DNA from: Telopea speciosissima
Taxonomy: Eukaryota; Streptophyta; Magnoliopsida; Proteales; Proteaceae
Direction: 5' to 3'
DNA length: 64,000 nt
Assembly: GCF_018873765.1 (NCBI RefSeq)
Contig: NC_057918.1
Coordinates: forward strand, 12,718,862-12,782,861
Shown here: positions 1 through 64,000 of the stretch, piece after piece
How positions within the stretch are numbered: position 1 is the stretch's first letter
How the letters are laid out: the number at the start of each line of letters is the position of its first letter
Made by a program: the position numbers and the translations under genes
The notes under the pieces: model-generated
What the model saw: only the letters and a program-made list of their open reading frames with translations
Told to the model about the DNA's origin: nothing
Databases searched by the model: none

Positions 1-3000
1 CGGAATGGGCTCTCTCCTGTGGGCGTTCATCTGTAGTTCGGTATGCCCACAGGACGCTTGGTAGCTCTTCTACCCACTTGCCTTTGGCTCCTTCTAGCCT
101 TTTCTTGACTCCTTCCGAGTAGCGTTACATTGGTGACCTCCACCGACCATTGGCTGTGGGTATGCTACCGACACGAGCCGATAGTCGATGTTGTATGTGC
201 AGAATGCTTGGAATTTAGGGTTGTTGAATTGTTTTCCATTGTGCGAGGAGACCAGGATCCGTGGCACCCCGAACCTGTAGATGACGTCGTCGCGGACGAA
301 CTTCTCCATCTCTGTCTCTGTTATCTTGGCCAAGGGTTTAGCTTCAACCCACTTGGTGAAGTAGTCGATCGCGACGACCAGGTACCTTCTGTTTCCTGGT
401 GCTGCGGTGAAGTTGCCTAAGATGTCTAGTCCCCACATGGCAAAAGGTATGGGGTTGAGGATTGATGTCAGCTTGGTGGCGGGTAGATGGGTACTGGGGC
501 GAACAACTGACATTGCTCGCACTTCTTGGCATATTGGATGGCCTCCTCTTGCATTCGTGGCCAGTATAGTCCCTGGCAGAGGATTTTGTAGGCTAGGGCT
601 CGTCCCCCCATGTAGCTTCCATATATCCCCTCATGGACTTGGCTGGGCGTACTCTGCCCCCTTGGGTCCTAGGCACCTAGGAGTAGTGGTCTTGTTGCCC
701 CAGCTTGTACGATCCCGTCTAGGGACGGTGTACTTTGCGGCTCTCATCGACCTTCCTTGCCTCGGCCTTGTCTTCTGGTAAGACGTCGTCCTGTAGGTAG
801 TTGAGTATAGGGTCCATCTAGCTAGGCCCCTCCTCAATCTCATTAACTTGCTTCTCCCGGCATGTTAGCTCATGTAATATTTCCACGTAATCGCATTGGC
901 CAGGTTTCGAGTTCATCATTGGCTAGCCTGGACGGTGCATCAAAGTTGCATTCTCGATCCTTAGAACTCGAACCATCTCGAACTTCCTGACCTCGGACCT
1001 CGAACCTCGAACCTTGAACTTCTACCATGGTTTGTCGATTGTGGTCCTTGGCCATGGCCAAAGACCCCCTTTTTATTTTTCTTTCTTCTCTCTTTTCTTC
1101 TTTGCTTTTGGGCAGCGGCCTTTGACGGATGGCACCCAAAAATTTTTATTTTTTTTTTTTTTTTTTTTTTTTTTCTTTTCCTCTTGATAGGTGACGACCA
1201 TAGCCCTTTGGCCGTGGCCTCTTGGTCGTGGTCTTTTGGCCATGGCCTCTTGGCTGTAGCCACTTGGCCTCTCTCTCTTCCCTTTTTTTTTTTTTTTTTT
1301 TTTTTTCCTGGCTCTGTCTCTGGTAAGGTGCATTCAACGACGAAGTCTGCCAAGGCTTGGCCTTTGATGGTAGTCCTGGGTTGGAACCTGATGTCATGCT
1401 CACTTAACTCCACCGCCCATGCTATCAATCTCCCGGAGACGTCCGGCTTATGCAGTATCTTCTTCAGGGGTAGGTCTGTGAGGACTATGATGGTATGGGC
1501 TTGGAAGTATGGTCGTAGCTTCCTGGCTGCCATTACCAATGCATAGGCTACCTTCTCGATCCTAGTGTACCTGGTCTCTGCATCGATCAGGACATGGCTG
1601 ACGTAGTAGATGGGCCTCTGGACTTTGTCCTCTTCCTTTAGCAGTACTGTGCTGACCGCGACAGGGGTGGCGGCCAGGTAGTGCTGCAACTCTTCGTTAG
1701 GTTCCGGTTGCCCAAGCAGGGGTGGGCTCTCTAGGTACTCCTTCAATTCTCCGAACGCCTTTTGGCACTCTTCCGTCCATGTGAAGTCCTTAGGGCTTCG
1801 GAGGTTCTTCAATGTTTTGAAGAATGGTAAGCACTTATCACCTGATCGTGACACGAACCTGGAAAGGGCGGCAACCCTTCCATTCAACCTCTGCACTTCC
1901 CTGACCGTTCGAGGAGGTGCCATCTCTTGGATGGCCTTGATCTTGGATGGGTTGGCTTCTATTCCACGGACTGAGACCATGAACCCCAGGAATTTTCCTG
2001 ACGTTACACCGAAGGTGCACTTTGCAGGTTTAGCTTCATCCGGTTCCTCCTCGCACTCGTGAATGCTTCCTCTAGGTCGGTCGGTGTTGGTTGGTGTGGA
2101 CGCTTTTCACAAGCATGTCATCCACATATACCTCCATGTTGCGCCAGATCTGCTCCTCGAACATCTTGTTGACCATTCTCTGGTAGGTGGCCCCTGCATT
2201 CTTTAACCCGAACGGCATGACGTTGTAGCAGTAGTTCTCTTTGTCCGTCTGGAATGCGGTGTAAGACTCATCATCCTCATACATGAGGATCTGGTTGTAT
2301 CCGGAGTAGGCGTCCATGAAACTCAGCATCTCATGGCCGGCGGTGGCGTCGATCAGTAGGGTCGATTCGGGGGCAGTGGGTACTCATCTTTTGGGCATGC
2401 CTTGTTCAGGTCGGTGTAGTCGACACACATCCTCCACTTTCCACTTGGCTTTGGTACCATGACCACGTTGGCGAGCCAGGTTGGGAACTTCTCCTTTCTA
2501 ATGAACCCTGATCGGCTTAACTTCTCGACCTCCTCCTTGATTGCTGCTTGTCGGTCGAGGGCGAAGTTACGCCGCTTCTGTTGAACGGGCTTCCTGGTTG
2601 GGTCGACATGTAGTCGGTGTTCCGCTATGGAACGTGGTATTCCTAGCATGTCGGAGGTCGACCATGCGAAGACATCCATGTTCGCTTGGAGGAGGTGTCC
2701 AAGCCCTTCTTTCTGTTCCTTGCTTAGCAGCGAGCCGACCTGAACGACCTTGGAGGGGTCATCCTGGCTGAGGGGCCATGGGATGAGGTCTTCCACTGGC
2801 CTTCCCCTTCTCTCTGTCAGTTCATCTCTCTAGTCACTGATCATGCTCTCTAGGCAGAGTGCCATCCCACGGGTGTTGTCATTATTCTTTTTCATGAAGG
2901 TGGCGTAGCACTCCCTTGCTTTCTTCTGATCTCCTCGGACTTCGCCTACCCCATTCTCGGTGGGGAACTTCATCTTCAGGTGAAGTAGTGATATGACTCC

Positions 3001-5449
3001 TCTAAGGGCTGTCAGTGATGGTCGCCCTAAGAGGCCGTTGAAGGACACCACGGACTTGACTACCATGAAATTTACCATGATGGTTACTTGTTGAGGGTGT
3101 ATCCCGAAGGTGACGGGTAGCTCTATGGTACCTCTGATGGAGGCGGTGGCACCTGAGAATCCATGGAGATAAGTGGGCTCTAGTTTGAGCTGGTCGTCCT
3201 CGAACCCGAATTGTCGATAGGCGTCCAAGGAGAGTACGTCAACGGACGCCCCGTGTCTATCGGTACCACGTATGCAGGTCGATTGGCTACCTCCACTGTA
3301 CTACCAGGGCATCTTCATGCGGGAAGTTTAGTCCTTCCAGGTCTTCATCCGAGAAGGAGATCACCGCCTCAGTCTTGGCTATCTTGCTGGGCTTCTCTGC
3401 CACTCCCACGAACCTGGCATGGGCTTTAGCTTTTCTGGTGGACTCTTGCCCTGGTCCTCCAAGTATGGTGAGGATAGGAGGTCCCTTGGTGCCACTAGGT
3501 TACGTGGCATCTCTCCGCCTCTTCGGCTGTCTCTCTCTCGACTGTTCTTCTTTCTTCTCGTCTCGGCTCCACTCTGTCTCCGTCGCGACCTCTATCTCCT
3601 TGGCCTGAGCGGTTGTCACGTCTCCCCTTCACATACTTGTTCAAGCTTCCTACTTTTACTAGTTGTTCTATCTCTCTCTTCAATTGATAGCACTCCTCTG
3701 TGTCGTGCCCATTCTCTTTGTGGAAGAGACAATATTTGTTAGGGTTTCGCTTCTCTGGCGCTGCTAAGCATGGGTCGTGGCCAATGGAGTAGGTCACGGT
3801 CCTGGATCTGCATGAGTATCTGGGACCTGGTGGTGTTCAGTGGTGTGAACTCAGGGGTGCTTGCCCTCTCGCTTCTCTCTGGGCGGCGGTCTGTCCTCCT
3901 AGATGGGCGGTCGCTCTTCTCTTGTCGGCGCTCTGTCCTCGACCTCTTACTCTCGTTGCGGTCATCAGGTGCTGACCTCTTGTTGTCCTGTGGCTTGGCC
4001 TCGATTATTTTTGTTCTAGCTTGTAGTACCTCGGCCATATTTGCAAACTCGTTGCACCTCTCCAGGAGTTCTTTCATAGTCCTGGTCTCGTGACGTGCCA
4101 GGTCCTTGATCAAGTCCAGGTCCCTAATACCTCCCGCTAGGGCTGCATCGTGTGTCCGGTCATCCAAGTCTCGAACCTCCAGGGACTCCTTGGTGAACCT
4201 GGTAACGTATTCCCTGAGAGATTCCCAGGGTTCGTACCACGTTTAGTAGATTGCGGTGGTCTTCTTCGCTTGACGCTTTGGAAACGGGTGACGAACTGTC
4301 GCATAGCTCGCGAACGAGCATATAGATCTCGGTCGTAGCCTGGAGAACCATGATGTGGCTGCTCCCTTGAGGGACGCAGGGAATGCCCGACAGGATACCA
4401 CGTCCGACCCCCATACAGCGTCATCATGCCATTAAAATAGTTGATGTGGTCATTAGGGTCAGTGGTACCACTGTAGAGTTCAAAGGTGGGTAGTCGAAAC
4501 CTGGAAGGTAGTGTGGCTGACATGATCTCTGCCGAGAAGGGGTGTTGTCCAGGTATGGAATGTGTCTCGCCTTTGGTGCGCTTCTTCAACCCTTCCGGCT
4601 TCTCATCCAGGTCGCGGAGTCTTTGATCGAGCTCCTCGTCCCTTGTATGCGCCCCCACGCCTAGCCGGACGTTCGCTGCGCCCCGTTCACGCTCTCTCCT
4701 GGATGTCCCCTCCCGCCTTGAGTGTTGGCGGGATGGTGAATGGTCATGCCGTGATGAACCCTGTCGTGAAGGTGAGGGGCTTTCTTCTCTGTAGGTCCGG
4801 CTTCGTCGTGGTATGTGACTTTCTTCCAGTCGTCCGTCAAACACGGACCTCCGGACCGATCTCTGCGGGCTAGACACCCTCGCCTTGGGTGTTGGCGTCC
4901 TCCCACGTTCTGACCGTGGCGAGAGGTCTCTTGTTCTCCTGGGATGCTGGGAAGGCTCCCCCCCGCTGCGGAGTGGGGGTTGCCTGTCGCGCAAGTCTCT
5001 CGATCTCGCGCCCCGGGAGATGATCTCCTAGGGTTTGGCTCTTGTTGAGGTATGGACTCCACCCTTCGCTGGTGAAGTCCTCCGACGGTGAGATGTCGCA
5101 CGCTGCGTCGGTATTCTCGAAAGAGTCGTTGTTCATGAGGATCTATCATTGCAGGTCGTTGATCGACCCACGAGTGGCTGGAGCATTGGGGTCGGTGTCA
5201 CCTCCACCACCACATCGTTGGCCTCGTCATTGTTGGGCTCGGCGATCACGAACTGGTCATTAAGGGGGATCTCCTCCTCCAGAGGAACATGGTCCTGGTC
5301 GTTGGCTCGCCGCAGAGCACTCTGGGGGGTGGTGATCCATTCCTTGCTCCGTTGTTGGTGGTGGTAGTCTTCCTTCGTGCCATTGAATGAGTATGGAAGC
5401 GAGCTAGTAGCTGTAATGGCTAGCGTCGTTCCCACAGACGGCGCCAATC

Positions 5450-6448
5450 TGTTGCGTCAAGAAATCATCGAGCGGTCCTGCGAGTGCCGTCACCTGCAAG
5501 TGGACCAAAGGGGTCAATCAGAGAGAACCGGTGTGGTCCCGGCCTAGGGCTCTCCGATGCCAAAGTTAGATCTCCTGGCGCAAATAGATGAATAGTGATT
5601 ATTCAGTATGAGTTTTGATGTCCCTTGATGGGGTTGCGTACCTTGCCTTTTATAGTAGCATATGGCGGTGTGGAGAGTCCCCGTTTGATGGTGATTGTGC
5701 TGTTGAGTGGATAGAGGCCCTGGGTAACGGGGCTCTATCCTGATTGGCCATCTCCCCGTGGGAGGGAGTGTCCTGGTGGCATCAGGATCCTTGGTGGATA
5801 GATACCCGCGTGTGGTGATAACGTCCTTGGTGCTTGAATCCGTCTGGATGACGTGACCTCTAAGCGGCGGTCTAGAGTCCTGGTAGTGACATGAGTCTTA
5901 GCCATATGATCGGATCGTAGATGGGTGGCCCCCACCTCACGTGCCCACGATGTTGTGCCTGGGTGCAGGCCGCGCCTGGGTGAGGCTGCGCTTGGATGTG
6001 TGGCTGCGCCTAGGTGAGGCCGCGCCCAAGTGGTGGCCGCGCCTGAGTGAGGCCGCGCCCTGGTGAGGAGGCCGTGGCCTGGGTGAGGCCGCTCCCTGGT
6101 GAGGAGGTCGAGCCGCCTGGGTGAGGCCGCGCCTGGGTGAGGAGGCCGCGCCTGGGTGAGGCCGCGCCCTGGTGAGGAGGCCGCGCCTGGGTGAGGCCGC
6201 GCCTGGGTGAGGAGGCCGCGCCTGGGTGAGGCCGCGCCCTGGTGAGGAGGCCACGCCTGGGTGAGGCCGCGCCTGGTGAGGAGGCCACGCCTGGGTGAGG
6301 AGGCCGCGCCCTGATGCGGGGCCGTGCCCGAGTGGTGGCCGCGCCCCCGAGTGGTGCTGGGACCCCGGTCCGTTCCCCTTAGCTATGGAGCGGGTCGTCT
6401 GTGACACGTGGCGGTCTTTGATTGGCCCGGTGAATATTGGATGTATCA
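5450..6448 (-). repeat. 5' LTR of the gypsy element
   Basis: On the minus strand the segment starts TGATACATCC and ends GACGCAACA, i.e. it has the expected TG...CA termini. It is followed after four bases by the primer-binding-site-like motif TGGCGCCGTCTGTGGGAA. Length is about 1.0 kb. The partner LTR and target duplication lie outside the window, so both ends are inferred from termini and primer site only. Confidence 0.7.
5945..6340. repeat. GC-rich tandem array inside the LTR
   Basis: About 350-400 bp made of variants of GCCTGGGTGAGGCCGC and CCCTGGTGAGGAGGCCGC. The two short units alternate and give a higher-order period near 35 bp, with more irregular copies toward both edges. It creates long open frames on the minus strand that translate to Pro/Gly/Arg/Ala low-complexity protein. 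These are artefacts of base composition. CpG density is far above the surrounding DNA. Confidence 0.85.
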
Positions 6449-6459
6449 AAGATAGTATG

Positions 6460-7955
6460 ATAAAATAAAGATAAGAGACATCAACGATTTAATCTTTCTC
6501 TGTGTCTACTCTGTTTGAATAACTGAACGCAGAAGACAAAGAAGAAGAGACATCAAAGAAGCAACGCAGACTCTCTCAGAGTAATCATATTGGTTACCAA
6601 TTGTGGAGTTTGTGCTCTCGCTGTCTCTAATGCTGAATCCATTTGCTGCCTCTACTTCTATTGAAAGCGATCGAGCTCTTTCTGTTGTTTCGAACAAGGG
6701 TTTCAAATGGCACTTTACGCAGGGTTAGGTTTTTCTTTTCTTTTCTCCTGTTGTCCGCTGCAGGATGCGTGATTTTATTTTTCTATCGCCGAGCTTGTTA
6801 GTTCTCCACCGCAGTGCGTGTTTCGTTCTCCGCCGTAGTGCATGTTTAGCTCTTCGCCTTAGTGCGTGTTCCGTTTTCTCACCATGCTCATCGGATCCCC
6901 CAGCGAAGAAGACGCCGAAGCCGAAGACGATGCCGATGACGATTCCAACAGTGAGCTCAAGTCCAAACGCAACCTGTCTCTCGAGCACCACTACCCTCTG
7001 ACAACCGGTCTCTTCAATCTGGACAAGGAATGCTAGAAGCTTGCCTTGCCGACCAACGCCGGAATCTTCCTCTGCATCTGGTTCGTTTGGAATGATGCTG
7101 AGCCCAAGTGCATAAACAATACAAGCTCTCCTTCTCCTTTTGGCAGCGTTACCTTTTGGTTTCTCTGGATCTTCCAGCGCAAGGCCGTGGTTCCCCTGCT
7201 CACTGCCCACGTCAGGGTGCTCTTCGACTTCCACCGGGGCGGCGTCGGCGTCTTCGTCTTCATCTCTGACGATGGTTTTGGGTGGGCTCTTGACCCGCGC
7301 GATAAGGATGGCGGAAGCCTCATAGGCAGGGGGACGTGGCTGATGCTGATGGAGTTTCAGTCCCTGCAGTTGTTGGAAGTATCGGCAATGCTAGCTGTGA
7401 GTAACGCCGAGGTGTTTGGTGTGGAAGGTTTTTCTTTTTTATTTGGGTGGTGCCGAGTTCCACCACCTCCTCTTTCTTTTTTAGGTTCTGGCTTTGCAGG
7501 TTATTCTGATTTTGGCGTTGGTGTCGCCATAGAAATAGCCGGCTCCGTTACCCCTCTCGCCATACAGATCTTGGGGCCCGGTCACCGTTCATCGAAGCTC
7601 CTCTCGGAGAGGCAGCATGCCGGCTCGCGTAGGCATGATGGCGCAAATCTTTTTGGCACTTTTGGGGTCCTTTCTTTTGGCACGAAAGTGCATGAACTTA
7701 TCAATTGCTGTGTTGACACCGCTTTATCTGGGGCAATGGCTTTCACCCATCCCCTTCTTTGAATGACTCAGTCTTTGGCATGCGAGAACGGGTCGCTTTT
7801 CGCTTCGTCGGTCTGGGTTCTGTATACCCAAACCTTCTGTTGGTCATACTACCTATCTTTTTTTAGTATCCTTTTATGTATCCTATTTTTCTGTTGGCGT
7901 TGGGTGCACGTGAATGAATAGCCCTGTTATTTACCAAAAAAAAAAAAAAAGAAGT
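6460..7955 (+). mobile_element. Unassigned poly(A)-tailed retroposed unit
   Basis: A GC-richer block beginning just beyond the LTR and ending in ...GTTATTTACC followed by 15 A at about 7936-7950. The only other LINE 3' end in the window with a tail (about 18,440) also ends TTTACC before the A-run, which points to LINE-machinery retroposition. Inside are a 24-bp unit repeated three times (about 6799-6870), an acidic-coding stretch near 6900-6960 and an open frame of about 238 codons at 7046-7762. I do not recognise any of the six translations. It could be the 3' part of a LINE with an unfamiliar 3' region, or a chimeric retrocopy of a host transcript. Confidence 0.4.
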
Positions 7956-7999
7956 GTTAAGCAGACAATCCCATACTTAAACGTAATTTGATTTGATTC

Positions 8000-9000
8000 A
8001 ATGCTCTTTTAGTGTGGAGTACTACGATTTTACTGTGTGGTGCTATAATATCTTTGTGTTCACCTTACAAAATGATTTTAAAAAAATCATTGTAGATGGT
8101 ATGATATTATTGTGAGATACTACGATATCAATACACACATTTCACTGAACAAGTGCATTGGAGTTGGAGAGATGGGGAGTTGCACACCAAAAATTGCAAA
8201 TTGTGGTAGTATGTTGGGGAAGATCGGATCGTGTCCTTGTACAAGTACCGTCCAAGGCCGTCCAGGGCCACTCACATAGATCCACTCTAAACCTTAGATG
8301 GTAATTGTACAAAAACACAATCCGCGCTCGGGGGGACAAATGGAAGGGAGAAGAGAGAGAGAATATGATTTTACTTCTTCATTTCAAATAAAATTGGGCG
8401 CAAATTGTGGTAGCATTGGGGATTTGGGGAGCAACAAATGAAAGGGGAAGAGAGAGAGAGAGAGAATATGGTTTTACTTCTTCATTTCAAACAAACCAAC
8501 CTTTAGACGAAAAGGATCAACCATGTGGCATATTCGAATCTCATTCCTACTATATGATCCACTCTGTTAAATGTTTAGACTTCTCCCACGATCTATCAAG
8601 TTATTCAAATAAAAATTGAATATATCAACTCAAGATACCGGTCTCTTTTTCAAATTATAATTATAAAGCACGAGAAAGCGAAAAGGAAGTGTTCATATTC
8701 CATACTTCCACGTTAAGGTATCGTAAGCTGTTGGTTGCTTTGCTTGTGAGTCTTACCGGGAGGTTTTTATAGGTTCCTTGCGGGGCACTCGGACGAGGTA
8801 ACGTATAATACTAGATGTGTATGTGTATTTTGGTCGTCTACGCTTCTTAGTTACTGGATATATTTGGTTCTAACTTGGACCCTAACCTATATAACAAAAA
8901 CATTGTAAGGCCCAACTCTTTTGTTTACCCCATTTGTTTGGGCCCCCAACCTCCACCACTACATTTTCCACGCAACCTATAAGCTTTTGCTATAACTTAT
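8000..9000. other. Intergenic; internal direct duplication near 8190-8510
   Basis: No gene seen. A module containing GCAAATTGTGGTAG, a GA-run and TTTTACTTCTTCATTTCAAA appears twice in direct orientation, about 8190-8390 and 8395-8500, the second with a longer GA microsatellite. The rest is AT-rich with no recognisable element. Confidence 0.5.
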
Positions 9001-9005
9001 GACTC

Positions 9006-9235
9006 AGTTTGGTTTGTAGGGAATAAAAGGGAAGGGATGTGAAATCAAATCATTATTAAAATAGAAATTTCAACTCATTAGCACTCTTTTTTTTCAAAAT
9101 TTATTTTGAAAAATATAATTATCAAATGTGATAAAGAGTTTTAGGTAAGTTAACCAGTCGTCATTAAAAACTTTTCCTTTTCTCTTTCAAAAGTGAGTTT
9201 ACTTTCCTTTACTTGCAACCAAACAAAGCTATAAT
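9006..9235. mobile_element. Possible hAT-like MITE
   Basis: The segment begins GTTTGGTTTGTAGGGAAT and ends CTTGCAACCAAACAAAG, giving short imperfect inverted ends (TTTGGTT/AACCAAA). Interior is AT-rich and non-coding. 'Gttgg-tttgg' ends are common in plant hAT MITEs. No target duplication was confirmed, so the call is tentative. Confidence 0.35.
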
Positions 9236-9255
9236 TTTATACTCTCCCTCCACAA

Positions 9256-9454
9256 CATAGTTTCAAATATCACTATCAATATCAATGTATCGGCTTGTAT
9301 TGAACGATTTTACCCTCAACTTTAATAAAAACATTACTTTGTTACAAATTTAGCTCTAACAAGAACTATTACACCGATCCAAAATCAGCTATGTATTAGT
9401 ATCAGAGACCGATACCAATATGGATTGGCCGTTATACCAATATTTGAAACCATG
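9256..9454. mobile_element. MITE copy A with CATRGTTTCAAATAT ends
   Basis: Left end CATAGTTTCAAATAT and right end ATATTTGAAACCATG are inverted repeats of 15 bp with one mismatch. The 199-bp interior is rich in ATCGATAT-like words and contains a block GATTTTACCCTCAAC that recurs in copy B (about 9603-9775). Confidence 0.55.
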
Positions 9455-9479
9455 CTCCATAGAAACAGAGGACAATTTT

Positions 9480-9602
9480 AAGCACTACCTCCTCAACATG
9501 GTAGCTAGTGGTGCGTAAAGGCCCATTGCTACGAAGAGGTCTTGAGTTCAAGTCTCCTGGTTCACATCCTACATCTCCCTTACCTATAAAAATATAAAAA
9601 AA
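9480..9602 (+). mobile_element. tRNA-derived SINE-like insertion
   Basis: Contains an A-box-like GGTAGCTAGTGGTGCG and a B-box-like GAGTTCAAGTCTC about 45 bp apart, followed by an A-rich 3' end (about 9588-9602). This is the architecture of a short tRNA-derived SINE. It lies between the two copies of a MITE (9256-9454 and 9603-9775). No clear target duplication was found. Confidence 0.4.
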
Positions 9603-9775
9603 TCAGTATCGACACTAATACCGATATCGATAAGTATTGACTTGTATCAAACAGTTTTACCCTCAACATTATTATTATTATTATTATTTATAAATTTGCC
9701 CATAACAAGAACCGTTACACCGATACTGGATCAGCCATGTATCAGTAGACCGTTATACCAATATTTAAAACCATG
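9603..9775. mobile_element. MITE copy B (related to 9256-9454)
   Basis: Shares with copy A the order: CTTGTAT, GTTTTACCCTCAAC, AATTTGCC/AATTTAGC, AACAAGAAC, GTTACACCGAT, CAGCCATGTAT, CCGTTATACCAATATTT, then AAACCATG. An ATT microsatellite (about 9668-9688) replaces part of the interior. The left end is altered. Confidence 0.5.
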
Positions 9776-10072
9776 CGGCCCCACATGCATAGTAGGAGTT
9801 AAAAAAAGGGAAAAGAAGATAATGGGGCCCCAAAGTTTAGATGGGCTTTTGGTCAAAGCCCATGATATTGTTTCCTGGGGGGCACTTCCATGTGTAAATA
9901 GATTACTTCTTTTGAAAGCAAGGAGAAGTATATATAAATGGGCACGCGTGGAATATAGTTTTCATTTTCAGATTATTTACCTCCATTTCTGAGTCTCCTT
10001 CCTCGAGTCCTGAGTTAGTATTGTATTACAGAGTAGCTAGCTAATCATAAATTCAAAATTGGAAAACTAAAG

Positions 10073-13000
10073 ATGGGGTCGAGTAGTGAAGAACGCTCAG
10101 AAATCGTCTTCTTCGATTTGGAAACCACAATTCCTTCCCGACAGGGTCAAGGTTACGCCATTTTAGAGTTTGGAGCGATTCTGGTGTGTCCTCGAAAGCT
10201 GTTGGAGCTGGACAGTTACTCAACCCTGATAAAGCCTGCCGATCTCTACTCTGTCTCCGTTGCTTCCGTTCGTTGTAATGGAATCACCAGAGATGCCGTT
10301 GCCTCTGCTCCTAGTTTCCGAGAAGTCTCCGATAAGATCTTCGACATGCTTCATGGTTCCCTTTCTCTCTCTCTCTCTCTCTCTCTCTATGACAGAATTT
10401 GGCTTGTGAGGTTTTTCATTCTTAGGTTTTGATTTTTTTCAGTGAATTGATTTTGTAAGGTTTTTTGCAGGTCGAGTTTGGGCGGGACATAATATAGAGA
10501 AATTCGACTGCGTAAGAATTTGGGAGGCATTTGCAGAGATAGGGAAGCCGGCTCCACATCCTAAAGGAACTATAGATTCATTGAAATTGTTGACCCATAC
10601 ATTTGGAAGGAGAGCTGGGAACATGAAGGTAGCTGCTCTAATCTAATTCTCTTTGTTTAGTACCTCAAGATTTTGGAAAAAGAATTCCTCTCCAATTTCC
10701 TAAAAATGCGGTGGAGTTCGGGCCTAACAGCTACGTGACTTTCAATCATGCTGAGCTCGAGACATCCAATCATGCTAAGCTCAAGAAAAAAGAAAAAAGA
10801 AATTTCACTCAATCGACCTAGGACTGTTGGATGTCGTGCCTATCAGGTGTCGACCTCTCAATCCGATCAAAGAATTGGAAAAGATTTTAATTTTCGCATA
10901 AATCATTTGAGTCTATTTATTTTTTGAGTCATAAGGTTCAATGTCCAATTGTTATCTTTTGGGCATAAAGGTCAATCCCAAATTAATATCCTTTTCTTGG
11001 TAAGCCATGCACGTTTAACACCGAAGGTTACGTTTTCCTCTTTTTTTCTTTTTTCCCTTCGGTAGAGGATGGAATTTCCTTCACGCATGGTGAAGGAGAA
11101 TCCCTTCACCGTACGTCATTATGTAAGGGTTTAAATTGGTTCGGTTTTTGCTTTTCATTTTGGTTTAGTTTCTGGTTCGGATCAAGATACAACATGTTGA
11201 AAAACCAGAACATATAACACGGTTCGCTTTTATTTGATTTTGATGACCCGGTTTGTATTTGATTTGGGTCATGTTTTAGGTGTTTGGGCAAATGTTTTCA
11301 CATCTTCGCCAAAAAAAACCAAAAAAACCTTTGTTTGTTTGGACCATAATCCACCAATTATACGAATCGACAGGTTCAACCTTGAAACCGAAACTAAATC
11401 GAATCAAGTAAAGATTCCATATTTTGAAACAAAAATTGAATCAATTTATTTTGGTTCAGTTCAATTTACTTCGCTTTTAAATATCCGATTTCGATTCTAA
11501 ATTGATGCCCATAATTAGTTTGATGTGACTTTGTGCATATTTGATAGATTGAGCTTCTTCTATGCAGATGGCATCTCTAGCAACTTATTTTGGACTTGGC
11601 CAGCAGACTCATAGGTACGTAATCTGGTTGCTTTACTTTCTAATTATTATTCTTCCCCCACCCTCAATGGGGTAAATTTCATGAGTTAATTTAGTAAATA
11701 TTATACTTGTGCTGGTCAACATCTAACCAATTCAAGCTCTACAAAAGGACATTAGGTCAACTTAGGTAGTAGTTTCCAGTTTCATCATGCCTGCCAATGA
11801 ACAATGAATCAATTCACAGTAAATTAACCCACAAAAGTGTGAATCAAGAAATTAAGGCAGCGTTTGGTATGCATTCTAGTTCAATTTTGCATTCTTCGAT
11901 GATAGAAACAACTATTTTTATCATTCAAGAATGCAAAATCGACCTAGAAATAGAATGCATACCAAACACAGCTTAAATGTTTTCAGTATGCTACCTTTAC
12001 TTGATGATTCTGTTCTTCCATAGATCTTGAACAGGATTAACAATCATTATTATCAGCTATTTTTCTGAAAAAAAAAAGAACACTAGGAACCTTAGGCTTC
12101 AAAATTTATTCCATAATAGGTTAGGGGCTTTTTGATAATAGAGAGTGGCCAAGACTCTAAAGAAAGTTTGTACCCAAATTGAAGCAGTCTACGTAAATAT
12201 GGTTCAACTGATGCTCTCTTTGTGGGTTTGAGGAAGCAAATTTCTGGTTCCATCACAAAAATTATAACTGTCATAACTAATAATTACTCAAATAATGTTT
12301 CAGGAGCTTGGGTGATGTTCGGATGAATCTTGAAGTTGTCAAGAACTGCGCTGCAGTTTTGTTCTTGGTAATCTTAGAACTCCAGAAGCTGTAACAGCTA
12401 CAATTATATTGATGATTAAGCCATTATGCTATTTACCTGTTTGCTAATTACTTGAAATTATGCATATTTTCCAATCTTTATTTTTTGCAATATCTAAAGT
12501 TTTGGTCTTATAGAGAATGATAAATTGGTCCTTAAACAAAACTGTTGGACCCTTTAAAACCTGAGATGCGCATCATTTCAAATTGAAAATTGTTGATGGA
12601 TTTAGGATCTGATGGTAGGATTGTAGGAACATTGGGGCCATTGAGCTATGACAAAATTTTGAACTAACTGGAAAATTGGACAATCCTAACCATCCAATCT
12701 TTTGCAATTTCTTCTTGGTTGTTCTGGGAAAGAAATTGTCTACTAATTGAGGAAAACTTGAAAACTTTTATTGATACATTCCCTTTTGTGTGCTACATTT
12801 TGGGTATTTCTTTGATAGATGGTTACTTGGTTCAATTACATCAACATTGTAGTTCTTCCATTACTTGGTAGCTCAAGGGCCATTGCTGCATCTTCTGCAG
12901 GAAACAAACCTTTCAGATATATTTACACCCTACAGTTGGGTCTCTCCAAATAATGGTACAGCAAGGACTCGTAGCAATGGAAAAGCTTCACCTGATGAAA

Positions 13001-13812
13001 CAAACCAAAATATGTCTACCCATATTGATCAAATGAAAACAGAGAGTCTGCAAGTGGATGACATTATGGAAGAGAGACTCATATTAGAGTCTCCAGCGAC
13101 GTCTTCCACTCCAGTGTCATCCGAAGGTTGCAGTGGCTATGCTGGCTTCTTAGCACCAGATGAAGTCTCAATTCCTTCTATTAGGGCATCCTATGTCCCA
13201 TTTTTTCGAGGCCAGAAGATACAACTATTGCACCAAGATGTCCTTTTTCAGCTAAGTTCCACTGGTTTGAGAGTGCGTTACGGAGTAAGCTCAAAGTTTT
13301 TCGACAAAGCTGGTAGGCCGCGATTGAATATAGTGGTTGACATACCACCAAGCTTATGCCAGGTTCTTGATGCTTGTGACCATGTTTCACAAAAATTGAC
13401 TCTGGATTCTGGTAGCAGCTCAAGGTGGAGGCCTATTGTGAATAGGAAGAATGGCTTAATTCCTCCAACAATCCGACTGAAGTAAGTTTTCATATCCTTG
13501 AATTCTATCTAGTTTGTTGCTCTCCTCTCCTCATAAAGTTCTATTCTGAAGATACTCTGTATTTTCTTATCACACAGTATACCCATTATAGCAAATGGTG
13601 ACATTGACATCTATGAGACAGAGATATACCAGCAAGAAGCTTCAGGCAATGCTCAGAGGCTTGTGTTCAGTAAATTTGATCCAGGTGAACTTGATTCTTT
13701 ATTTCTTCCAGGAACTTTGGTGGAAGCTTACTTCTCCTTGGACTCGTATGATTATCAACAAAATGTTGGTATTCGATTAGTGGCAAAAAAATTGATCATC
13801 CACTCCGGATAG
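10073..13812 (+). CDS. NEN1-like: NEN1-4-type DEDDh 3'-5' exonuclease, complete six-exon gene
   Basis: Six exons with GT-AG borders and consistent phases: 10073-10355, 10471-10628, 11568-11614, 12304-12367, 12901-13481 and 13578-13812. They code for 455 residues without interruption. The N-terminal DnaQ/RNase T fold shows Exo I FFDLET (D15, E17), Exo II GHNIEKFD (D107) and Exo III HRSLGDVRMN (H162, D167), so all five DEDDh residues are present. After a variable linker comes the conserved C-terminal domain of the family, ending FDPGELDSLFLPGTLVEAYF and SYDYQQNVGIRLVAKKLIIH. This layout and wording match Arabidopsis NEN proteins, which act downstream of NAC45/86 in clearing nuclei of phloem sieve elements. 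The specific paralogue is inferred only. The ATG at 10073 is right for the family (MGSSS-ERSEIVFFD). Intron 1 opens with a CT microsatellite, and intron 3 holds a palindromic MITE. Confidence 0.95.
10368..10388. repeat. (CT)n microsatellite in NEN intron 1
   Basis: A CT tract directly after the splice donor of exon 1 keeps the exon 1 frame open for another 24 codons. That extension is intronic, since splicing at 10355 restores the family sequence HGRVWAGHNI. Confidence 0.9.
11854..11975. mobile_element. Palindromic MITE in intron 3 of the NEN-type gene
   Basis: Left arm AAGGCAGCGTTTGGTATGCA, right arm TGCATACCAAACACAGCTTA: near-perfect inverted repeats that continue inward (TTTTGCATTCTT / AAGAATGCAAAA). 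The whole ~120 bp can fold into one hairpin. 'GTTTGGTATGC' ends suggest a hAT-type MITE. It lies well away from both splice sites. Confidence 0.65.
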
Positions 13813-14071
13813 TTGGAGAAACTGTCAAGAAAAGGAAGAAGGCATATGATATGCCCAAGGGGGCGAAATCCCATGTACTATTGATTTCAATTATTGGATT
13901 GTATACTTGTATTTGACTGTAAATTTCACTAACTGATTCAATGAAAAAAGCAATTGTTTTCAAATTAGAAAATGATGCACAAGTCATTGATAGTACTTCG
14001 TAGTGCATGGATATAGATGAATCACAATACCATTTCCTTTGAGGATTTAACATGAAAACAAATCAATGATT
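13813..14071. other. 3' flank of the NEN-type gene
   Basis: Non-coding, AT-rich. It includes the likely 3' UTR of the exonuclease gene. No element recognised. Confidence 0.4.
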
Positions 14072-14115
14072 CTACAACAACTCAGCCTTTCCCAACTAAA
14101 TGGGGTCGGCTATCC
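14072..14115 (-). mobile_element. RTE LINE 3' tail fragment
   Basis: On the minus strand: GTCGACCCCATTTAG-like sequence followed by TTGGGAAAGGCTGAGTTG and TTGTAG. This is the conserved 3' end of plant RTE LINEs (also borrowed by some SINEs), seen in full at 58,390-58,460. Confidence 0.55.
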
Positions 14116-14261
14116 TTGCAAGACAAAGTAGGGAAAATTGAAAAAGTCCACACAAAAGGGAAATGAAAGTAAGAAGAATGAAGAATAAAATGAAGAAATG
14201 AAAGAAGAGTAGTGGGAAATGGGAAATGAAAGTAAGAGAAAAGAGGTACAGCCTAGGAAGT

Positions 14262-14730
14262 TAGGAAAATCTCAGCTAAATGGAGTTGACAACATGGATT
14301 CTTGCTCTTTAATTGGTTCTATTTGAAGTCATACTTGGTACAAGACCCAGCCTATGCATGCCAATTTTCACGACCTCTCCTATGGTCATTTTAGGTCTGA
14401 CCGTAGCTCTTTTAACTCCTTCAATCGGGATCAGATCACTCCTCTTTACTGGGGCGTCCCCAGGCCTCTGTTGGACATGTCCATACTACCTCAAACGACA
14501 CTTTTGGAGCTTGTCACTAATCGAGGCAACTCCCAAATCAGCTCTAAAACGTTCATTTCTTACTTTGTCATTCCTAGTTTTGCCACACATTCATCTTAAT
14601 ATCCTCATCTCTGCTACACATAGTTTCGCTATATGACACTTCTTAATTGCCCAACATTCCGCCTCTTACATTATAGCCGGTCAGACAACAGTCCTGTAGA
14701 ATTTTTCTTTAAATTAAGGATTTTTGTTTC
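14262..14730 (-). mobile_element. RTE-type LINE, 3' end of ORF, decayed
   Basis: The minus strand gives, in broken frames, the RTE C-terminal landmarks: KNST-like KFYRT, DRL*C for MYGAECW, then residues matching FGHVQRRP..APVRRSDLIQ and ending RIHVVNSI before a stop, as in the better copy at 58,203. Several frame changes and stops separate these blocks, so it is non-functional. It ends just after the ORF in CTCCATTTAGCTGAG. Confidence 0.6.
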
Positions 14731-15320
14731 CATCAATCTTCTATCATGGGATTTATCCACATGAGTTACCATCAATTTCAATTTCAACCTATCCATAGAC
14801 GAAGGCATCCATTCTCTCGATATCTCTATGAATGGTTTAGAGTGCACTATATATATAGTGGCAATCTTATTAGTAAAACAACGCAATGTAATGGAGATTT
14901 TGCAGAAGAAATGCAAAGGGAAAGACAAATCACACACACATAAGACAAGATTTACGTGCTTCACCCTCAAGAAGGAAGGCTACATCCACGATCAAGCGAT
15001 AGAACAAATCCACTATTTCTGTGAAGCAAATACATAGCCTCGCTCTCTCCTTCTCTCAAAGAGATAACTACAATATATAAAAAAACCTTAACCCAGAAAA
15101 TACAAAACTACACCTAGAGACCTACCCATTTGGTTCAGACCTGAAAAAATATATCAAATCGAAGATCTCGACGAATAACAAATCTTTACCTATTTCTTCA
15201 TTTCAGATTTCTCTAAAACAATCCAAGGTTGAGGTCAACCATTCTGCCACTGCAACCATAATTTCAACTTCTTGATTGTGATCATGAACAAAAAATTCCC
15301 AAAAAAAAAAAAAAAAAAGA
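14731..15320. other. Intergenic, nothing recognised
   Basis: Low-complexity AT-rich DNA with a TATATATAG tract near 14,850 and an 18-A run at 15,301-15,318. The A-run is the complement of the Pol III terminator of the adjacent minus-strand tRNA gene. Confidence 0.5.
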
Positions 15321-15393
15321 TGGAGATGCAGGGGATCGAACCCTGTACCTCTCGCATGCAAAGCGAGCGCTCTACCATTTGAGCTACATCCCC
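15321..15393 (-). tRNA. tRNA-Ala (anticodon UGC)
   Basis: The 73-nt minus-strand sequence starts GGGGATGTAGCTCAAATGG and folds into a full cloverleaf. The acceptor is GGGGATG/CATCTCC with one G-U, D-stem GCTC/GAGC, anticodon stem CTCGC/GCGAG around TTTGCAT (anticodon TGC), and T-arm CAGGG-TTCGATC-CCCTG. The discriminator is A. A long T-run follows directly on the minus strand (complement of the A-run 15,301-15,318), an ideal Pol III terminator. A and B boxes are intact, so it is very probably functional. No intron. Confidence 0.97.
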
Positions 15394-15874
15394 GAATGTA
15401 TAATTCATGTAGCTAAGTAATAATTAATCAACTAATATATTTTATTTAAAAATTAGACTAAACTTCCCCATATTATACCTATGAATTGGGGGTAGGGGAG
15501 GGGCGGAGGGGAAGGGGAGAAGGAGAAGTTTAGGGTTACTGAAAATAAGCAGAAGGGTGAGGTTCGTTCACATTAGCAGTAGGAATTACTGAAATATGAA
15601 AAGTGTAGGGTTCTGAAGTCCTAAAAGGATTGCACTTGACTAGACGTGATTATGAACAACCACCGTGGATAGAGAATAAAAATGAAAATCATGTAAATGG
15701 GATGAAGACACATCAGCAACCACCTTAGATTGATGATGAATAAATTTACCACAATGAGTTGGACCCACTGAATGGTAATCTTGATTTTGTTACATGTACT
15801 TCACAAAGAATAGAACACAACTTTGTTCTATTCTCATGTCCTGATGAAAGTAACCGTACTCAATTAACTGCCTA

Positions 15875-16034
15875 TGTAACATTCAAAAAGAGAAGGCAGA
15901 ACCATTAAGGAACCAGACTCGGACCATCCCGTTATTAAACGGGACCAGCTCCTTTGTAACATTAAAAAAAGAGAAGGCAGAACCATTAAGGAACCAGACC
16001 CGCACCATCCCGTTAGTAAACGGGATCGGATCCT
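15875..16034. repeat. 80-bp tandem duplication with palindromic CCCGTT...AACGGG cores
   Basis: Two units of 80 bp start TGTAACATT at 15875 and 15955, each running through GAGAAGGCAGAACCATTAAG to a palindrome of the form ATCCCGTTA-TAAACGGGA. A further CGTTT/AAACGGGAT pair follows to about 16,130. The flanking region looks like a decayed element using the same palindrome. Confidence 0.6.
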
Positions 16035-16400
16035 AGTTTTTGGACCATTTAGTAAACGGGATGATTATAAGATTGGCCCCTTGGGACTAGAACCGGTAAT
16101 GACCTGTCAAAATTACCCCGACCATCCCGTTTGACATTTTTAGGAGATTATTAGGGTTTCGTGTGAAAGCATGATCCCACATTGGATGTGAATAACTCAA
16201 TGTAAAACCTTACAAGGACTTACTTGGACACCACAGGCGTTAAAGTTGAGTTGTAATAAATTACTTATGGGTTAGCCAAGAAGGTTTTCTCCTCTTCCAA
16301 TACCATGTACTAAGACCATGTTTACAATGACCATCTATCTAGCTAGCAAAACTCACACATTAGGTGCGTGATTCACTGATTTAAATACCTAGGTAACAAT

Positions 16401-16589
16401 GAATTTTTTTCCTCTCCTGCCCACTGTCCGGGCAGGACCGTGCTGTCCCCTCACATGAAGGCACGAAATGACGACTTAACCTCGTCTGGGCAGTGTGTTC
16501 GGACAGGGGGTTAGGTCGTCATTCCGCACCCCCATGTGAGGGGACAGCATGGTCCTGTCCGGGCAGCGGACAGGAGAGGATAAAGATTG
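16401..16589. mobile_element. Foldback MITE (Mutator-like), copy 1
   Basis: Arms of about 75 bp are inverted repeats: CCTCTCCTGCCCACTGTCCG on the left and its counterpart CGGGCAGCGGACAGGAGAGG on the right, ending GAATTTTTTT / ATAAAGATTG. Flanks TAGGTAACAAT (left) and TAGGTACAAT (right) look like a 10-bp target duplication. The centre carries GGGCAGTGTGTTCGGACAGG, a word shared with the elements at 49.9-50.4 kb. Confidence 0.75.
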
Positions 16590-16599
16590 TAGGTACAAT

Positions 16600-16992
16600 A
16601 TCCACCCTCTGCAGCTCTAAGGTATAACATCTATATTAACTCTAAAAGATGATTAATAGTATAACAAATCAATTAGTCAAGATCTTGTAAAATTTCATTT
16701 GATTTCCTTGAGTCGAGTTTTGGGAATGGTGTTCAATGAATCTTACTAACCTCCTGAATGACAGATGGTTTGGAGAATCTCCATTTTTCAATTAAGGTGA
16801 GCAATACCAATGACTCAATGACTACTACTAATGATTACCACTGATTAAATGATGATTGCCAAATATTACCAATAGTTGAATGATTGCTTATGATACGATA
16901 CCACTGATTGAACCTGTACATATTTTGGTACAACAAACAAAAAAAAATGGCAACAAAATGGCTCATTATGATAGGAAATTTTAACAATAATC
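16600..16992. other. Intergenic, nothing recognised
   Basis: AT-rich non-coding DNA immediately downstream (on the minus strand) of the lone SufD exon; includes imperfect AATGATTACCACTGATTG-like short repeats. Confidence 0.4.
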
Positions 16993-17314
16993 TTATTGCA
17001 AAACTCCATCCTGTGTAGGTTCCAGCAACCCTTGGATATGGTTCTCTAGTTTCTCTCGAAGGGAGGTGTAAGGCAAACGCTCCATCACCTCAGCTGCAAA
17101 GGAGAAGACGAGGGCCTTTCTTTCTGTCTGTAAATCGATACCCCGGGCCAGGAAGTAGAAGAGCTGGCCCTTCTCAAGGTCTCTTATTGCAGCACCATGA
17201 GAGCATTTGACATCATCAGCAATGATTTGGAGGTTAGGTTTTACATTCACGGTTGCACGGGGCTGTAGGAGGAGACTCCTTGTTAGTTGTCCAGCATCTG
17301 TTTGTTGTGCATAT
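16993..17314 (-). pseudogene. ABCI7: Lone C-terminal exon of SufD / ABCI7 (Fe-S cluster assembly)
   Basis: The minus strand shows a splice acceptor (TTTTCCTATTCTACAG) followed by an open 106-codon exon. It begins RYAQQTDAGQLTRSLLLQPR and continues with VNVKPNLQIIADDVKCSHG and LFYFLARGID before a stop at 16993. This is the C-terminal region of plant SufD (ABCI7/NAP6), a plastid scaffold partner of SufB and SufC. The CSHGAAI block and the Q..RGI helix region are well kept. No other SufD exon is visible between this exon and the VTI11 gene, and the segment 17,315-19,000 is non-coding or LINE. Either it is a duplicated fragment (my preference, given changes such as DLEKGQ) or the last exon of a gene with an unusually distant 5' part. 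Confidence 0.7.
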
Positions 17315-18185
17315 CTGTAGAATAGGAAAATAAGCAAACTGTGCGAACTGCTAATTCACAAATTGAAAAAGGCCATGAACCCGTAACATAGGAACAACCA
17401 TATAAGCTTTATCCATTAGTGAATCATTATTGCCATCCATTCCTCATGTAATTGATAACTGAGATACAGGACAATGTTCTAGAGACTTCCACGACCGTTG
17501 TCCCCACATTATAACATTCTGTGCGTACATTAATTCATCAAACAAGGGGGACGGGTGTTATGGTCATTTTGGATAAGCATTTGTGTCCATCTAACAATAT
17601 TTAATGTTTATCGTGTATCATGCACATGAATATAAATACATTAAAAATTATACAAAAAAAATGAATATAATAAAATAAAGAATAAAGTTTTCCTCCACCC
17701 ATAGAGGAGGATTCACCCACCAATCTATGAGTCACAAACCCCTAATGGGATCCATTTATCAGGAGTGAACGAAAACTGAATACTAAGATAAATTTGATGA
17801 AACAAATTATACATATGCCTTTTTGTTTTTTTCTTCCTTATCTGTCAAAGTAGAGCTAGCGTTAAGAGGTGTGCCACCAAAAATGGGAGTTTGTAATTTA
17901 TGTGCGACCAATGGCGCACGCTTTCTATCATGTGTGGCATGTCTTAGAATTTGTGAGTAGACTGTTGATTGTTAACATTAACCATGTTTAATTTTTAGAC
18001 TATTCCAAATTGTTTAAAATGTTGAAATTGTTTTAAAGAAAAAAATCAATTGTGCTATACGTAGCAAACTTCCATAGCAGCATGACCATGAGAGACTGCA
18101 TGTGATTAAGGAACCTAAACCTATTTCATTGATTAAATTTCAGCTCAAAACAAGCACAACAAATGCTTAACTAATGAGTTTAAAA
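17315..18185. other. Intergenic, no SufD exons found
   Basis: AT-rich, no coding sequence on either strand that matches SufD or any other family. Contains the intron-side pyrimidine tract of the lone exon and nothing else I can name. Confidence 0.5.
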
Positions 18186-18189
18186 CGAG

Positions 18190-18450
18190 CGGATCTATGT
18201 CTCTCAAAACCATTATTGAGGATATCCGTCTGTTTATGGCCCAGCTAATCTCCAGTGATAGTAGCTGGCTCCCTAGGGAAGCCAATATAGTGGCTCATTC
18301 TCTAGCTAGGAAGACCCTATCTCAGGCAAGTAAGATAGTTTGGCCACAATCCACTAATTGGATTCTTGATCTTTGTAATCAGGACACCATGTTCGAACCT
18401 TGCCCCACCTTGCAATAAATTCGGCGTTTACCAAAAAAACAAAAAAAAAA
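18190..18450 (+). mobile_element. L1-type LINE, 3' end (RNase H C-terminus and poly(A))
   Basis: An open stretch at 18197-18418 gives the end of a LINE RNase H domain: SSWLPREANIVAHSLARKT, matching the WV-RE-N--AH-LA signature. It is followed by AATAAATTC, TTTACC and an A-rich tail (18,432-18,450). It is strongly 5'-truncated, as usual for L1 insertions, so it is a dead copy. Confidence 0.85.
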
Positions 18451-19000
18451 AGCCCAGGCCCAGCCCGCGGCCCCATACAAGACTCTCTTGAAAGTGAATC
18501 GAAAGCCACAGAAGAGTTACCAGAACGTCATTATATTCTATTGTATTAATTAATAAATCATCGACTGGCAATACCATTTTATTGAGCTCCAAACTCACTT
18601 TTAAACATTTCACATGATCAAATGTTGGACTGTGGTATCCTCTATATCACATGGAACCAAGTTTGTTTGTCATGTCTCCCACATAGAATGAATGGTGGAA
18701 TGACCTTGTGAGGAAGACAAAATGCACACTGATGTTCAGCTTTCCCAATATAATCCTAATACATATATGAAGCATCGAAAGAAGGAGGGAACGATATAGA
18801 TTTTGATTATTCCATTTCCAAAGGCAAAGAATGGGCAGAAAGACAGAGCGTTATAAAGGTGGGAACATACCACCAAAGCATCTGATGAGTACACACAAAG
18901 GCAACACACAGTAAGAAATGATCATATTTTGAAACATTCACACAAATTATAGAAAATAGCAAGATGTCACAAACACCACAATTGAACAAAACATGACTCA
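18451..19000. other. 3' flank of the VTI11-like gene
   Basis: Non-coding. The part nearest 19,000 is the likely 3' UTR of the minus-strand SNARE gene. Confidence 0.4.
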
Positions 19001-21021
19001 CTAATGAGCAAGCTTAAAATACAGGATCAAGATGATTGCAACAACTAGAGATCCTATTACGGAGCCGACGATCCATTTGTTCCTGCTCATCCTTCTTGAC
19101 ATGGCAGTCAAAATCTTCTTACTCTTGCCAATGTTATCATCAACCCCATGAAGCTGAAAACAGGAAAGGAATGCGAATGAAATTGTTGATTCATATCCAT
19201 ACATGCACATTTGTGGATAAAACTATGCTCATCAACACCACTCAATGCAAGTGAACATCCACAACCTCAAGTCAATGCCTATTAAAGTCACATTAAATGA
19301 AAATGCCAACCTCACAAATATCTATCAGCCTCACAGTCCAGTCACTTGTCGAAAAAATAATTTCTATTTCTTAATCCTCCCTTCCCCCTCCCCCCTCCCC
19401 TCCCCTTCCTGGGTTATGCCCAGTATTCCATGTCACTCTCGTTTGGGTAGGGCAGTGAGCAACCTCTGAGGTTATTTCTGTGGGTTAGCAAAACTCATCA
19501 TTAATCGGAAGTGCCTTGCCCTCAATAAAATCACTGTGATTCCACTTCTGAGAAGGCAGTCCACAATTCATGTCAATTCTTACCATCTACTCTAGAGCTA
19601 AAACTCACAATGCAAATAAGATATGGAAAATTACAACATCAACAACAACATAGCCTTATCCCTACTAAATGGGATCACCTATAAATTTCAAAAAGATTAC
19701 TCAAAATTGAGTTTGAACTGAATCAATTACCCACCCAATCTTTATCTCAACAGATTAACTCGCAACAAACATTGGTATTGCAAAAATACCTAAAACAGTG
19801 CCCACTCCCTCACCATGAATGATTTTTTACATTTTTAATCCCCACTTCTCTTTCTCTCTCTAATGCAGAACGAATAGCTGGTTCTGCTGGTGGCGAGCTT
19901 ACCTTGCTTATATCTCAAGCAATATCCAAGATCTGCTATAGAAAATCAGGCAGCAGAAAATCTTCTGCAGTACCCGCAGCATTCGACAGAGGAGGAGAGG
20001 AAGCAAGGCATCACAGGAAGAGAAATATGAAGGAGAAAGAAGGGGCTGAACAAGGAAGTAGCAGATCGCTACCCAAGAAGAAATTACAGATCGATCGAAG
20101 AGAAGATTAGCAGTATCGATCTGTAATGAAGAGAAAATAGGATGAAAGGAAACCGTGTGGGGGGAGGGGGAGAAAGAGGAGAGAAAAGAGGTCGCAAGGG
20201 GAGAGAATCAATCTCAACTTCAAAATTTCCCAAATCTGTTCCATTATCAAAACCGTGGAGGGATGGGTTGGTTAATTGTTATTTATAAAAATAGAGATAA
20301 AACCTCCTAAATTGACTACACTAATGACTCTCAATCTTCCTAAACTAACTTAAACAATTAAAAGGACTCTTCTAGATTAAACTAACTTGACTACTTAATA
20401 GCACATGAAACCCACACAATCCTATCCATGTACTTAATCCCGTGTACCCCCACAATTCCAACTTCTGGCTTATAAAGAGGCTCATTCTAATAATAAATAA
20501 TAAATAATAAAAATCACCAAAAAACCCAACCAAGGGCCAAAATAAAGTATTCCAAGGCCTAATTGGACACCCTTAACTGCATCTCTCTCTCTCTCTGAAG
20601 TGATTCTACTGCCTCCATCAGCAGCGGTGGCAGTAACGGGGATTTTTCATATCTTATATCTGTTCCCCTTCTCTGTTCCACTTTTAACCATAACAGTAAT
20701 ACAGTTGCCTTTGATTTTGTAAAACTTGGAAATTGGAGATCTTAAATCTTAATTGCACCATGAGTTGGGTTCTTCATATCTTATATCTGTTCTCTATATT
20801 GAATATGCTGAAGTTGCTCTACGGTTGTGACATTACATTCCAGTATCTTTCTCGGCTTAGCAGGATTATGATTGCTGTCAATGCTGTGATACATATAGAT
20901 TTCTTTCAGTAAGAGGTTTCGAATCAGTGTCCTGGAGATTGAAGAGAGGGGGAGCCGAGGTTGGAGAAGAGTGATGCAGGGAGAGCAGAGAGAGAGGGTC
21001 AGGGACCGGGGGGCAAAGCAG

Positions 21022-21067
<46 letters not shown>

Positions 21068-24000
21068 AATTCCTTTCAAGCACCATCATCATCTTGGTGG
21101 TGGCTTTGATGGTTGTGCTCATGGCGGTGGTGTGGTAATTGTCGCGTGGTGGTTCTCCAATCTCTTCTTCCTGTGCCGGGGTGACTCAAAATCATGTGCC
21201 GACCATTCCATGCTCGATGCCTCTCATTGTCAGCCCATTGGGTGCCTCCACAATCGACGCCTCTCATTGTCAGCTTATTGGGTGCCTCCACAATGGATGC
21301 CGTTCAAGTTCTTGCAGATGCAGTCTTAGTGATCAGTAAGGGAAAGGACCGCCAGATCTGTAATGGCCGCCACCTCTATTGCTGCTCCCATAGCTTTCTT
21401 CCAACAACACTTCTCGGTAAACGCACCACAGAGACAGCATTCCCATCGAGGTTCTCTGTCCTTTGATCTCTGGTGATGCTTTCTCGTCAACAATGGCCAG
21501 TGATGGGGTGGAGGTGATGATTAAACAGAAGAGGTAGAGTAAGCCAGGGGTAAAACTGCTAAAAAAAAGGAGAAGATGTAGAGGGACGAGGGGCACTGTT
21601 TTGGGTAATTTTGTAATACCCATTGGGTGGGTAATTTAAATTAAAAAAAAAAACTGAAACCTACTTTTGAGTAATCTTGTAATTTTACCAATAAGATATC
21701 TGTGTTACAAGGATTCATTCCTGAAAGAAGCCAGAATCCTAACTTCTAAGTCAGACATATTACTGACTTGCATAATACATATCTGCTCTAGTATAGACTG
21801 GAAAACGGAAAATGTCTGTTACCATGAACAACTAGCATATCATGGACTAATGTCATCTCAAATGCACTTTAGTAAATACACAAAGCTACTTGATGCCACT
21901 TGTAAGTTGTAGTATTTACTAAACGCCCCTTTCCCTTCCAAAGCACTCTATCCTATTCCTTCCCCGACCCAAAGTCAAGCACATCTGACCTAGTCACTCA
22001 TCAAACCACGACTCACAACTTTTGACATGCTGCAAATGTCAAGGCATTAAACATTTAACCACAGACCCAATCTTCAGAGTCAATTATTTCAAATTTGATG
22101 AGATATGGGATGTTATCTCACAACAAGGGCCAACTTAAAAACTAGTCTAGGGAACATTACAGTTGGTCTTTCCCATTTGAAGTTCTCCAACAGCCCAGCA
22201 AAATAAATATCCATTGCCTGTAATTACTGGGAAGAAATATGCACACTGCTAACTATGACGTGCATGTTTTTTTTCTTCCCACAAGACTTCAATTGAATAT
22301 ACTATATACCGAATGCGATTGGCTTTGCTGGTTGGGTCTAACAAAGAAATCTAGACGACACCTCATCTTCCATATAGCAACTCAGTCAGCAGCCCAAAAA
22401 ATGGTCCATGTTGTTGGCCAGACCATGCTCTCTTTGTACGCAAAATTAAGCCTAAAACCTAAAAGTTCGGTAGGAATCACCCAAAAAAAAGCGCGCTGTC
22501 ACATTGCAAAATGAAGCCCTATTTCACAAGGGTCAAGCCAAGGGGTCTCAATCCAATGGACAGTATAGATCAGTGGCAAACCATATTAAGGATTCTTTGG
22601 CTGATGTCCCAGGAGAAACCCCAAGCAGAATAGTTCAAATCGACAATGCTTCCTTTCTTACTGGATGAAAGACATTGACCTTAAATAAGTTGGTTGTGTC
22701 CATTGAAGATAGAAGGAAATAACTAAACACCAAGAGGGTAGCTCAGTTGGCAAAGATCAACACCTCACAATTATGAGGTCATGGGTTCAACTCTTCTTGG
22801 GGCCTACCTATCAAAAAAAGAAATAACTAAAGCATCAAAACCACAAAAGCCTGCCCCCCATCAACCCCTACAAAAAAACAGAAGGCAGCCGGTGAAACAT
22901 AGAAGAAAGCAGAAAAGCGGAAAGAATGCACAAAAGAACAGTGCTAAGGAACCATAAATAGAGTCAAACATCAGGAAAGTACATACCGTGTTATGGGCAT
23001 GCAGGAGAGACTGGCGTTGTTGATGCAAATCCTGAAGGATTGAGACACCAAGTTCTTCAGTCTCCAGCATGGTTCTTCTACTCTCCTTAATGCGTTCACT
23101 GGACTGATTTATTCTTTCAGTTGACATCAACAATCTGCTTCTCTGGTCAGCAGATGCCTGTAAAATCCATCCATCCATTGGTGATGTTAGTCTACCAATT
23201 AAATAGAGGGTAAATATCCCCAAAACTTAACAGTGAAATGGTTCAATGTATGAGGTAGATATGCAATACATCAAGCCCAATAAACCATTTTACTTTCATC
23301 AGCCTTGCAGATCAGAGATATGTGCAGAAAAAACAATTTTATTGCAATGAAGAGCCTAAAATTACTAGTACTACCGTTTGCTAAAGAAAAGCAGAATTTG
23401 GTCCCAAGAACAAACAGAAAGAAAGTAAACTAGACAGTACCGTCTTCAAACTTCTCTGTCCAATATCTTTTTGCCATTCATCACTCTAATTTTGACTTGA
23501 AGTCCGCATTGAACAATTTGTGAGGACCAAATCAAATCATGAGATTTGAGCATGGTAGTGCTCAAGCCAGGTATTAAGCTATGCTAAATTCTAAGAATTC
23601 CTCCTTCCCTTCCTTCTTAATCCCTTTTAGTCATTTTCCATTCCAAAATACTTTTGCCCAAGGAATGGAAACAGTCTCACTCGTAAGCAACTATCAGCTA
23701 TTTGGCAACAAGAAATTAATGCATCCACTTCCAACTTTTATGTCTGGAATTTAGACATGAAGTTCTTGTTGAACAATTAGTGAGAACGAATTGGATATGA
23801 TCATATGAACTATGAACATAGCAGTATTCAATCCAGGTATTAATGGTGTATTTGGTATCATTCGTTGGACTGATTCTTAAGGATTCTGATCATTTAAAGT
23901 GCCTATGACTACAATTGTGGTTGGCAGGAAATATATTTCTTGGAGTGATTCTTTTACCTGTTGCTCTTTCGAACTTCGAAGTAGTTTCATTTTTTAAAGC

Positions 24001-27000
24001 AAAAAAAATAAAAAACTTGCTCCCTTCTTAAACCTCCAAATCTCTCAGTTCTATATTCTTCCAAAAGAAATGGAATCTGTATTGCTTATAGACAAGTACA
24101 AAATTAATACCTATATATATCCTTTTGTTGAAAAGAAGAACAACCAGTACCTACAGGATGCAGAGAAACTGCTTGGGGGATGAGTTTCGGAACGCTATCA
24201 GCAGTGAAATGTAGAGTACACAAGTCATAGTTGTCAAGGGCTCGCCTGGGCATCGTCTATGCCTCAAGTCTCCTTCAGAAAGGGCAGGCTTGCACTTGCC
24301 TAGTTCCCCCCCCAACATGGTCCTTGACCTAGGCGAGCAGGGCCTTGAGCTTTACTATTACTATTTTTTAAACTCATGTATGGTTAAAGTCTTTTGCGCG
24401 GGCATATTATTGCAGCTTATCATATATTTAAGGGGGTCAAAATTGAGAAGCCAGTAAAAGGGGTTCAAATTGAAAAAAAAAATTATTATTTATTGCTCGT
24501 TGTGAAGAATGTTGAACGATCACTGATTGAATGGTGAATGATTCGTGTCTCCTCTTTAATTTATACTTAATATCAGTATTAAGTAATATTAACATAACTT
24601 GGTCAAGATATTAGCAAACAATAATACTAACATAACCTGAAACGTCCTAAATGAAACCCTGTTATATGCATGCCAAACCAATAAGGCCTCGCCTAGGCAC
24701 CAAGGCTCCTGTCCGGCACAATGGCTCGCTTTTCCACCTGGACAACTAAAATCAGTCTTCACATATTTTAATCTTAGGATCTACCAAGCACACTATTTTA
24801 TACAATTAATGAAGTATCCAGGAAGTCTGAATAATAAAAATGAACAGAAAGCATGTTGTATTGGTTCAAACATACCATCAGTGTATCAGCCATCCCTGAC
24901 TCTAACAATTCATCTCGTGCAGCCTGATTAGCATTAGTGGATGTAATTCTCTTAACTTCATTTTTCAGATTGTTCAGATCAGACTTATACTCCCTTAACT
25001 TTGCCAGGAGCATAGCCTTCACACTTGGCTGCAAACTTCTTGCCTCAAGGTCCATTTTCCTAATCTGAAGAAATTCAAATAACAACACAATTTTAGAAAA
25101 CAGAAAATGGAAGGAAAAATACAGTTAAGAATATAATTTGAACAGTACCAAAGCTTCAGCATCCTCTAATCCAGCTTTTATTTCAGAAACTTTTTGCTTC
25201 TTCTGCTCTGCAGCATCAAAGAGATGAAATATAACGATCAATGACCCAAAAAAAAAAAAAAACAAAAGGCAGTACAATATAAGTGCAACTTGTGCTGACA
25301 ACTATGTACAAAGTTTGATGTCACTATGTCGAAAGACAACAAAGGGTTCCACGTCAGCTTATTTCTTATTAGAAAAATGAAAAAAAAAAAAAAAAAGTTT
25401 CTCATTACTATCCTTTATTCTATTTATAGAAAATTGTATATAACTGTTTTGTCCAATCTCCTATGGATATAAGGTACAAAACCTCTCCCATTTCTTATAT
25501 CTTATATGGCTGATTTGTAATATAAGTATGCAGGTAAGATTAATTTTTGGCCCCTACTTGTGACCCTGTCCATAACTAGCCCCACAACTCTGAAAACAGG
25601 AGATATATTCAGCCAAAGGAGCTTGCAAATCAAAGGATGAAGAACAAAGAGTTCAGGTGACTGAATTGGGCAAATCAGCATGGTCTCTCCATGTTATAAA
25701 GTACTTAGTATAAACTAGCCACATTACAAAGTATAAACCTGGAAACCCTAAATTCACAGTTAACATGCAAATCCAAAGTCAAAGGAGGGCATGACACTAT
25801 ATATGGAGTTATAAAATCCATGGTCCATGGTTCATATTTAGCCCTTTCCCAACAACCTGCTTTCATGTATCAATAATATCTGAAGAACCAAGAACCATAT
25901 TCAAAATAGGACCACCTGACAAACAAACAAAAAATCTGAGTACAACACAAGCTGAACTATTGTGTGTCCTTTACATCTGAGGTATTGTAACAATACATGT
26001 TTAGGTCCAGTTAGTACCCCCAATTAAGTTTTAGTCTATCAAAGTCAATAATCAATCCATACCGACTAATTCTTAGTCATAATGACTGATCCCAAAAACA
26101 ACCACCAACCCAAGTCCCTATTTGTTACCAGACCAAATTATCTAAGAGACCAATATATTAAGTGAATTTGCTAACTGGGCCATACAGGCACATTGATAAA
26201 AACCAAGATTCTTTGATTTAGTAAATTGTACCATATTGATATTCGTCCATAATATATGGAAAGGAAATAATTACTCTCTTCAAAAAGGTCCTTAAAAACT
26301 AATCCTATCAAAATTCGGAAAAATCATACTTGTTTCCATATCAGCTCCTTCTAAATGCCACCAGTTTGTTGCTATAGTTTTGTCAAATCAACATACATTA
26401 AACATGAGGCTTGACCTAGACAAAAGATTGGGACCCAAAAAGGAAGGGGAGAATGTAGAAAGAAAAAAAAAACGAAATCAAGTTTCTTGCCTTTATCCCA
26501 AAAATAATTTATCAAGTTTCTTGCCTGATAATACATGATCATAGGACAGAAAAGAACATAAACATGAAACAATAACAATTAACAATATTAATAATCTTTG
26601 GACTCAGCAATCCGATCACTTACAAATTCAACATTCTTTTAGTATCCTCATATGTTATAGTAACAGAAAATAAAACAAAAGAAAAATCAACTGAAACATC
26701 TAATGCTATAGATCGTCCCTTTTCAGTGAACAGGTAGCAAAAATTAAATAACATACGGGAAAAAAAAAAATTCATCATTCATATCGTATGTTAGCCTTTT
26801 GAGCACGAATAAAGCAAACATGAGCATCAAATGTTAAAGCTTTTGAAAAGTAGAAAAAGAATAACTGTAACCAATACAAACACAAAAAAGAAGAAGCTGA
26901 ATTTATGTACATCAAACAAATTAAATAAAATATATAAGTTGCAGTATTGCAGATGAACAACGAGGCACACTTCTCACCTCCCTCGAGAATACCAGCCGAG

Positions 27001-27071
27001 GTGCACTTTCTGGATAGATTTGCCGAAAGCTCGCAGTATTGGCGCTCGTATCCTTCAAATACCTCACTCAT
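19001..27071 (-). CDS. VTI11-like: VTI11-like Qb-SNARE, complete five-exon gene
   Basis: Minus-strand exons 26978-27071, 25149-25207, 24876-25064, 22987-23157 and 19001-19153 join in phase at GT-AG borders to 221 codons, exactly the usual VTI11 length. The N-terminus MSEVFEGYERQYCELSANLS is the family signature. Exons 1-3 form the Habc-type helical domain (KMDLEARSLQPSVKAMLLAK). Exon 4 and the start of exon 5 carry the Qb SNARE motif (about residues 120-190, SRRTMLETEELGVSILQDL). A single C-terminal anchor follows at residues 198-217 (WIVGSVIGSLVVAIILILYF). VTI11 works in TGN-to-vacuole fusion with Qa and Qc SNAREs. Whether this copy equals VTI11, 12 or 13 needs a tree. Introns of 1.7-3.8 kb are filled with SINE, MITE and duplicated sequence. 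It shares a divergent promoter with the PPR gene at 28015. Confidence 0.95.
19632..19680 (-). mobile_element. RTE/SINE 3' tail fragment in VTI11-like intron 4
   Basis: On the minus strand GATCCCATTTAGTAGGGATA is followed by AGGCTATGTTGTTGTTGATG, the conserved CCCATTTAxTxGGG...GTTGTTGTTG tail of plant RTE LINEs and their SINE partners. Body not present. Confidence 0.55.
21023..21068. repeat. (TG)n(AG)n microsatellite
   Basis: A TG tract followed directly by an AG tract within intron 4 of the VTI11-like gene. The region just downstream is GC-richer and gives spurious short frames. Confidence 0.9.
21216..21295. repeat. 40-bp tandem duplication
   Basis: Two adjacent 40-bp units, each starting GAYGCCTCTCATTGTCAGC and ending GGTGCCTCCACAAT, differ at about four positions. 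They lie in intron 4 of the VTI11-like gene. Confidence 0.8.
22716..22831 (+). mobile_element. tRNA-derived SINE with intact target duplication
   Basis: The 92-bp body (22728-22819) holds an A box GGTAGCTCAGTTGG and a B box GGGTTCAACTC spaced as in a tRNA gene. It then has a short tail CTATCAAAAAAA. The flanks are an exact 12-bp direct repeat, GAAATAACTAAA, at 22716-22727 and 22820-22831. This defines the insertion precisely. Perfect flanks suggest a young insertion. It sits in intron 4 of the VTI11-like gene, antisense to it. Confidence 0.85.
23480..23855. repeat. Diverged direct duplication in intron 3
   Basis: A ~100-bp module (GACTTGAAGTCC...TTGAACAATTTGTGAG...CAGGTATTAA) at about 23490-23580 recurs at about 23755-23845 (GACATGAAGTTC...TTGAACAATTAGTGAG...CAGGTATTAA) with moderate divergence. 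No coding potential. Confidence 0.55.
24228..24748. mobile_element. Non-autonomous TIR transposon in VTI11-like intron 3
   Basis: Ends TAGTTGTCAAGG (24228) and CCTGGACAACTA (24748) are inverted repeats with one mismatch. Subterminal GCCTAGGCGA / CGCCTAGGCA words, repeated in both orientations, are typical of the plant 'TTGTC-AAGGC-GCCTAGGC' MITE group. About 520 bp, no transposase. The target duplication is not clear. Confidence 0.6.
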
Positions 27072-28014
27072 CGTGCCAAAGCTCTTATTGACCCTTGGAG
27101 GTCTTTAATTCCACGGTGCTCTAAACATAAGGAACAAAATAATCATGTTAAAATTCGCAGGTTTTGGTCAATTGAATTGGACTTCGTTTGACATTGATTC
27201 CCTTTCCCCTTGAGAAGATTAAGATCCTACAAATTCATTATTCGATTGCTTCGATCAATTAAATCGCGGAAACCCTAATACACGCGCCGTTACATAAGGG
27301 AAAGCCGGTACGTCCCTCCGTAATCGACATATAAAATCGAAGGGTCACTGAATGGTACAGAGATGAGAGATCGATGGATCGATTTTACAAAAAGTTCTGT
27401 TAATGATCGAGAGAGATATATAAAATTTTTGGAGAATAAGCTATTTAACAAAAAGAAAAGCTGCAATCGAAGAAATACCTGAAGGAAATCTGAAGATCGG
27501 AAAAATACTAAAAAAATTGCCCGGAAGATACTCCAGATTCCGACCAACGACCACCTCGTGCTTCGTGGCGTAGGTTGTGCTCCTCCAACGATCTCAAGAT
27601 AATAGCAGACGAGGCCGACTGTTTTTAAATATTACGAATATCCCTGAACAAGGACAAAATTACAATAATTACCCACTCGGCCACTCGCTCTCGAAGGTAA
27701 AGGTCATACTAGCACTAAACGCCTACGTGCCCCTCGTCGTTCTTCATTTCTCCTCTCCGTTTCTCTGATTGATCTTCTTTTGTCCATGATCTTGATTTAC
27801 TCCAGAGCGAAAAGCATCTTTCTAGAAAGGAAGAAAGGAAATGTCTCGAGCTAACCCGGTTCGACCGTCCATTCCGCCCCGTTCGATTTTTAAAACCATG
27901 CCAGCAAGGCGAGGCTGAGGCTAGCAGCTAGCAGCTATCTTCGTGTGTCAATCAGTATCGTTTTTCGGGAAACTATTATTCCCGCCACCCGTTCGACAAA
28001 ATTCCTCAACGGAG
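27072..28014. promoter_or_regulatory. Divergent promoter between VTI11-like and PPR genes
   Basis: The SNARE start (27071, -) and PPR start (28015, +) are 943 bp apart with no element between them. A possible 5'-UTR intron of the SNARE gene on the minus strand runs from a GT at 27478 (CTTCAG|GTATTT) to an AG at 27121 (TATGTTTAG|AGCACC), which would put the SNARE transcription start above 27,480. The two transcription units would then share only about 400 bp. No convincing TATA box is assigned for either direction. Confidence 0.5.
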
Positions 28015-29493
28015 ATGCTTTTGCAGTTGAAATCAAAATTGTACAGTCCTCTACTCCTGGTCATCCGCGGACCACCATGCCAGCATCTCGAATTCTCGTT
28101 CTACTCCACGATTCCATCTGCTTCTCCTCTTTCACCCGATTTGCAAGAGATATGCCACATTGTGTCGAGCGGTATCGGTGGTCTAGATGAGTTAGAATCA
28201 AGTCTTGATCGGCCCACGATTTCAATCACTCCGACCCTTGTAGCTCAGGTTATAGATACCTGCAAAGATGAAGCGCCCAGCAGAAGGCTACTCAGATTCT
28301 TCACTTGGTCTCGCAAAAACTTAAACTGCAAATTGGTGGACGAGGCGTTCAATCATGCAATCCGGGTATTTGCTGAAAAGAAAGACGTCACTGCCATGGA
28401 TATATTAATTTCAGATCTAAGAAAGGAGCAACGGGAGATGGAGGCCGAAACTTTTAGTCTTGTCGCCGAGACGTTGGTGAAACTGGGGAGAGAAGATGAA
28501 GCTGTAGGGCTCTTTAAGAACTTGGAGAAGTTCAAGTGCACGAGAGATGGATTTACTGTTAATAGCATTGTTCATGCCCTTTGCGCCAGAGGGCATGCTA
28601 GGAAAGCTGAAGGGGTTGTTTGGCACCATAAGAGTAAGATATCTGGTGTAGAGCCTTGCATTTACAAGAGTCTTATTCATGGATGGTGTGTCCATGGAAA
28701 CGTTAGGGAAGCACGCAGGATTCTCGGTGAAATGAAGTCTTTTGGGGTTACGCCGGACTTGTTCTGCTATAACACTCTCCTCAGGTGCCTTTGCAAGAGG
28801 AACCTCAAATTCAATCCATCGGCACTTGTTCCTGAAGCTACCAATTTGATGATCGAGATGAGATCTAATGGGGTGCTGCCTAATGTAATTAGCTTCAACA
28901 TCTTGCTCTCTTGTTTGGGTAGGACAAGAAGAGTGAAGGAAGCGTGTCGAGTCCTCTACTCCATGAAGAAATCAGGTTGTCATCCCGATTGGGTCAGCTA
29001 CTATCTTGTTGTGAGAGTTCTGTATTTGACAGGGAGATTTGGAAAGGGGAATCAGATCGTGGATGAGATGATCGAAAAAGGGTTAATCACAGAACCAAGG
29101 TTTTACTATGATTTGATTGGGGTTCTCTGTGGAGTTGAGAGGGTGAACCATGCTCTTGATCTTCTTGAGCGGATGAAGAAAAGCTTTGTTGGAGATTGTG
29201 GGCCAGTATATGATCTCCTGATAACCAAACTTTGTAGGGGAGGAGAGTTTGAAAGGGGCTTGCAGCTCTGGGACGAAGCAGTGAATATGGGCATCATCCT
29301 TCAGTGCTCAAGTGACGTGTTGGATCCATCTATCACCGAGGTGTTTAAGAAGACAAAGAGAAGAGAGGTAGGAAACCTGAATGACATGAAGAAACTGCCA
29401 ACAGAGACAAAGATAAAGCAAAAAATGGGGAAGAAAAAAGACAATACTAGTAGGAATAAGGATAAGAAGAAGAATAACACTTCTGTCAATTGA
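28015..29493 (+). CDS. P-class pentatricopeptide repeat protein, probably mitochondrial
   Basis: An intronless frame of 492 residues. The frame stays open 24 codons further upstream but without an ATG, so the first ATG at 28015 is taken as the start. The N-terminus MLLQLKSKLYSPLLL, basic and hydroxylated without acidic residues, looks like an organelle presequence. Plant P-type PPR motifs run from about residue 180 to 430, for example YKSLIHGWCVHGNVREARRI (from 217), SFNILLSCLGRTRRVKEACR and VYDLLITKLCRGGEFERGLQ. No E or DYW extension is present. Instead the protein ends in a Lys/Asn-rich tail (KKKDNTSRNKDKKKNN). PPRs bind organelle RNA in a sequence-specific way. It resembles the Arabidopsis At5g61370 group by layout, but orthology is inferred. 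Intact, with no signs of decay. Confidence 0.92.
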   Translation: MLLQLKSKLYSPLLLVIRGPPCQHLEFSFYSTIPSASPLSPDLQEICHIVSSGIGGLDELESSLDRPTISITPTLVAQVIDTCKDEAPSRRLLRFFTWSRKNLNCKLVDEAFNHAIRVFAEKKDVTAMDILISDLRKEQREMEAETFSLVAETLVKLGREDEAVGLFKNLEKFKCTRDGFTVNSIVHALCARGHARKAEGVVWHHKSKISGVEPCIYKSLIHGWCVHGNVREARRILGEMKSFGVTPDLFCYNTLLRCLCKRNLKFNPSALVPEATNLMIEMRSNGVLPNVISFNILLSCLGRTRRVKEACRVLYSMKKSGCHPDWVSYYLVVRVLYLTGRFGKGNQIVDEMIEKGLITEPRFYYDLIGVLCGVERVNHALDLLERMKKSFVGDCGPVYDLLITKLCRGGEFERGLQLWDEAVNMGIILQCSSDVLDPSITEVFKKTKRREVGNLNDMKKLPTETKIKQKMGKKKDNTSRNKDKKKNNTSVN

Positions 29494-30450
29494 TTCATAC
29501 TTCATGTCCCCTACATTTTGAGTTCTTGTACAGCATACTAGTTGATCAGTCCCAGTATACTATTAGAACCCTTGGGCTTCAGGCCATTTATAAACAATGG
29601 AAGATTTCTGTGCCTCATTCTGTTCTATTGCTTGGATTAGAGCGTCAGACAGATCTGTTCATTCTGAACAATCATTTGATTCTTTTTTCTTCACAACGAA
29701 AAATAATTACCGAAGAAAAGAGCTTCTTTACCTGGGCCCAGAGAGAAGCACCTTGAAATGATCCATGAGCCACCAAAGCTCTTGTTGCTATAAAGACATC
29801 ATCCTATTTCTGATAGTAGTGACTTGCAGAATTGCAATCGAGACTTTCATAGGTCATTAGCAATGGAAAAGTAAGTGGTCAGATTTTCCAACTTTCTGTG
29901 ACAGAACACAGTTCTTGTTAGAAATTATCTGCCATAATTGCTGCCTTTCACTATTGAGCAGCACCTTGTACGACCTGTCCATGTAATGAAGGAAAATCAG
30001 GGAGTGTATATGGAAACCAGAAGACATGAGTCCTAGCAACGTTAGAATTTCTGCTATTGATTATGTTGATCTTGGAGGAAGTCCCATTCGTCTTGCAAGC
30101 CCAAATCACACATTCATTTTGCCAGCCAGAAGACAACTTCATGTGGTGAGTTTCAGGCCAGATTCTTGAAGAGAAGAGGATACCTTAGGGAAACATCATT
30201 TTTGTTCTTGTTGGACTTTGCTGGCTATCGTGATTCCATTTGGCTGCCTATCCAGGCAAGTTAACCATGTAAAATTGCTTAGGGTATGTTTGGATTGTGG
30301 GATTTAGATTAAGGCCAATGGATTTCAACTGACTAGGGTGCAAATCCTCTACTTGGATACAAAATGAAGGACCGAATTTAATTTTGCTGAGATTTGATCA
30401 TATTATTTTAACCATGGATGTTTAAAATACCAGTCCCCTACCCTGTTATT
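29494..30450. other. PPR 3' flank and intergenic DNA
   Basis: The first 200-300 bp are the likely 3' UTR of the PPR gene. The remainder is non-coding. A stretch from 30,280 starting GGGTATGTTTGGATTGTGGG resembles the left end of a hAT-type MITE, but no right end was found. Confidence 0.4.
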
Positions 30451-30711
30451 TCAAGTCTCACTTTTCAGGGCACTTGAGATTTTGGCCGTCGACTCCCAAC
30501 TCTCGACTTCAAAACCATCGCCTCCTAACAGACCAAGGAGATTGGCCATTGAATCAGAAGAAGCAAAGCTTTCACAATTAATCACCAAGGGGGATCTTGA
30601 GTCCAAGATACCGGTTGCCAGAGATATCAGGTAGTTCACCAAAACTGTCAAGAGACACTCTAACATCACTATTGTAAGCTTCATCCAGCCTCTTGTCTCC
30701 ATGCTCATTTC
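30451..30711 (-). CDS. Unassigned small ORF with a possible membrane segment
   Basis: A minus-strand frame of roughly 85 codons: MSMETRGWMKLTIVMLECLL followed by more hydrophobic residues (TVLVNYLISLATG), then a polar tail ending SALKSET. Upstream in the same frame lies an amphipathic ESQVKQLALKSEE. A coiled coil plus one membrane span would fit the tail of an organelle or vesicle protein, possibly as an isolated exon. I recognise no family and there is no supporting gene structure, so it may be chance or a fragment. Confidence 0.25.
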   Translation of the reverse strand, partial: EMSMETRGWMKLTIVMLECLLTVLVNYLISLATGILDSRSPLVINCESFASSDSMANLLGLLGGDGFEVESWESTAKISSALKSET

Positions 30712-30729
30712 TTCCGATTTCAATGCCAG

Positions 30730-33420
30730 CTGCTTTACTTGCGATTCTCAATCTTGTTGCTAGAATGAGCGGTTAGTCAGGCTCTAGTTAATTTCTTTAA
30801 TCCTTAATCTCCACTTACTGAAACCCTAGATCATAGTTATCCTTTTCATTACCCAAAATATGTACATTTCAAGCGATAATATTTGGGGTTTTCTTCCCCC
30901 TTGTTGAACCAGCAAAACCTAGATCATATGGTTTGTTTTGCTTTATTAGGGCTCTTCCCCCTTGTTGCATCATATCCTTCTGTTATTTCTTTCTTAATTA
31001 AGTCAGCATTCACTAAGCCAATATTTTTAAAATGAATTTTCTTCTTTCGTTATAATAATTATGTAAAGTATGACATTAGTTAAAGTTATGAAGATTAAAG
31101 AGCAATGGATATTTCTTATTGATTTTTTTAAGAGCAAATTGTATGACATATTTGCTTGTTTTCTCTTACCATTCTGGTTGTTTGCTCTGCTACACATAGG
31201 TGGGCTTTGAAACTTGTGTTCTTAAATGTGTTTTTTGAGTGGTAGTTTGAAACTTTGAATCCAACCATTGGTTGCATTTTCACACTCGCATCTTAAGGGA
31301 AGGTCCTGCATTTGGACTCTGGAATCTCTGCTCTGCCTGAATTTTTGCTCTAAAGGCACTGATAAAAACACAAGTATTGTATAAAAGGGCAGCAATGCTT
31401 CTGGTGTTCAATGTGTTTATTAAAGTTGATAATGAATTGTCACATTAATCTATAGGTTTTCAACATCCCCCCCCCCCCCCTGGTTCTTGAGGCTCATTGG
31501 AGTTCTAATGGGATTGTCTCATTGGAATTAACCTTTTGGCAAATGGTTCTTTGCACAGTTCACATCATAAGGCATTCCTATGTGGTCTACCTAATTGTGC
31601 CACATGGAAGAGTGATGCGAGCAAAGGACCTCAGGTCCTACTTACCCACAAAATTTAACACCCTTCCAACATTGCATGTGGCACAGATTTTGAGGCTATA
31701 TAGGGATGCCTTCTTAAGTGGGCTGTTCAGGAGACCATTCCTCTTAAGTGGACTGTCACTCAATTCGGGCCCTTACAGAACTTGTATATGTTACAGGGTG
31801 CTTAACTTAGTGTATCTTCCTCCTATCATCATTTGTTTATGAAGTACAATATAAATGGCTGTCTGGACCATCAGAAGGTTGCTGGAACATGTGGACTATC
31901 TAAATTCTAGCTGCACTTCATTCAGAATATGAGTCAAACATTTTCTCTTCCATGAGTTATGGCTACCTAACTGGAATGTTGTACAAAAATTTTGCCATTA
32001 TATGTTCAATAAATAGTTGATGCAAGGTTCGTGTATCCTTCTGTAACCGTTTCACTGTTCAATGAATATCTTCCATTGCTTTCTAGGTCTTCATCTTTAT
32101 TTGACTGATTCAATAGCAACTGCAGGTTTGTAGCATCATTTCTTGTCACGTGAAACTTAATCTCTTTTGTTCAAGCTTGGTAAGTCCTGCACTAAAATTT
32201 GGGACTTTCCTGAGATCTTGGTCATCAAATAGGACTTTCAGTGCAAATTCTGTATGATGGTTTCATGCATAAGAATCACCTGAGAACAAGTCAAAAACAT
32301 CAGAAAGTGCCAAACCATAAGTATATGAACTTAGAAATTTTCCAGTTATTTTTATATGCTCAAAATATTGTTGAATGATATGCATACTCTGTCAATCATC
32401 ATTATGCTTTGGATTCTAGCACTTGAGAATGGAGAAGCAATTGTCTGTTTGTTATCCATTGGGAGTGTGACTTTTCATTTCTTTTTTTCCGCTACATGCT
32501 AGAGATCCAACAATGTTCACTGTTGCCGTTTGGATGCCTTAAGGTTTTGGAATTTCACGGAGCTGATGCTTCACTTCAGCTGCGAGGGGACTTCTAGAGT
32601 TGAGACATACTTTGGAGAAGATCATTTGTTGCAATAATGATGTAAGTTTCTCATCTTGTTAATCTCTCTCTTTACCTATATTCTCTTGAAAATATTTCTT
32701 TGGTTGATGCTTTTCGATATGCTAGCCATTATTTTTTTTCTTAGACATTACATGGGAATACTCTCTTTTCTCATCCGATTCAGAAAAAAGTACTAGACCA
32801 GATTACATTTACAGTAGTCTCGGGGTTGGTTCTAGGAATTTGACAAAACACACCCACTCCTTGGGGGTAATTGGATACCTTATATTCGCTGAAATGGTTA
32901 CATAATTTCTGAAACAAAGGAATACTATTTTAACAAACTCAACACTCCAAATACCACTGCTGAATCAGAAAACTAAACCCCTTTCTTGAAAGGTTTATAC
33001 ACATTGCACCTATTAAATGACCATGAAGTCACATTCTCACTTGCATCCACATCAGTATAATGGGCTAAGTTCCTCAAATACTAGCACAGCAGAAACTTGG
33101 ACCAATTAGGCCTTTCCATAATTTTATATGCAAAGTTAACCTATCAAACTTTGCATATTTTGACAAGAGTACAGTGTGGGAGATTGACTGCACCAAATTA
33201 AGAACAGCTGTAGTACCCCAATAACAATATAAACAACTATAAATCCTATTTTAGGGGATAGATATGTTTGGCATATTCTGTTTTTACTGTTACCTTAATA
33301 TGTGGCATGGGTATTAATTGTTAAAGCATGGTGTTCAACAAGACAACTTGTAGAATCATGGCATGGAGACTACCATCTAAAATGTCTTAAATACATAAAC
33401 AATCTAAATGTCTGCTTAAA
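30730..33420. other. Long intergenic stretch, no gene seen
   Basis: AT-rich DNA with scattered stop codons in all frames. A C10 homopolymer lies near 31,471. The 107-codon frame near 31,522 has no recognisable domain and no splice or codon support. Confidence 0.5.
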
Positions 33421-33423
33421 TCA

Positions 33424-33460
33424 ACCAATCCTTATCCTAATTACTTGGGGTTGGCAACAG
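33424..33460 (-). mobile_element. RTE/SINE 3' tail fragment
   Basis: The minus strand reads GCCAACCCCAAGTAATTAGG then ATAAGGATTGG, matching the RTE 3' end GCCAACCCCATTTAATTGGG at 58,410. Only the tail is present. Confidence 0.4.
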
Positions 33461-33729
33461 ATAATTTAGTAGTATAGCTTGAAAGAAACTAAAACAATAG
33501 TAGGAAATTCAAACTGCTGGCACCTCACAAAGTGTATCACTTCTGATAATAGATTATCTAGGTGTCTAAATAATACTTAGCTTTATTGGGCTTGTGAGCA
33601 ACAGTTCAAGCAAACACGTCAGACACTGGAGAGAGATGGGCCTGCAATGGCGCTAGTGATTAGCTCAAACATGTAATTCGAGATTGGAAAAAAAGTATGA
33701 ATAATTTATAGTTCAGGGGGAAAACTAAC

Positions 33730-33800
33730 TATGTAGCAGCCTTACCGCCGTTTCATGGAGAGGTTGTTTCCAGAGAATCGAACCTGATTACATTTTTATA
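33730..33800 (-). mobile_element. SINE fragment (same family as 47,500-47,637)
   Basis: Shares GCAGCCTTACC...GAGAGGTTGTTTCCAGA with the plant tRNA-derived SINE at 47.5 kb, and reads on the minus strand as TCTGGAAACAACCTCT...GGTAAGGCTGC. Head and tail are missing. Confidence 0.55.
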
Positions 33801-35919
33801 GTTCAGGGGTAAAACTAACTATGCAAGTCTTGAAGGAATGGGGTTCCAATTGAAGCAAATTTTTTGGCCAGTTGGCAAATGTTAGATGGGACTCAAATTT
33901 AGTAAAAAATTGTCATTTAACAATAATACTTTTTCTTTTATCAATTTGTTTATCCACATCATTTTAGTGATTTATAATAGATTTTTTATTAGCACTATGT
34001 GCAATAGAACTGGAGGAAAAAATAAATAGGGAGAAAGAACGCCACTCGGTTGTGCATCTGGGCGTGTACCTTGTACCACTGTTCATATTTGTCTCATGGC
34101 CAATCCAGTCATTTCCCAACTATCTAGTTGCTAGGTGAATAGTCCATGTGGCCAAATAAGCCGTTGTACCTTAGTTTGTTGCATCTTTCCCAAGTCTGGA
34201 TTTTCAACCAATTCCATACTTGAAGGTGACTTATAAAATTTACACAGAGAGGAGAGAAAATAAATTGCTTTGGCTGGTCTGGTGGGTCTGTATTGTATTA
34301 CCATGAAATGTTGGCTGGTAGGCATGTGGCAAATCAATTCAGCCCAAATTTTATGTAAAAGCAAGTCCCACAGTACTCCAACTATGAACTACCTATCAAT
34401 TTTTGTTACCCCCCCTCCCAAAAAAAAAAGAAGAAAACTTTCAATTTTAAATTCAATTATAATTGCCCATTTGGGTGGATAAAAACATGAAGAGAAGATG
34501 CCAAATGGTTGGTAAATGATTTTGAACGTCAGATATTCTAATTCTCGATATGGATAAAAATAAGATACATTTTCATAGAGACCTTCATCAGTGTGGGTGA
34601 CAAAAGAAAGCCATGTATAGATGACGGAAAAAGTTCCCACTGCAATAGTTCGAAATTGGGACGTGAGCACGAAGGGAATCAACCATTTTGTAGTCAGAAC
34701 CACCATTACTACTGCATAACTTCACATTTTTTCAGGGCAAATGACTTTAGCATCGCTTGTAAGACAATTGCTGAAGAAAGGGCGCATGATGATGATGTGT
34801 AGTTTCACATAACAATGTCTTGAGGGTTTCGTGAATAGTTGAGTACATGGACTTGCCTTTGCATCTTCAAAGATTGATTTAGAGGAGCCAAGTTTAAAAC
34901 CAGCACTGGTGAATTGTTTTAGGCTTCTAATCCCTTATAGCAGATGACCACATGAACAAAAGCAATACTAAGATGCTGACCATGATGACGATATGTTCTA
35001 TTTGTGAGACACACATTAACAACCACAGTAACCATAGTAAAAAATTATTATACCATACAATAATATGATGGTAATCTTTTTTTTTAATCTTTTTTATGCT
35101 ATATAGGATGGTATTAGAAAGACAATATCCCTAATTTTTTTTTTCTTCAAATATACAGCAATAAATGGATGGGGAAAAAAAACTTAAGTAGAGAATTAAA
35201 AAAAAGGTGCAAATTGCAAAGTTGCCTTGAAAGTATAGGAAGTGACAATTTTGTCCTATCAGACGTCATGGCATTAGAACAACTCGTGCCTCATAAGGTC
35301 ATACTAATAAATTTCCTGATATTTTGTCTTTGTTACTACTAATAAGCAGTAGATTTCCTAAAAGTTAGAAACATTAAATGAAACTTATACGTAATATGAG
35401 TTCACGCATCCTTCCTTGATCCACTCGTGTTTTACGCGTTAACCTAACTCTGTTTTTCCCCATTATTAATCTTACAAGAAATTGTACAGAAAAAACTGAA
35501 ACATCGCTAAGAATCCGGAGACATCCGAGAGGTGCCAACTAATCTCGGAATCCAACAATCTCCATCTCCCAATTCTTTATCATGGAACACATAACATCAC
35601 TGTAATAAATAATTCCTTTTTGTTTAATTTAATTTAATAAAAACTGGCTATGGGAATCTTGGCTTGGCATCGTCGGTGTTCACTGTTCACTTGGACCGGT
35701 GTCTTGTTCTTCCCTGTCTCTCAGCCACCTTCACTTCCCTCTTCTCTCTTCTTTCTGTTTTCTTCTATCAGTCTTCCACTACTATGGAACCATCAAACCG
35801 TCGCTGTTAGGGTTTTTCTCTGCCCCTCGGACCTCTGACATCTCTACTTTTTATTACAGATTTGATTTGATTGGAAGAGAGAGAGAGTTAGAGGAAGAAG
35901 GATAAATTGATAGAAAGAG
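33801..35919. other. Intergenic and upstream region of the XXT5-like gene
   Basis: AT-rich. The last ~250 bp become CT-rich (CTCTTCTCTCTTCTTTC around 35,740) and then GA-rich just before the ATG, typical of a plant 5' UTR. No TATA position is asserted. Confidence 0.45.
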
Positions 35920-37293
35920 ATGGGTCAAGAGAGCCACACTGCTCAGAAAAGAAGTGGAGGAGCTGGTGGTTCGCTTCCCACCACCACCACCAGACTAAGC
36001 GGCCGTTCATCTTCGGGCTTCTCTCGTGGCCGTCAGATCCAAAAGACCTTCAACAACCTCAAGATCACCATTCTTTGTGGTTTCGTCACCATTCTTGTCC
36101 TTCGTGGCACAATCGGCGTCGGCAACCTCGCCGGAATAGCCGACGTTGAGGCCGAGAACCAGAACCTCATCGAGGAAACCAATCGAATTCTTGCTGAGAT
36201 CCGTTCCGACAGCGATCCTATCGACCCTTCTGAACCTGCGGAGCCTGAATTCAACCCAAACGTTACCTACACTCTTGGCCCTAAGATCTCCGATTGGGAC
36301 CTGCAGCGCAAGATCTGGCTCCAACGCAATCCCCAGTTCCCCAATTACGTCAATGGCAAAGCGCGAATCTTGCTTGTTACTGGATCTCCTCCTAACCCTT
36401 GTGACAACTCAATTGGTGATCATTACCTTCTCAAGTCTATCAAGAACAAGATCGATTACTGCCGAATTCATGGAATTGAGATCATTTACAATTTGGCCCA
36501 TCTCGATAAGGAGCTCGCTGGTTACTGGGCTAAGCTTCCCTTGATTCGACGCCTCATGCTGTCTCATCCGGAGGTGGAGTGGATTTGGTGGATGGATAGC
36601 GATGCCTTGTTCACGGATATGGTTTTTCAGCTTCCTCTCTCCAAATACGATCAGTATAATATGGTGGTCCATGGTTACCCGGATTTGATGTTCGAGCAGA
36701 AATCATGGATTGCGTTGAACACCGGAAGCTTTCTCTTCCGGAATTGCCAGTGGTCTTTGGATTTGCTTGACGCTTGGGCTCCTATGGGTCCTAAAGGCCC
36801 CGTTAGGGACGAAGCGGGGAAGATCTTGACTGCTAACTTGAAAGGGCGGCCAGCATTTGAGGCCGACGATCAATCGGCGTTGATTTACCTTTTGATCTCC
36901 CAGAAGCATTGGATGGAGAAGGTTTTCCTCGAGAATTCTTACTACTTACATGGCTACTGGGCTGGTCTAGTGGACAGATATGAGGAGATGATGGAGAAGT
37001 ACCATCCAGGATTGGGTGATGAGAGATGGCCATTTGTGACCCATTTCGTTGGTTGCAAGCCCTGCGGGAGCTATGGGGATTATCCGGTGGAGAGGTGCTT
37101 GAAAAGCATGGAGAGAGCCTTTAATTTTGCAGATAATCAGGTTCTCAAATTATATGGTTTTAGGCACCGGGGCTTGTTGAGCCCCAAGATCAAGAGGATC
37201 AGGAACGAGACGGCTACTCCTTTGGAGATTGTAGATCAATTCGATATTCGACGGCATCCTGTTCATCAAGGCTCCGATCCAAACAGCATTTGA
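35920..37293 (+). CDS. XXT5-like: Xyloglucan 6-xylosyltransferase, XXT5-like (GT34), complete
   Basis: An intronless frame of 457 residues starting MGQESHTAQKRSGGAGG. It is a type II Golgi membrane protein: basic cytosolic tail, one signal anchor at about residues 47-66 (LKITILCGFVTILVLRGTIG), a stem (EETNRILAEIRSDSDP), then the GT34 catalytic domain. That domain carries NGKARILLVTGSPPNPCDN, GDHYLLKSIKNKIDYCRIHG, the metal-binding DSD at 226-228 in WIWWMDSDALFTD, and HFVGCKPCGSYGDYPVERCL. Family members transfer xylose from UDP-xylose to the beta-1,4-glucan backbone of xyloglucan in the Golgi. The N-terminal wording and QKTFNNLKITILCGFVTI favour XXT5 over XXT1/2. All key motifs are present and the frame is clean. 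The G+C content is well above the flanks, as usual for this gene. Confidence 0.95.
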   Translation: MGQESHTAQKRSGGAGGSLPTTTTRLSGRSSSGFSRGRQIQKTFNNLKITILCGFVTILVLRGTIGVGNLAGIADVEAENQNLIEETNRILAEIRSDSDPIDPSEPAEPEFNPNVTYTLGPKISDWDLQRKIWLQRNPQFPNYVNGKARILLVTGSPPNPCDNSIGDHYLLKSIKNKIDYCRIHGIEIIYNLAHLDKELAGYWAKLPLIRRLMLSHPEVEWIWWMDSDALFTDMVFQLPLSKYDQYNMVVHGYPDLMFEQKSWIALNTGSFLFRNCQWSLDLLDAWAPMGPKGPVRDEAGKILTANLKGRPAFEADDQSALIYLLISQKHWMEKVFLENSYYLHGYWAGLVDRYEEMMEKYHPGLGDERWPFVTHFVGCKPCGSYGDYPVERCLKSMERAFNFADNQVLKLYGFRHRGLLSPKIKRIRNETATPLEIVDQFDIRRHPVHQGSDPNSI

Positions 37294-38380
37294 GTATCAG
37301 TCTTCCCTGTTTCATAAATTGTAAGTTAAATGTATCCTCAGTTAATGCAGGTCTCAAACTTGACAACATTTGAAAGTTTGTGGATTTTGTTTGTTTTTGT
37401 TTCTACGCATAGTTGCATAGGACCTATGCAAAGAAGAAAAGTAGATTCTTTTATTATTATTCTTTTCTATTCATGATTTTCTCTCAGACATTTCAAGAAT
37501 TAATACTTTTATGATTCATTTACATCTATTTCTTCTTTTGGATAGTCTTAATATTGTGGGTGTATTTCTCTCTGCTTCCCCTTTTCCTTATCTTGGATTC
37601 ATTCACTGTAGAGTCCAACAACTCTTTGAACAAAAGAAAGGATGAGCTAAAAATGGGCAAATCTACCAATCCCATTCTAGGGAGTCTAGCACCAGTGTTT
37701 CTGATTTGAAGTTTCTGCACATGAACCCTCAGACTGGTTTTGCCAAAAATGCTAGTTTGCTTTGAAGACATTTACCATATCTTGTGTTCGTCATTTATTG
37801 TATGCGGGGAGAGATGATTGTTTATTACTAGACAACAGAACCCAGGATTTGTATAACTTCTCTGCATGAAATGAGCATAAAGTACAACAGACATCTATCA
37901 ACTTTCACACAATTGAGGGCCACTAATGTCTGTATACATGTAGAATATTGGAAGTTTACCTAAAAAACAATGTTAAAGAAGTTTGTATGATGTCTATGTT
38001 CTTTATTTCATCGAATGATAATCAAGCAGAGGCTCAATTGACAATTCAATGATTTCAACTGTGCAGTCATGCCTCAATGTTTCATCTTCATTGTTCATAG
38101 AATGTTACACCAGAGCTGGGTTACAGTCTCTTCTTCAGCTACTTGCTCAACTCTATAACCAAGGAAGACTAGTTCTTGGATGCTCTAGTTGGTTTGAGCT
38201 TTGATTCTGAGGAGCTGTCAGATATGATTGTTCTTGCGAATCTATGTGCTGATTTTCACATTTAGTGTGCCCATTTTTTTGGGTTGGTTACACAATGGTT
38301 TCTTCATTCTAGATTTTCATTTCATGGGCCAGCCCTTGTAAAGTAATCCCCTGTACTTTGATTCAATTAATAAAGAGCAG
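37294..38380. other. 3' flank of XXT5-like gene, intergenic
   Basis: Includes the likely 3' UTR. No other coding sequence or element recognised. Confidence 0.45.
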
Positions 38381-39800
38381 GACCAGGTGTTTATTTTTGT
38401 AGTTTTATAATTTCGGTGGTAAAATGGTGAGAAAGGAAGGGGGTGAGGCATGACTTTCTTTAAATTCTTGTCAGTCCAGAAATAGGCAAAGCTACCTCTA
38501 ACTGTTACCCGGAAGATGAAGCCCAAACTTGGTGCCAAATTTTCTAGTAGCTATTAAACTCATTTTATTGTGGGAAAGAAGCTCTATGATTGCTACAACT
38601 GGAGAACCAATACCTTATCCAAGACACTGCAACTCACAAGTAGTGGAAGTCAAGTCCTTGTTTCATTGTTTGACCAAGAACTTAGGCTCTTTTAATTTTT
38701 TTATATTTTATTTTTGGGATACAGCTAGTTATGAATTATCAGGGAGGAGAAAGGAAGACCAGTTGCAATAATAAAAAGGGTTTGAACCGGAAAATTAAGT
38801 AACAGATAGTTGTGAATTATGAGGGAGGGAAAAAGAAAAGATCAGTTGCAACTTACAATCGATGAAAAGGATTCAAAAGGGAAAAATCAAAGGAACAACC
38901 ATTCATTTTCCAGCAGCCAGCTCAAGCTCACATCAGTGAATCATTAGAGGTCCCGTGGACACACTGGGCGAAAGTGTTGTTTTGACTCCTGTGAGGATTG
39001 AAATCGGCAGAGTCAGTTGATTTGACTCAGAATCCACTGATGCCAATCCTGATTAACCCCAATTCTTTGCATACTGAATCTGACACAGTTTTAGCCATTC
39101 CCGGATGATTTGAATCGGAATTGATGGAGACTGATTACGAATTTTTAAACCTTGGGTCTATGTGCAGCACTCCCTGCACTCTTTTGTGGGTGGTGGTTGT
39201 TCTGCATGGGTTGTTATAAGGTTATATTTTACATTTTTCAAGGTTGTTAGCTTCTGTGATTGAGACTATTATATTATCATATTTTCATTCTCAAGAAAGG
39301 ATGATATTCCTCAAATAAAAAGAAAAGATGGAAGAATAACTGAATTGCTAGTCTGTGATGTACCTTACGAATGCCAATTATTCTGAATGTGGCTTCCGAG
39401 ATCAAGCATGATAGGTTTATTTATGGCCAAAGTTTAGTCCAAAGTAAGCAAGAAAACTTTCTCAAACTCTGATTCAAAGTTTTAATAAAATTATCAAAAT
39501 GCCACCAAATGGATATGAATATAAGATACAAAATGGAATCTTATCTAATTTTAGCTTTTTTTTCTAATCATTTTTTGTTGAAATTGTACAAATGAGATGT
39601 TTACCTGGAAAGAAAACCCTTATTTTAATTCCATCTCGAGTGTTGTTGCCATTGGTCGTCGTCAAAGCTTTCCAATGGGATCATTGCAATGCATCTTAGT
39701 CGGGGAAGTTCTTGATTGTGCAACTCATCAAAGGTGGATTGAGAAAGAAAACATTCATCTTCGTAATAAGAGAGGCTGTGTTGCATCTTATGATGAATGA
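38380..39800. repeat. Segmental duplication, copy 1
   Basis: Blocks in the same order recur at about 44,225-46,720: TGACTTTCTTTAAATTCT, CTGGAGAACCRATACMTTATCC, AAGAACTTAGGCTCTTTT, GTTGATTTGACTCAGAATCC, CAAATAAAAAGAAAAGATGG, CTAGTCTGTGATGTACCTT, and near the end ATCATTGCAATGCAYCT followed by GGCTGTGTTGCATCTTATGA. By eye, divergence is about 10-15% with many small gaps. No gene is recognisable inside. Confidence 0.8.
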
Positions 39801-42100
39801 AGCTGGACTACTTACTCCCTTCAAGAAAGAAACGGAAACACAAGCAATCGTCTGCTTGGTTACTTTTATGGATGGGTTCACCAATATGGAATAGATGAAC
39901 GACAAGTTCTATATGTTTACCGCATAGAAGGCTGATGTGGCAAAACCGATCATTGAATTTCTGGAAAATGAATTGGACTGTTCACATGTCAAATTTTAGA
40001 CTCAGATGACATTGAGCTTGAAAAATACTAAGAAAAACAGACACCCAGACAAAATTAATTTTATCGCTCATTTTTCTTCATTTTCAATGAATAAGCTGAT
40101 TTTGTAGCTCAGATCTTCCAATTACAATAGAGACTGGATAATCAACACTGAAAACCCCACCCTGTTTGTGAAACTGTATAGGATCGATCAATCAGCCCTT
40201 CCTGAGTACAGGGACTCTGTGACAGGCTCTGATAATATTTCATTCATTTGAGCAATTTGTTGCGAGAGCTGACTTATCTTCTGCAAAGGAGAACATAAAA
40301 TTTCAATATCTGGATAGGAGTATATGCACTAAGAAATGGAGTGGAAATGTAGAAACAAGCAAGATAATTTTTAATGAAATGCAAACATTGATGTTAAATT
40401 TTTCCAAGATAGACAAAAACAAGGAGGTAAAGCATTTATATATGAAAGAAATTGTTGATTTTCATTACTCCTTCTTTCATGAATCTCTCAGTAACATGGA
40501 AGCACAGTCATCTAGTAGTACTACTGGTTGCAGTAGAAAATTACCAACTTAAGAGCCTCCTCATTTAGAGAGAACAGAGATAGAGGACATCAATCTAAGT
40601 TCTTTTTTAATTTTTGTGGTAAGTATTCCCTTATCTTTCTCTCAGTTCAGTAGCAGACCAAAGTCTTTACAGTTTTTTTCCACTCATATGATTTTTGTTT
40701 CCATTGCTCTCTTTCTTGTTCTTTGAAGATTTTCTTTTTGATCATGCTTGGGATTAGACCTGTTCAGGCCTGAGGATTTGATGGACTTATTTCAAGGCCC
40801 AACCTTTTCGTAGAAACTCCCTTCTTACTTCACATTGTTCTTCTTTTTCTCATTTCCTATTATTTATTTCCTTCTTTTTAAGTATTTCCATATCAAGTTG
40901 CTTTGGTTTAGTTTACATGTGATGCTTAAATGGAACCAAACAGATCAAAACCAGGGTACGTACAAATCGCAAGTTAGCAGGTAGCCTCAAATATGGAAGA
41001 AAAAAAAACAGATCAAAACCCACCAAAGTGCAGGTTCTTATCGAACAGGAGAGGGTGCAGCAGAGGAAACAGTCAGTCGCAGGGATGGCTTCGAAGTCGT
41101 CGCAGGTGGAGATGATTCGAACGAGGGCGAGACCAGGGAAAATGGAAAACTTCGTTTAAACCTGTTATTTTGGGGAAAATAAATTCAAGCCGTTCGATGT
41201 AGCTGAGTCCACATGTCGTTAACCCGTGCTGCGCTGGAGACTGCAGAGAAACCGAATCCGAAGTGGAAGTAGGCGGACTCTCTTTTTCCACGCCAGCGAT
41301 CTGTGTGAACCCCTTACAGTGAAATATGGACGCTCCGATTGTCAGATCCCCCAGCCGTCGATCTCTTGCCGTTTGCATTTCTCAAAATTTTTTTTTTCTC
41401 CCTCGATGGTACTAACCCGCTCTTTAAATCCCCTTGATTTCCCCCCATATTTTACTCATCTTCCCTAGGCCGTTCTATGTTTCCGTTTTTCTTCCCTCCA
41501 ACCTTCCGACAAGGGTTCAAGCGGTAACACAGTTTTGATATGGCTGATATTGCTTCGGCCGAGCCTCTTCTTCTAAATCCTCTCAAACATCCAAATTATC
41601 AGGCAGTTTCACATGAAATTATCAGGCAGTTTCACATGAGGTAAAGCGTCGTATGAGGCAGTTATCAATCTATAGCCCTTTGAACAAGAAAGGGGAGTAA
41701 CCTCAAATTAGCCCCAATATCATCAACACCATGAGGAGGTGTCGAGTTCGACGAACAGACTCAAATGAGATAGCCTCATGAGCCGAGTTACCAACACTGG
41801 GCAGTGGGGTATTATCTCTAGCCTCTACCTTTAACAGCTTTCTTCCCTCATATTACCGGCCATATTACAGCCACAACCTCATTAAACACCTCTCTCCAGC
41901 TCATTGTTACCGTTAAAGCCCTAATCCCCTTCATAATTCCAAAACCCTAACATGTCATTCCAGCATAACTCTGTCATATTAATCACTCAATCCCAACCCC
42001 TTCCCCTTAAAACACTCTGTTTTCCTAAAACCCAAACCTAAACCCTAGAAATTTCAGAATTTCAAAATTAATCAAAAATTAACCCTTTTTTATTTATTTC
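39800..42100. other. Intergenic, mostly unassigned
   Basis: No gene supported apart from one possible terminal exon at 40188-40280. The 101-codon minus-strand frame near 41,073-41,378 has no recognisable domain. Confidence 0.4.
40188..40280 (-). CDS. Possible orphan terminal exon, coiled-coil
   Basis: On the minus strand an acceptor (CTCCTTTGCAG) precedes 30 codons KISQLSQQIAQMNEILSEPV...SGRAD and a stop. The heptad-like spacing of I/L (ISQLSQQIAQMNEIL) suggests a coiled coil. No upstream exon was found in 40,300-41,500, so it is either an isolated fragment or chance. Family not recognised. Confidence 0.3.
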   Translation of the reverse strand, partial: KISQLSQQIAQMNEILSEPVTESLYSGRAD

Positions 42101-42326
42101 AGTAGTGATATTTCAAGTTTTTAAACTTGATTTACTAGTGATATTTTCAAGTTTTTCAACTTGATTTTGTCTTAGAGTGACATTTCTTTGTACTTGTGAG
42201 TTCGGTGTTTAATCTTATAATTTTCGTAGTAAATTGGTGAAAAGAAAGGGGTTGAATTGACCTTAGTGCCCTTATCACTTGATCCCAACCCCTTCCCCAA
42301 ACCTAAAACCTATGTAGTTTTTTTTT

Positions 42327-43995
42327 GAGTAAATTACTCCCCCCTCCCCTCGATTATGCTCTAATGACAAACCCCTCCCCTGGGTTTTGGGTAATGACTC
42401 TCCCCTCCCCTGCATTCCTTAGATTCTATCAACTGTACCCATTCCGTTAAAAAGGGCTGTTAAGTGTTATAGAAAGACTATATTACCCTCTGACCCCCTT
42501 CTTCTTCTTCCTCCTGCAACTCTGTCTGCAACTTTGCCCCCAATCGGTTGATTCAAAAATAGAAGATATAAAATCAATTTTCATTATAAATTGATCATCC
42601 CTACCCATTTAAAAGGAACACTACCGATCCATAACTCATCGTCTCTCCTCTTCCTACTTTCAGATGACCATTGAGGATTTTATGTTATCAGTCTCTGTTT
42701 CTTGTCAAATCTTTACTAATCTCAACAAATCCTATCTAATTCGAACAAACCCAGATTAGATTCTTTATAGGGTCTTTTTTTTTCTTATTTATTCCTCAAT
42801 TGCAGATCACTCTGTAGTCTTTATAGATGGAATTCTCTTTCATAGGGCAGCATAGAAGAATTCCAGAACCACAGGGTTAGGAATTAGAACCAGATTAGAG
42901 AAAGTTGATAGTCGGAACAAATCTGGTTGGGGCTGAACCTGGTCGATACGGTCTAATTAACAGGGATAATATGAGAGTAAAATTTGATTACAATGCAGTG
43001 GCTGATTTGAGACATATTGAGGTTTCCTGTTGGAGTTAGGAAACTTGAAAACCCAGATGGAAAACAGAAATTGGTAGCAGTGATTTAAGGGCTCAAAACA
43101 ATGATCTAGTGATTAAACAATAATATGTGCAATTAAAGCAATGACTGAAACCAGATTCACAAAAATCAGAATTGAAGAAGTAGCCTTGAAGTAGACTTGT
43201 GGAATATCAAACAGAAACCTGAAGATTATACAGAAACGGAATCCTTAATTAAAGAGGCAATTCAATAGCTGGTTGCGAAGGAAGAAAGAGAGAGAGTTAT
43301 GATATTGGAGTAACATAAAGTAGGGCTTAGCTTCCAGTTGTGATTGGAGTGACTTAAACTATCTTCCTCACTTCACCTCATCACCGTGACCCACTCCCTT
43401 TCCAAGACTCCCAAAAATGAAACCCATCTTCCTCACTTCACTTCACCTCCACTCAGACGATCTTAATCGTTTCTCCTTTCTTATCTTTTCTGGGTCTCTT
43501 CTGTTTGTCGAAATTCACCATAATTCTTCTTCGTTGGGAACACCCAGATCAAGAATGTGGTGGTTTATTTCTCCGATGACCTTTCCGAGGAGATACGTCA
43601 GATTCGGGAAGCCATTGAAGGTCTGGATGTTGGCATTCTCATTAACAACGTCGACGTTTCCTAATCCTATGCAAGGTTCTTTCATGGTGGCGGCGGTGGC
43701 TACGGAAGTGAAAGTGGTGGTGGATACAGCCGTGGTGGCGGCGGCGTTTCCTAGAGATGTTTTTAGGGTTTTGATATGGTTAGAGGGAATTATTGGAATC
43801 TCACAAATATATGGGCATTTTGGGGTTTTATTGAATATATTTAAGATGATGTCATCACTTAACAGTCTTTTTTAACGGAATGGGTACGGTTGATAGAATC
43901 TTGGGAATGCAGGGGAGGGGAGAGTCATTACTCAAAACCCAGGGGAGGGGTTTGTCATTAGAGCATAATCGAGGGGAGGGGGGAGTAATTTACTC
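42327..43995. mobile_element. Pack-MULE: Mutator-like element with captured KCR and Gly-rich sequence
   Basis: The two ends are inverted repeats of about 138 bp: 42327-42470 starting GAGTAAATTACTCCCCCCTC and 43858-43995 ending GGGGGGAGTAATTTACTC, about 95% identical by eye. The flanks are a run of nine T on the left (42318-42326) and ten T on the right (43996-44005), consistent with a 9-bp Mutator-type target duplication but weak because it is homopolymeric. No transposase is inside. The interior carries host-derived coding sequence (see 43539-43755). GC-rich long TIRs, 9-bp duplication, non-autonomy and captured gene pieces are the hallmarks of Pack-MULEs. The well-matched TIRs argue that it is fairly young. 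Confidence 0.8.
43539..43755 (+). pseudogene. Captured gene chimera: KCR fragment joined to a Gly-rich segment
   Basis: Frame from 43539 reads NTQIKNVVVYFSDDLSEEIR then QIREAIEGLDVGILINNVDVS, a stop (TAA where KCR has a Tyr codon), and SYARFFH. These match plant very-long-chain beta-ketoacyl-CoA reductase (KCR1), the ER short-chain dehydrogenase of fatty acid elongation, around its TQIK-TVVVDFSGD-LDEGV and EGLDVGVLINNVG (NNxG) region. Straight after FFH (43685) the frame switches to GGGGGYGSESGGGYSRGGGG, like the tail of glycine-rich RNA-binding proteins, and stops at about 43755. The catalytic YxxxK region of KCR is absent. So two unrelated host fragments are fused, with at least one internal stop; no protein function is expected. 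The GRP source is less certain than the KCR source. Confidence 0.75.
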
Positions 43996-44224
43996 TTTTT
44001 TTTTTAATAATTTCACTAGTGATATTTTCAAGTTTTTTAACTTGATTTTGTCTTGGAGTTGGCATTTCTTTGTGCCTTGTGAGTTTAGTGTTATTTTTGT
44101 GTAGTATGTAGTTTTTTTTTTTAAATTCACTAGTGATATTTTTAAGTTTTTTAACTTGATTTTGTCTTGGAGTTGGGCATTTCTTTGTGCTTGTGATTTT
44201 AGTGTTCATCTTTGTGCTTGTGAG

Positions 44225-46720
44225 TTCAGTGCTTAATCTTATAACTTCGGTAGAAATGGGTTGAATCATGACTTTCTTTAAATTCTCATCCATAGGTAAT
44301 TAAAGCTATCTCTTAATATTGTATGGAAAATGAAGCTCAAACTTGAAACTTGATGCTTACTTATCTAGCTCTATGATTTGCTAAGAACTGGAGAACCGAT
44401 ACATTATCCAAGACACAGCAACTCGCAAGTAGTGGAAGTCATGTCCTTGTTTCATGGTTTGATCAAGAACTTAGGCTCTTTTGACTTATTTTTTATTTTT
44501 GGGATTCAATTATGGATTATGAGGGAAGAGAAAGGAAGACCTATTGCAATAGGAAAAGTATGGAACAGTCATGAACTAGTTATGAATTCTGAGGGAGAAA
44601 AGAAAGATCAGTTACGACTTGTAGTCAATGAAAAGAGTTCACAAAGGAAAAATTTAGGGACAATCATTCATTTTCCAGCTGAAGCTTACATCTGTGAATC
44701 ATTATAGATCCGTGGCTTCTCATATTAACCGTATAGTTATCTTGTTTTCTTGTGGGCCTTGGTACTCAAACTCTACAATAGACACTGGGCAAAAGTGTTG
44801 TTTTGACTCCTGTGAGGGTCTATGCAGTGTTTCAAAATTTGGATTGAAATTAGCAGATTCAGTTGATTTGACTCAGAATCCACTGATGCCAATCTCAATT
44901 TAACCCCACTTCTTTGGTTACTGAATCTGACTCAGTTTTGGCCGATTCCCAAATGATTTGAATTGGAATCGATGGAGACTGACTCCAAAATTTTAAACCT
45001 TGGGTCTATGTGCATCATTTCCTGCACTTTTTCTGTGGGGGGTTGTTCTGGATGGGTTGGAATTTATTCATAGGGGGATCGGTTAGTAGCCCAGGCTTCT
45101 TCTTGACAGAGGTGAGGAAGCCAAGGAGTGGAATGAGGCTAGATTGTCCTAAACTGAGAGGACGAGTCTTTCTTGGCTAGAGTGTCGGCAATGCCATTAA
45201 CACCTAGAAACATGAACAAAATAGCATTCAATAGGAGGGGTACAAGGATACTTAATATCAGCAACAATCGGGAAGGTGTCAAGAGGGGAAGTATCTCCAG
45301 GGTGAGAGAGAGCTTGGATCACCTCCTTAGAGTCCGATTCTACTATAAAGTAAAGGAAGACTTCTTCCAGACCAAATAAGACAGCAGATCTTATTGCTTC
45401 AGCTTCCCCACAGAGGATTCAAGGCATATAAGCAAGCTCTGAAACTGAGAAAACTGGAGATCCTTGGTGATCCCTACCTATAAAGCTCCAACCTCCAAAT
45501 GAGTTCTCACAGACAAAAGACGCATCAGTATTGATTTTCTAATAACTCCTTGAGGAGGCGGAGACCACTGCCTCTGATGATCACCATCTCTGGAGGAAGG
45601 AACCTGAGGCTGTTTAGAGGGGATGGTTGCACATTCCAGAATTCTCTAAAGAGCTTGTCCGCCGCATATATCACTTCAGAAGGGGGGCTGAGACACCTTA
45701 TTAAAGATCAACTCATTCCTTGAAAGCCATAAAGACCAACATAGGAATGTGGGTTCACTGAAACTCCTCCTAACTGCATTTTTATCATGGGAGCACAAGG
45801 AACACCATTGCCGAATCCAAGAATGAATAGAGACATTAGCATTCTCCGGAATACAATGAGTTAGGGAGGATCCAAATCAAACTGATCTCGCATAGGGGCA
45901 GAGGAGAATGATGTGCTCTATGGATTCATTTCCATCACCGCACGACATTTTACATTTTTCATGGTGGTTAGCTTTTGTGATTGATATTATTGTATTATCA
46001 TATTTTCATTCTCACTAAAGGATGCAATTCCTCAAATAAAAAGAAAAGATGGAAAATTTGCTGAATTACTAGTCTGTGATGTACCTTGCGAATGCCAATA
46101 TTCTGAATGTGAGAAGATCAAGGGGGTTTATGGCTTAAACATTCTATCCAACCAAGGTGAAGAAAAAGGAGATTTTTGGAGGCTCCAAGATATTGTCAGT
46201 TTTAACAGAAGCAGAGAACAAAAAGTTGTGGCACGGTTCCTCTGCTTGTGGCCCCAAAGGAGAGGGTGGGGGTGGGCTGAAGAATAGTGAACTCAGACAG
46301 AAACTCTGCTTGCTTGCTTGCTGAGGGAGGCATGGTCCTTGCCAGCTGAGCTAACCCCTTCTTGGGGTTGTCAGATTTTGAAATGCATCTGAAGAATGAA
46401 CTGTTGAGTTGAATGTCGCCTGCTATTCTCAATGAATGAAATTAATGTCTCTGATTGGGTGCCCACCAGTTATGGCTGCCTGGGGAGGACTTGCATTGGA
46501 ATAAAACTCAGGGGGACCCACCAGAAACACTTTATTTTAATTCTACCTGAGTCCAGGGGATGTTGCCATTGGTCTTCGGAGCTTTCACATTGGATCATTG
46601 CAATGCACCTGGATGGGGAAGTCAATTGATTATTGTGCACAACTCATCATCAAAGGTGGACTGAGAAAGAGAGCATTCACCTCTTAATAGATAGAGAGGT
46701 TGTGTTGCATCTTATGACTT
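44225..46720. repeat. Segmental duplication, copy 2 (interrupted by LINE)
   Basis: Same block order as 38,380-39,800 and same orientation. It is longer because of a LINE fragment at about 45,060-45,945 and extra sequence at about 46,130-46,450. Right-hand landmarks CATTGGATCATTGCAATGCA and TGTTGCATCTTATGA match copy 1 near 39,680 and 39,780. Confidence 0.8.
45060..45945 (-). mobile_element. LINE fragment inserted in duplication copy 2
   Basis: The minus strand translates, with frame changes, to the zinc-knuckle-like RT tail (CSLCSHDKNAVRRSFSEP, LWLSRNELIFNK) and then an RNase H domain. That domain has INTDASFVCENSFGGWSF, GEAEAIRSAVLFGLEEV and VESDSKEVIQALSHPGD (the three acidic residues D, E, D are visible), and NGIADTLAKK. 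Copy 1 of the duplication lacks this block: its GGGTTG/TTTTACATTTTTC sequences are nearly adjacent near 39,210-39,230. The fragment has at least one stop and several frameshifts. Confidence 0.75.
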
Positions 46721-46729
46721 AACATATTA

Positions 46730-47495
46730 GCATGGATCCTGATGTCTACTTGTCTGCAAAATTTCAATTTCATCAACCTTGCCAAGTGGCAAACTAGATT
46801 CCCGATCAAAGATTCCATACAGGGTAAGTTCTCTCCCTCTTTCTTAGTTCTTCTACGTTTCACTCTTCCATTTGGTATGTGCCTACAACAGTTTCATAAA
46901 CTATTGTGAACAAAAGTTTATCTTCTCAAGAATATTCAATGTTTTGTACGACCAGTAGTCCTTCGATTTTCTTCTAAGCAATCTATTGTGCATCATTAAT
47001 TCCTCAATGGAAGACCATATGATTCTTTGTGGGGAGATTAATGAAACGGCATCTTAAGATTCAGGTAAAAGTTTAAAGATGAAGGAATGTGAAGTTCTTG
47101 ACTAATGTAATTTGCTTCTTTGGATTTTGTACCCTTGCAGCTTTTCCCCTGCTTTTTTGGATTTTGCAGCTCTTCCCCTGTTTCTTTGTGCATTTGTTTT
47201 CTTTCAAAACATAATCTTGTCCTAGAGCTGGTAACATGACTGGAAAAATCTATTCGCTTAATTTGATTACAATTATTATAATTGGTTGAGATATGCATTG
47301 TGAGTAAAATAATACATGATAAGCTTACTATATCCATGAATTGAGGTTAAAAATGGCAGATCCATTTAGTCATGAAAAGAAAATGACAATTCTATGCAGA
47401 CTTTCAATTTTTTATCAAGGAAAATTGTTTAAATTGTAAGATTCAGAAACACAATTAAAAGAAAAGAGTTCGAATCCGTGGATAAGTCATGCCAC
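46730..47495. other. Intergenic, nothing recognised
   Basis: AT-rich. A short duplication CAGCTYTTCCCCTG...TTTTGGATTTTG near 47,130-47,180 is the only structure seen. Confidence 0.4.
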
Positions 47496-47496
47496 A

Positions 47497-47640
47497 ACTC
47501 TTGATGCGGGGTCTGGGGAGGGTCATAATGTATGCAGCCTTACCCCTGCTGTCGCAGAGAGGTTGCTTCCAACTCAAACTCGTGACCTCTTGGTCACAAT
47601 GGAGCAACTTTAACCATTGCACCAAGGCCCGCGATAGGTT
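47497..47640 (-). mobile_element. tRNA-derived SINE
   Basis: The minus strand reads GGGCCTTGGTGCAATGGTTA (A box), then CCAAGAGGTCACGAGTTTGA (B box), then AGCAACCTCTCTGCGACAGC, GGTAAGGCTGCATACATTAT and CCCCAGACCCCGCATCAAG. This is the widespread plant SINE architecture of tRNA-like head plus GGGTAAGGCTGCGTAC and CCGGACCCCGC body. A related fragment is at 33,730. Confidence 0.8.
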
Positions 47641-47799
47641 ATGACACAATGGGAGGGGATTGATGGAAAATTTGAGAGAGAGAGAAGAGGAGGGTGAAAA
47701 GGTTGTTCGCTTTTTAGGGGTGTAAGTTTGGCCCTGTCGGCTTGAGCCCATCCGCCCTGAGCCCAAACAAGGCCTTGGTTGGAGTTTTCAACCCTGAGG

Positions 47800-49066
47800 G
47801 TGGAGCTCTTTCTTTAGAGCTAAATTTCTAAGGGGCGACCATGTTGCTTTGGCCCAACCAATTGTTGCTGGTTCAAAAACTTGGAAATTCTCTTTGGCCC
47901 TTAGAGATTTATTTCTTGTTAATTCTAAATGGTTGGTTGGGCAGGGGCAACGTTTTGTTCTGGCTTGATAATTGGAGTGATGAGGGCCCTTTGATTGACT
48001 TCATTGATGGGGCTTTTCATGTTAACTAGGACTTGAGAGTCAAGGACGTTCTGCATGTGGACGGAACTTGGGACCAAACATTGATGGATAGGATTGATAA
48101 TGCCCAAGTCCATGAAAGGGTTTCCAACAGTAATGTGCAACTCTCAGCTAGAGAGGATCGCTTTGTTTGGTCCCTGGCTAGCAATGGTTTATTTTCGCTC
48201 AAATCTGCTTGGAATTTGATCCATGTCACTCATCCTGGAGTTACTTATGCTAAATGGATCAGGAATGGGATGGTTCTCACTAAGATCGGTTGCTTCACTT
48301 GGCAAGTTCTAAATGGTAGTATAGCTACCAATGACTCGGTTATGCAGGCAGGGGTTCAGTTGACTTCCAAATGTGTTTGTTGTAAGCATCTTAGGCGGGA
48401 ATCCTCGACCCACATTCTGGCATTTGGGAATACGGCTGCTAAGGTATGGGAGTTTTTTGGTAACCTTTTTGATATTCAGATTATCCCCACTCAAGAGGTG
48501 GAGTCTAGAATTATTTTTTTGGCAATCCAAGGGTTCCTTCAACAATGTTCTTAAATTCATTATCAGGATTATTCCTTCTTTTATCATATGGGAGCTTTGG
48601 CAGGGGAGGAATAATCTGAGGCATGATAATGGTATGCGCTCGACGAATATGCTAATTGGGAAGATTTTACTTTGGATTCAAGAAGTCCCGCTCCCCTCTT
48701 TCTCTTACAGGGTCGCCAACATGAAAGATGAGTTGGTCTTAAAAAAATCTGAAAATCAAGTCCCTCTCTTTCAAGTATAACGTGCGTCATCCGATTTATT
48801 GGTGCCCTCCATTCAATGTAATTACAATTAATGTTGATGGGACTAGCAAAGGAAATCCAAGTTTGAGTAGAGGTGGTGGAATTATCTGTGACGACGAGAA
48901 TGGTAATTTTCTTATGACCTGTGCAAATTTCTATGACATTTGCTCCAATACCGAAGCAGAGTTAAGGGACCTTCAGGATGGTCTTCGCATGTGAACTAAC
49001 ATGGGCCACACAACTTTCCATGTTAACTCGGATTCCAAAAATCGTGTCATCCCTTATAAATACAGA
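47800..49066 (+). mobile_element. L1-type LINE, internal/C-terminal fragment, decayed
   Basis: Successive frames give the RT-to-RNase H tail of a plant L1. The landmarks are GNVLFWLDNWSDEGPLIDF and LRVKDVLHVDGTWD, then FVWSLASNGLFSLKSAWNLI and GCFTWQVLNGSIATNDSVMQ. A zinc-knuckle block follows (CVCCKHLRRESSTHILAFG), then IWELWQGRNNLRHDNG, and the RNase H start FNVITINVDGTSKGNPSLSR...NTEAELRDLQDGLR...HVNSDSK. A stop interrupts after GAFHVN (TAG for Trp at 48,027) and frame changes occur near 48,540, 48,780 and 48,990. The 3' end of the element is missing: the copy stops about 49,066, where a TATAAATA-containing sequence begins. Confidence 0.9.
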
Positions 49067-49069
49067 AGG

Positions 49070-49835
49070 ACAAAATATCATCCTCCCACAATTTCAACTC
49101 TTTAATTTCACATTTCACATTTCACATTTCACATTTCACCTCTCAGTCTCTCACAATATTTATCCAAACCTTCTCTGAAAACGAATGAACTTGCCGCCGT
49201 TTACATCATGCTTTGGCTGCGATTCTCTTGAGATTTTCGTTTTCTAGCCATCGAAATCAACCTATTTCGACCCGATTCCCATATCGTGAAACGGAGCAGC
49301 TGCTCCACCCGATTCCTGCAATGCTCCTTTCCTATTCATGGTGCACACGTATAACCATGTTGTGATTTTTCCAAAATAAAAATGTTCTGAAGGCGAGCCT
49401 TCCAAAAGAATTGAAGGAGAGAGAAAAGAGAGATCCAGGGGTTGGGTTTTAAGAATCAGGAATCGAATCGGTGAATCGGTTGTGATCGATCATAGTTTTC
49501 AGGATTCACATTCAAAACCCTAAAAATTCCCTTTTTTTTTTAAATGAGAACTGATCCTAGGGTTCGTGAGCACCAATTCAGGCTGATTCCAATCTGACCG
49601 GATTAAAATCGCCAATGGCCGATTGCATCCCTCATTCCATGTTCTAAAACCTGCGTGGGTTTAGTAACTTTCGAATCTACTACATCGGTTGATTCCTATC
49701 GATACCACCGATACTACACCCCAATATTTATTTTATTATTTTTGTAGGGCAAGAGGTCGATGCTTGGTCACAGGAGCTACCCTATTCGTATCATCAGATC
49801 AATACAGATTACTAGCTAAAAATACTGTGTTTGGT
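49070..49835. other. Intergenic, short tandem repeat TTTCACATT
   Basis: Near 49,106-49,140 the 9-bp word TTTCACATT is repeated about four times. TATAAATA lies at the LINE junction. Nothing else recognised. Confidence 0.5.
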
Positions 49836-49837
49836 CT

Positions 49838-50190
49838 ATGGTTCCTGCCCGGTACGGTTCCCTAGTGCCTCTAATAAGAGAATTTTTATCACCTGCGGTT
49901 CCCCTGTCCAGTACGATTCCCTAGTGTCTCTAATAAAAGGGGGTGGACCCCACCTTGGGCAGTGTGTTTGATCGGGGTGGAATGGTCATTTCAGCCCCTC
50001 CTATGAGAAGAAGCACACAACCATACCAGTCAGCGAACCTTAGGGGATAAAGTTCCCTAATAAGAGGGGGATGGACCCCACTGGGGCAGAGTTTTTGGTC
50101 AGGGGTGGAATGGTCATTTTGCCTCCCATTGTTAGAGAACAATAGGAACCATACCGGATAGGGAATCGTAGGCGATAAAGATCCAAAGTA
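49838..50190. mobile_element. Nested foldback MITEs, copies 2 and 3
   Basis: Terminal arms GAATTTTTATCACCTGCGGT (about 49,880) and, inverted, GATCTTTATCGCCTACGATT (from about 50,180) pair over about 50 bp. The interior contains two tandem cores: GGGCAGTGTGTTTGATCGGG near 49,960 and GGGCAGAGTTTTTGGTCAGG near 50,080, each followed by GGTGGAATGGTCATTT. Further GGTTCC...GATTCCCTAGTG copies at the left edge suggest one element inserted in or duplicated within another. Confidence 0.6.
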
Positions 50191-50243
50191 GGAGAGAGAG
50201 TTGTAGGTTTTTTGTTTTTTCAATTTGTATTCATTAAAATCAC

Positions 50244-50422
50244 GGATTGGAATCCTCTATTGCCGCCTGCCCGTGAGGCCGCGCGGGTAGCCTCACACAA
50301 ATAGGACGTAGATCCACCTCGGGTAGTGTGCTCGGGCAGTGGGTAGGACAATCATTTTGCCCTTGCCTATGTGAGGCTGCACGCCGGCCGCACGGGCAAG
50401 TGGCAACAAAGGATCCAAATCC
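50244..50422. mobile_element. Foldback MITE, copy 4
   Basis: Arms GGATTGGAATCCTCTATTGC and GCAACAAAGGATCCAAATCC are inverted repeats that continue inward through GCCTGCCCGTGAGGCCG / CGGCCGCACGGGCAAG and CCTCACA / TGTGAGG, about 60 bp each. The centre has GGGTAGTGTGCTCGGGCAGT then GGTAGGACAATCATTTT, the same central word as copies 1-3. Confidence 0.75.
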
Positions 50423-50775
50423 TAAAAATCACTGATTCATAGGTGATAGAATAAAAATGGATGGATTGGGATAGAATTGGTTGATCTAGGTCATGGCCAG
50501 AGACTTATTCCGTCTCTAAATCATTCTCGTACGCCTGCAGCTAGCTGTAGGGGCTGCATGAGAGAGAGAGAGACCACAATTTTTCGATAATAAGATAAAA
50601 CAATCTGACAAACAATTTTGGACGGGTTCGAGAGTTTGGTTCAACTGAGACCAATGTCTCATCGGATTCAGATGGGGATGGGAATGCAGATTTGGATGCC
50701 TACTATAATAGCGTACAAAAATGGCTCTCTTATGGATTCCATGTGGATGGCTGCAAACATACGAGAATGATTTCC

Positions 50776-50954
50776 GTATGAGAACGAATCTTTATCTGTT
50801 TCATTCCCCTGCCCAATTCATTTCCTCAAGTCCCTCTAATAGAGGGTGCATGACCACCCTACCCCCTGCCCGGGTGGGATCCATCCCCTTATTAGAGGGA
50901 CTTGAAAAAGTGGACCGACCAAAAAATGGAGCAGATAATTTTTCGTATGAGAAC
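50776..50954. mobile_element. Foldback MITE, copy 5, with 10-bp target duplication
   Basis: Flanks GTATGAGAAC at 50776-50785 and again at 50945-50954 form an exact 10-bp direct repeat (11 if the preceding C is counted). The element (50786-50944) starts GAATCTTTATCTG and ends CAGATAATTTTTC, with inner arms TCAAGTCCCTCTAATAGAGG and its inverted partner CCTTATTAGAGGGACTTGAA. The 10-bp duplication and long arms indicate Mutator-type mobilisation. Confidence 0.8.
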
Positions 50955-50959
50955 CTGAT

Positions 50960-51440
50960 CCAGCCTCTAAAACTTCTCTTATAACATTCATCCTCCCATA
51001 CTATGTATGAACAAAAGTACAAAACGCGGTGTTTCGTACTCAAAAAAAAAATGGTCTACCTTTGTCAAACTAAAACTAAATATATCCTAATAAAAATCAA
51101 TACATCGAATGGCTGTAATGTCCCACGTGTCAAAACTGGCGGGCCACATTCCCACACATACCTCACTTACAAATTAAAAAATGTTATTTTAAAGCTAAAC
51201 CAAGGAAAAAAGTGCGGGAAAATGGTTGGAACCGGAATTAAACGGGGTTTAATGGGAAATTTATCCTCTTAAGGTCCACTTGTATAAAGAGGACTGGGCC
51301 TGAGACACGAAGTCAGAACAACGATTCATTTGCTTTGGTTTGCGTGTCAGAACATTTCCTTAGCTTGCTTGTAAAGAAACCTGGACGTGAGTGAGGAGTT
51401 TTGTTTTTTGACAAGGAGAAGTGAGGGAAGATTGATGGAG
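50960..51440. other. Intergenic, nothing recognised
   Basis: AT-rich; a short 89-codon frame near 51,003 has no recognisable domain. Confidence 0.4.
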
Positions 51441-51446
51441 AGAAAA

Positions 51447-51868
51447 AGGAACCGAAGCCTCGACTCTCTTTTGTTTTGACTGTTCCGTTATCTTCAGTCT
51501 TTATTACTCATGTCGGTGGTAAAATCATTGAAAATCGAAGCCTCAATTTTCATAGTAGAAGCCTTCGCTGAGGATTTGATAAATTGACGATTCTCCGGCA
51601 AAATTAGAGAATTCGACGGAACATTTGCTTTGATTTCTATTTTTCTCTCCAAGTGAGGATTGATGGAGAGAAAAAGCAAACCTAAAGCAAATATTCCGTC
51701 GAATTTTCTAATTTTATCGAAAAATCACCAGTTTATCAGATCCTCAACGAACGCTTCTATTATGGAAGTTGAGGTTTCGATTTTGATGATTTTACCACCT
51801 GACATGAGTAATAAAAGATTGAAGATAACGGAGCAGTCAAAGATGAAAGAGAGTCGAGGTTAAGAGGT
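51447..51868. repeat. Inverted duplication with ~200-bp arms
   Basis: Left arm about 51,457-51,653 and right arm about 51,660-51,862 are inverted copies, about 85% identical by eye. Paired landmarks are CTCGACTCTCTTTTG / CAAAGATGAAAGAGAGTCGAGG, GTTATCTTCAGTC / AAGATAACGGAG, and AATTCGACGGAACATTTGC / GCAAATATTCCGTCGAATT. The loop is only a few bases. Both arms are open in the mirrored frame and read nearly the same peptide (ANVPSNSLILPENRQFIKSS vs ANIPSNFLILSKNHQFIRSS), as if a coding piece had been duplicated in inverted orientation. The source gene is not recognised. Confidence 0.75.
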
Positions 51869-51869
51869 T

Positions 51870-53115
51870 ATAATTGTTCGGATGGAAGAGACTTCTGTCT
51901 GGAAAACAACTATTATTGAGCACTGGTAACATTCTCTGTACCTTTTCTCTTTTAACTTCTTTGTTGGTGTATATTACGTGGTTAGTGGGTCTTCGGAGTT
52001 TTTTTATTGGATTATTGAGGAAGTCTTCCATTTGTCAATTTTTGCTTAAATGTCTTCCATTTGCTGATAGTTGTCCCTGCTGTCCCTTCTTCTTCGGATT
52101 GTTGAGACACCATCCGCACCATCCGGGCATTGGGGTGTCCGTCCCAAATTTAAAAACATTTTAAAAATACTGCTCAATTTTCAGATCAATTCTTTTGATT
52201 TGCCGTTGTTTTAATCGGTTTCTATCCCCTATAAATTTTATTACTTGGGAGCTTTGTCCTATAAAATGTTTTAATAACGCTCACCTTGTCTGGTTGCTAT
52301 TTGCCATTATGGTTTTTCTGTTTCATGTCATGAACAAAAGTTCTTTTAATATACTTGTTTTAATTATAAACTTATGTTAGCATTTACTCTTTCTTAGCAT
52401 GGAACATGAATCATTTGAAAAAAGGGCCCAACTGTTTAGGGATGGCTTGGAGGAAAGTGTACCTGGTATCACAGTGAAAGTGTATGTTTATTTGGTTGGG
52501 GTGGCCATATTTTTGTTGTAAAGTACATCCATATGTTTTGAGAATTGCACATGCATTTTCTATTGCCTATGCATATTAACTAATTTGGCAGTAATGTTAC
52601 AGTTTGTTATATCATATGTATAATAATTAGACGAGCTATGGCAAAAATTTTGACAGTAAAATGCACTCACCTATGCACTAAACCTAACCACAACAATTGG
52701 CATTGGTATGTCCCAAGTTAGAACTTTGAGAAACTTACAGTTTATGCTTATGGTTTTTTATGCTAATCCTATAAGCCTCAAATATTAGTGAATGGTTGAA
52801 ATGCCATGCCAAGTAATTCTTCTATTCACTCTTCGGCAAGAGGAGATAAAGGAAGCAACAAATTCTAACATTTGGGATTGTTTGCAACAGGGAATAGGAT
52901 ATGCATGTTCTATAAAATAAATATCCTGAGAAAAAAAAAAAAGAAATGGTATATAAGAAGGTAAATCAGTTTTGTCAAGAATACCAAAAACTCCAAAGTT
53001 AATGAAACTAGTGGATTTTTTGTACTTAGGGTAAGCTCCCTTATCTTTGTGGTGTCTTTGTTCAAGTAAAAGGGAACATGTTATGTGAATGGCAGACTTA
53101 TGGGTAGATTTGCTA
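51870..53115. other. Intergenic, nothing recognised
   Basis: AT-rich and non-coding on both strands. Confidence 0.4.
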
Positions 53116-53119
53116 AAGA

Positions 53120-54188
53120 ATGGGCAGAATTAGGGTTTTAGGTCAATTTCTAGGGTTAGGATAGGGTAATGAGAAAGTAGTTTATATGATAAAACTAGGC
53201 AGGTTTTAGAGAGTTTAATGAGCTAGGTTTGGTTAGGTTTGAGTGAAATTTTAAATTTCAGAAAATTTAGGGTTAGGGTTTCGGGTTTTGGGAAATAGAA
53301 AAGGGAATGAAATTAGGGTTTAGGATGGGATTTTGAGGCAGGGCTTTGGATCGAGTGTAGGAGATAGTGGGAGGGAGGTTCGAACCGAGTTTGGGCTGGT
53401 TCTGATGGCTAGATTAGGCTGTGGAAATTTTAGGGTTTGTGGAGCTTTAATGGAGGAAGAGGGAATTAGGGTTTCGGATGGAGGGAAGGGGCTGAGAGCA
53501 AAGATCGAGTGAAGAGGGTGATAGGGGGAGGCTGTAGATAATGTTTGAATGAAAATTAATGAAGAAACAAGGTTGGACAGAGGTGAACTTACTGGAAGTT
53601 GCAGGTCTTTAATGGCAGTAGCTGAGAACTTAGAAGGATAGAACCACCTTCAACCTTAGGGATCCTCCCGGCCGTCACGGCACAAGGAGTCGTAGGAAAT
53701 CCACCTACTCTTTCTTCCTTGATAGAACCATAAGGCAAACACTCACAAGGAGCAGCAACAACAACAATGGCGGCTGCACAAATTCTGTTTTTTTAATTAA
53801 TCAACTGTGGGGGAGCCTCCCACGAAATTTAATATTTATAACAAAAGGCCAATGGCCAAAATCCTAATCTAAACAAAACACTCACTCACTAAATCGTGGA
53901 GGGGTGGGGACCTAATAAAACAACTTAAAATAAAAAGACCTAATTGTCCCTAACAACTTAAAATAAAAGACTTAATTAAATCACTTAAATTGAACCATGG
54001 TTTGAACCGATTCAATTAAGTATACAAATAAACTGAAATAAAAACTAAGTATGGAAACTATATAAAAAAAAATACTAAGTATTGAAAAATACTAAAATGC
54101 AAACCTAAGCTACGACTCCCAAATTAAGCCCTAATTTTAGGGCTGCTTCTTCTTCGTCTTCTTACGGATGTGGCTCTTTAATGCTACA
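53120..54188 (-). repeat. 3' LTR of the gag-only element
   Basis: Starts (minus strand) TGTAGCATTAAAGAGCCACA and is preceded by the purine tract GGGGAGAGCTGT. It aligns with 55,850-56,877 along its whole length. The outermost ~75 bp of the partner are not matched here. It is rich in TTAGGGTTTTAGG-like words. Confidence 0.8.
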
Positions 54189-54284
54189 ACAGCTCTCCCC
54201 GACTTGAAAACATTCATCTCCGATGAATGGTTGGAGGTCATGGAATGGTCATTCAAATCGGGATCAAGTCTCTTAAGATCATCC

Positions 54285-55757
54285 TCAGCAGGTGGCTCGA
54301 ACCTGTAGGTAGGCAGCAGGCTCCTTGATGGGCAGAGAAGGCTGGACTTCCGGCTGGGTAGCAGCCTCTTGAATCATCACATGAATGCCTCTTGTATCAT
54401 TATCCAAGCCTTCATAGTCCTTAGCCACATCATCATCGGCAGGATAGGCTTCTAGGCCCTCTTCTTCATCATCATCATCATGGGCTTCTTCCTTGGCAGC
54501 CACGTTGATGGTCTTCTTCTTGTGTGGGCAGTCCTTAGCAATAAGTCCCTTTTCCTGACAGTAGAAACAAGTGAAGGGTTTATTAAGTCCCATAGGAGCT
54601 TTGCCTTTATCATCAACATGTGGAGGAGCAGTAGAGCGAAAGGTGCTGCCTATAGAGGGACCCTGTCATGAGGTGCTAGCGTCGGTGTAGCTCGGCTTGG
54701 AAGTAGAACCCAGCTGCTTGCTTGAAGCCAGTAACTGCTCTGCCTTCAAGGCCTTCTCAAAGCAATCCCGGATGTCTGTAACTTCGACCACACCAATTGC
54801 TCTATTTATCTCACTTGTCAAACCCAACCTGAATCTTGAAAGCATTTGGATGCCCTCCTCTTCAATGTTAGTGCGAGAAGAAAGTGTATCAAATTTCTTC
54901 ATGTACTTAGATACAGTCATGGTCCTTTGGCGTAGGGAGTTGAATTGATCCCGTAACTGAGACCTAAAGTGCCTTGGCAAGTACTTCTTACTCAGGTCGT
55001 ATTTTATGTCCTCCCAAGTGCGGGGTGTAGTACCGTCAAAGTCCATCTCCCTTCCAGTGTTCCTCCACCACTCACGTGCTGGTCCAACAAGTTTAGTACA
55101 GACTAGCTTCATCTTCCTCTCTTTAGACACATCATACCAGTCAAAATAATTGTCTAGGGCAGCAAGCCAATCATAAAATACCTGAGGGTCATGATCACCA
55201 TCGAATTCTATCAGTTCAAGCTTCACCTTCTGATTATCAGTGTGGCACCGATTAGGACCTTGGTCTCCAGTGAAGTAGGATCTCATGTACTCCTCAAAAG
55301 TAGGTTGGCGACCTCTATTTCTGTCCTGCTCTTCTCTATCTCTGTCTTTGTAGCCTCTGTGTCGATCTTTGTATTCTCGGGAAGGCTCACGGATACCTCT
55401 GGTTTTGTCCCGACAATCTCTGTAATGGTTTCTATCATCTCTAAGTCTATCCCTATGATCTCTAGATCCATCTCTGTGACCCCTATAATCATCTCTGGGA
55501 TCCCCATCTCTGTCAGGTAGCCTCTGTACCACCGAATTGAGCTGGTACCTGTCTTCATCTATGGGTAAGTTGCTTTCTCTGTCAGGGGTGACTCTTTGTT
55601 CTTCCAATTGTTGCAATCTAGTCATGATTGCATCAGCAGTAGCCTTCTGGGCTTCAATTGCAGCCCTTTGTTCAGCAACAAGCTTCTGAAACAGTTCTAA
55701 CATTGCAACCATAGGATCGGTTGGTAGATTCAATACTGGATTGCCATGCTGATCCAT
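54285..55757 (-). CDS. gag region of the gag-only element
   Basis: Starts MDQHGNPVLNLPTDP a few bases after the primer site. The middle is Arg/Asp-rich low complexity, then comes the Ty3/gypsy-type gag fold (FDGDHDPQVFYDWLAALDNY, WEDIKYDLSKKYLPRHFRSQ, QMLSRFRLGLTSEINRAI) and a zinc-knuckle-like segment (CFYCQEKGLIAKDCPHKK). An acidic tail follows. The gag would package element RNA with enzymes supplied by an autonomous relative. About one break, hence probably not active. Confidence 0.8.
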
Positions 55758-55775
55758 GGTTCTGATACCACTTTA

Positions 55776-56877
55776 TGTAGCTCTAGATAGGAGAAGGATC
55801 CTACTAGAGGCCAAGCAACATGATTTAAAAGGGGTTGCTGGTTCGAATGGACAGAATTAGGGTTTTAGGTCAATTTCTAGGGTTAGGGTAGGGTAATGAG
55901 AATGTAGTTTATATGATAAAACTAGGCAGGTTTTAGGGAGTTTAATGAGCTGGGTTTGGTTAGGTTTGAGTGAATATTTAAATTTCAAAAAAGTTAGGGT
56001 TAGGGTTTCGGGTTTTGGGGGAAAAAAAAAGGGAATGAAATTAGGGTTTAGGATGGGATTTTGGGGCAGGGCTTCAGATCAAGTGTAGGGGACAGTGGGA
56101 GGGAGGTTCGAACCAAGTTTGGGCTGGTTCTGATGGCTAGATTAGGCTGTGAAAATTTTAGGGTTTGTGGAGCTTTAATGGAGAAGAGGGAATTAGGATT
56201 TCAGACGGAGGGAAGGGGCTGAGAGCAAGGATCGAGTGAATGGGGGGAGGCTGTAGATAGTGTTTGAATGAAAATTAATGAAGAAACAAGGCGGGAAAGA
56301 GGTGAACTTGTTGGAAGTTGCAGGTCTTTAATGGCAGCAGCTGAGAACTTAGAAGGATAGAACCACCTTCAAACTTAGGGATCCTCCCGGCCATCACGGC
56401 GCAAGGAGTCGTAAGAAATCCATCTACTCTTTCTTTCTTGATAGAACCACAAGGCAAACACTCACGAGGAGCAGCAGCAACAACAATGGTGGCAACACAA
56501 ATTCTGTTTTTTTAATTAATCAACTGTGGGGTAGCCTCCCACGAATTTTAATATTTATAACAAAAGGCCAATGGCCAAAATCCTAATCTAAACAAAACAC
56601 TCCCTCACTAAATCGTGGATGGGAGGGGACCTAATAAAACAACTTAAAATAAAAAGACCTAATTGTCCCTAACAACTAAAAATAAAAGACTTAATTAAAT
56701 CACTTAAATTGAACCATGGTTTGATCCGGTTCAATTTAAGTTTACAAATAAGCTGAAATAAAAACTAAGTATGGAAAATACTAAAATGCAAACCTAAGCA
56801 ACGGTTCCCAAATTAAGCCCTAATTTCATGGCAGCTTCTTTTTCTTCTTCTTACGGATGTGGCTCTTTGATGCTGCA
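55776..56877 (-). repeat. 5' LTR of the gag-only element
   Basis: Minus-strand start TGCAGCATCAAAGAGCCACA and end TCCTATCTAGAGCTACA, with TG...CA termini; followed by the primer site on the gag side. Length about 1.1 kb. Confidence 0.85.
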
Positions 56878-56879
56878 TC

Positions 56880-57500
56880 AACAGGAGAGCACGGAACTCT
56901 TTCACTGTAGAATCAGTGAGATTATTGGATAACAAGTGTTATGCCATAAGAGGAGGTAAAAAGAAGGGAAGCCTGACTTTTACTCTTTATATCAAATTAA
57001 GTAAGGGGCTCAACATTGTATATCAACACGCAACAACAGTTTTCTTGGCAAAAGAATTATGTTTCTTTTTTGTGCTGCATTAATATCTATAATCAGTATA
57101 TGTTCTCTTTTTGCATGAACGGATAGTGTTTTTCACTTTCTAATTACAATGTGATTACCATTCTATTGTTAAGTGTGAGGAATCCATCTCTCATGCATGA
57201 ATTAATCTTGAGATTACTTTTGGAGTTGTTGGTGGGGTATCTCCCCGTCCTTCTCATTAAAATTAATGTGTTTTTAACTTTTCAGCCGAGAAAAGAAGAT
57301 TGGAATTATTAACATTCACCATATATTTAAGGATTAAGCAAACCATCTAAACAGGCTTAATGAGTAATAGGTGGCGCTCAGCTACCGACCCTCTGCCTCT
57401 TTAATAACCCTAACCTGACCAGGTTGCCATGCTTCCATTTTAGTTTTATGGCACGTATATTCTTTTAAATGCTTCTAGTTTGTGTTGAATCCTTTTTGTT
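56880..57500. other. Intergenic, nothing recognised
   Basis: AT-rich, non-coding. Confidence 0.4.
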
Positions 57501-57506
57501 CTGTAA

Positions 57507-57832
57507 GGGGAAAGATTTCGTATACGGTTGTGTAAACCGTGTACGTGAGAGGGTCTCTCACAAAAAATTGAAAAAGTCATAAATAGTCACCCATTAATTA
57601 ATGCATTGAAACTTCCACCCTCTCACATACACGGTTTACACAACCGTGTATGAAACCTTTCCCCATATTTTTTTTTGGGGAAAGGTTTCATACATGGTCG
57701 TGTAAACCGTGTATGTAAGAGGGTGGGAGTTTCAAGGCATTAATTAATGGGTGAGTATTTATGACTTTTCCAACTTTTTGTGAGACCCTCTCACGTACAC
57801 GGTTTACACGACCGTGTACGAAACCTTTCCCC
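57507..57832. mobile_element. Inverted pair of MITEs forming a large palindrome
   Basis: Two related ~157-bp elements, 57507-57664 and 57677-57832, face each other across a 12-bp AT spacer. Each has its own inverted ends: GGGGAAAGATTTCGTATACG / CGTGTATGAAACCTTTCCCC, with inner AACCGTGTACGTGAGAGGGT and its inverted partner. The two copies are also inverted relative to one another (CATTAATTAATGC core, GTCATAAATAGTCACCC vs GGGTGAGTATTTATGAC), so the block is both a hairpin of hairpins and a 326-bp palindrome. Confidence 0.8.
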
Positions 57833-58202
57833 TTTTTTTTTTATAAAATTTCTGAAAATGCATCATGGTGATAGATAAATGTGGTTTCTCTTTGTATGGG
57901 CGTTGATGAGGGTGAGGGTGCCTGCATGTTGGGATAGGGTTTTCTTGAGAGAGAGAGATTGGAGAAGAGGGGAGAAAAAAGGGTTCAGTTAATGGTAATC
58001 AGGAGGAGCCAGTTCGGTTTAAATCTTTACTTGTAATGGTGAGTATTTCAAATCTTTTATTACCCTTGCTCACGTTAATGAGATTTGGGACGTGTAACAG
58101 GGCAGAGCCCTAGAATACCAGAACCAAGAGAGTGAAGAGAAGAGATGGATAAGGAGAATGGAGAAGAGGGACAAGAGAGAAAACTGATTGATCGAGAAAT
58201 TC

Positions 58203-58460
58203 GTTTGAGGTGGCAGGCCATGTTCAACGGAGGCCTTTGGATGCTCCAGTACGGAGGAGTGATTTAATTCAGATTGAAGGAACTAAAAGAGCCAGGGGCA
58301 GACCTAAAATAACCTTAGGAGAAGTGGTGAGAAAAGATATGCATAGTTTAGGCCTTATATCAAGTATGACCTCGAATAGAGCTGATTGGAGGACAAGGAT
58401 CCATGTAGCCAACCCCATTTAATTGGGATTGGGCTGAGATGTTTTTGTTGTTGTATTAGG
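58203..58460 (+). mobile_element. RTE-type LINE, 3' end with C-terminal ORF and tail
   Basis: An open stretch reads GHVQRRPLDAPVRRSDLIQI, EGTKRARGRPKITLGEVVRK, then DMHSLGLISSMTSNRADWRT and RIHVANPI with a stop. This is the conserved C-terminus of plant RTE LINEs. It is followed by the 3' tail ATTGGGATTGGGCTGAGATG and TTGTTGTTG. The segment begins abruptly, so it is a 5'-truncated copy. Tail fragments of the same class occur at 14.1, 19.6 and 33.4 kb. Confidence 0.88.
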
Positions 58461-58469
58461 TAGCGAAAT

Positions 58470-59670
58470 AGCCCAAAAGAGAGTTCTGTCTTGTGATATA
58501 TATATAGAAGAGGTATTATATGGTAAATATAGGTTATTGTTATGTGGATTTGGCTCTGGGTTAATATGTGCATTGGATTCTATATTATGTATGAAATCAC
58601 TTTCCCTACGCAGATGGGTAAACGGGGAGGGAGGGTTAGACCCCCATAGTCCCAGACCTTTACACTCTCGCCCTTTGGGTGTAGAGGTAGATTTTATGAA
58701 GAGGAGTTTTATTTAGATTTCCAATGAATGTTTATAGGAGTAGAATTTGGAACTTTTCAATGATTTTTGTGGATGCTCAGGTGGTGATCAATTGTCTCAC
58801 TCCTAAGGTTGCTAATTAGTCTATAGTGGAGTCCTTTTTAGAGTCATTCTGGTGGGACCGTGAGACTGTTATATATAGACAATGCAGGACTGGTATGGTT
58901 TGGTTCATCTGGTTCAGACCAACATGTGTGGTTCAAGAATTGGATGAGATCTGGTTCTTCTAGAAACCAGATTCTTGGAGCTAGTTTACAAACTTTTATG
59001 TGGCCTGTGATTCCATAATTCCTGATTTACAATAATTTTATTTCACACAACTTGTGGTGCCCATTTGAGGGAGTTTTAAAGCTTGCGGTTATAGAGTTAC
59101 TTAAGTGAGTGAAAAAACAGCTGAGACGAAAACTCACAACTCAGGTTTGGAATCTGGTTCCTGTCCTTGTTCTATATCCACTTTCAGAATTTCTTTTTCA
59201 TCATAACCCCTGCTGGTTGGATCTTTTTCGCAAGAGGATTTTCTCCATCTCTGGTAAGGTTGAAGATGAATAATTAGTAAGATTACAAATAAGGCCAGCT
59301 TCTTTATTTAATTATGCAATTACCATTACTTCCTGAGTTTTATTCTATTCTGTCCCATTCTTGTTTTAAACACCGGATTCGTCCCCTCCTTCAAATTAAT
59401 TACTTTCAGGTCTGAGATCATGTTCACCTCTTTTAAAAGGTGCTAGACTATCCTGAAATTTATGTAATTGCCATTGATAATAGTATTGTGAGTTCTTATC
59501 ACTTTGTGGGGGCCATAGTGATCCAAATTCAAAGGTTTCGTAACCTGGGAGTGCATCACTTTACCCAGAAGTCCTGGGCTAGTTTTTAGGAATTGTTTGT
59601 TTAATTTATAATTGATAAAGTTGTCTAGGTGGACTGGAATAAGAATTATAAATTCCAGATTCATTTTTTT
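58470..59670. other. Intergenic, no gene seen
   Basis: Low-complexity AT-rich DNA. A short piece near 58,770-58,800 (VDAQVVINCLTPKV) vaguely resembles a LINE RNase H C-terminus but is too short to call. Confidence 0.4.
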
Positions 59671-59674
59671 AGGC

Positions 59675-60090
59675 ACCGTTTGATAACGTTACGCGTGTTT
59701 CTGTTCCGTTTCTCATCAAAAAAGTATGTTGGTGTTTTTGTTTGCAGAATAATGTTTCTGAGTTGCAAAATGGTGTTTGATAAAACCTGTTTTTGCAACA
59801 GTTTTGTAATGTAAAGGTGTTTGATAAAACCTGTTTCTGCAACAGTTTTGTAATGTTTACTATAAATTACAGAAATGCCATTAATGCTATAATCCATATA
59901 AAGTCAATGATGTTAGGACATTAAAAATTATTAAAAATCCATATAAAGTGTATATTAAAAAAAAAGAGACAAATATGCACTATTAGGTTCCTATAAATTA
60001 CAGAAATGCCATTAACACTATAATCCATATAAAATCAATGATGTTAGGACACTAAAAGTTATTACAAATCCATATAAAGTGTATATATCT
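59675..60090. repeat. MITE-like start followed by two tandem duplications
   Basis: Begins GGCACCGTTTGATAACGTTA, a common left end of plant hAT-type MITEs. Then a 44-48 bp unit, GGTGTTTGATAAAACCTGTT...CAACAGTTTTGTAATGT, occurs twice (about 59,771-59,855). A ~100-bp unit, TATAAATTACAGAAATGCCA...ATAAAGTGTATAT, occurs twice (about 59,861-59,955 and 59,991-60,085). No right TIR was found. Confidence 0.55.
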
Positions 60091-60344
60091 ATAAGCAATT
60101 GGAACAAATGGTTAATCAAGATGAAACTAGTGAATATCAATAACAAGAACTAACACCATTTCCTACTTTTCTAGTGAATAATACATAATCTCTAAATTCT
60201 AATAATGTATAGAGACACAGGGGTGATTCTTGGCTACACCTACTACAAAAACAATCAATTTGCTTTAAGACCTCAAACAAAAGGCTGAGAGTTGTCATTC
60301 TCAAATTACCTTAACTGACTATGCTTTGAATGGTTGAATAAAAA

Positions 60345-60423
60345 GGGTCTTAGTGGAGTTGAACCACTATCCATTGGAACATGCTTATGTTCCAAGTGCT
60401 GTACCAACTTGAGCTAAAGACCC
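60345..60423 (-). tRNA. tRNA-like sequence with Pol III terminator; identity unclear
   Basis: The 79-nt minus-strand sequence begins GGGTCTTTAGCTCAAGTTGG and ends in AAGACCC. The acceptor stem GGGTCTT/AAGACCC is perfect, and the T-arm AGTGG-TTCAACT-CCACT is perfect with a good B box. The D-arm has an A box but only three of four pairs. The central arm is abnormal: instead of a 5-bp anticodon stem it forms a 9-bp hairpin TTGGAACAT/ATGTTCCAA with a 4-nt loop, so no anticodon can be read with confidence. TTTTT follows directly on the minus strand. It may be a tRNA pseudogene or a tRNA-derived small RNA gene. Confidence 0.5.
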
Positions 60424-60429
60424 ATCAAG

Positions 60430-63400
60430 TAGAGTTTGGAACTTATTAGTAACCACATGAGTGTTCTGTAAAACCACATCAAGGCTCACAAATGATGCTA
60501 CAAATACAATGCAGAAAATAGGGCTGCAATTGCCCATTGTTCCTACAATAGCTCAATCCTATCATCACTATTATCCTATTTGATGGTCATGTCAAAGGTG
60601 AGGTTTTACTAAATAGCAAAATTCTGACTGGCCTGCATACTCAAACCTCACTGTTCCCCAACAGTAAAGCCAAGAAAATTTTCTGTTCATGGTTTTGTTG
60701 GGGGATTCTACTGCTGCTTTGAGTATTTTGGTTTGCTAATTCTTATTCATAAGCCTCTCTAAACCTCTGCTACTGTTTTGAACTTAAAAGATCCAATTTT
60801 TACACTGATTCCAAAAATATTTTCTGAATTCTTCAATTTCATGGCTGATTTCAATTCCTAGTTATGTCTGCTGTTACAGTTCCTAATCACAGTTTATCCA
60901 TCAATTCAGTTCATTATTATTTTTGTATGGAGTTCCCTGAATGCTGGTTTTGGTTACTGTTCTGAACCTTGTTTCTATAATTCTACCCCAGGTAGGATGA
61001 ACTTATAACTTAAGATTTGAGCCAGATTTTGGGAAACCATTCTTCCCCTGACCAGCATTTGGACCTTATCTGAATCTTTGATTTGCTGTTATTAAATTTA
61101 TTTTTAAATATGGTTTCTAAACCTGTCAGCGATTCTGATTTTCAACTGCTGAACCTAATCCCAAGAGAAGAAGCAACAAGAAGAAAACCAACAAAAAATG
61201 GGAATTATTGAAGAGGTCTTGCAACAGCTAGAAGCCATTCTTGAGGAATTTCTGGGTTTTGTTTCTTCCACTAAAACCGTTTGTTTTTGTATACACTAGC
61301 ATTGTCTTCTTCTGTAATCAACAAAACACCATATATTCCTAGTTTTTGGGTTCATGGGTTGGGATCAAAAGAGACCCAAATTTTTTAAACAAAACTAATA
61401 AAAACAAATGGTTCTCTTCTCTCTATTTTTTTCCTTTTTAATTTGGTGAGAGAAAAATTGAAAAGGATAGGAAGGGAGAGTTGTGGGCTTGTGGCTTTGT
61501 AAGTGTTTCCGATCTCCAATACAAAGACTGAAGCTTTTAGCTTTTGTTTGAGTTTTATAGGGGCAAGAGGCTCTGGTTTCTGTGATAAATAGTGATCATA
61601 GTAGCAGATGGATAGATGGAAGAAGAAGAAGATGATACAATAAGAGAAAGTCATCTCTTCTTAGCTACGTATAACATGTGTTTGATAAATTTGTAAATAT
61701 TCATCCTAAAGGGGATATATAGTATTAATATTGAAAGCCCTATCTCTGTATAGCTCAAACCTAATACATAATGTAGTTGAAGGGTTGGTTGGATTTGTAG
61801 GCCAGTGTGTCGAGAAAGAGAAGAAGAATTGAAGAAGATAGTGGCATTTTCTCAGATGTACAGAACATTATCCATGCATGCCTGCTGGTAATATTAGTTT
61901 GTATATTATGCTTTCAACATATATGGTAAAAAAAAAAAAAGTTATATATTCTGAAGCTTTTTTTTTTTTTTTTGTTCCTTAGCTTGTTTAAGAAATTTTA
62001 TATGGGGTATACTGGTATATATTTTCTGTTGCATCCTTCATTGATAAGCTAGGAAGAATTGGGGAGTCTTCAACTCTAAAGACCTAAGACCACACCAGAA
62101 GCCCAGAAGACAATATTTTTGAAGGGAAATTTGGGTTATAAGGAGAAGAAACTGGGGTTGGTCACTGGGTATGGTGGTAGGCTGCTGCTGTGCTGTGTTG
62201 TGGTGTGTGGGGTTGTAGTTCAGGTTCCAATTAACTTATTACTTTTCTAATTACTTGTTTCCCTTTCTCAAAATTTTCTGTAATGAATAATGATAGAAAG
62301 AAATAGTCCTGCTCTGAACTACAGAAATTAAACTGGTGGAGCAACTGTAAGTTGCTCAATTTCTACAGATGAATACAATAGAGATAATCCAGAATCCCAT
62401 ATACAGATTGTACTTTATCATTTGTCACCTCTCCTGCAATTCAATGCAGTTTCCCCCCCCCCCTCTGAACCCACAAGCATGACAGATGCAATCACTGGTA
62501 ATCCCCTTCAACAAGTCCCAGTAAAATAAAGAGAAAGAGACAGAGACAGAGAGATAGCGAAAGAGAGAAAGAATGAGAGATTACCTTGTTGCAATCACTG
62601 GTAATCCCCTTGCACTAAGCTGGACTTTTGGAGTAAAATCCCTACATTTGCAACATGAAAAGCCCTAAAATCAGGCCTACTACAGTGAATCGAAGATTAC
62701 ATAAGAAAACCCAGAAATCAAAAGTGTAAAATCCATACCTTTGGTGGATTTTTTCGACCTACAACTCAAATGAAGAACAACAGAGAGTAGCAGTCCAACG
62801 TTACCTAACCAAATGTCATTTTTTTGTGAGATTTTACCGAGAGAGCGAGATAGAGAGGCCAGAAACAGAGAGAGAGATGAACAGATAGATAGCAAAATAT
62901 AGAGAAGGAGATGTTACCTGCACCACTGCACAATCCATTTGGTGAAGATGGAGTTTAGACCGTTTCTTCGAAATTGGTGGATTGTGGGAACCTCCTTATT
63001 CCTGTCTATAAGACTGAGGTCAATAATAATGATTTCCATCCAACATGGAAGACAATATTCTTGGATATTCAGCAAGTTGGGAACAAGGCATAATAAGCAA
63101 GTCTTCCTTAAGGAGGTATGATTTTTTTTTAAATGGACTGAACAGAAAGCATGATATGATTGGGTAATTGGACATTCAATTTTCTTGCTGTATTTTTCTC
63201 AGTCTATACAGACTGGGATTCTAATTTTGCAAATGTTGAATGGACTAAGCAGTAGTAATCTTCAGAAATCGCTGGCAGACTTGAAGAAGCCTCATGGTGG
63301 TGGGGTTGGAAAATAAATTTTCTTTAATTGCCAACTGCTGTGGATATAATTGCTACAACAAGGTTATGGTCATTTTGGAGTACATGGATGCTGCTTCCAT

Positions 63401-64000
63401 TTATTTGCTGCATATTATTAGTTTCCCATATTCTAAGAGTGTTCCACATTATTTTGTAGGAAATCTTAGAGGTTGGTATATATATATATGGATGGATGTG
63501 CAATTTTATGATTCAACTAACCACTTCCCTGCCTGGGGTTTTGGAGCTCGAACAATTGATGGACCTGTCTCACATAGCTACAACATGAATGAATTAGCTC
63601 TGATTAGCAATTTCTAGGTTAACAATTTCATTTTATTATGGCCTAACATTTCTCAATGCCATGGCTGAATCACTAAGTTATGTGGTCAGAGATGATCAAA
63701 TGGTGGGTCAAACCACTTGCCCATGTGCCATATTAGCCATTGGCATAATAACCATATCGTAATTAGGAAACAAAAGATGTACTCCCCTTTGCTCATAGAA
63801 GGAGGCACTTGGTGGTATAGCACTTATGATTTAAGAACTATAGATAGTTCATGTTGTGGAATCATCAATTCAGTAATCTAACTGAAACCTGATGTTTAGC
63901 CTAATAAAGTGGCCAGGTAAGGCTGTGAAAGGGAGTGGAGATCCATTTAGTGTTAGTAACTTGATTCAAAAGTCAAGCATGTGTTGTATCTCTTAGGCAC
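60430..64000. other. Terminal intergenic region, no gene supported
   Basis: AT-rich. Features seen: an ATG in good context at 61,198 (AACAAAAAATGGGA) opening a 33-codon frame MGIIEEVLQQLEAILEEFLG of unknown status; GA-rich tract at 62,530-62,580; a 25-bp direct repeat GCAATCACTGGTAATCCCCT at about 62,488 and 62,595; a C10 run near 62,455. Frames near 62,680, 62,939 and 63,294 have no recognisable domain. Confidence 0.4.

Follow-up and report, generated by a model that had tools for sequence, protein, structure and literature searches.

A Telopea speciosissima element with the hallmarks of a Pack-MULE joins pieces of a KCR-type gene and a glycine-rich RNA-binding-protein gene

At 42327-43995 of a 64-kb stretch of the Telopea speciosissima genome (C3:12718862-12782861, hereafter the window), 1,669 bp bounded by inverted repeats bring together a fragment resembling a beta-ketoacyl-CoA reductase (KCR) gene and a glycine-rich coding segment. 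Is this a transposon carrying host gene pieces, as a preliminary description proposed in calling it a Pack-MULE, and if so, where did the pieces come from, in what order were they taken up, and do they encode anything in their new setting? Comparison of the window with the 823-Mb genome leads us, with high confidence, to the same reading of the element, as a non-autonomous Mutator-like transposon (MULE) that took up host-gene pieces stepwise and was amplified by transposase supplied in trans. The reading draws on the terminal inverted repeats (TIRs), on 9-bp target site duplications that are perfect in 24 of 27 copies, on pieces of two host genes and on a TIR relative bearing transposase domains. 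Upstream of the element the window holds a glycosyltransferase family 34 ORF (35920-37293, 457 aa) and a PPR-repeat ORF (27943-29493, 516 aa), and retrotransposon-like pieces with RNase H-like, zf-RVT and gag domains lie at 961-1980, 48033-48554 and 54666-55757.

MULE TIRs are typically 100-500 bp long, and MULE insertion produces a target site duplication of 9-11 bp. The TIRs, previously described as nearly identical and ∼138 bp long, measure 140 nt each and are 96% complementary (6 mismatches in 140), a length in keeping with a MULE; the termini begin with GAGTAAATTACTCC, and each TIR contains three units spaced ∼30 bp apart, with CCCCTCCCC or its complement in every unit. The flanking T-runs are where they had been reported, T9 at 42318-42326 (after TATGTAG) and T10 at 43996-44005. 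The insertion point is a T-run inside locally repeated sequence, and a sibling repeat unit at 44105, in which TATGTAG is followed by an unbroken T11 (AAATTCACTAGTGATATTTT), approximates the empty site. The element was also correctly said to lack an internal transposase, the longest of its ORFs of at least 40 aa having 152 aa and no Pfam match. An Rfam scan of 41800-44500 returned nothing at gathering scores. The features, in order along the window, are as follows.

42318-42326, no strand: left copy of the 9-bp target site duplication, TTTTTTTTT, with the same 9 bp opening the right flank
42327-42466, + strand: left TIR with three CCCCTCCCC units, from inverted-repeat comparison
42467-42570, + strand: left MULE subterminal sequence, common to other TIR-A elements (element 1-244 matches L087 at 86%; 1-167 and 166-206 match L079 at 80-81%)
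42605-42853, + strand: captured KCR 5'UTR and start codon (ATG 42827-42829), 87-88% identical to KCR loci L036 and L035
42854-43473, + strand: 620-bp filler replacing ∼23 bp of KCR, from comparison with L036
43417-43875, + strand: 152-aa ORF from the ORF list, in a frame differing from that of KCR, across filler, KCR and GRP
43474-43538, + strand: captured KCR coding piece, N-terminal part, 94% identical to L036 1247-1311
43534-43686, + strand: captured KCR coding piece NTQIK...ARFFH, with TAA at 43662-43664, from comparison of KCR loci
43686-43783, + strand: captured glycine-rich RNA-binding-protein (GR-RBP) piece, from L069 and L080 matches
43784-43855, + strand: right MULE subterminal sequence (element 1456/1459-1669 is 91-92% identical to each end of L075, a TIR-A element of 4.6 kb)
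43856-43995, − strand: right TIR, from inverted-repeat comparison
43996-44004, no strand: right 9-bp target site duplication TTTTTTTTT, from flank comparison

The element is one of at least 31 copies in the genome. A search with the KCR+GRP stretch gave 36 rows, which were sorted by hand from further comparisons into 29 copies, four KCR-type loci, two GR-RBP loci and one second piece of a copy; to the 29 were added L066 and L068, further copies or relatives in which the KCR+GRP stretch is wholly or mostly lost. For alignment, 27 copies were drawn from L039-L068, leaving out L054, L065 and L068, where one or both matched ends are absent (L001-L038 mostly repeat the same copies, L035 and L036 being KCR loci and L037 an old copy). 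With both ends matched, the 9-bp target duplication is perfect in 24 of the 27 and has at most one mismatch in 26, compared with 0 and 5, respectively, of 702 mismatched left/right pairs used as a control. The exceptions are two copies with one mismatch and L046 with five, yet with an 8-bp match there. Only 13 of 243 letters of the right-hand duplications are G or C. Genome-wide, 469 TIR ends (233+236) were matched with up to two mismatches and none by a reversed-pattern control; individual TIR-end loci were taken from the 100 of these matches listed, and copy counts are lower bounds, as the TIR search scored 40 of 891 candidates. Copies with the same breakpoints occupy many sites, and each has a duplication of its own, indicating that the element was mobilised after capture. 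The preliminary description had let the Pack-MULE reading depend on a KCR match and on 9-bp duplications at further TIR copies; both were found, and the reading stands.

Transposase domains (DBD_Tnp_Mut, MULE and SWIM) occur in reading frames of another member of the TIR-A family, L086, which is flanked by exact TIR-A ends 6,916 bp apart (C3:60002032 and 60008947). At both ends of the stretch it is 94-96% identical to L075, whose ∼590-bp TIRs are 95% alike and whose remnant keeps a CSNCKEVGHNSRKC stretch that we take to be zinc-knuckle-like. The first two transposase frames of L086 are separated by an in-frame stop or an intron, and an uninterrupted full transposase was not seen in the part read, ∼3.2 kb of the 6.9-kb element lying outside it. 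A Sugar_tr fragment sits within this element (3235-3582, + strand), for which reason it looks like a transposase-bearing MULE with cargo of its own. Open C-terminal transposase frames, 95-98% identical, are found on C11 (29394120) and C9 (48992784); results of the PF10551 profile search are lower bounds, 150 of 828 candidates having been scored. L076, with a FAR1-like MULE ORF, was rejected as an autonomous partner: of its four TIR-A fragments, all oriented away from the ORF, three form part of a 222-bp tandem array. These fragments, at 109-952 and downstream of the ORF, are TIR-A ends of 42-43 bp.

The KCR homology comprises the three pieces listed above and is larger than first noted. The frame NTQIK...EGLDVGILINNV...SYARFFH is present at 43539-43685 as originally reported, except that its internal TAA (43662-43664) had been passed over, and at the DNA level this segment is 88-94% identical to four KCR-type loci. 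Relative to L036, 194 bp are deleted between the two coding pieces, which meet at TTGGG microhomology; the length is not divisible by three, and the deletion shifts the reading frame. The open exon-1 frame of L035 matches the Pfam short-chain dehydrogenase family, and a PDB search with this exon gave 22 sequences at E ≤1e-10, all with short-chain dehydrogenase/reductase-type names and none of the 22 named as a plant KCR; that the family is KCR we presume from its resemblance to plant KCR sequences. Within its 3.2 kb, L036 (C8:6.4 Mb) includes exon 1, an exon farther downstream (identified by eye) and a local hairpin of 68 bp, but no flanking inverted repeats. It appears to be an intact KCR gene and, on sequence comparison, the best-fitting donor, since it has in common with the element 16 bp upstream of the 5'UTR piece and is the closer locus over both coding pieces. 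Elsewhere, four KCR-type exon-1 matches lie within 30 kb at C3:4871781-4901764, probably a tandem cluster.

The glycine-rich tail, originally likened to an RNA-binding protein, comes from a GR-RBP gene. The element contains two captured sources as proposed, and the suggested search of the same genome recovered a gene of each kind, KCR gene L036 and GR-RBP gene L080. The piece consists of Gly-rich coding sequence (43686-43744) and 3'UTR (43748-43783), and its best matches start at 43685/43686, placing the reported switch correctly to 1-2 nt. It is 91% identical over 53 bp to L069 and 97% over 31 bp to L080, and the 3'UTR part matches at 83-84%. The shortness and repetitiveness of the piece leave it uncertain whether gene L080, the L069 copy that lacks introns or an older TIR-A element was the exact donor. 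GR-RBP genes on C5 (8221080, 8221592) and C4 (13847860, 13848419) appear intron-split; L069 has an uninterrupted GR-RBP frame between 63-bp inverted repeats (671-2332) and could be either a processed or a captured copy.

Four other TIR-A elements or parts of elements (L079, L081, L083 and L084) have GRP pieces, with a GRP-3'UTR/MULE junction corresponding to element 1422- or 1430-1662/1669 at 85-92% identity. None of them matches the KCR pieces or is among the 43 rows of the genome KCR search, a count of four out of the four GRP-bearing TIR-A loci examined from a longer list of GRP-fragment rows. As these related loci have the junction and no KCR, GRP was probably captured before KCR in a stepwise manner.

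The filler between the KCR pieces makes up 37% of the element and occurs in its copies; elsewhere it has only partial matches of 76-81% on C7, C8 and C9, a ∼78-bp piece of it recurs at five loci outside the copies, and its source was not found among the genome candidates scored (40 of 102 for each of these results). Nor was a source found for the 34 bp at 42571-42604. L089 was rejected as a filler donor because it resembles a portion of an old copy, interrupted by ∼16 kb of other sequence. We propose that an ancestral TIR-A element took the 3' end of a GR-RBP gene and that one descendant added, next to it, the 5' portion of the KCR gene on C8, probably during gap repair or by template switching, which left filler and a deletion at microhomology. 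A stop codon would have arisen before the chimera was copied, by transposase acting in trans, to at least 31 sites, the youngest of them recently. Repair-based models lead one to expect seams of this kind, with filler and a deletion at 5 bp of microhomology.

Pairwise differences among the 27 aligned copies range from 0.24 to 9.1% (median 4.7%), or from 0.26 to 7.5% (median 3.9%) with CAG/CTG sites masked, and the window copy differs from its nearest copy by 0.66%. The insertion had been called recent from the identity of its TIRs; by nearest-copy divergence it is indeed fairly recent, and the argument from the TIRs had to be rejected. Five of the six TIR differences of the window copy are already in the family consensus, so TIR identity is a poor clock that mostly mirrors the ancestor. 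In 11 of the 27 copies (L045, L046, L049-L052, L055, L062, L064, L066 and L067), CAG/CTG triplets have lost their central base at 86 of 501 sites and carry an A>G or T>C change of that base at 96, compared with 0 deletions and 14 such changes at 741 sites in the other 16, the two groups having been drawn on the very pattern being counted. The same 11 copies account for 74 of 87 small deletions at other A/T sites and 160 of 184 at G/C sites, at lower per-site rates, and the window copy is free of the pattern (0 of 47). The pattern resembles nanopore base-calling errors at methylated CHG sites and is possibly due to them, which would explain many small frame breaks in the 11 copies; a literature search on nanopore errors at CHG sites found nothing on point.

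Other explanations of the locus concern the nature of the repeat and the route by which KCR entered it. A chance inverted repeat or a segmental duplication has practically no probability, given that the copies stand in differing flanks, 24 of 27 with a perfect duplication of their own, and that no evidence in its favour was found. KCR could also have come second-hand, not from the gene, if the donor were the putative Pack-MULE at L035 (1-3153; C2:42498000-42501152). There, ∼207-bp inverted repeats that are 85% alike and unlike the TIRs of the element in sequence enclose KCR exon 1, whose open frame has 214 aa. The longest KCR piece is 93.5% identical in L035 and the element, and for the 5'UTR piece L035 has a marginal lead over L036 (88.0 vs 87.6%), whereas the 16 upstream bp are absent from both L035 and L085 and the coding pieces are nearer L036, albeit by small differences (94.1 vs 93.5% and 95.2 vs 91.9%), making this route unlikely. 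Exon 1 of L035 is identical to that of L036 at 628 of 642 nt and is likely to be a separate capture of a KCR gene by another element.

Whether the captured pieces do anything for the host is the remaining point of dispute. Across the KCR/GRP junction the two reading frames stay in phase, as was claimed, and on this ground the fusion might encode a new protein; this we regard as extremely improbable. The TAA is present in 26 of the 26 aligned copies that keep the site (L066 has lost it), and KCR loci L035, L036 and L074 have TAT there. Because this stop is accompanied by the 620-bp filler and the frame-shifting deletion upstream, a protein-coding fusion is rejected, and the supposed KCR-GRP coding fusion is a shared pseudogene. 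We judge the 152-aa ORF to be a chance frame; its ATG and a frame of at least 136 aa are kept in 8 of the 16 copies outside the small-indel pattern. A protein function is not likely, and the element is most likely transposon cargo without one. Transcription of the element may start in its TIRs, and it may be a source of small RNAs; PMC8277862 describes Pack-MULEs as open to transcription and as possibly coding for small RNAs. The window copy has 86 21-mers and 71 24-mers in common with L036, with a longest identical run of 52 nt over the 5'UTR and start codon (42785-42836), as opposed to five 21-mers with L080 and none with L082. This overlap is compatible with regulatory small RNAs from the element lowering expression of the parent KCR gene, an effect that nevertheless seems doubtful.

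A broader scenario, which we consider rather improbable, is a ladder of captures in which a cargo-bearing transposase MULE would have given rise to GR-RBP-only daughters and these to granddaughters that added KCR and spread, with an unrelated element separately capturing a near-identical KCR exon 1. Were it true, and were small RNAs to cover the 52-nt KCR start region, very-long-chain fatty acid synthesis would have a dispersed regulator in this element.

The reading of the element as a Pack-MULE places it among known systems, since multi-copy and multi-locus Pack-MULEs are described in PMC13317346, PMC8903248, PMC3310237 and PMC8277862; the element is well preserved, belongs to a known kind and is no new system. 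The Pack-MULE literature searched, in a search not aimed at this element, does not name it. How multi-gene cargo is assembled in Pack-MULEs is not fully settled according to PMC3310237 (2012) and PMC8277862 (2021); PMC13317346 and PMC8903248 refer to a mechanism established for Pack-CACTA elements. Here the sister elements keep an apparent intermediate of such assembly, so that the order GRP then KCR is readable from sequence, and the family illustrates that an in-frame-looking fusion can prove a shared pseudogene and not a new gene.

L086 resembles MuDR-type autonomous MULEs in its DBD_Tnp_Mut, MULE and SWIM domains and differs in that its stretch also holds the Sugar_tr fragment. Rice Pack-MULEs (Jiang et al. 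2004, as cited in PMC13317346 and PMC8903248) are similar to the window element in their non-autonomous MULE ends, 9-11-bp duplications and host gene fragments, sometimes from several loci and sometimes in multiple copies; what differs is the presence here of at least 31 copies of one chimera together with sisters at a seemingly earlier stage of capture. The tomato PM-ZIBP family is likewise a multi-copy Pack-MULE with a captured gene fragment, its members among the rows consulted in PMC3310237 being 0.9-1.4 kb long with AT-rich 9-10-bp target duplications. By the same source, most PM-ZIBP elements have tandem TIRs (13 vs 1), whereas the Telopea element has single TIRs and pieces of two genes.
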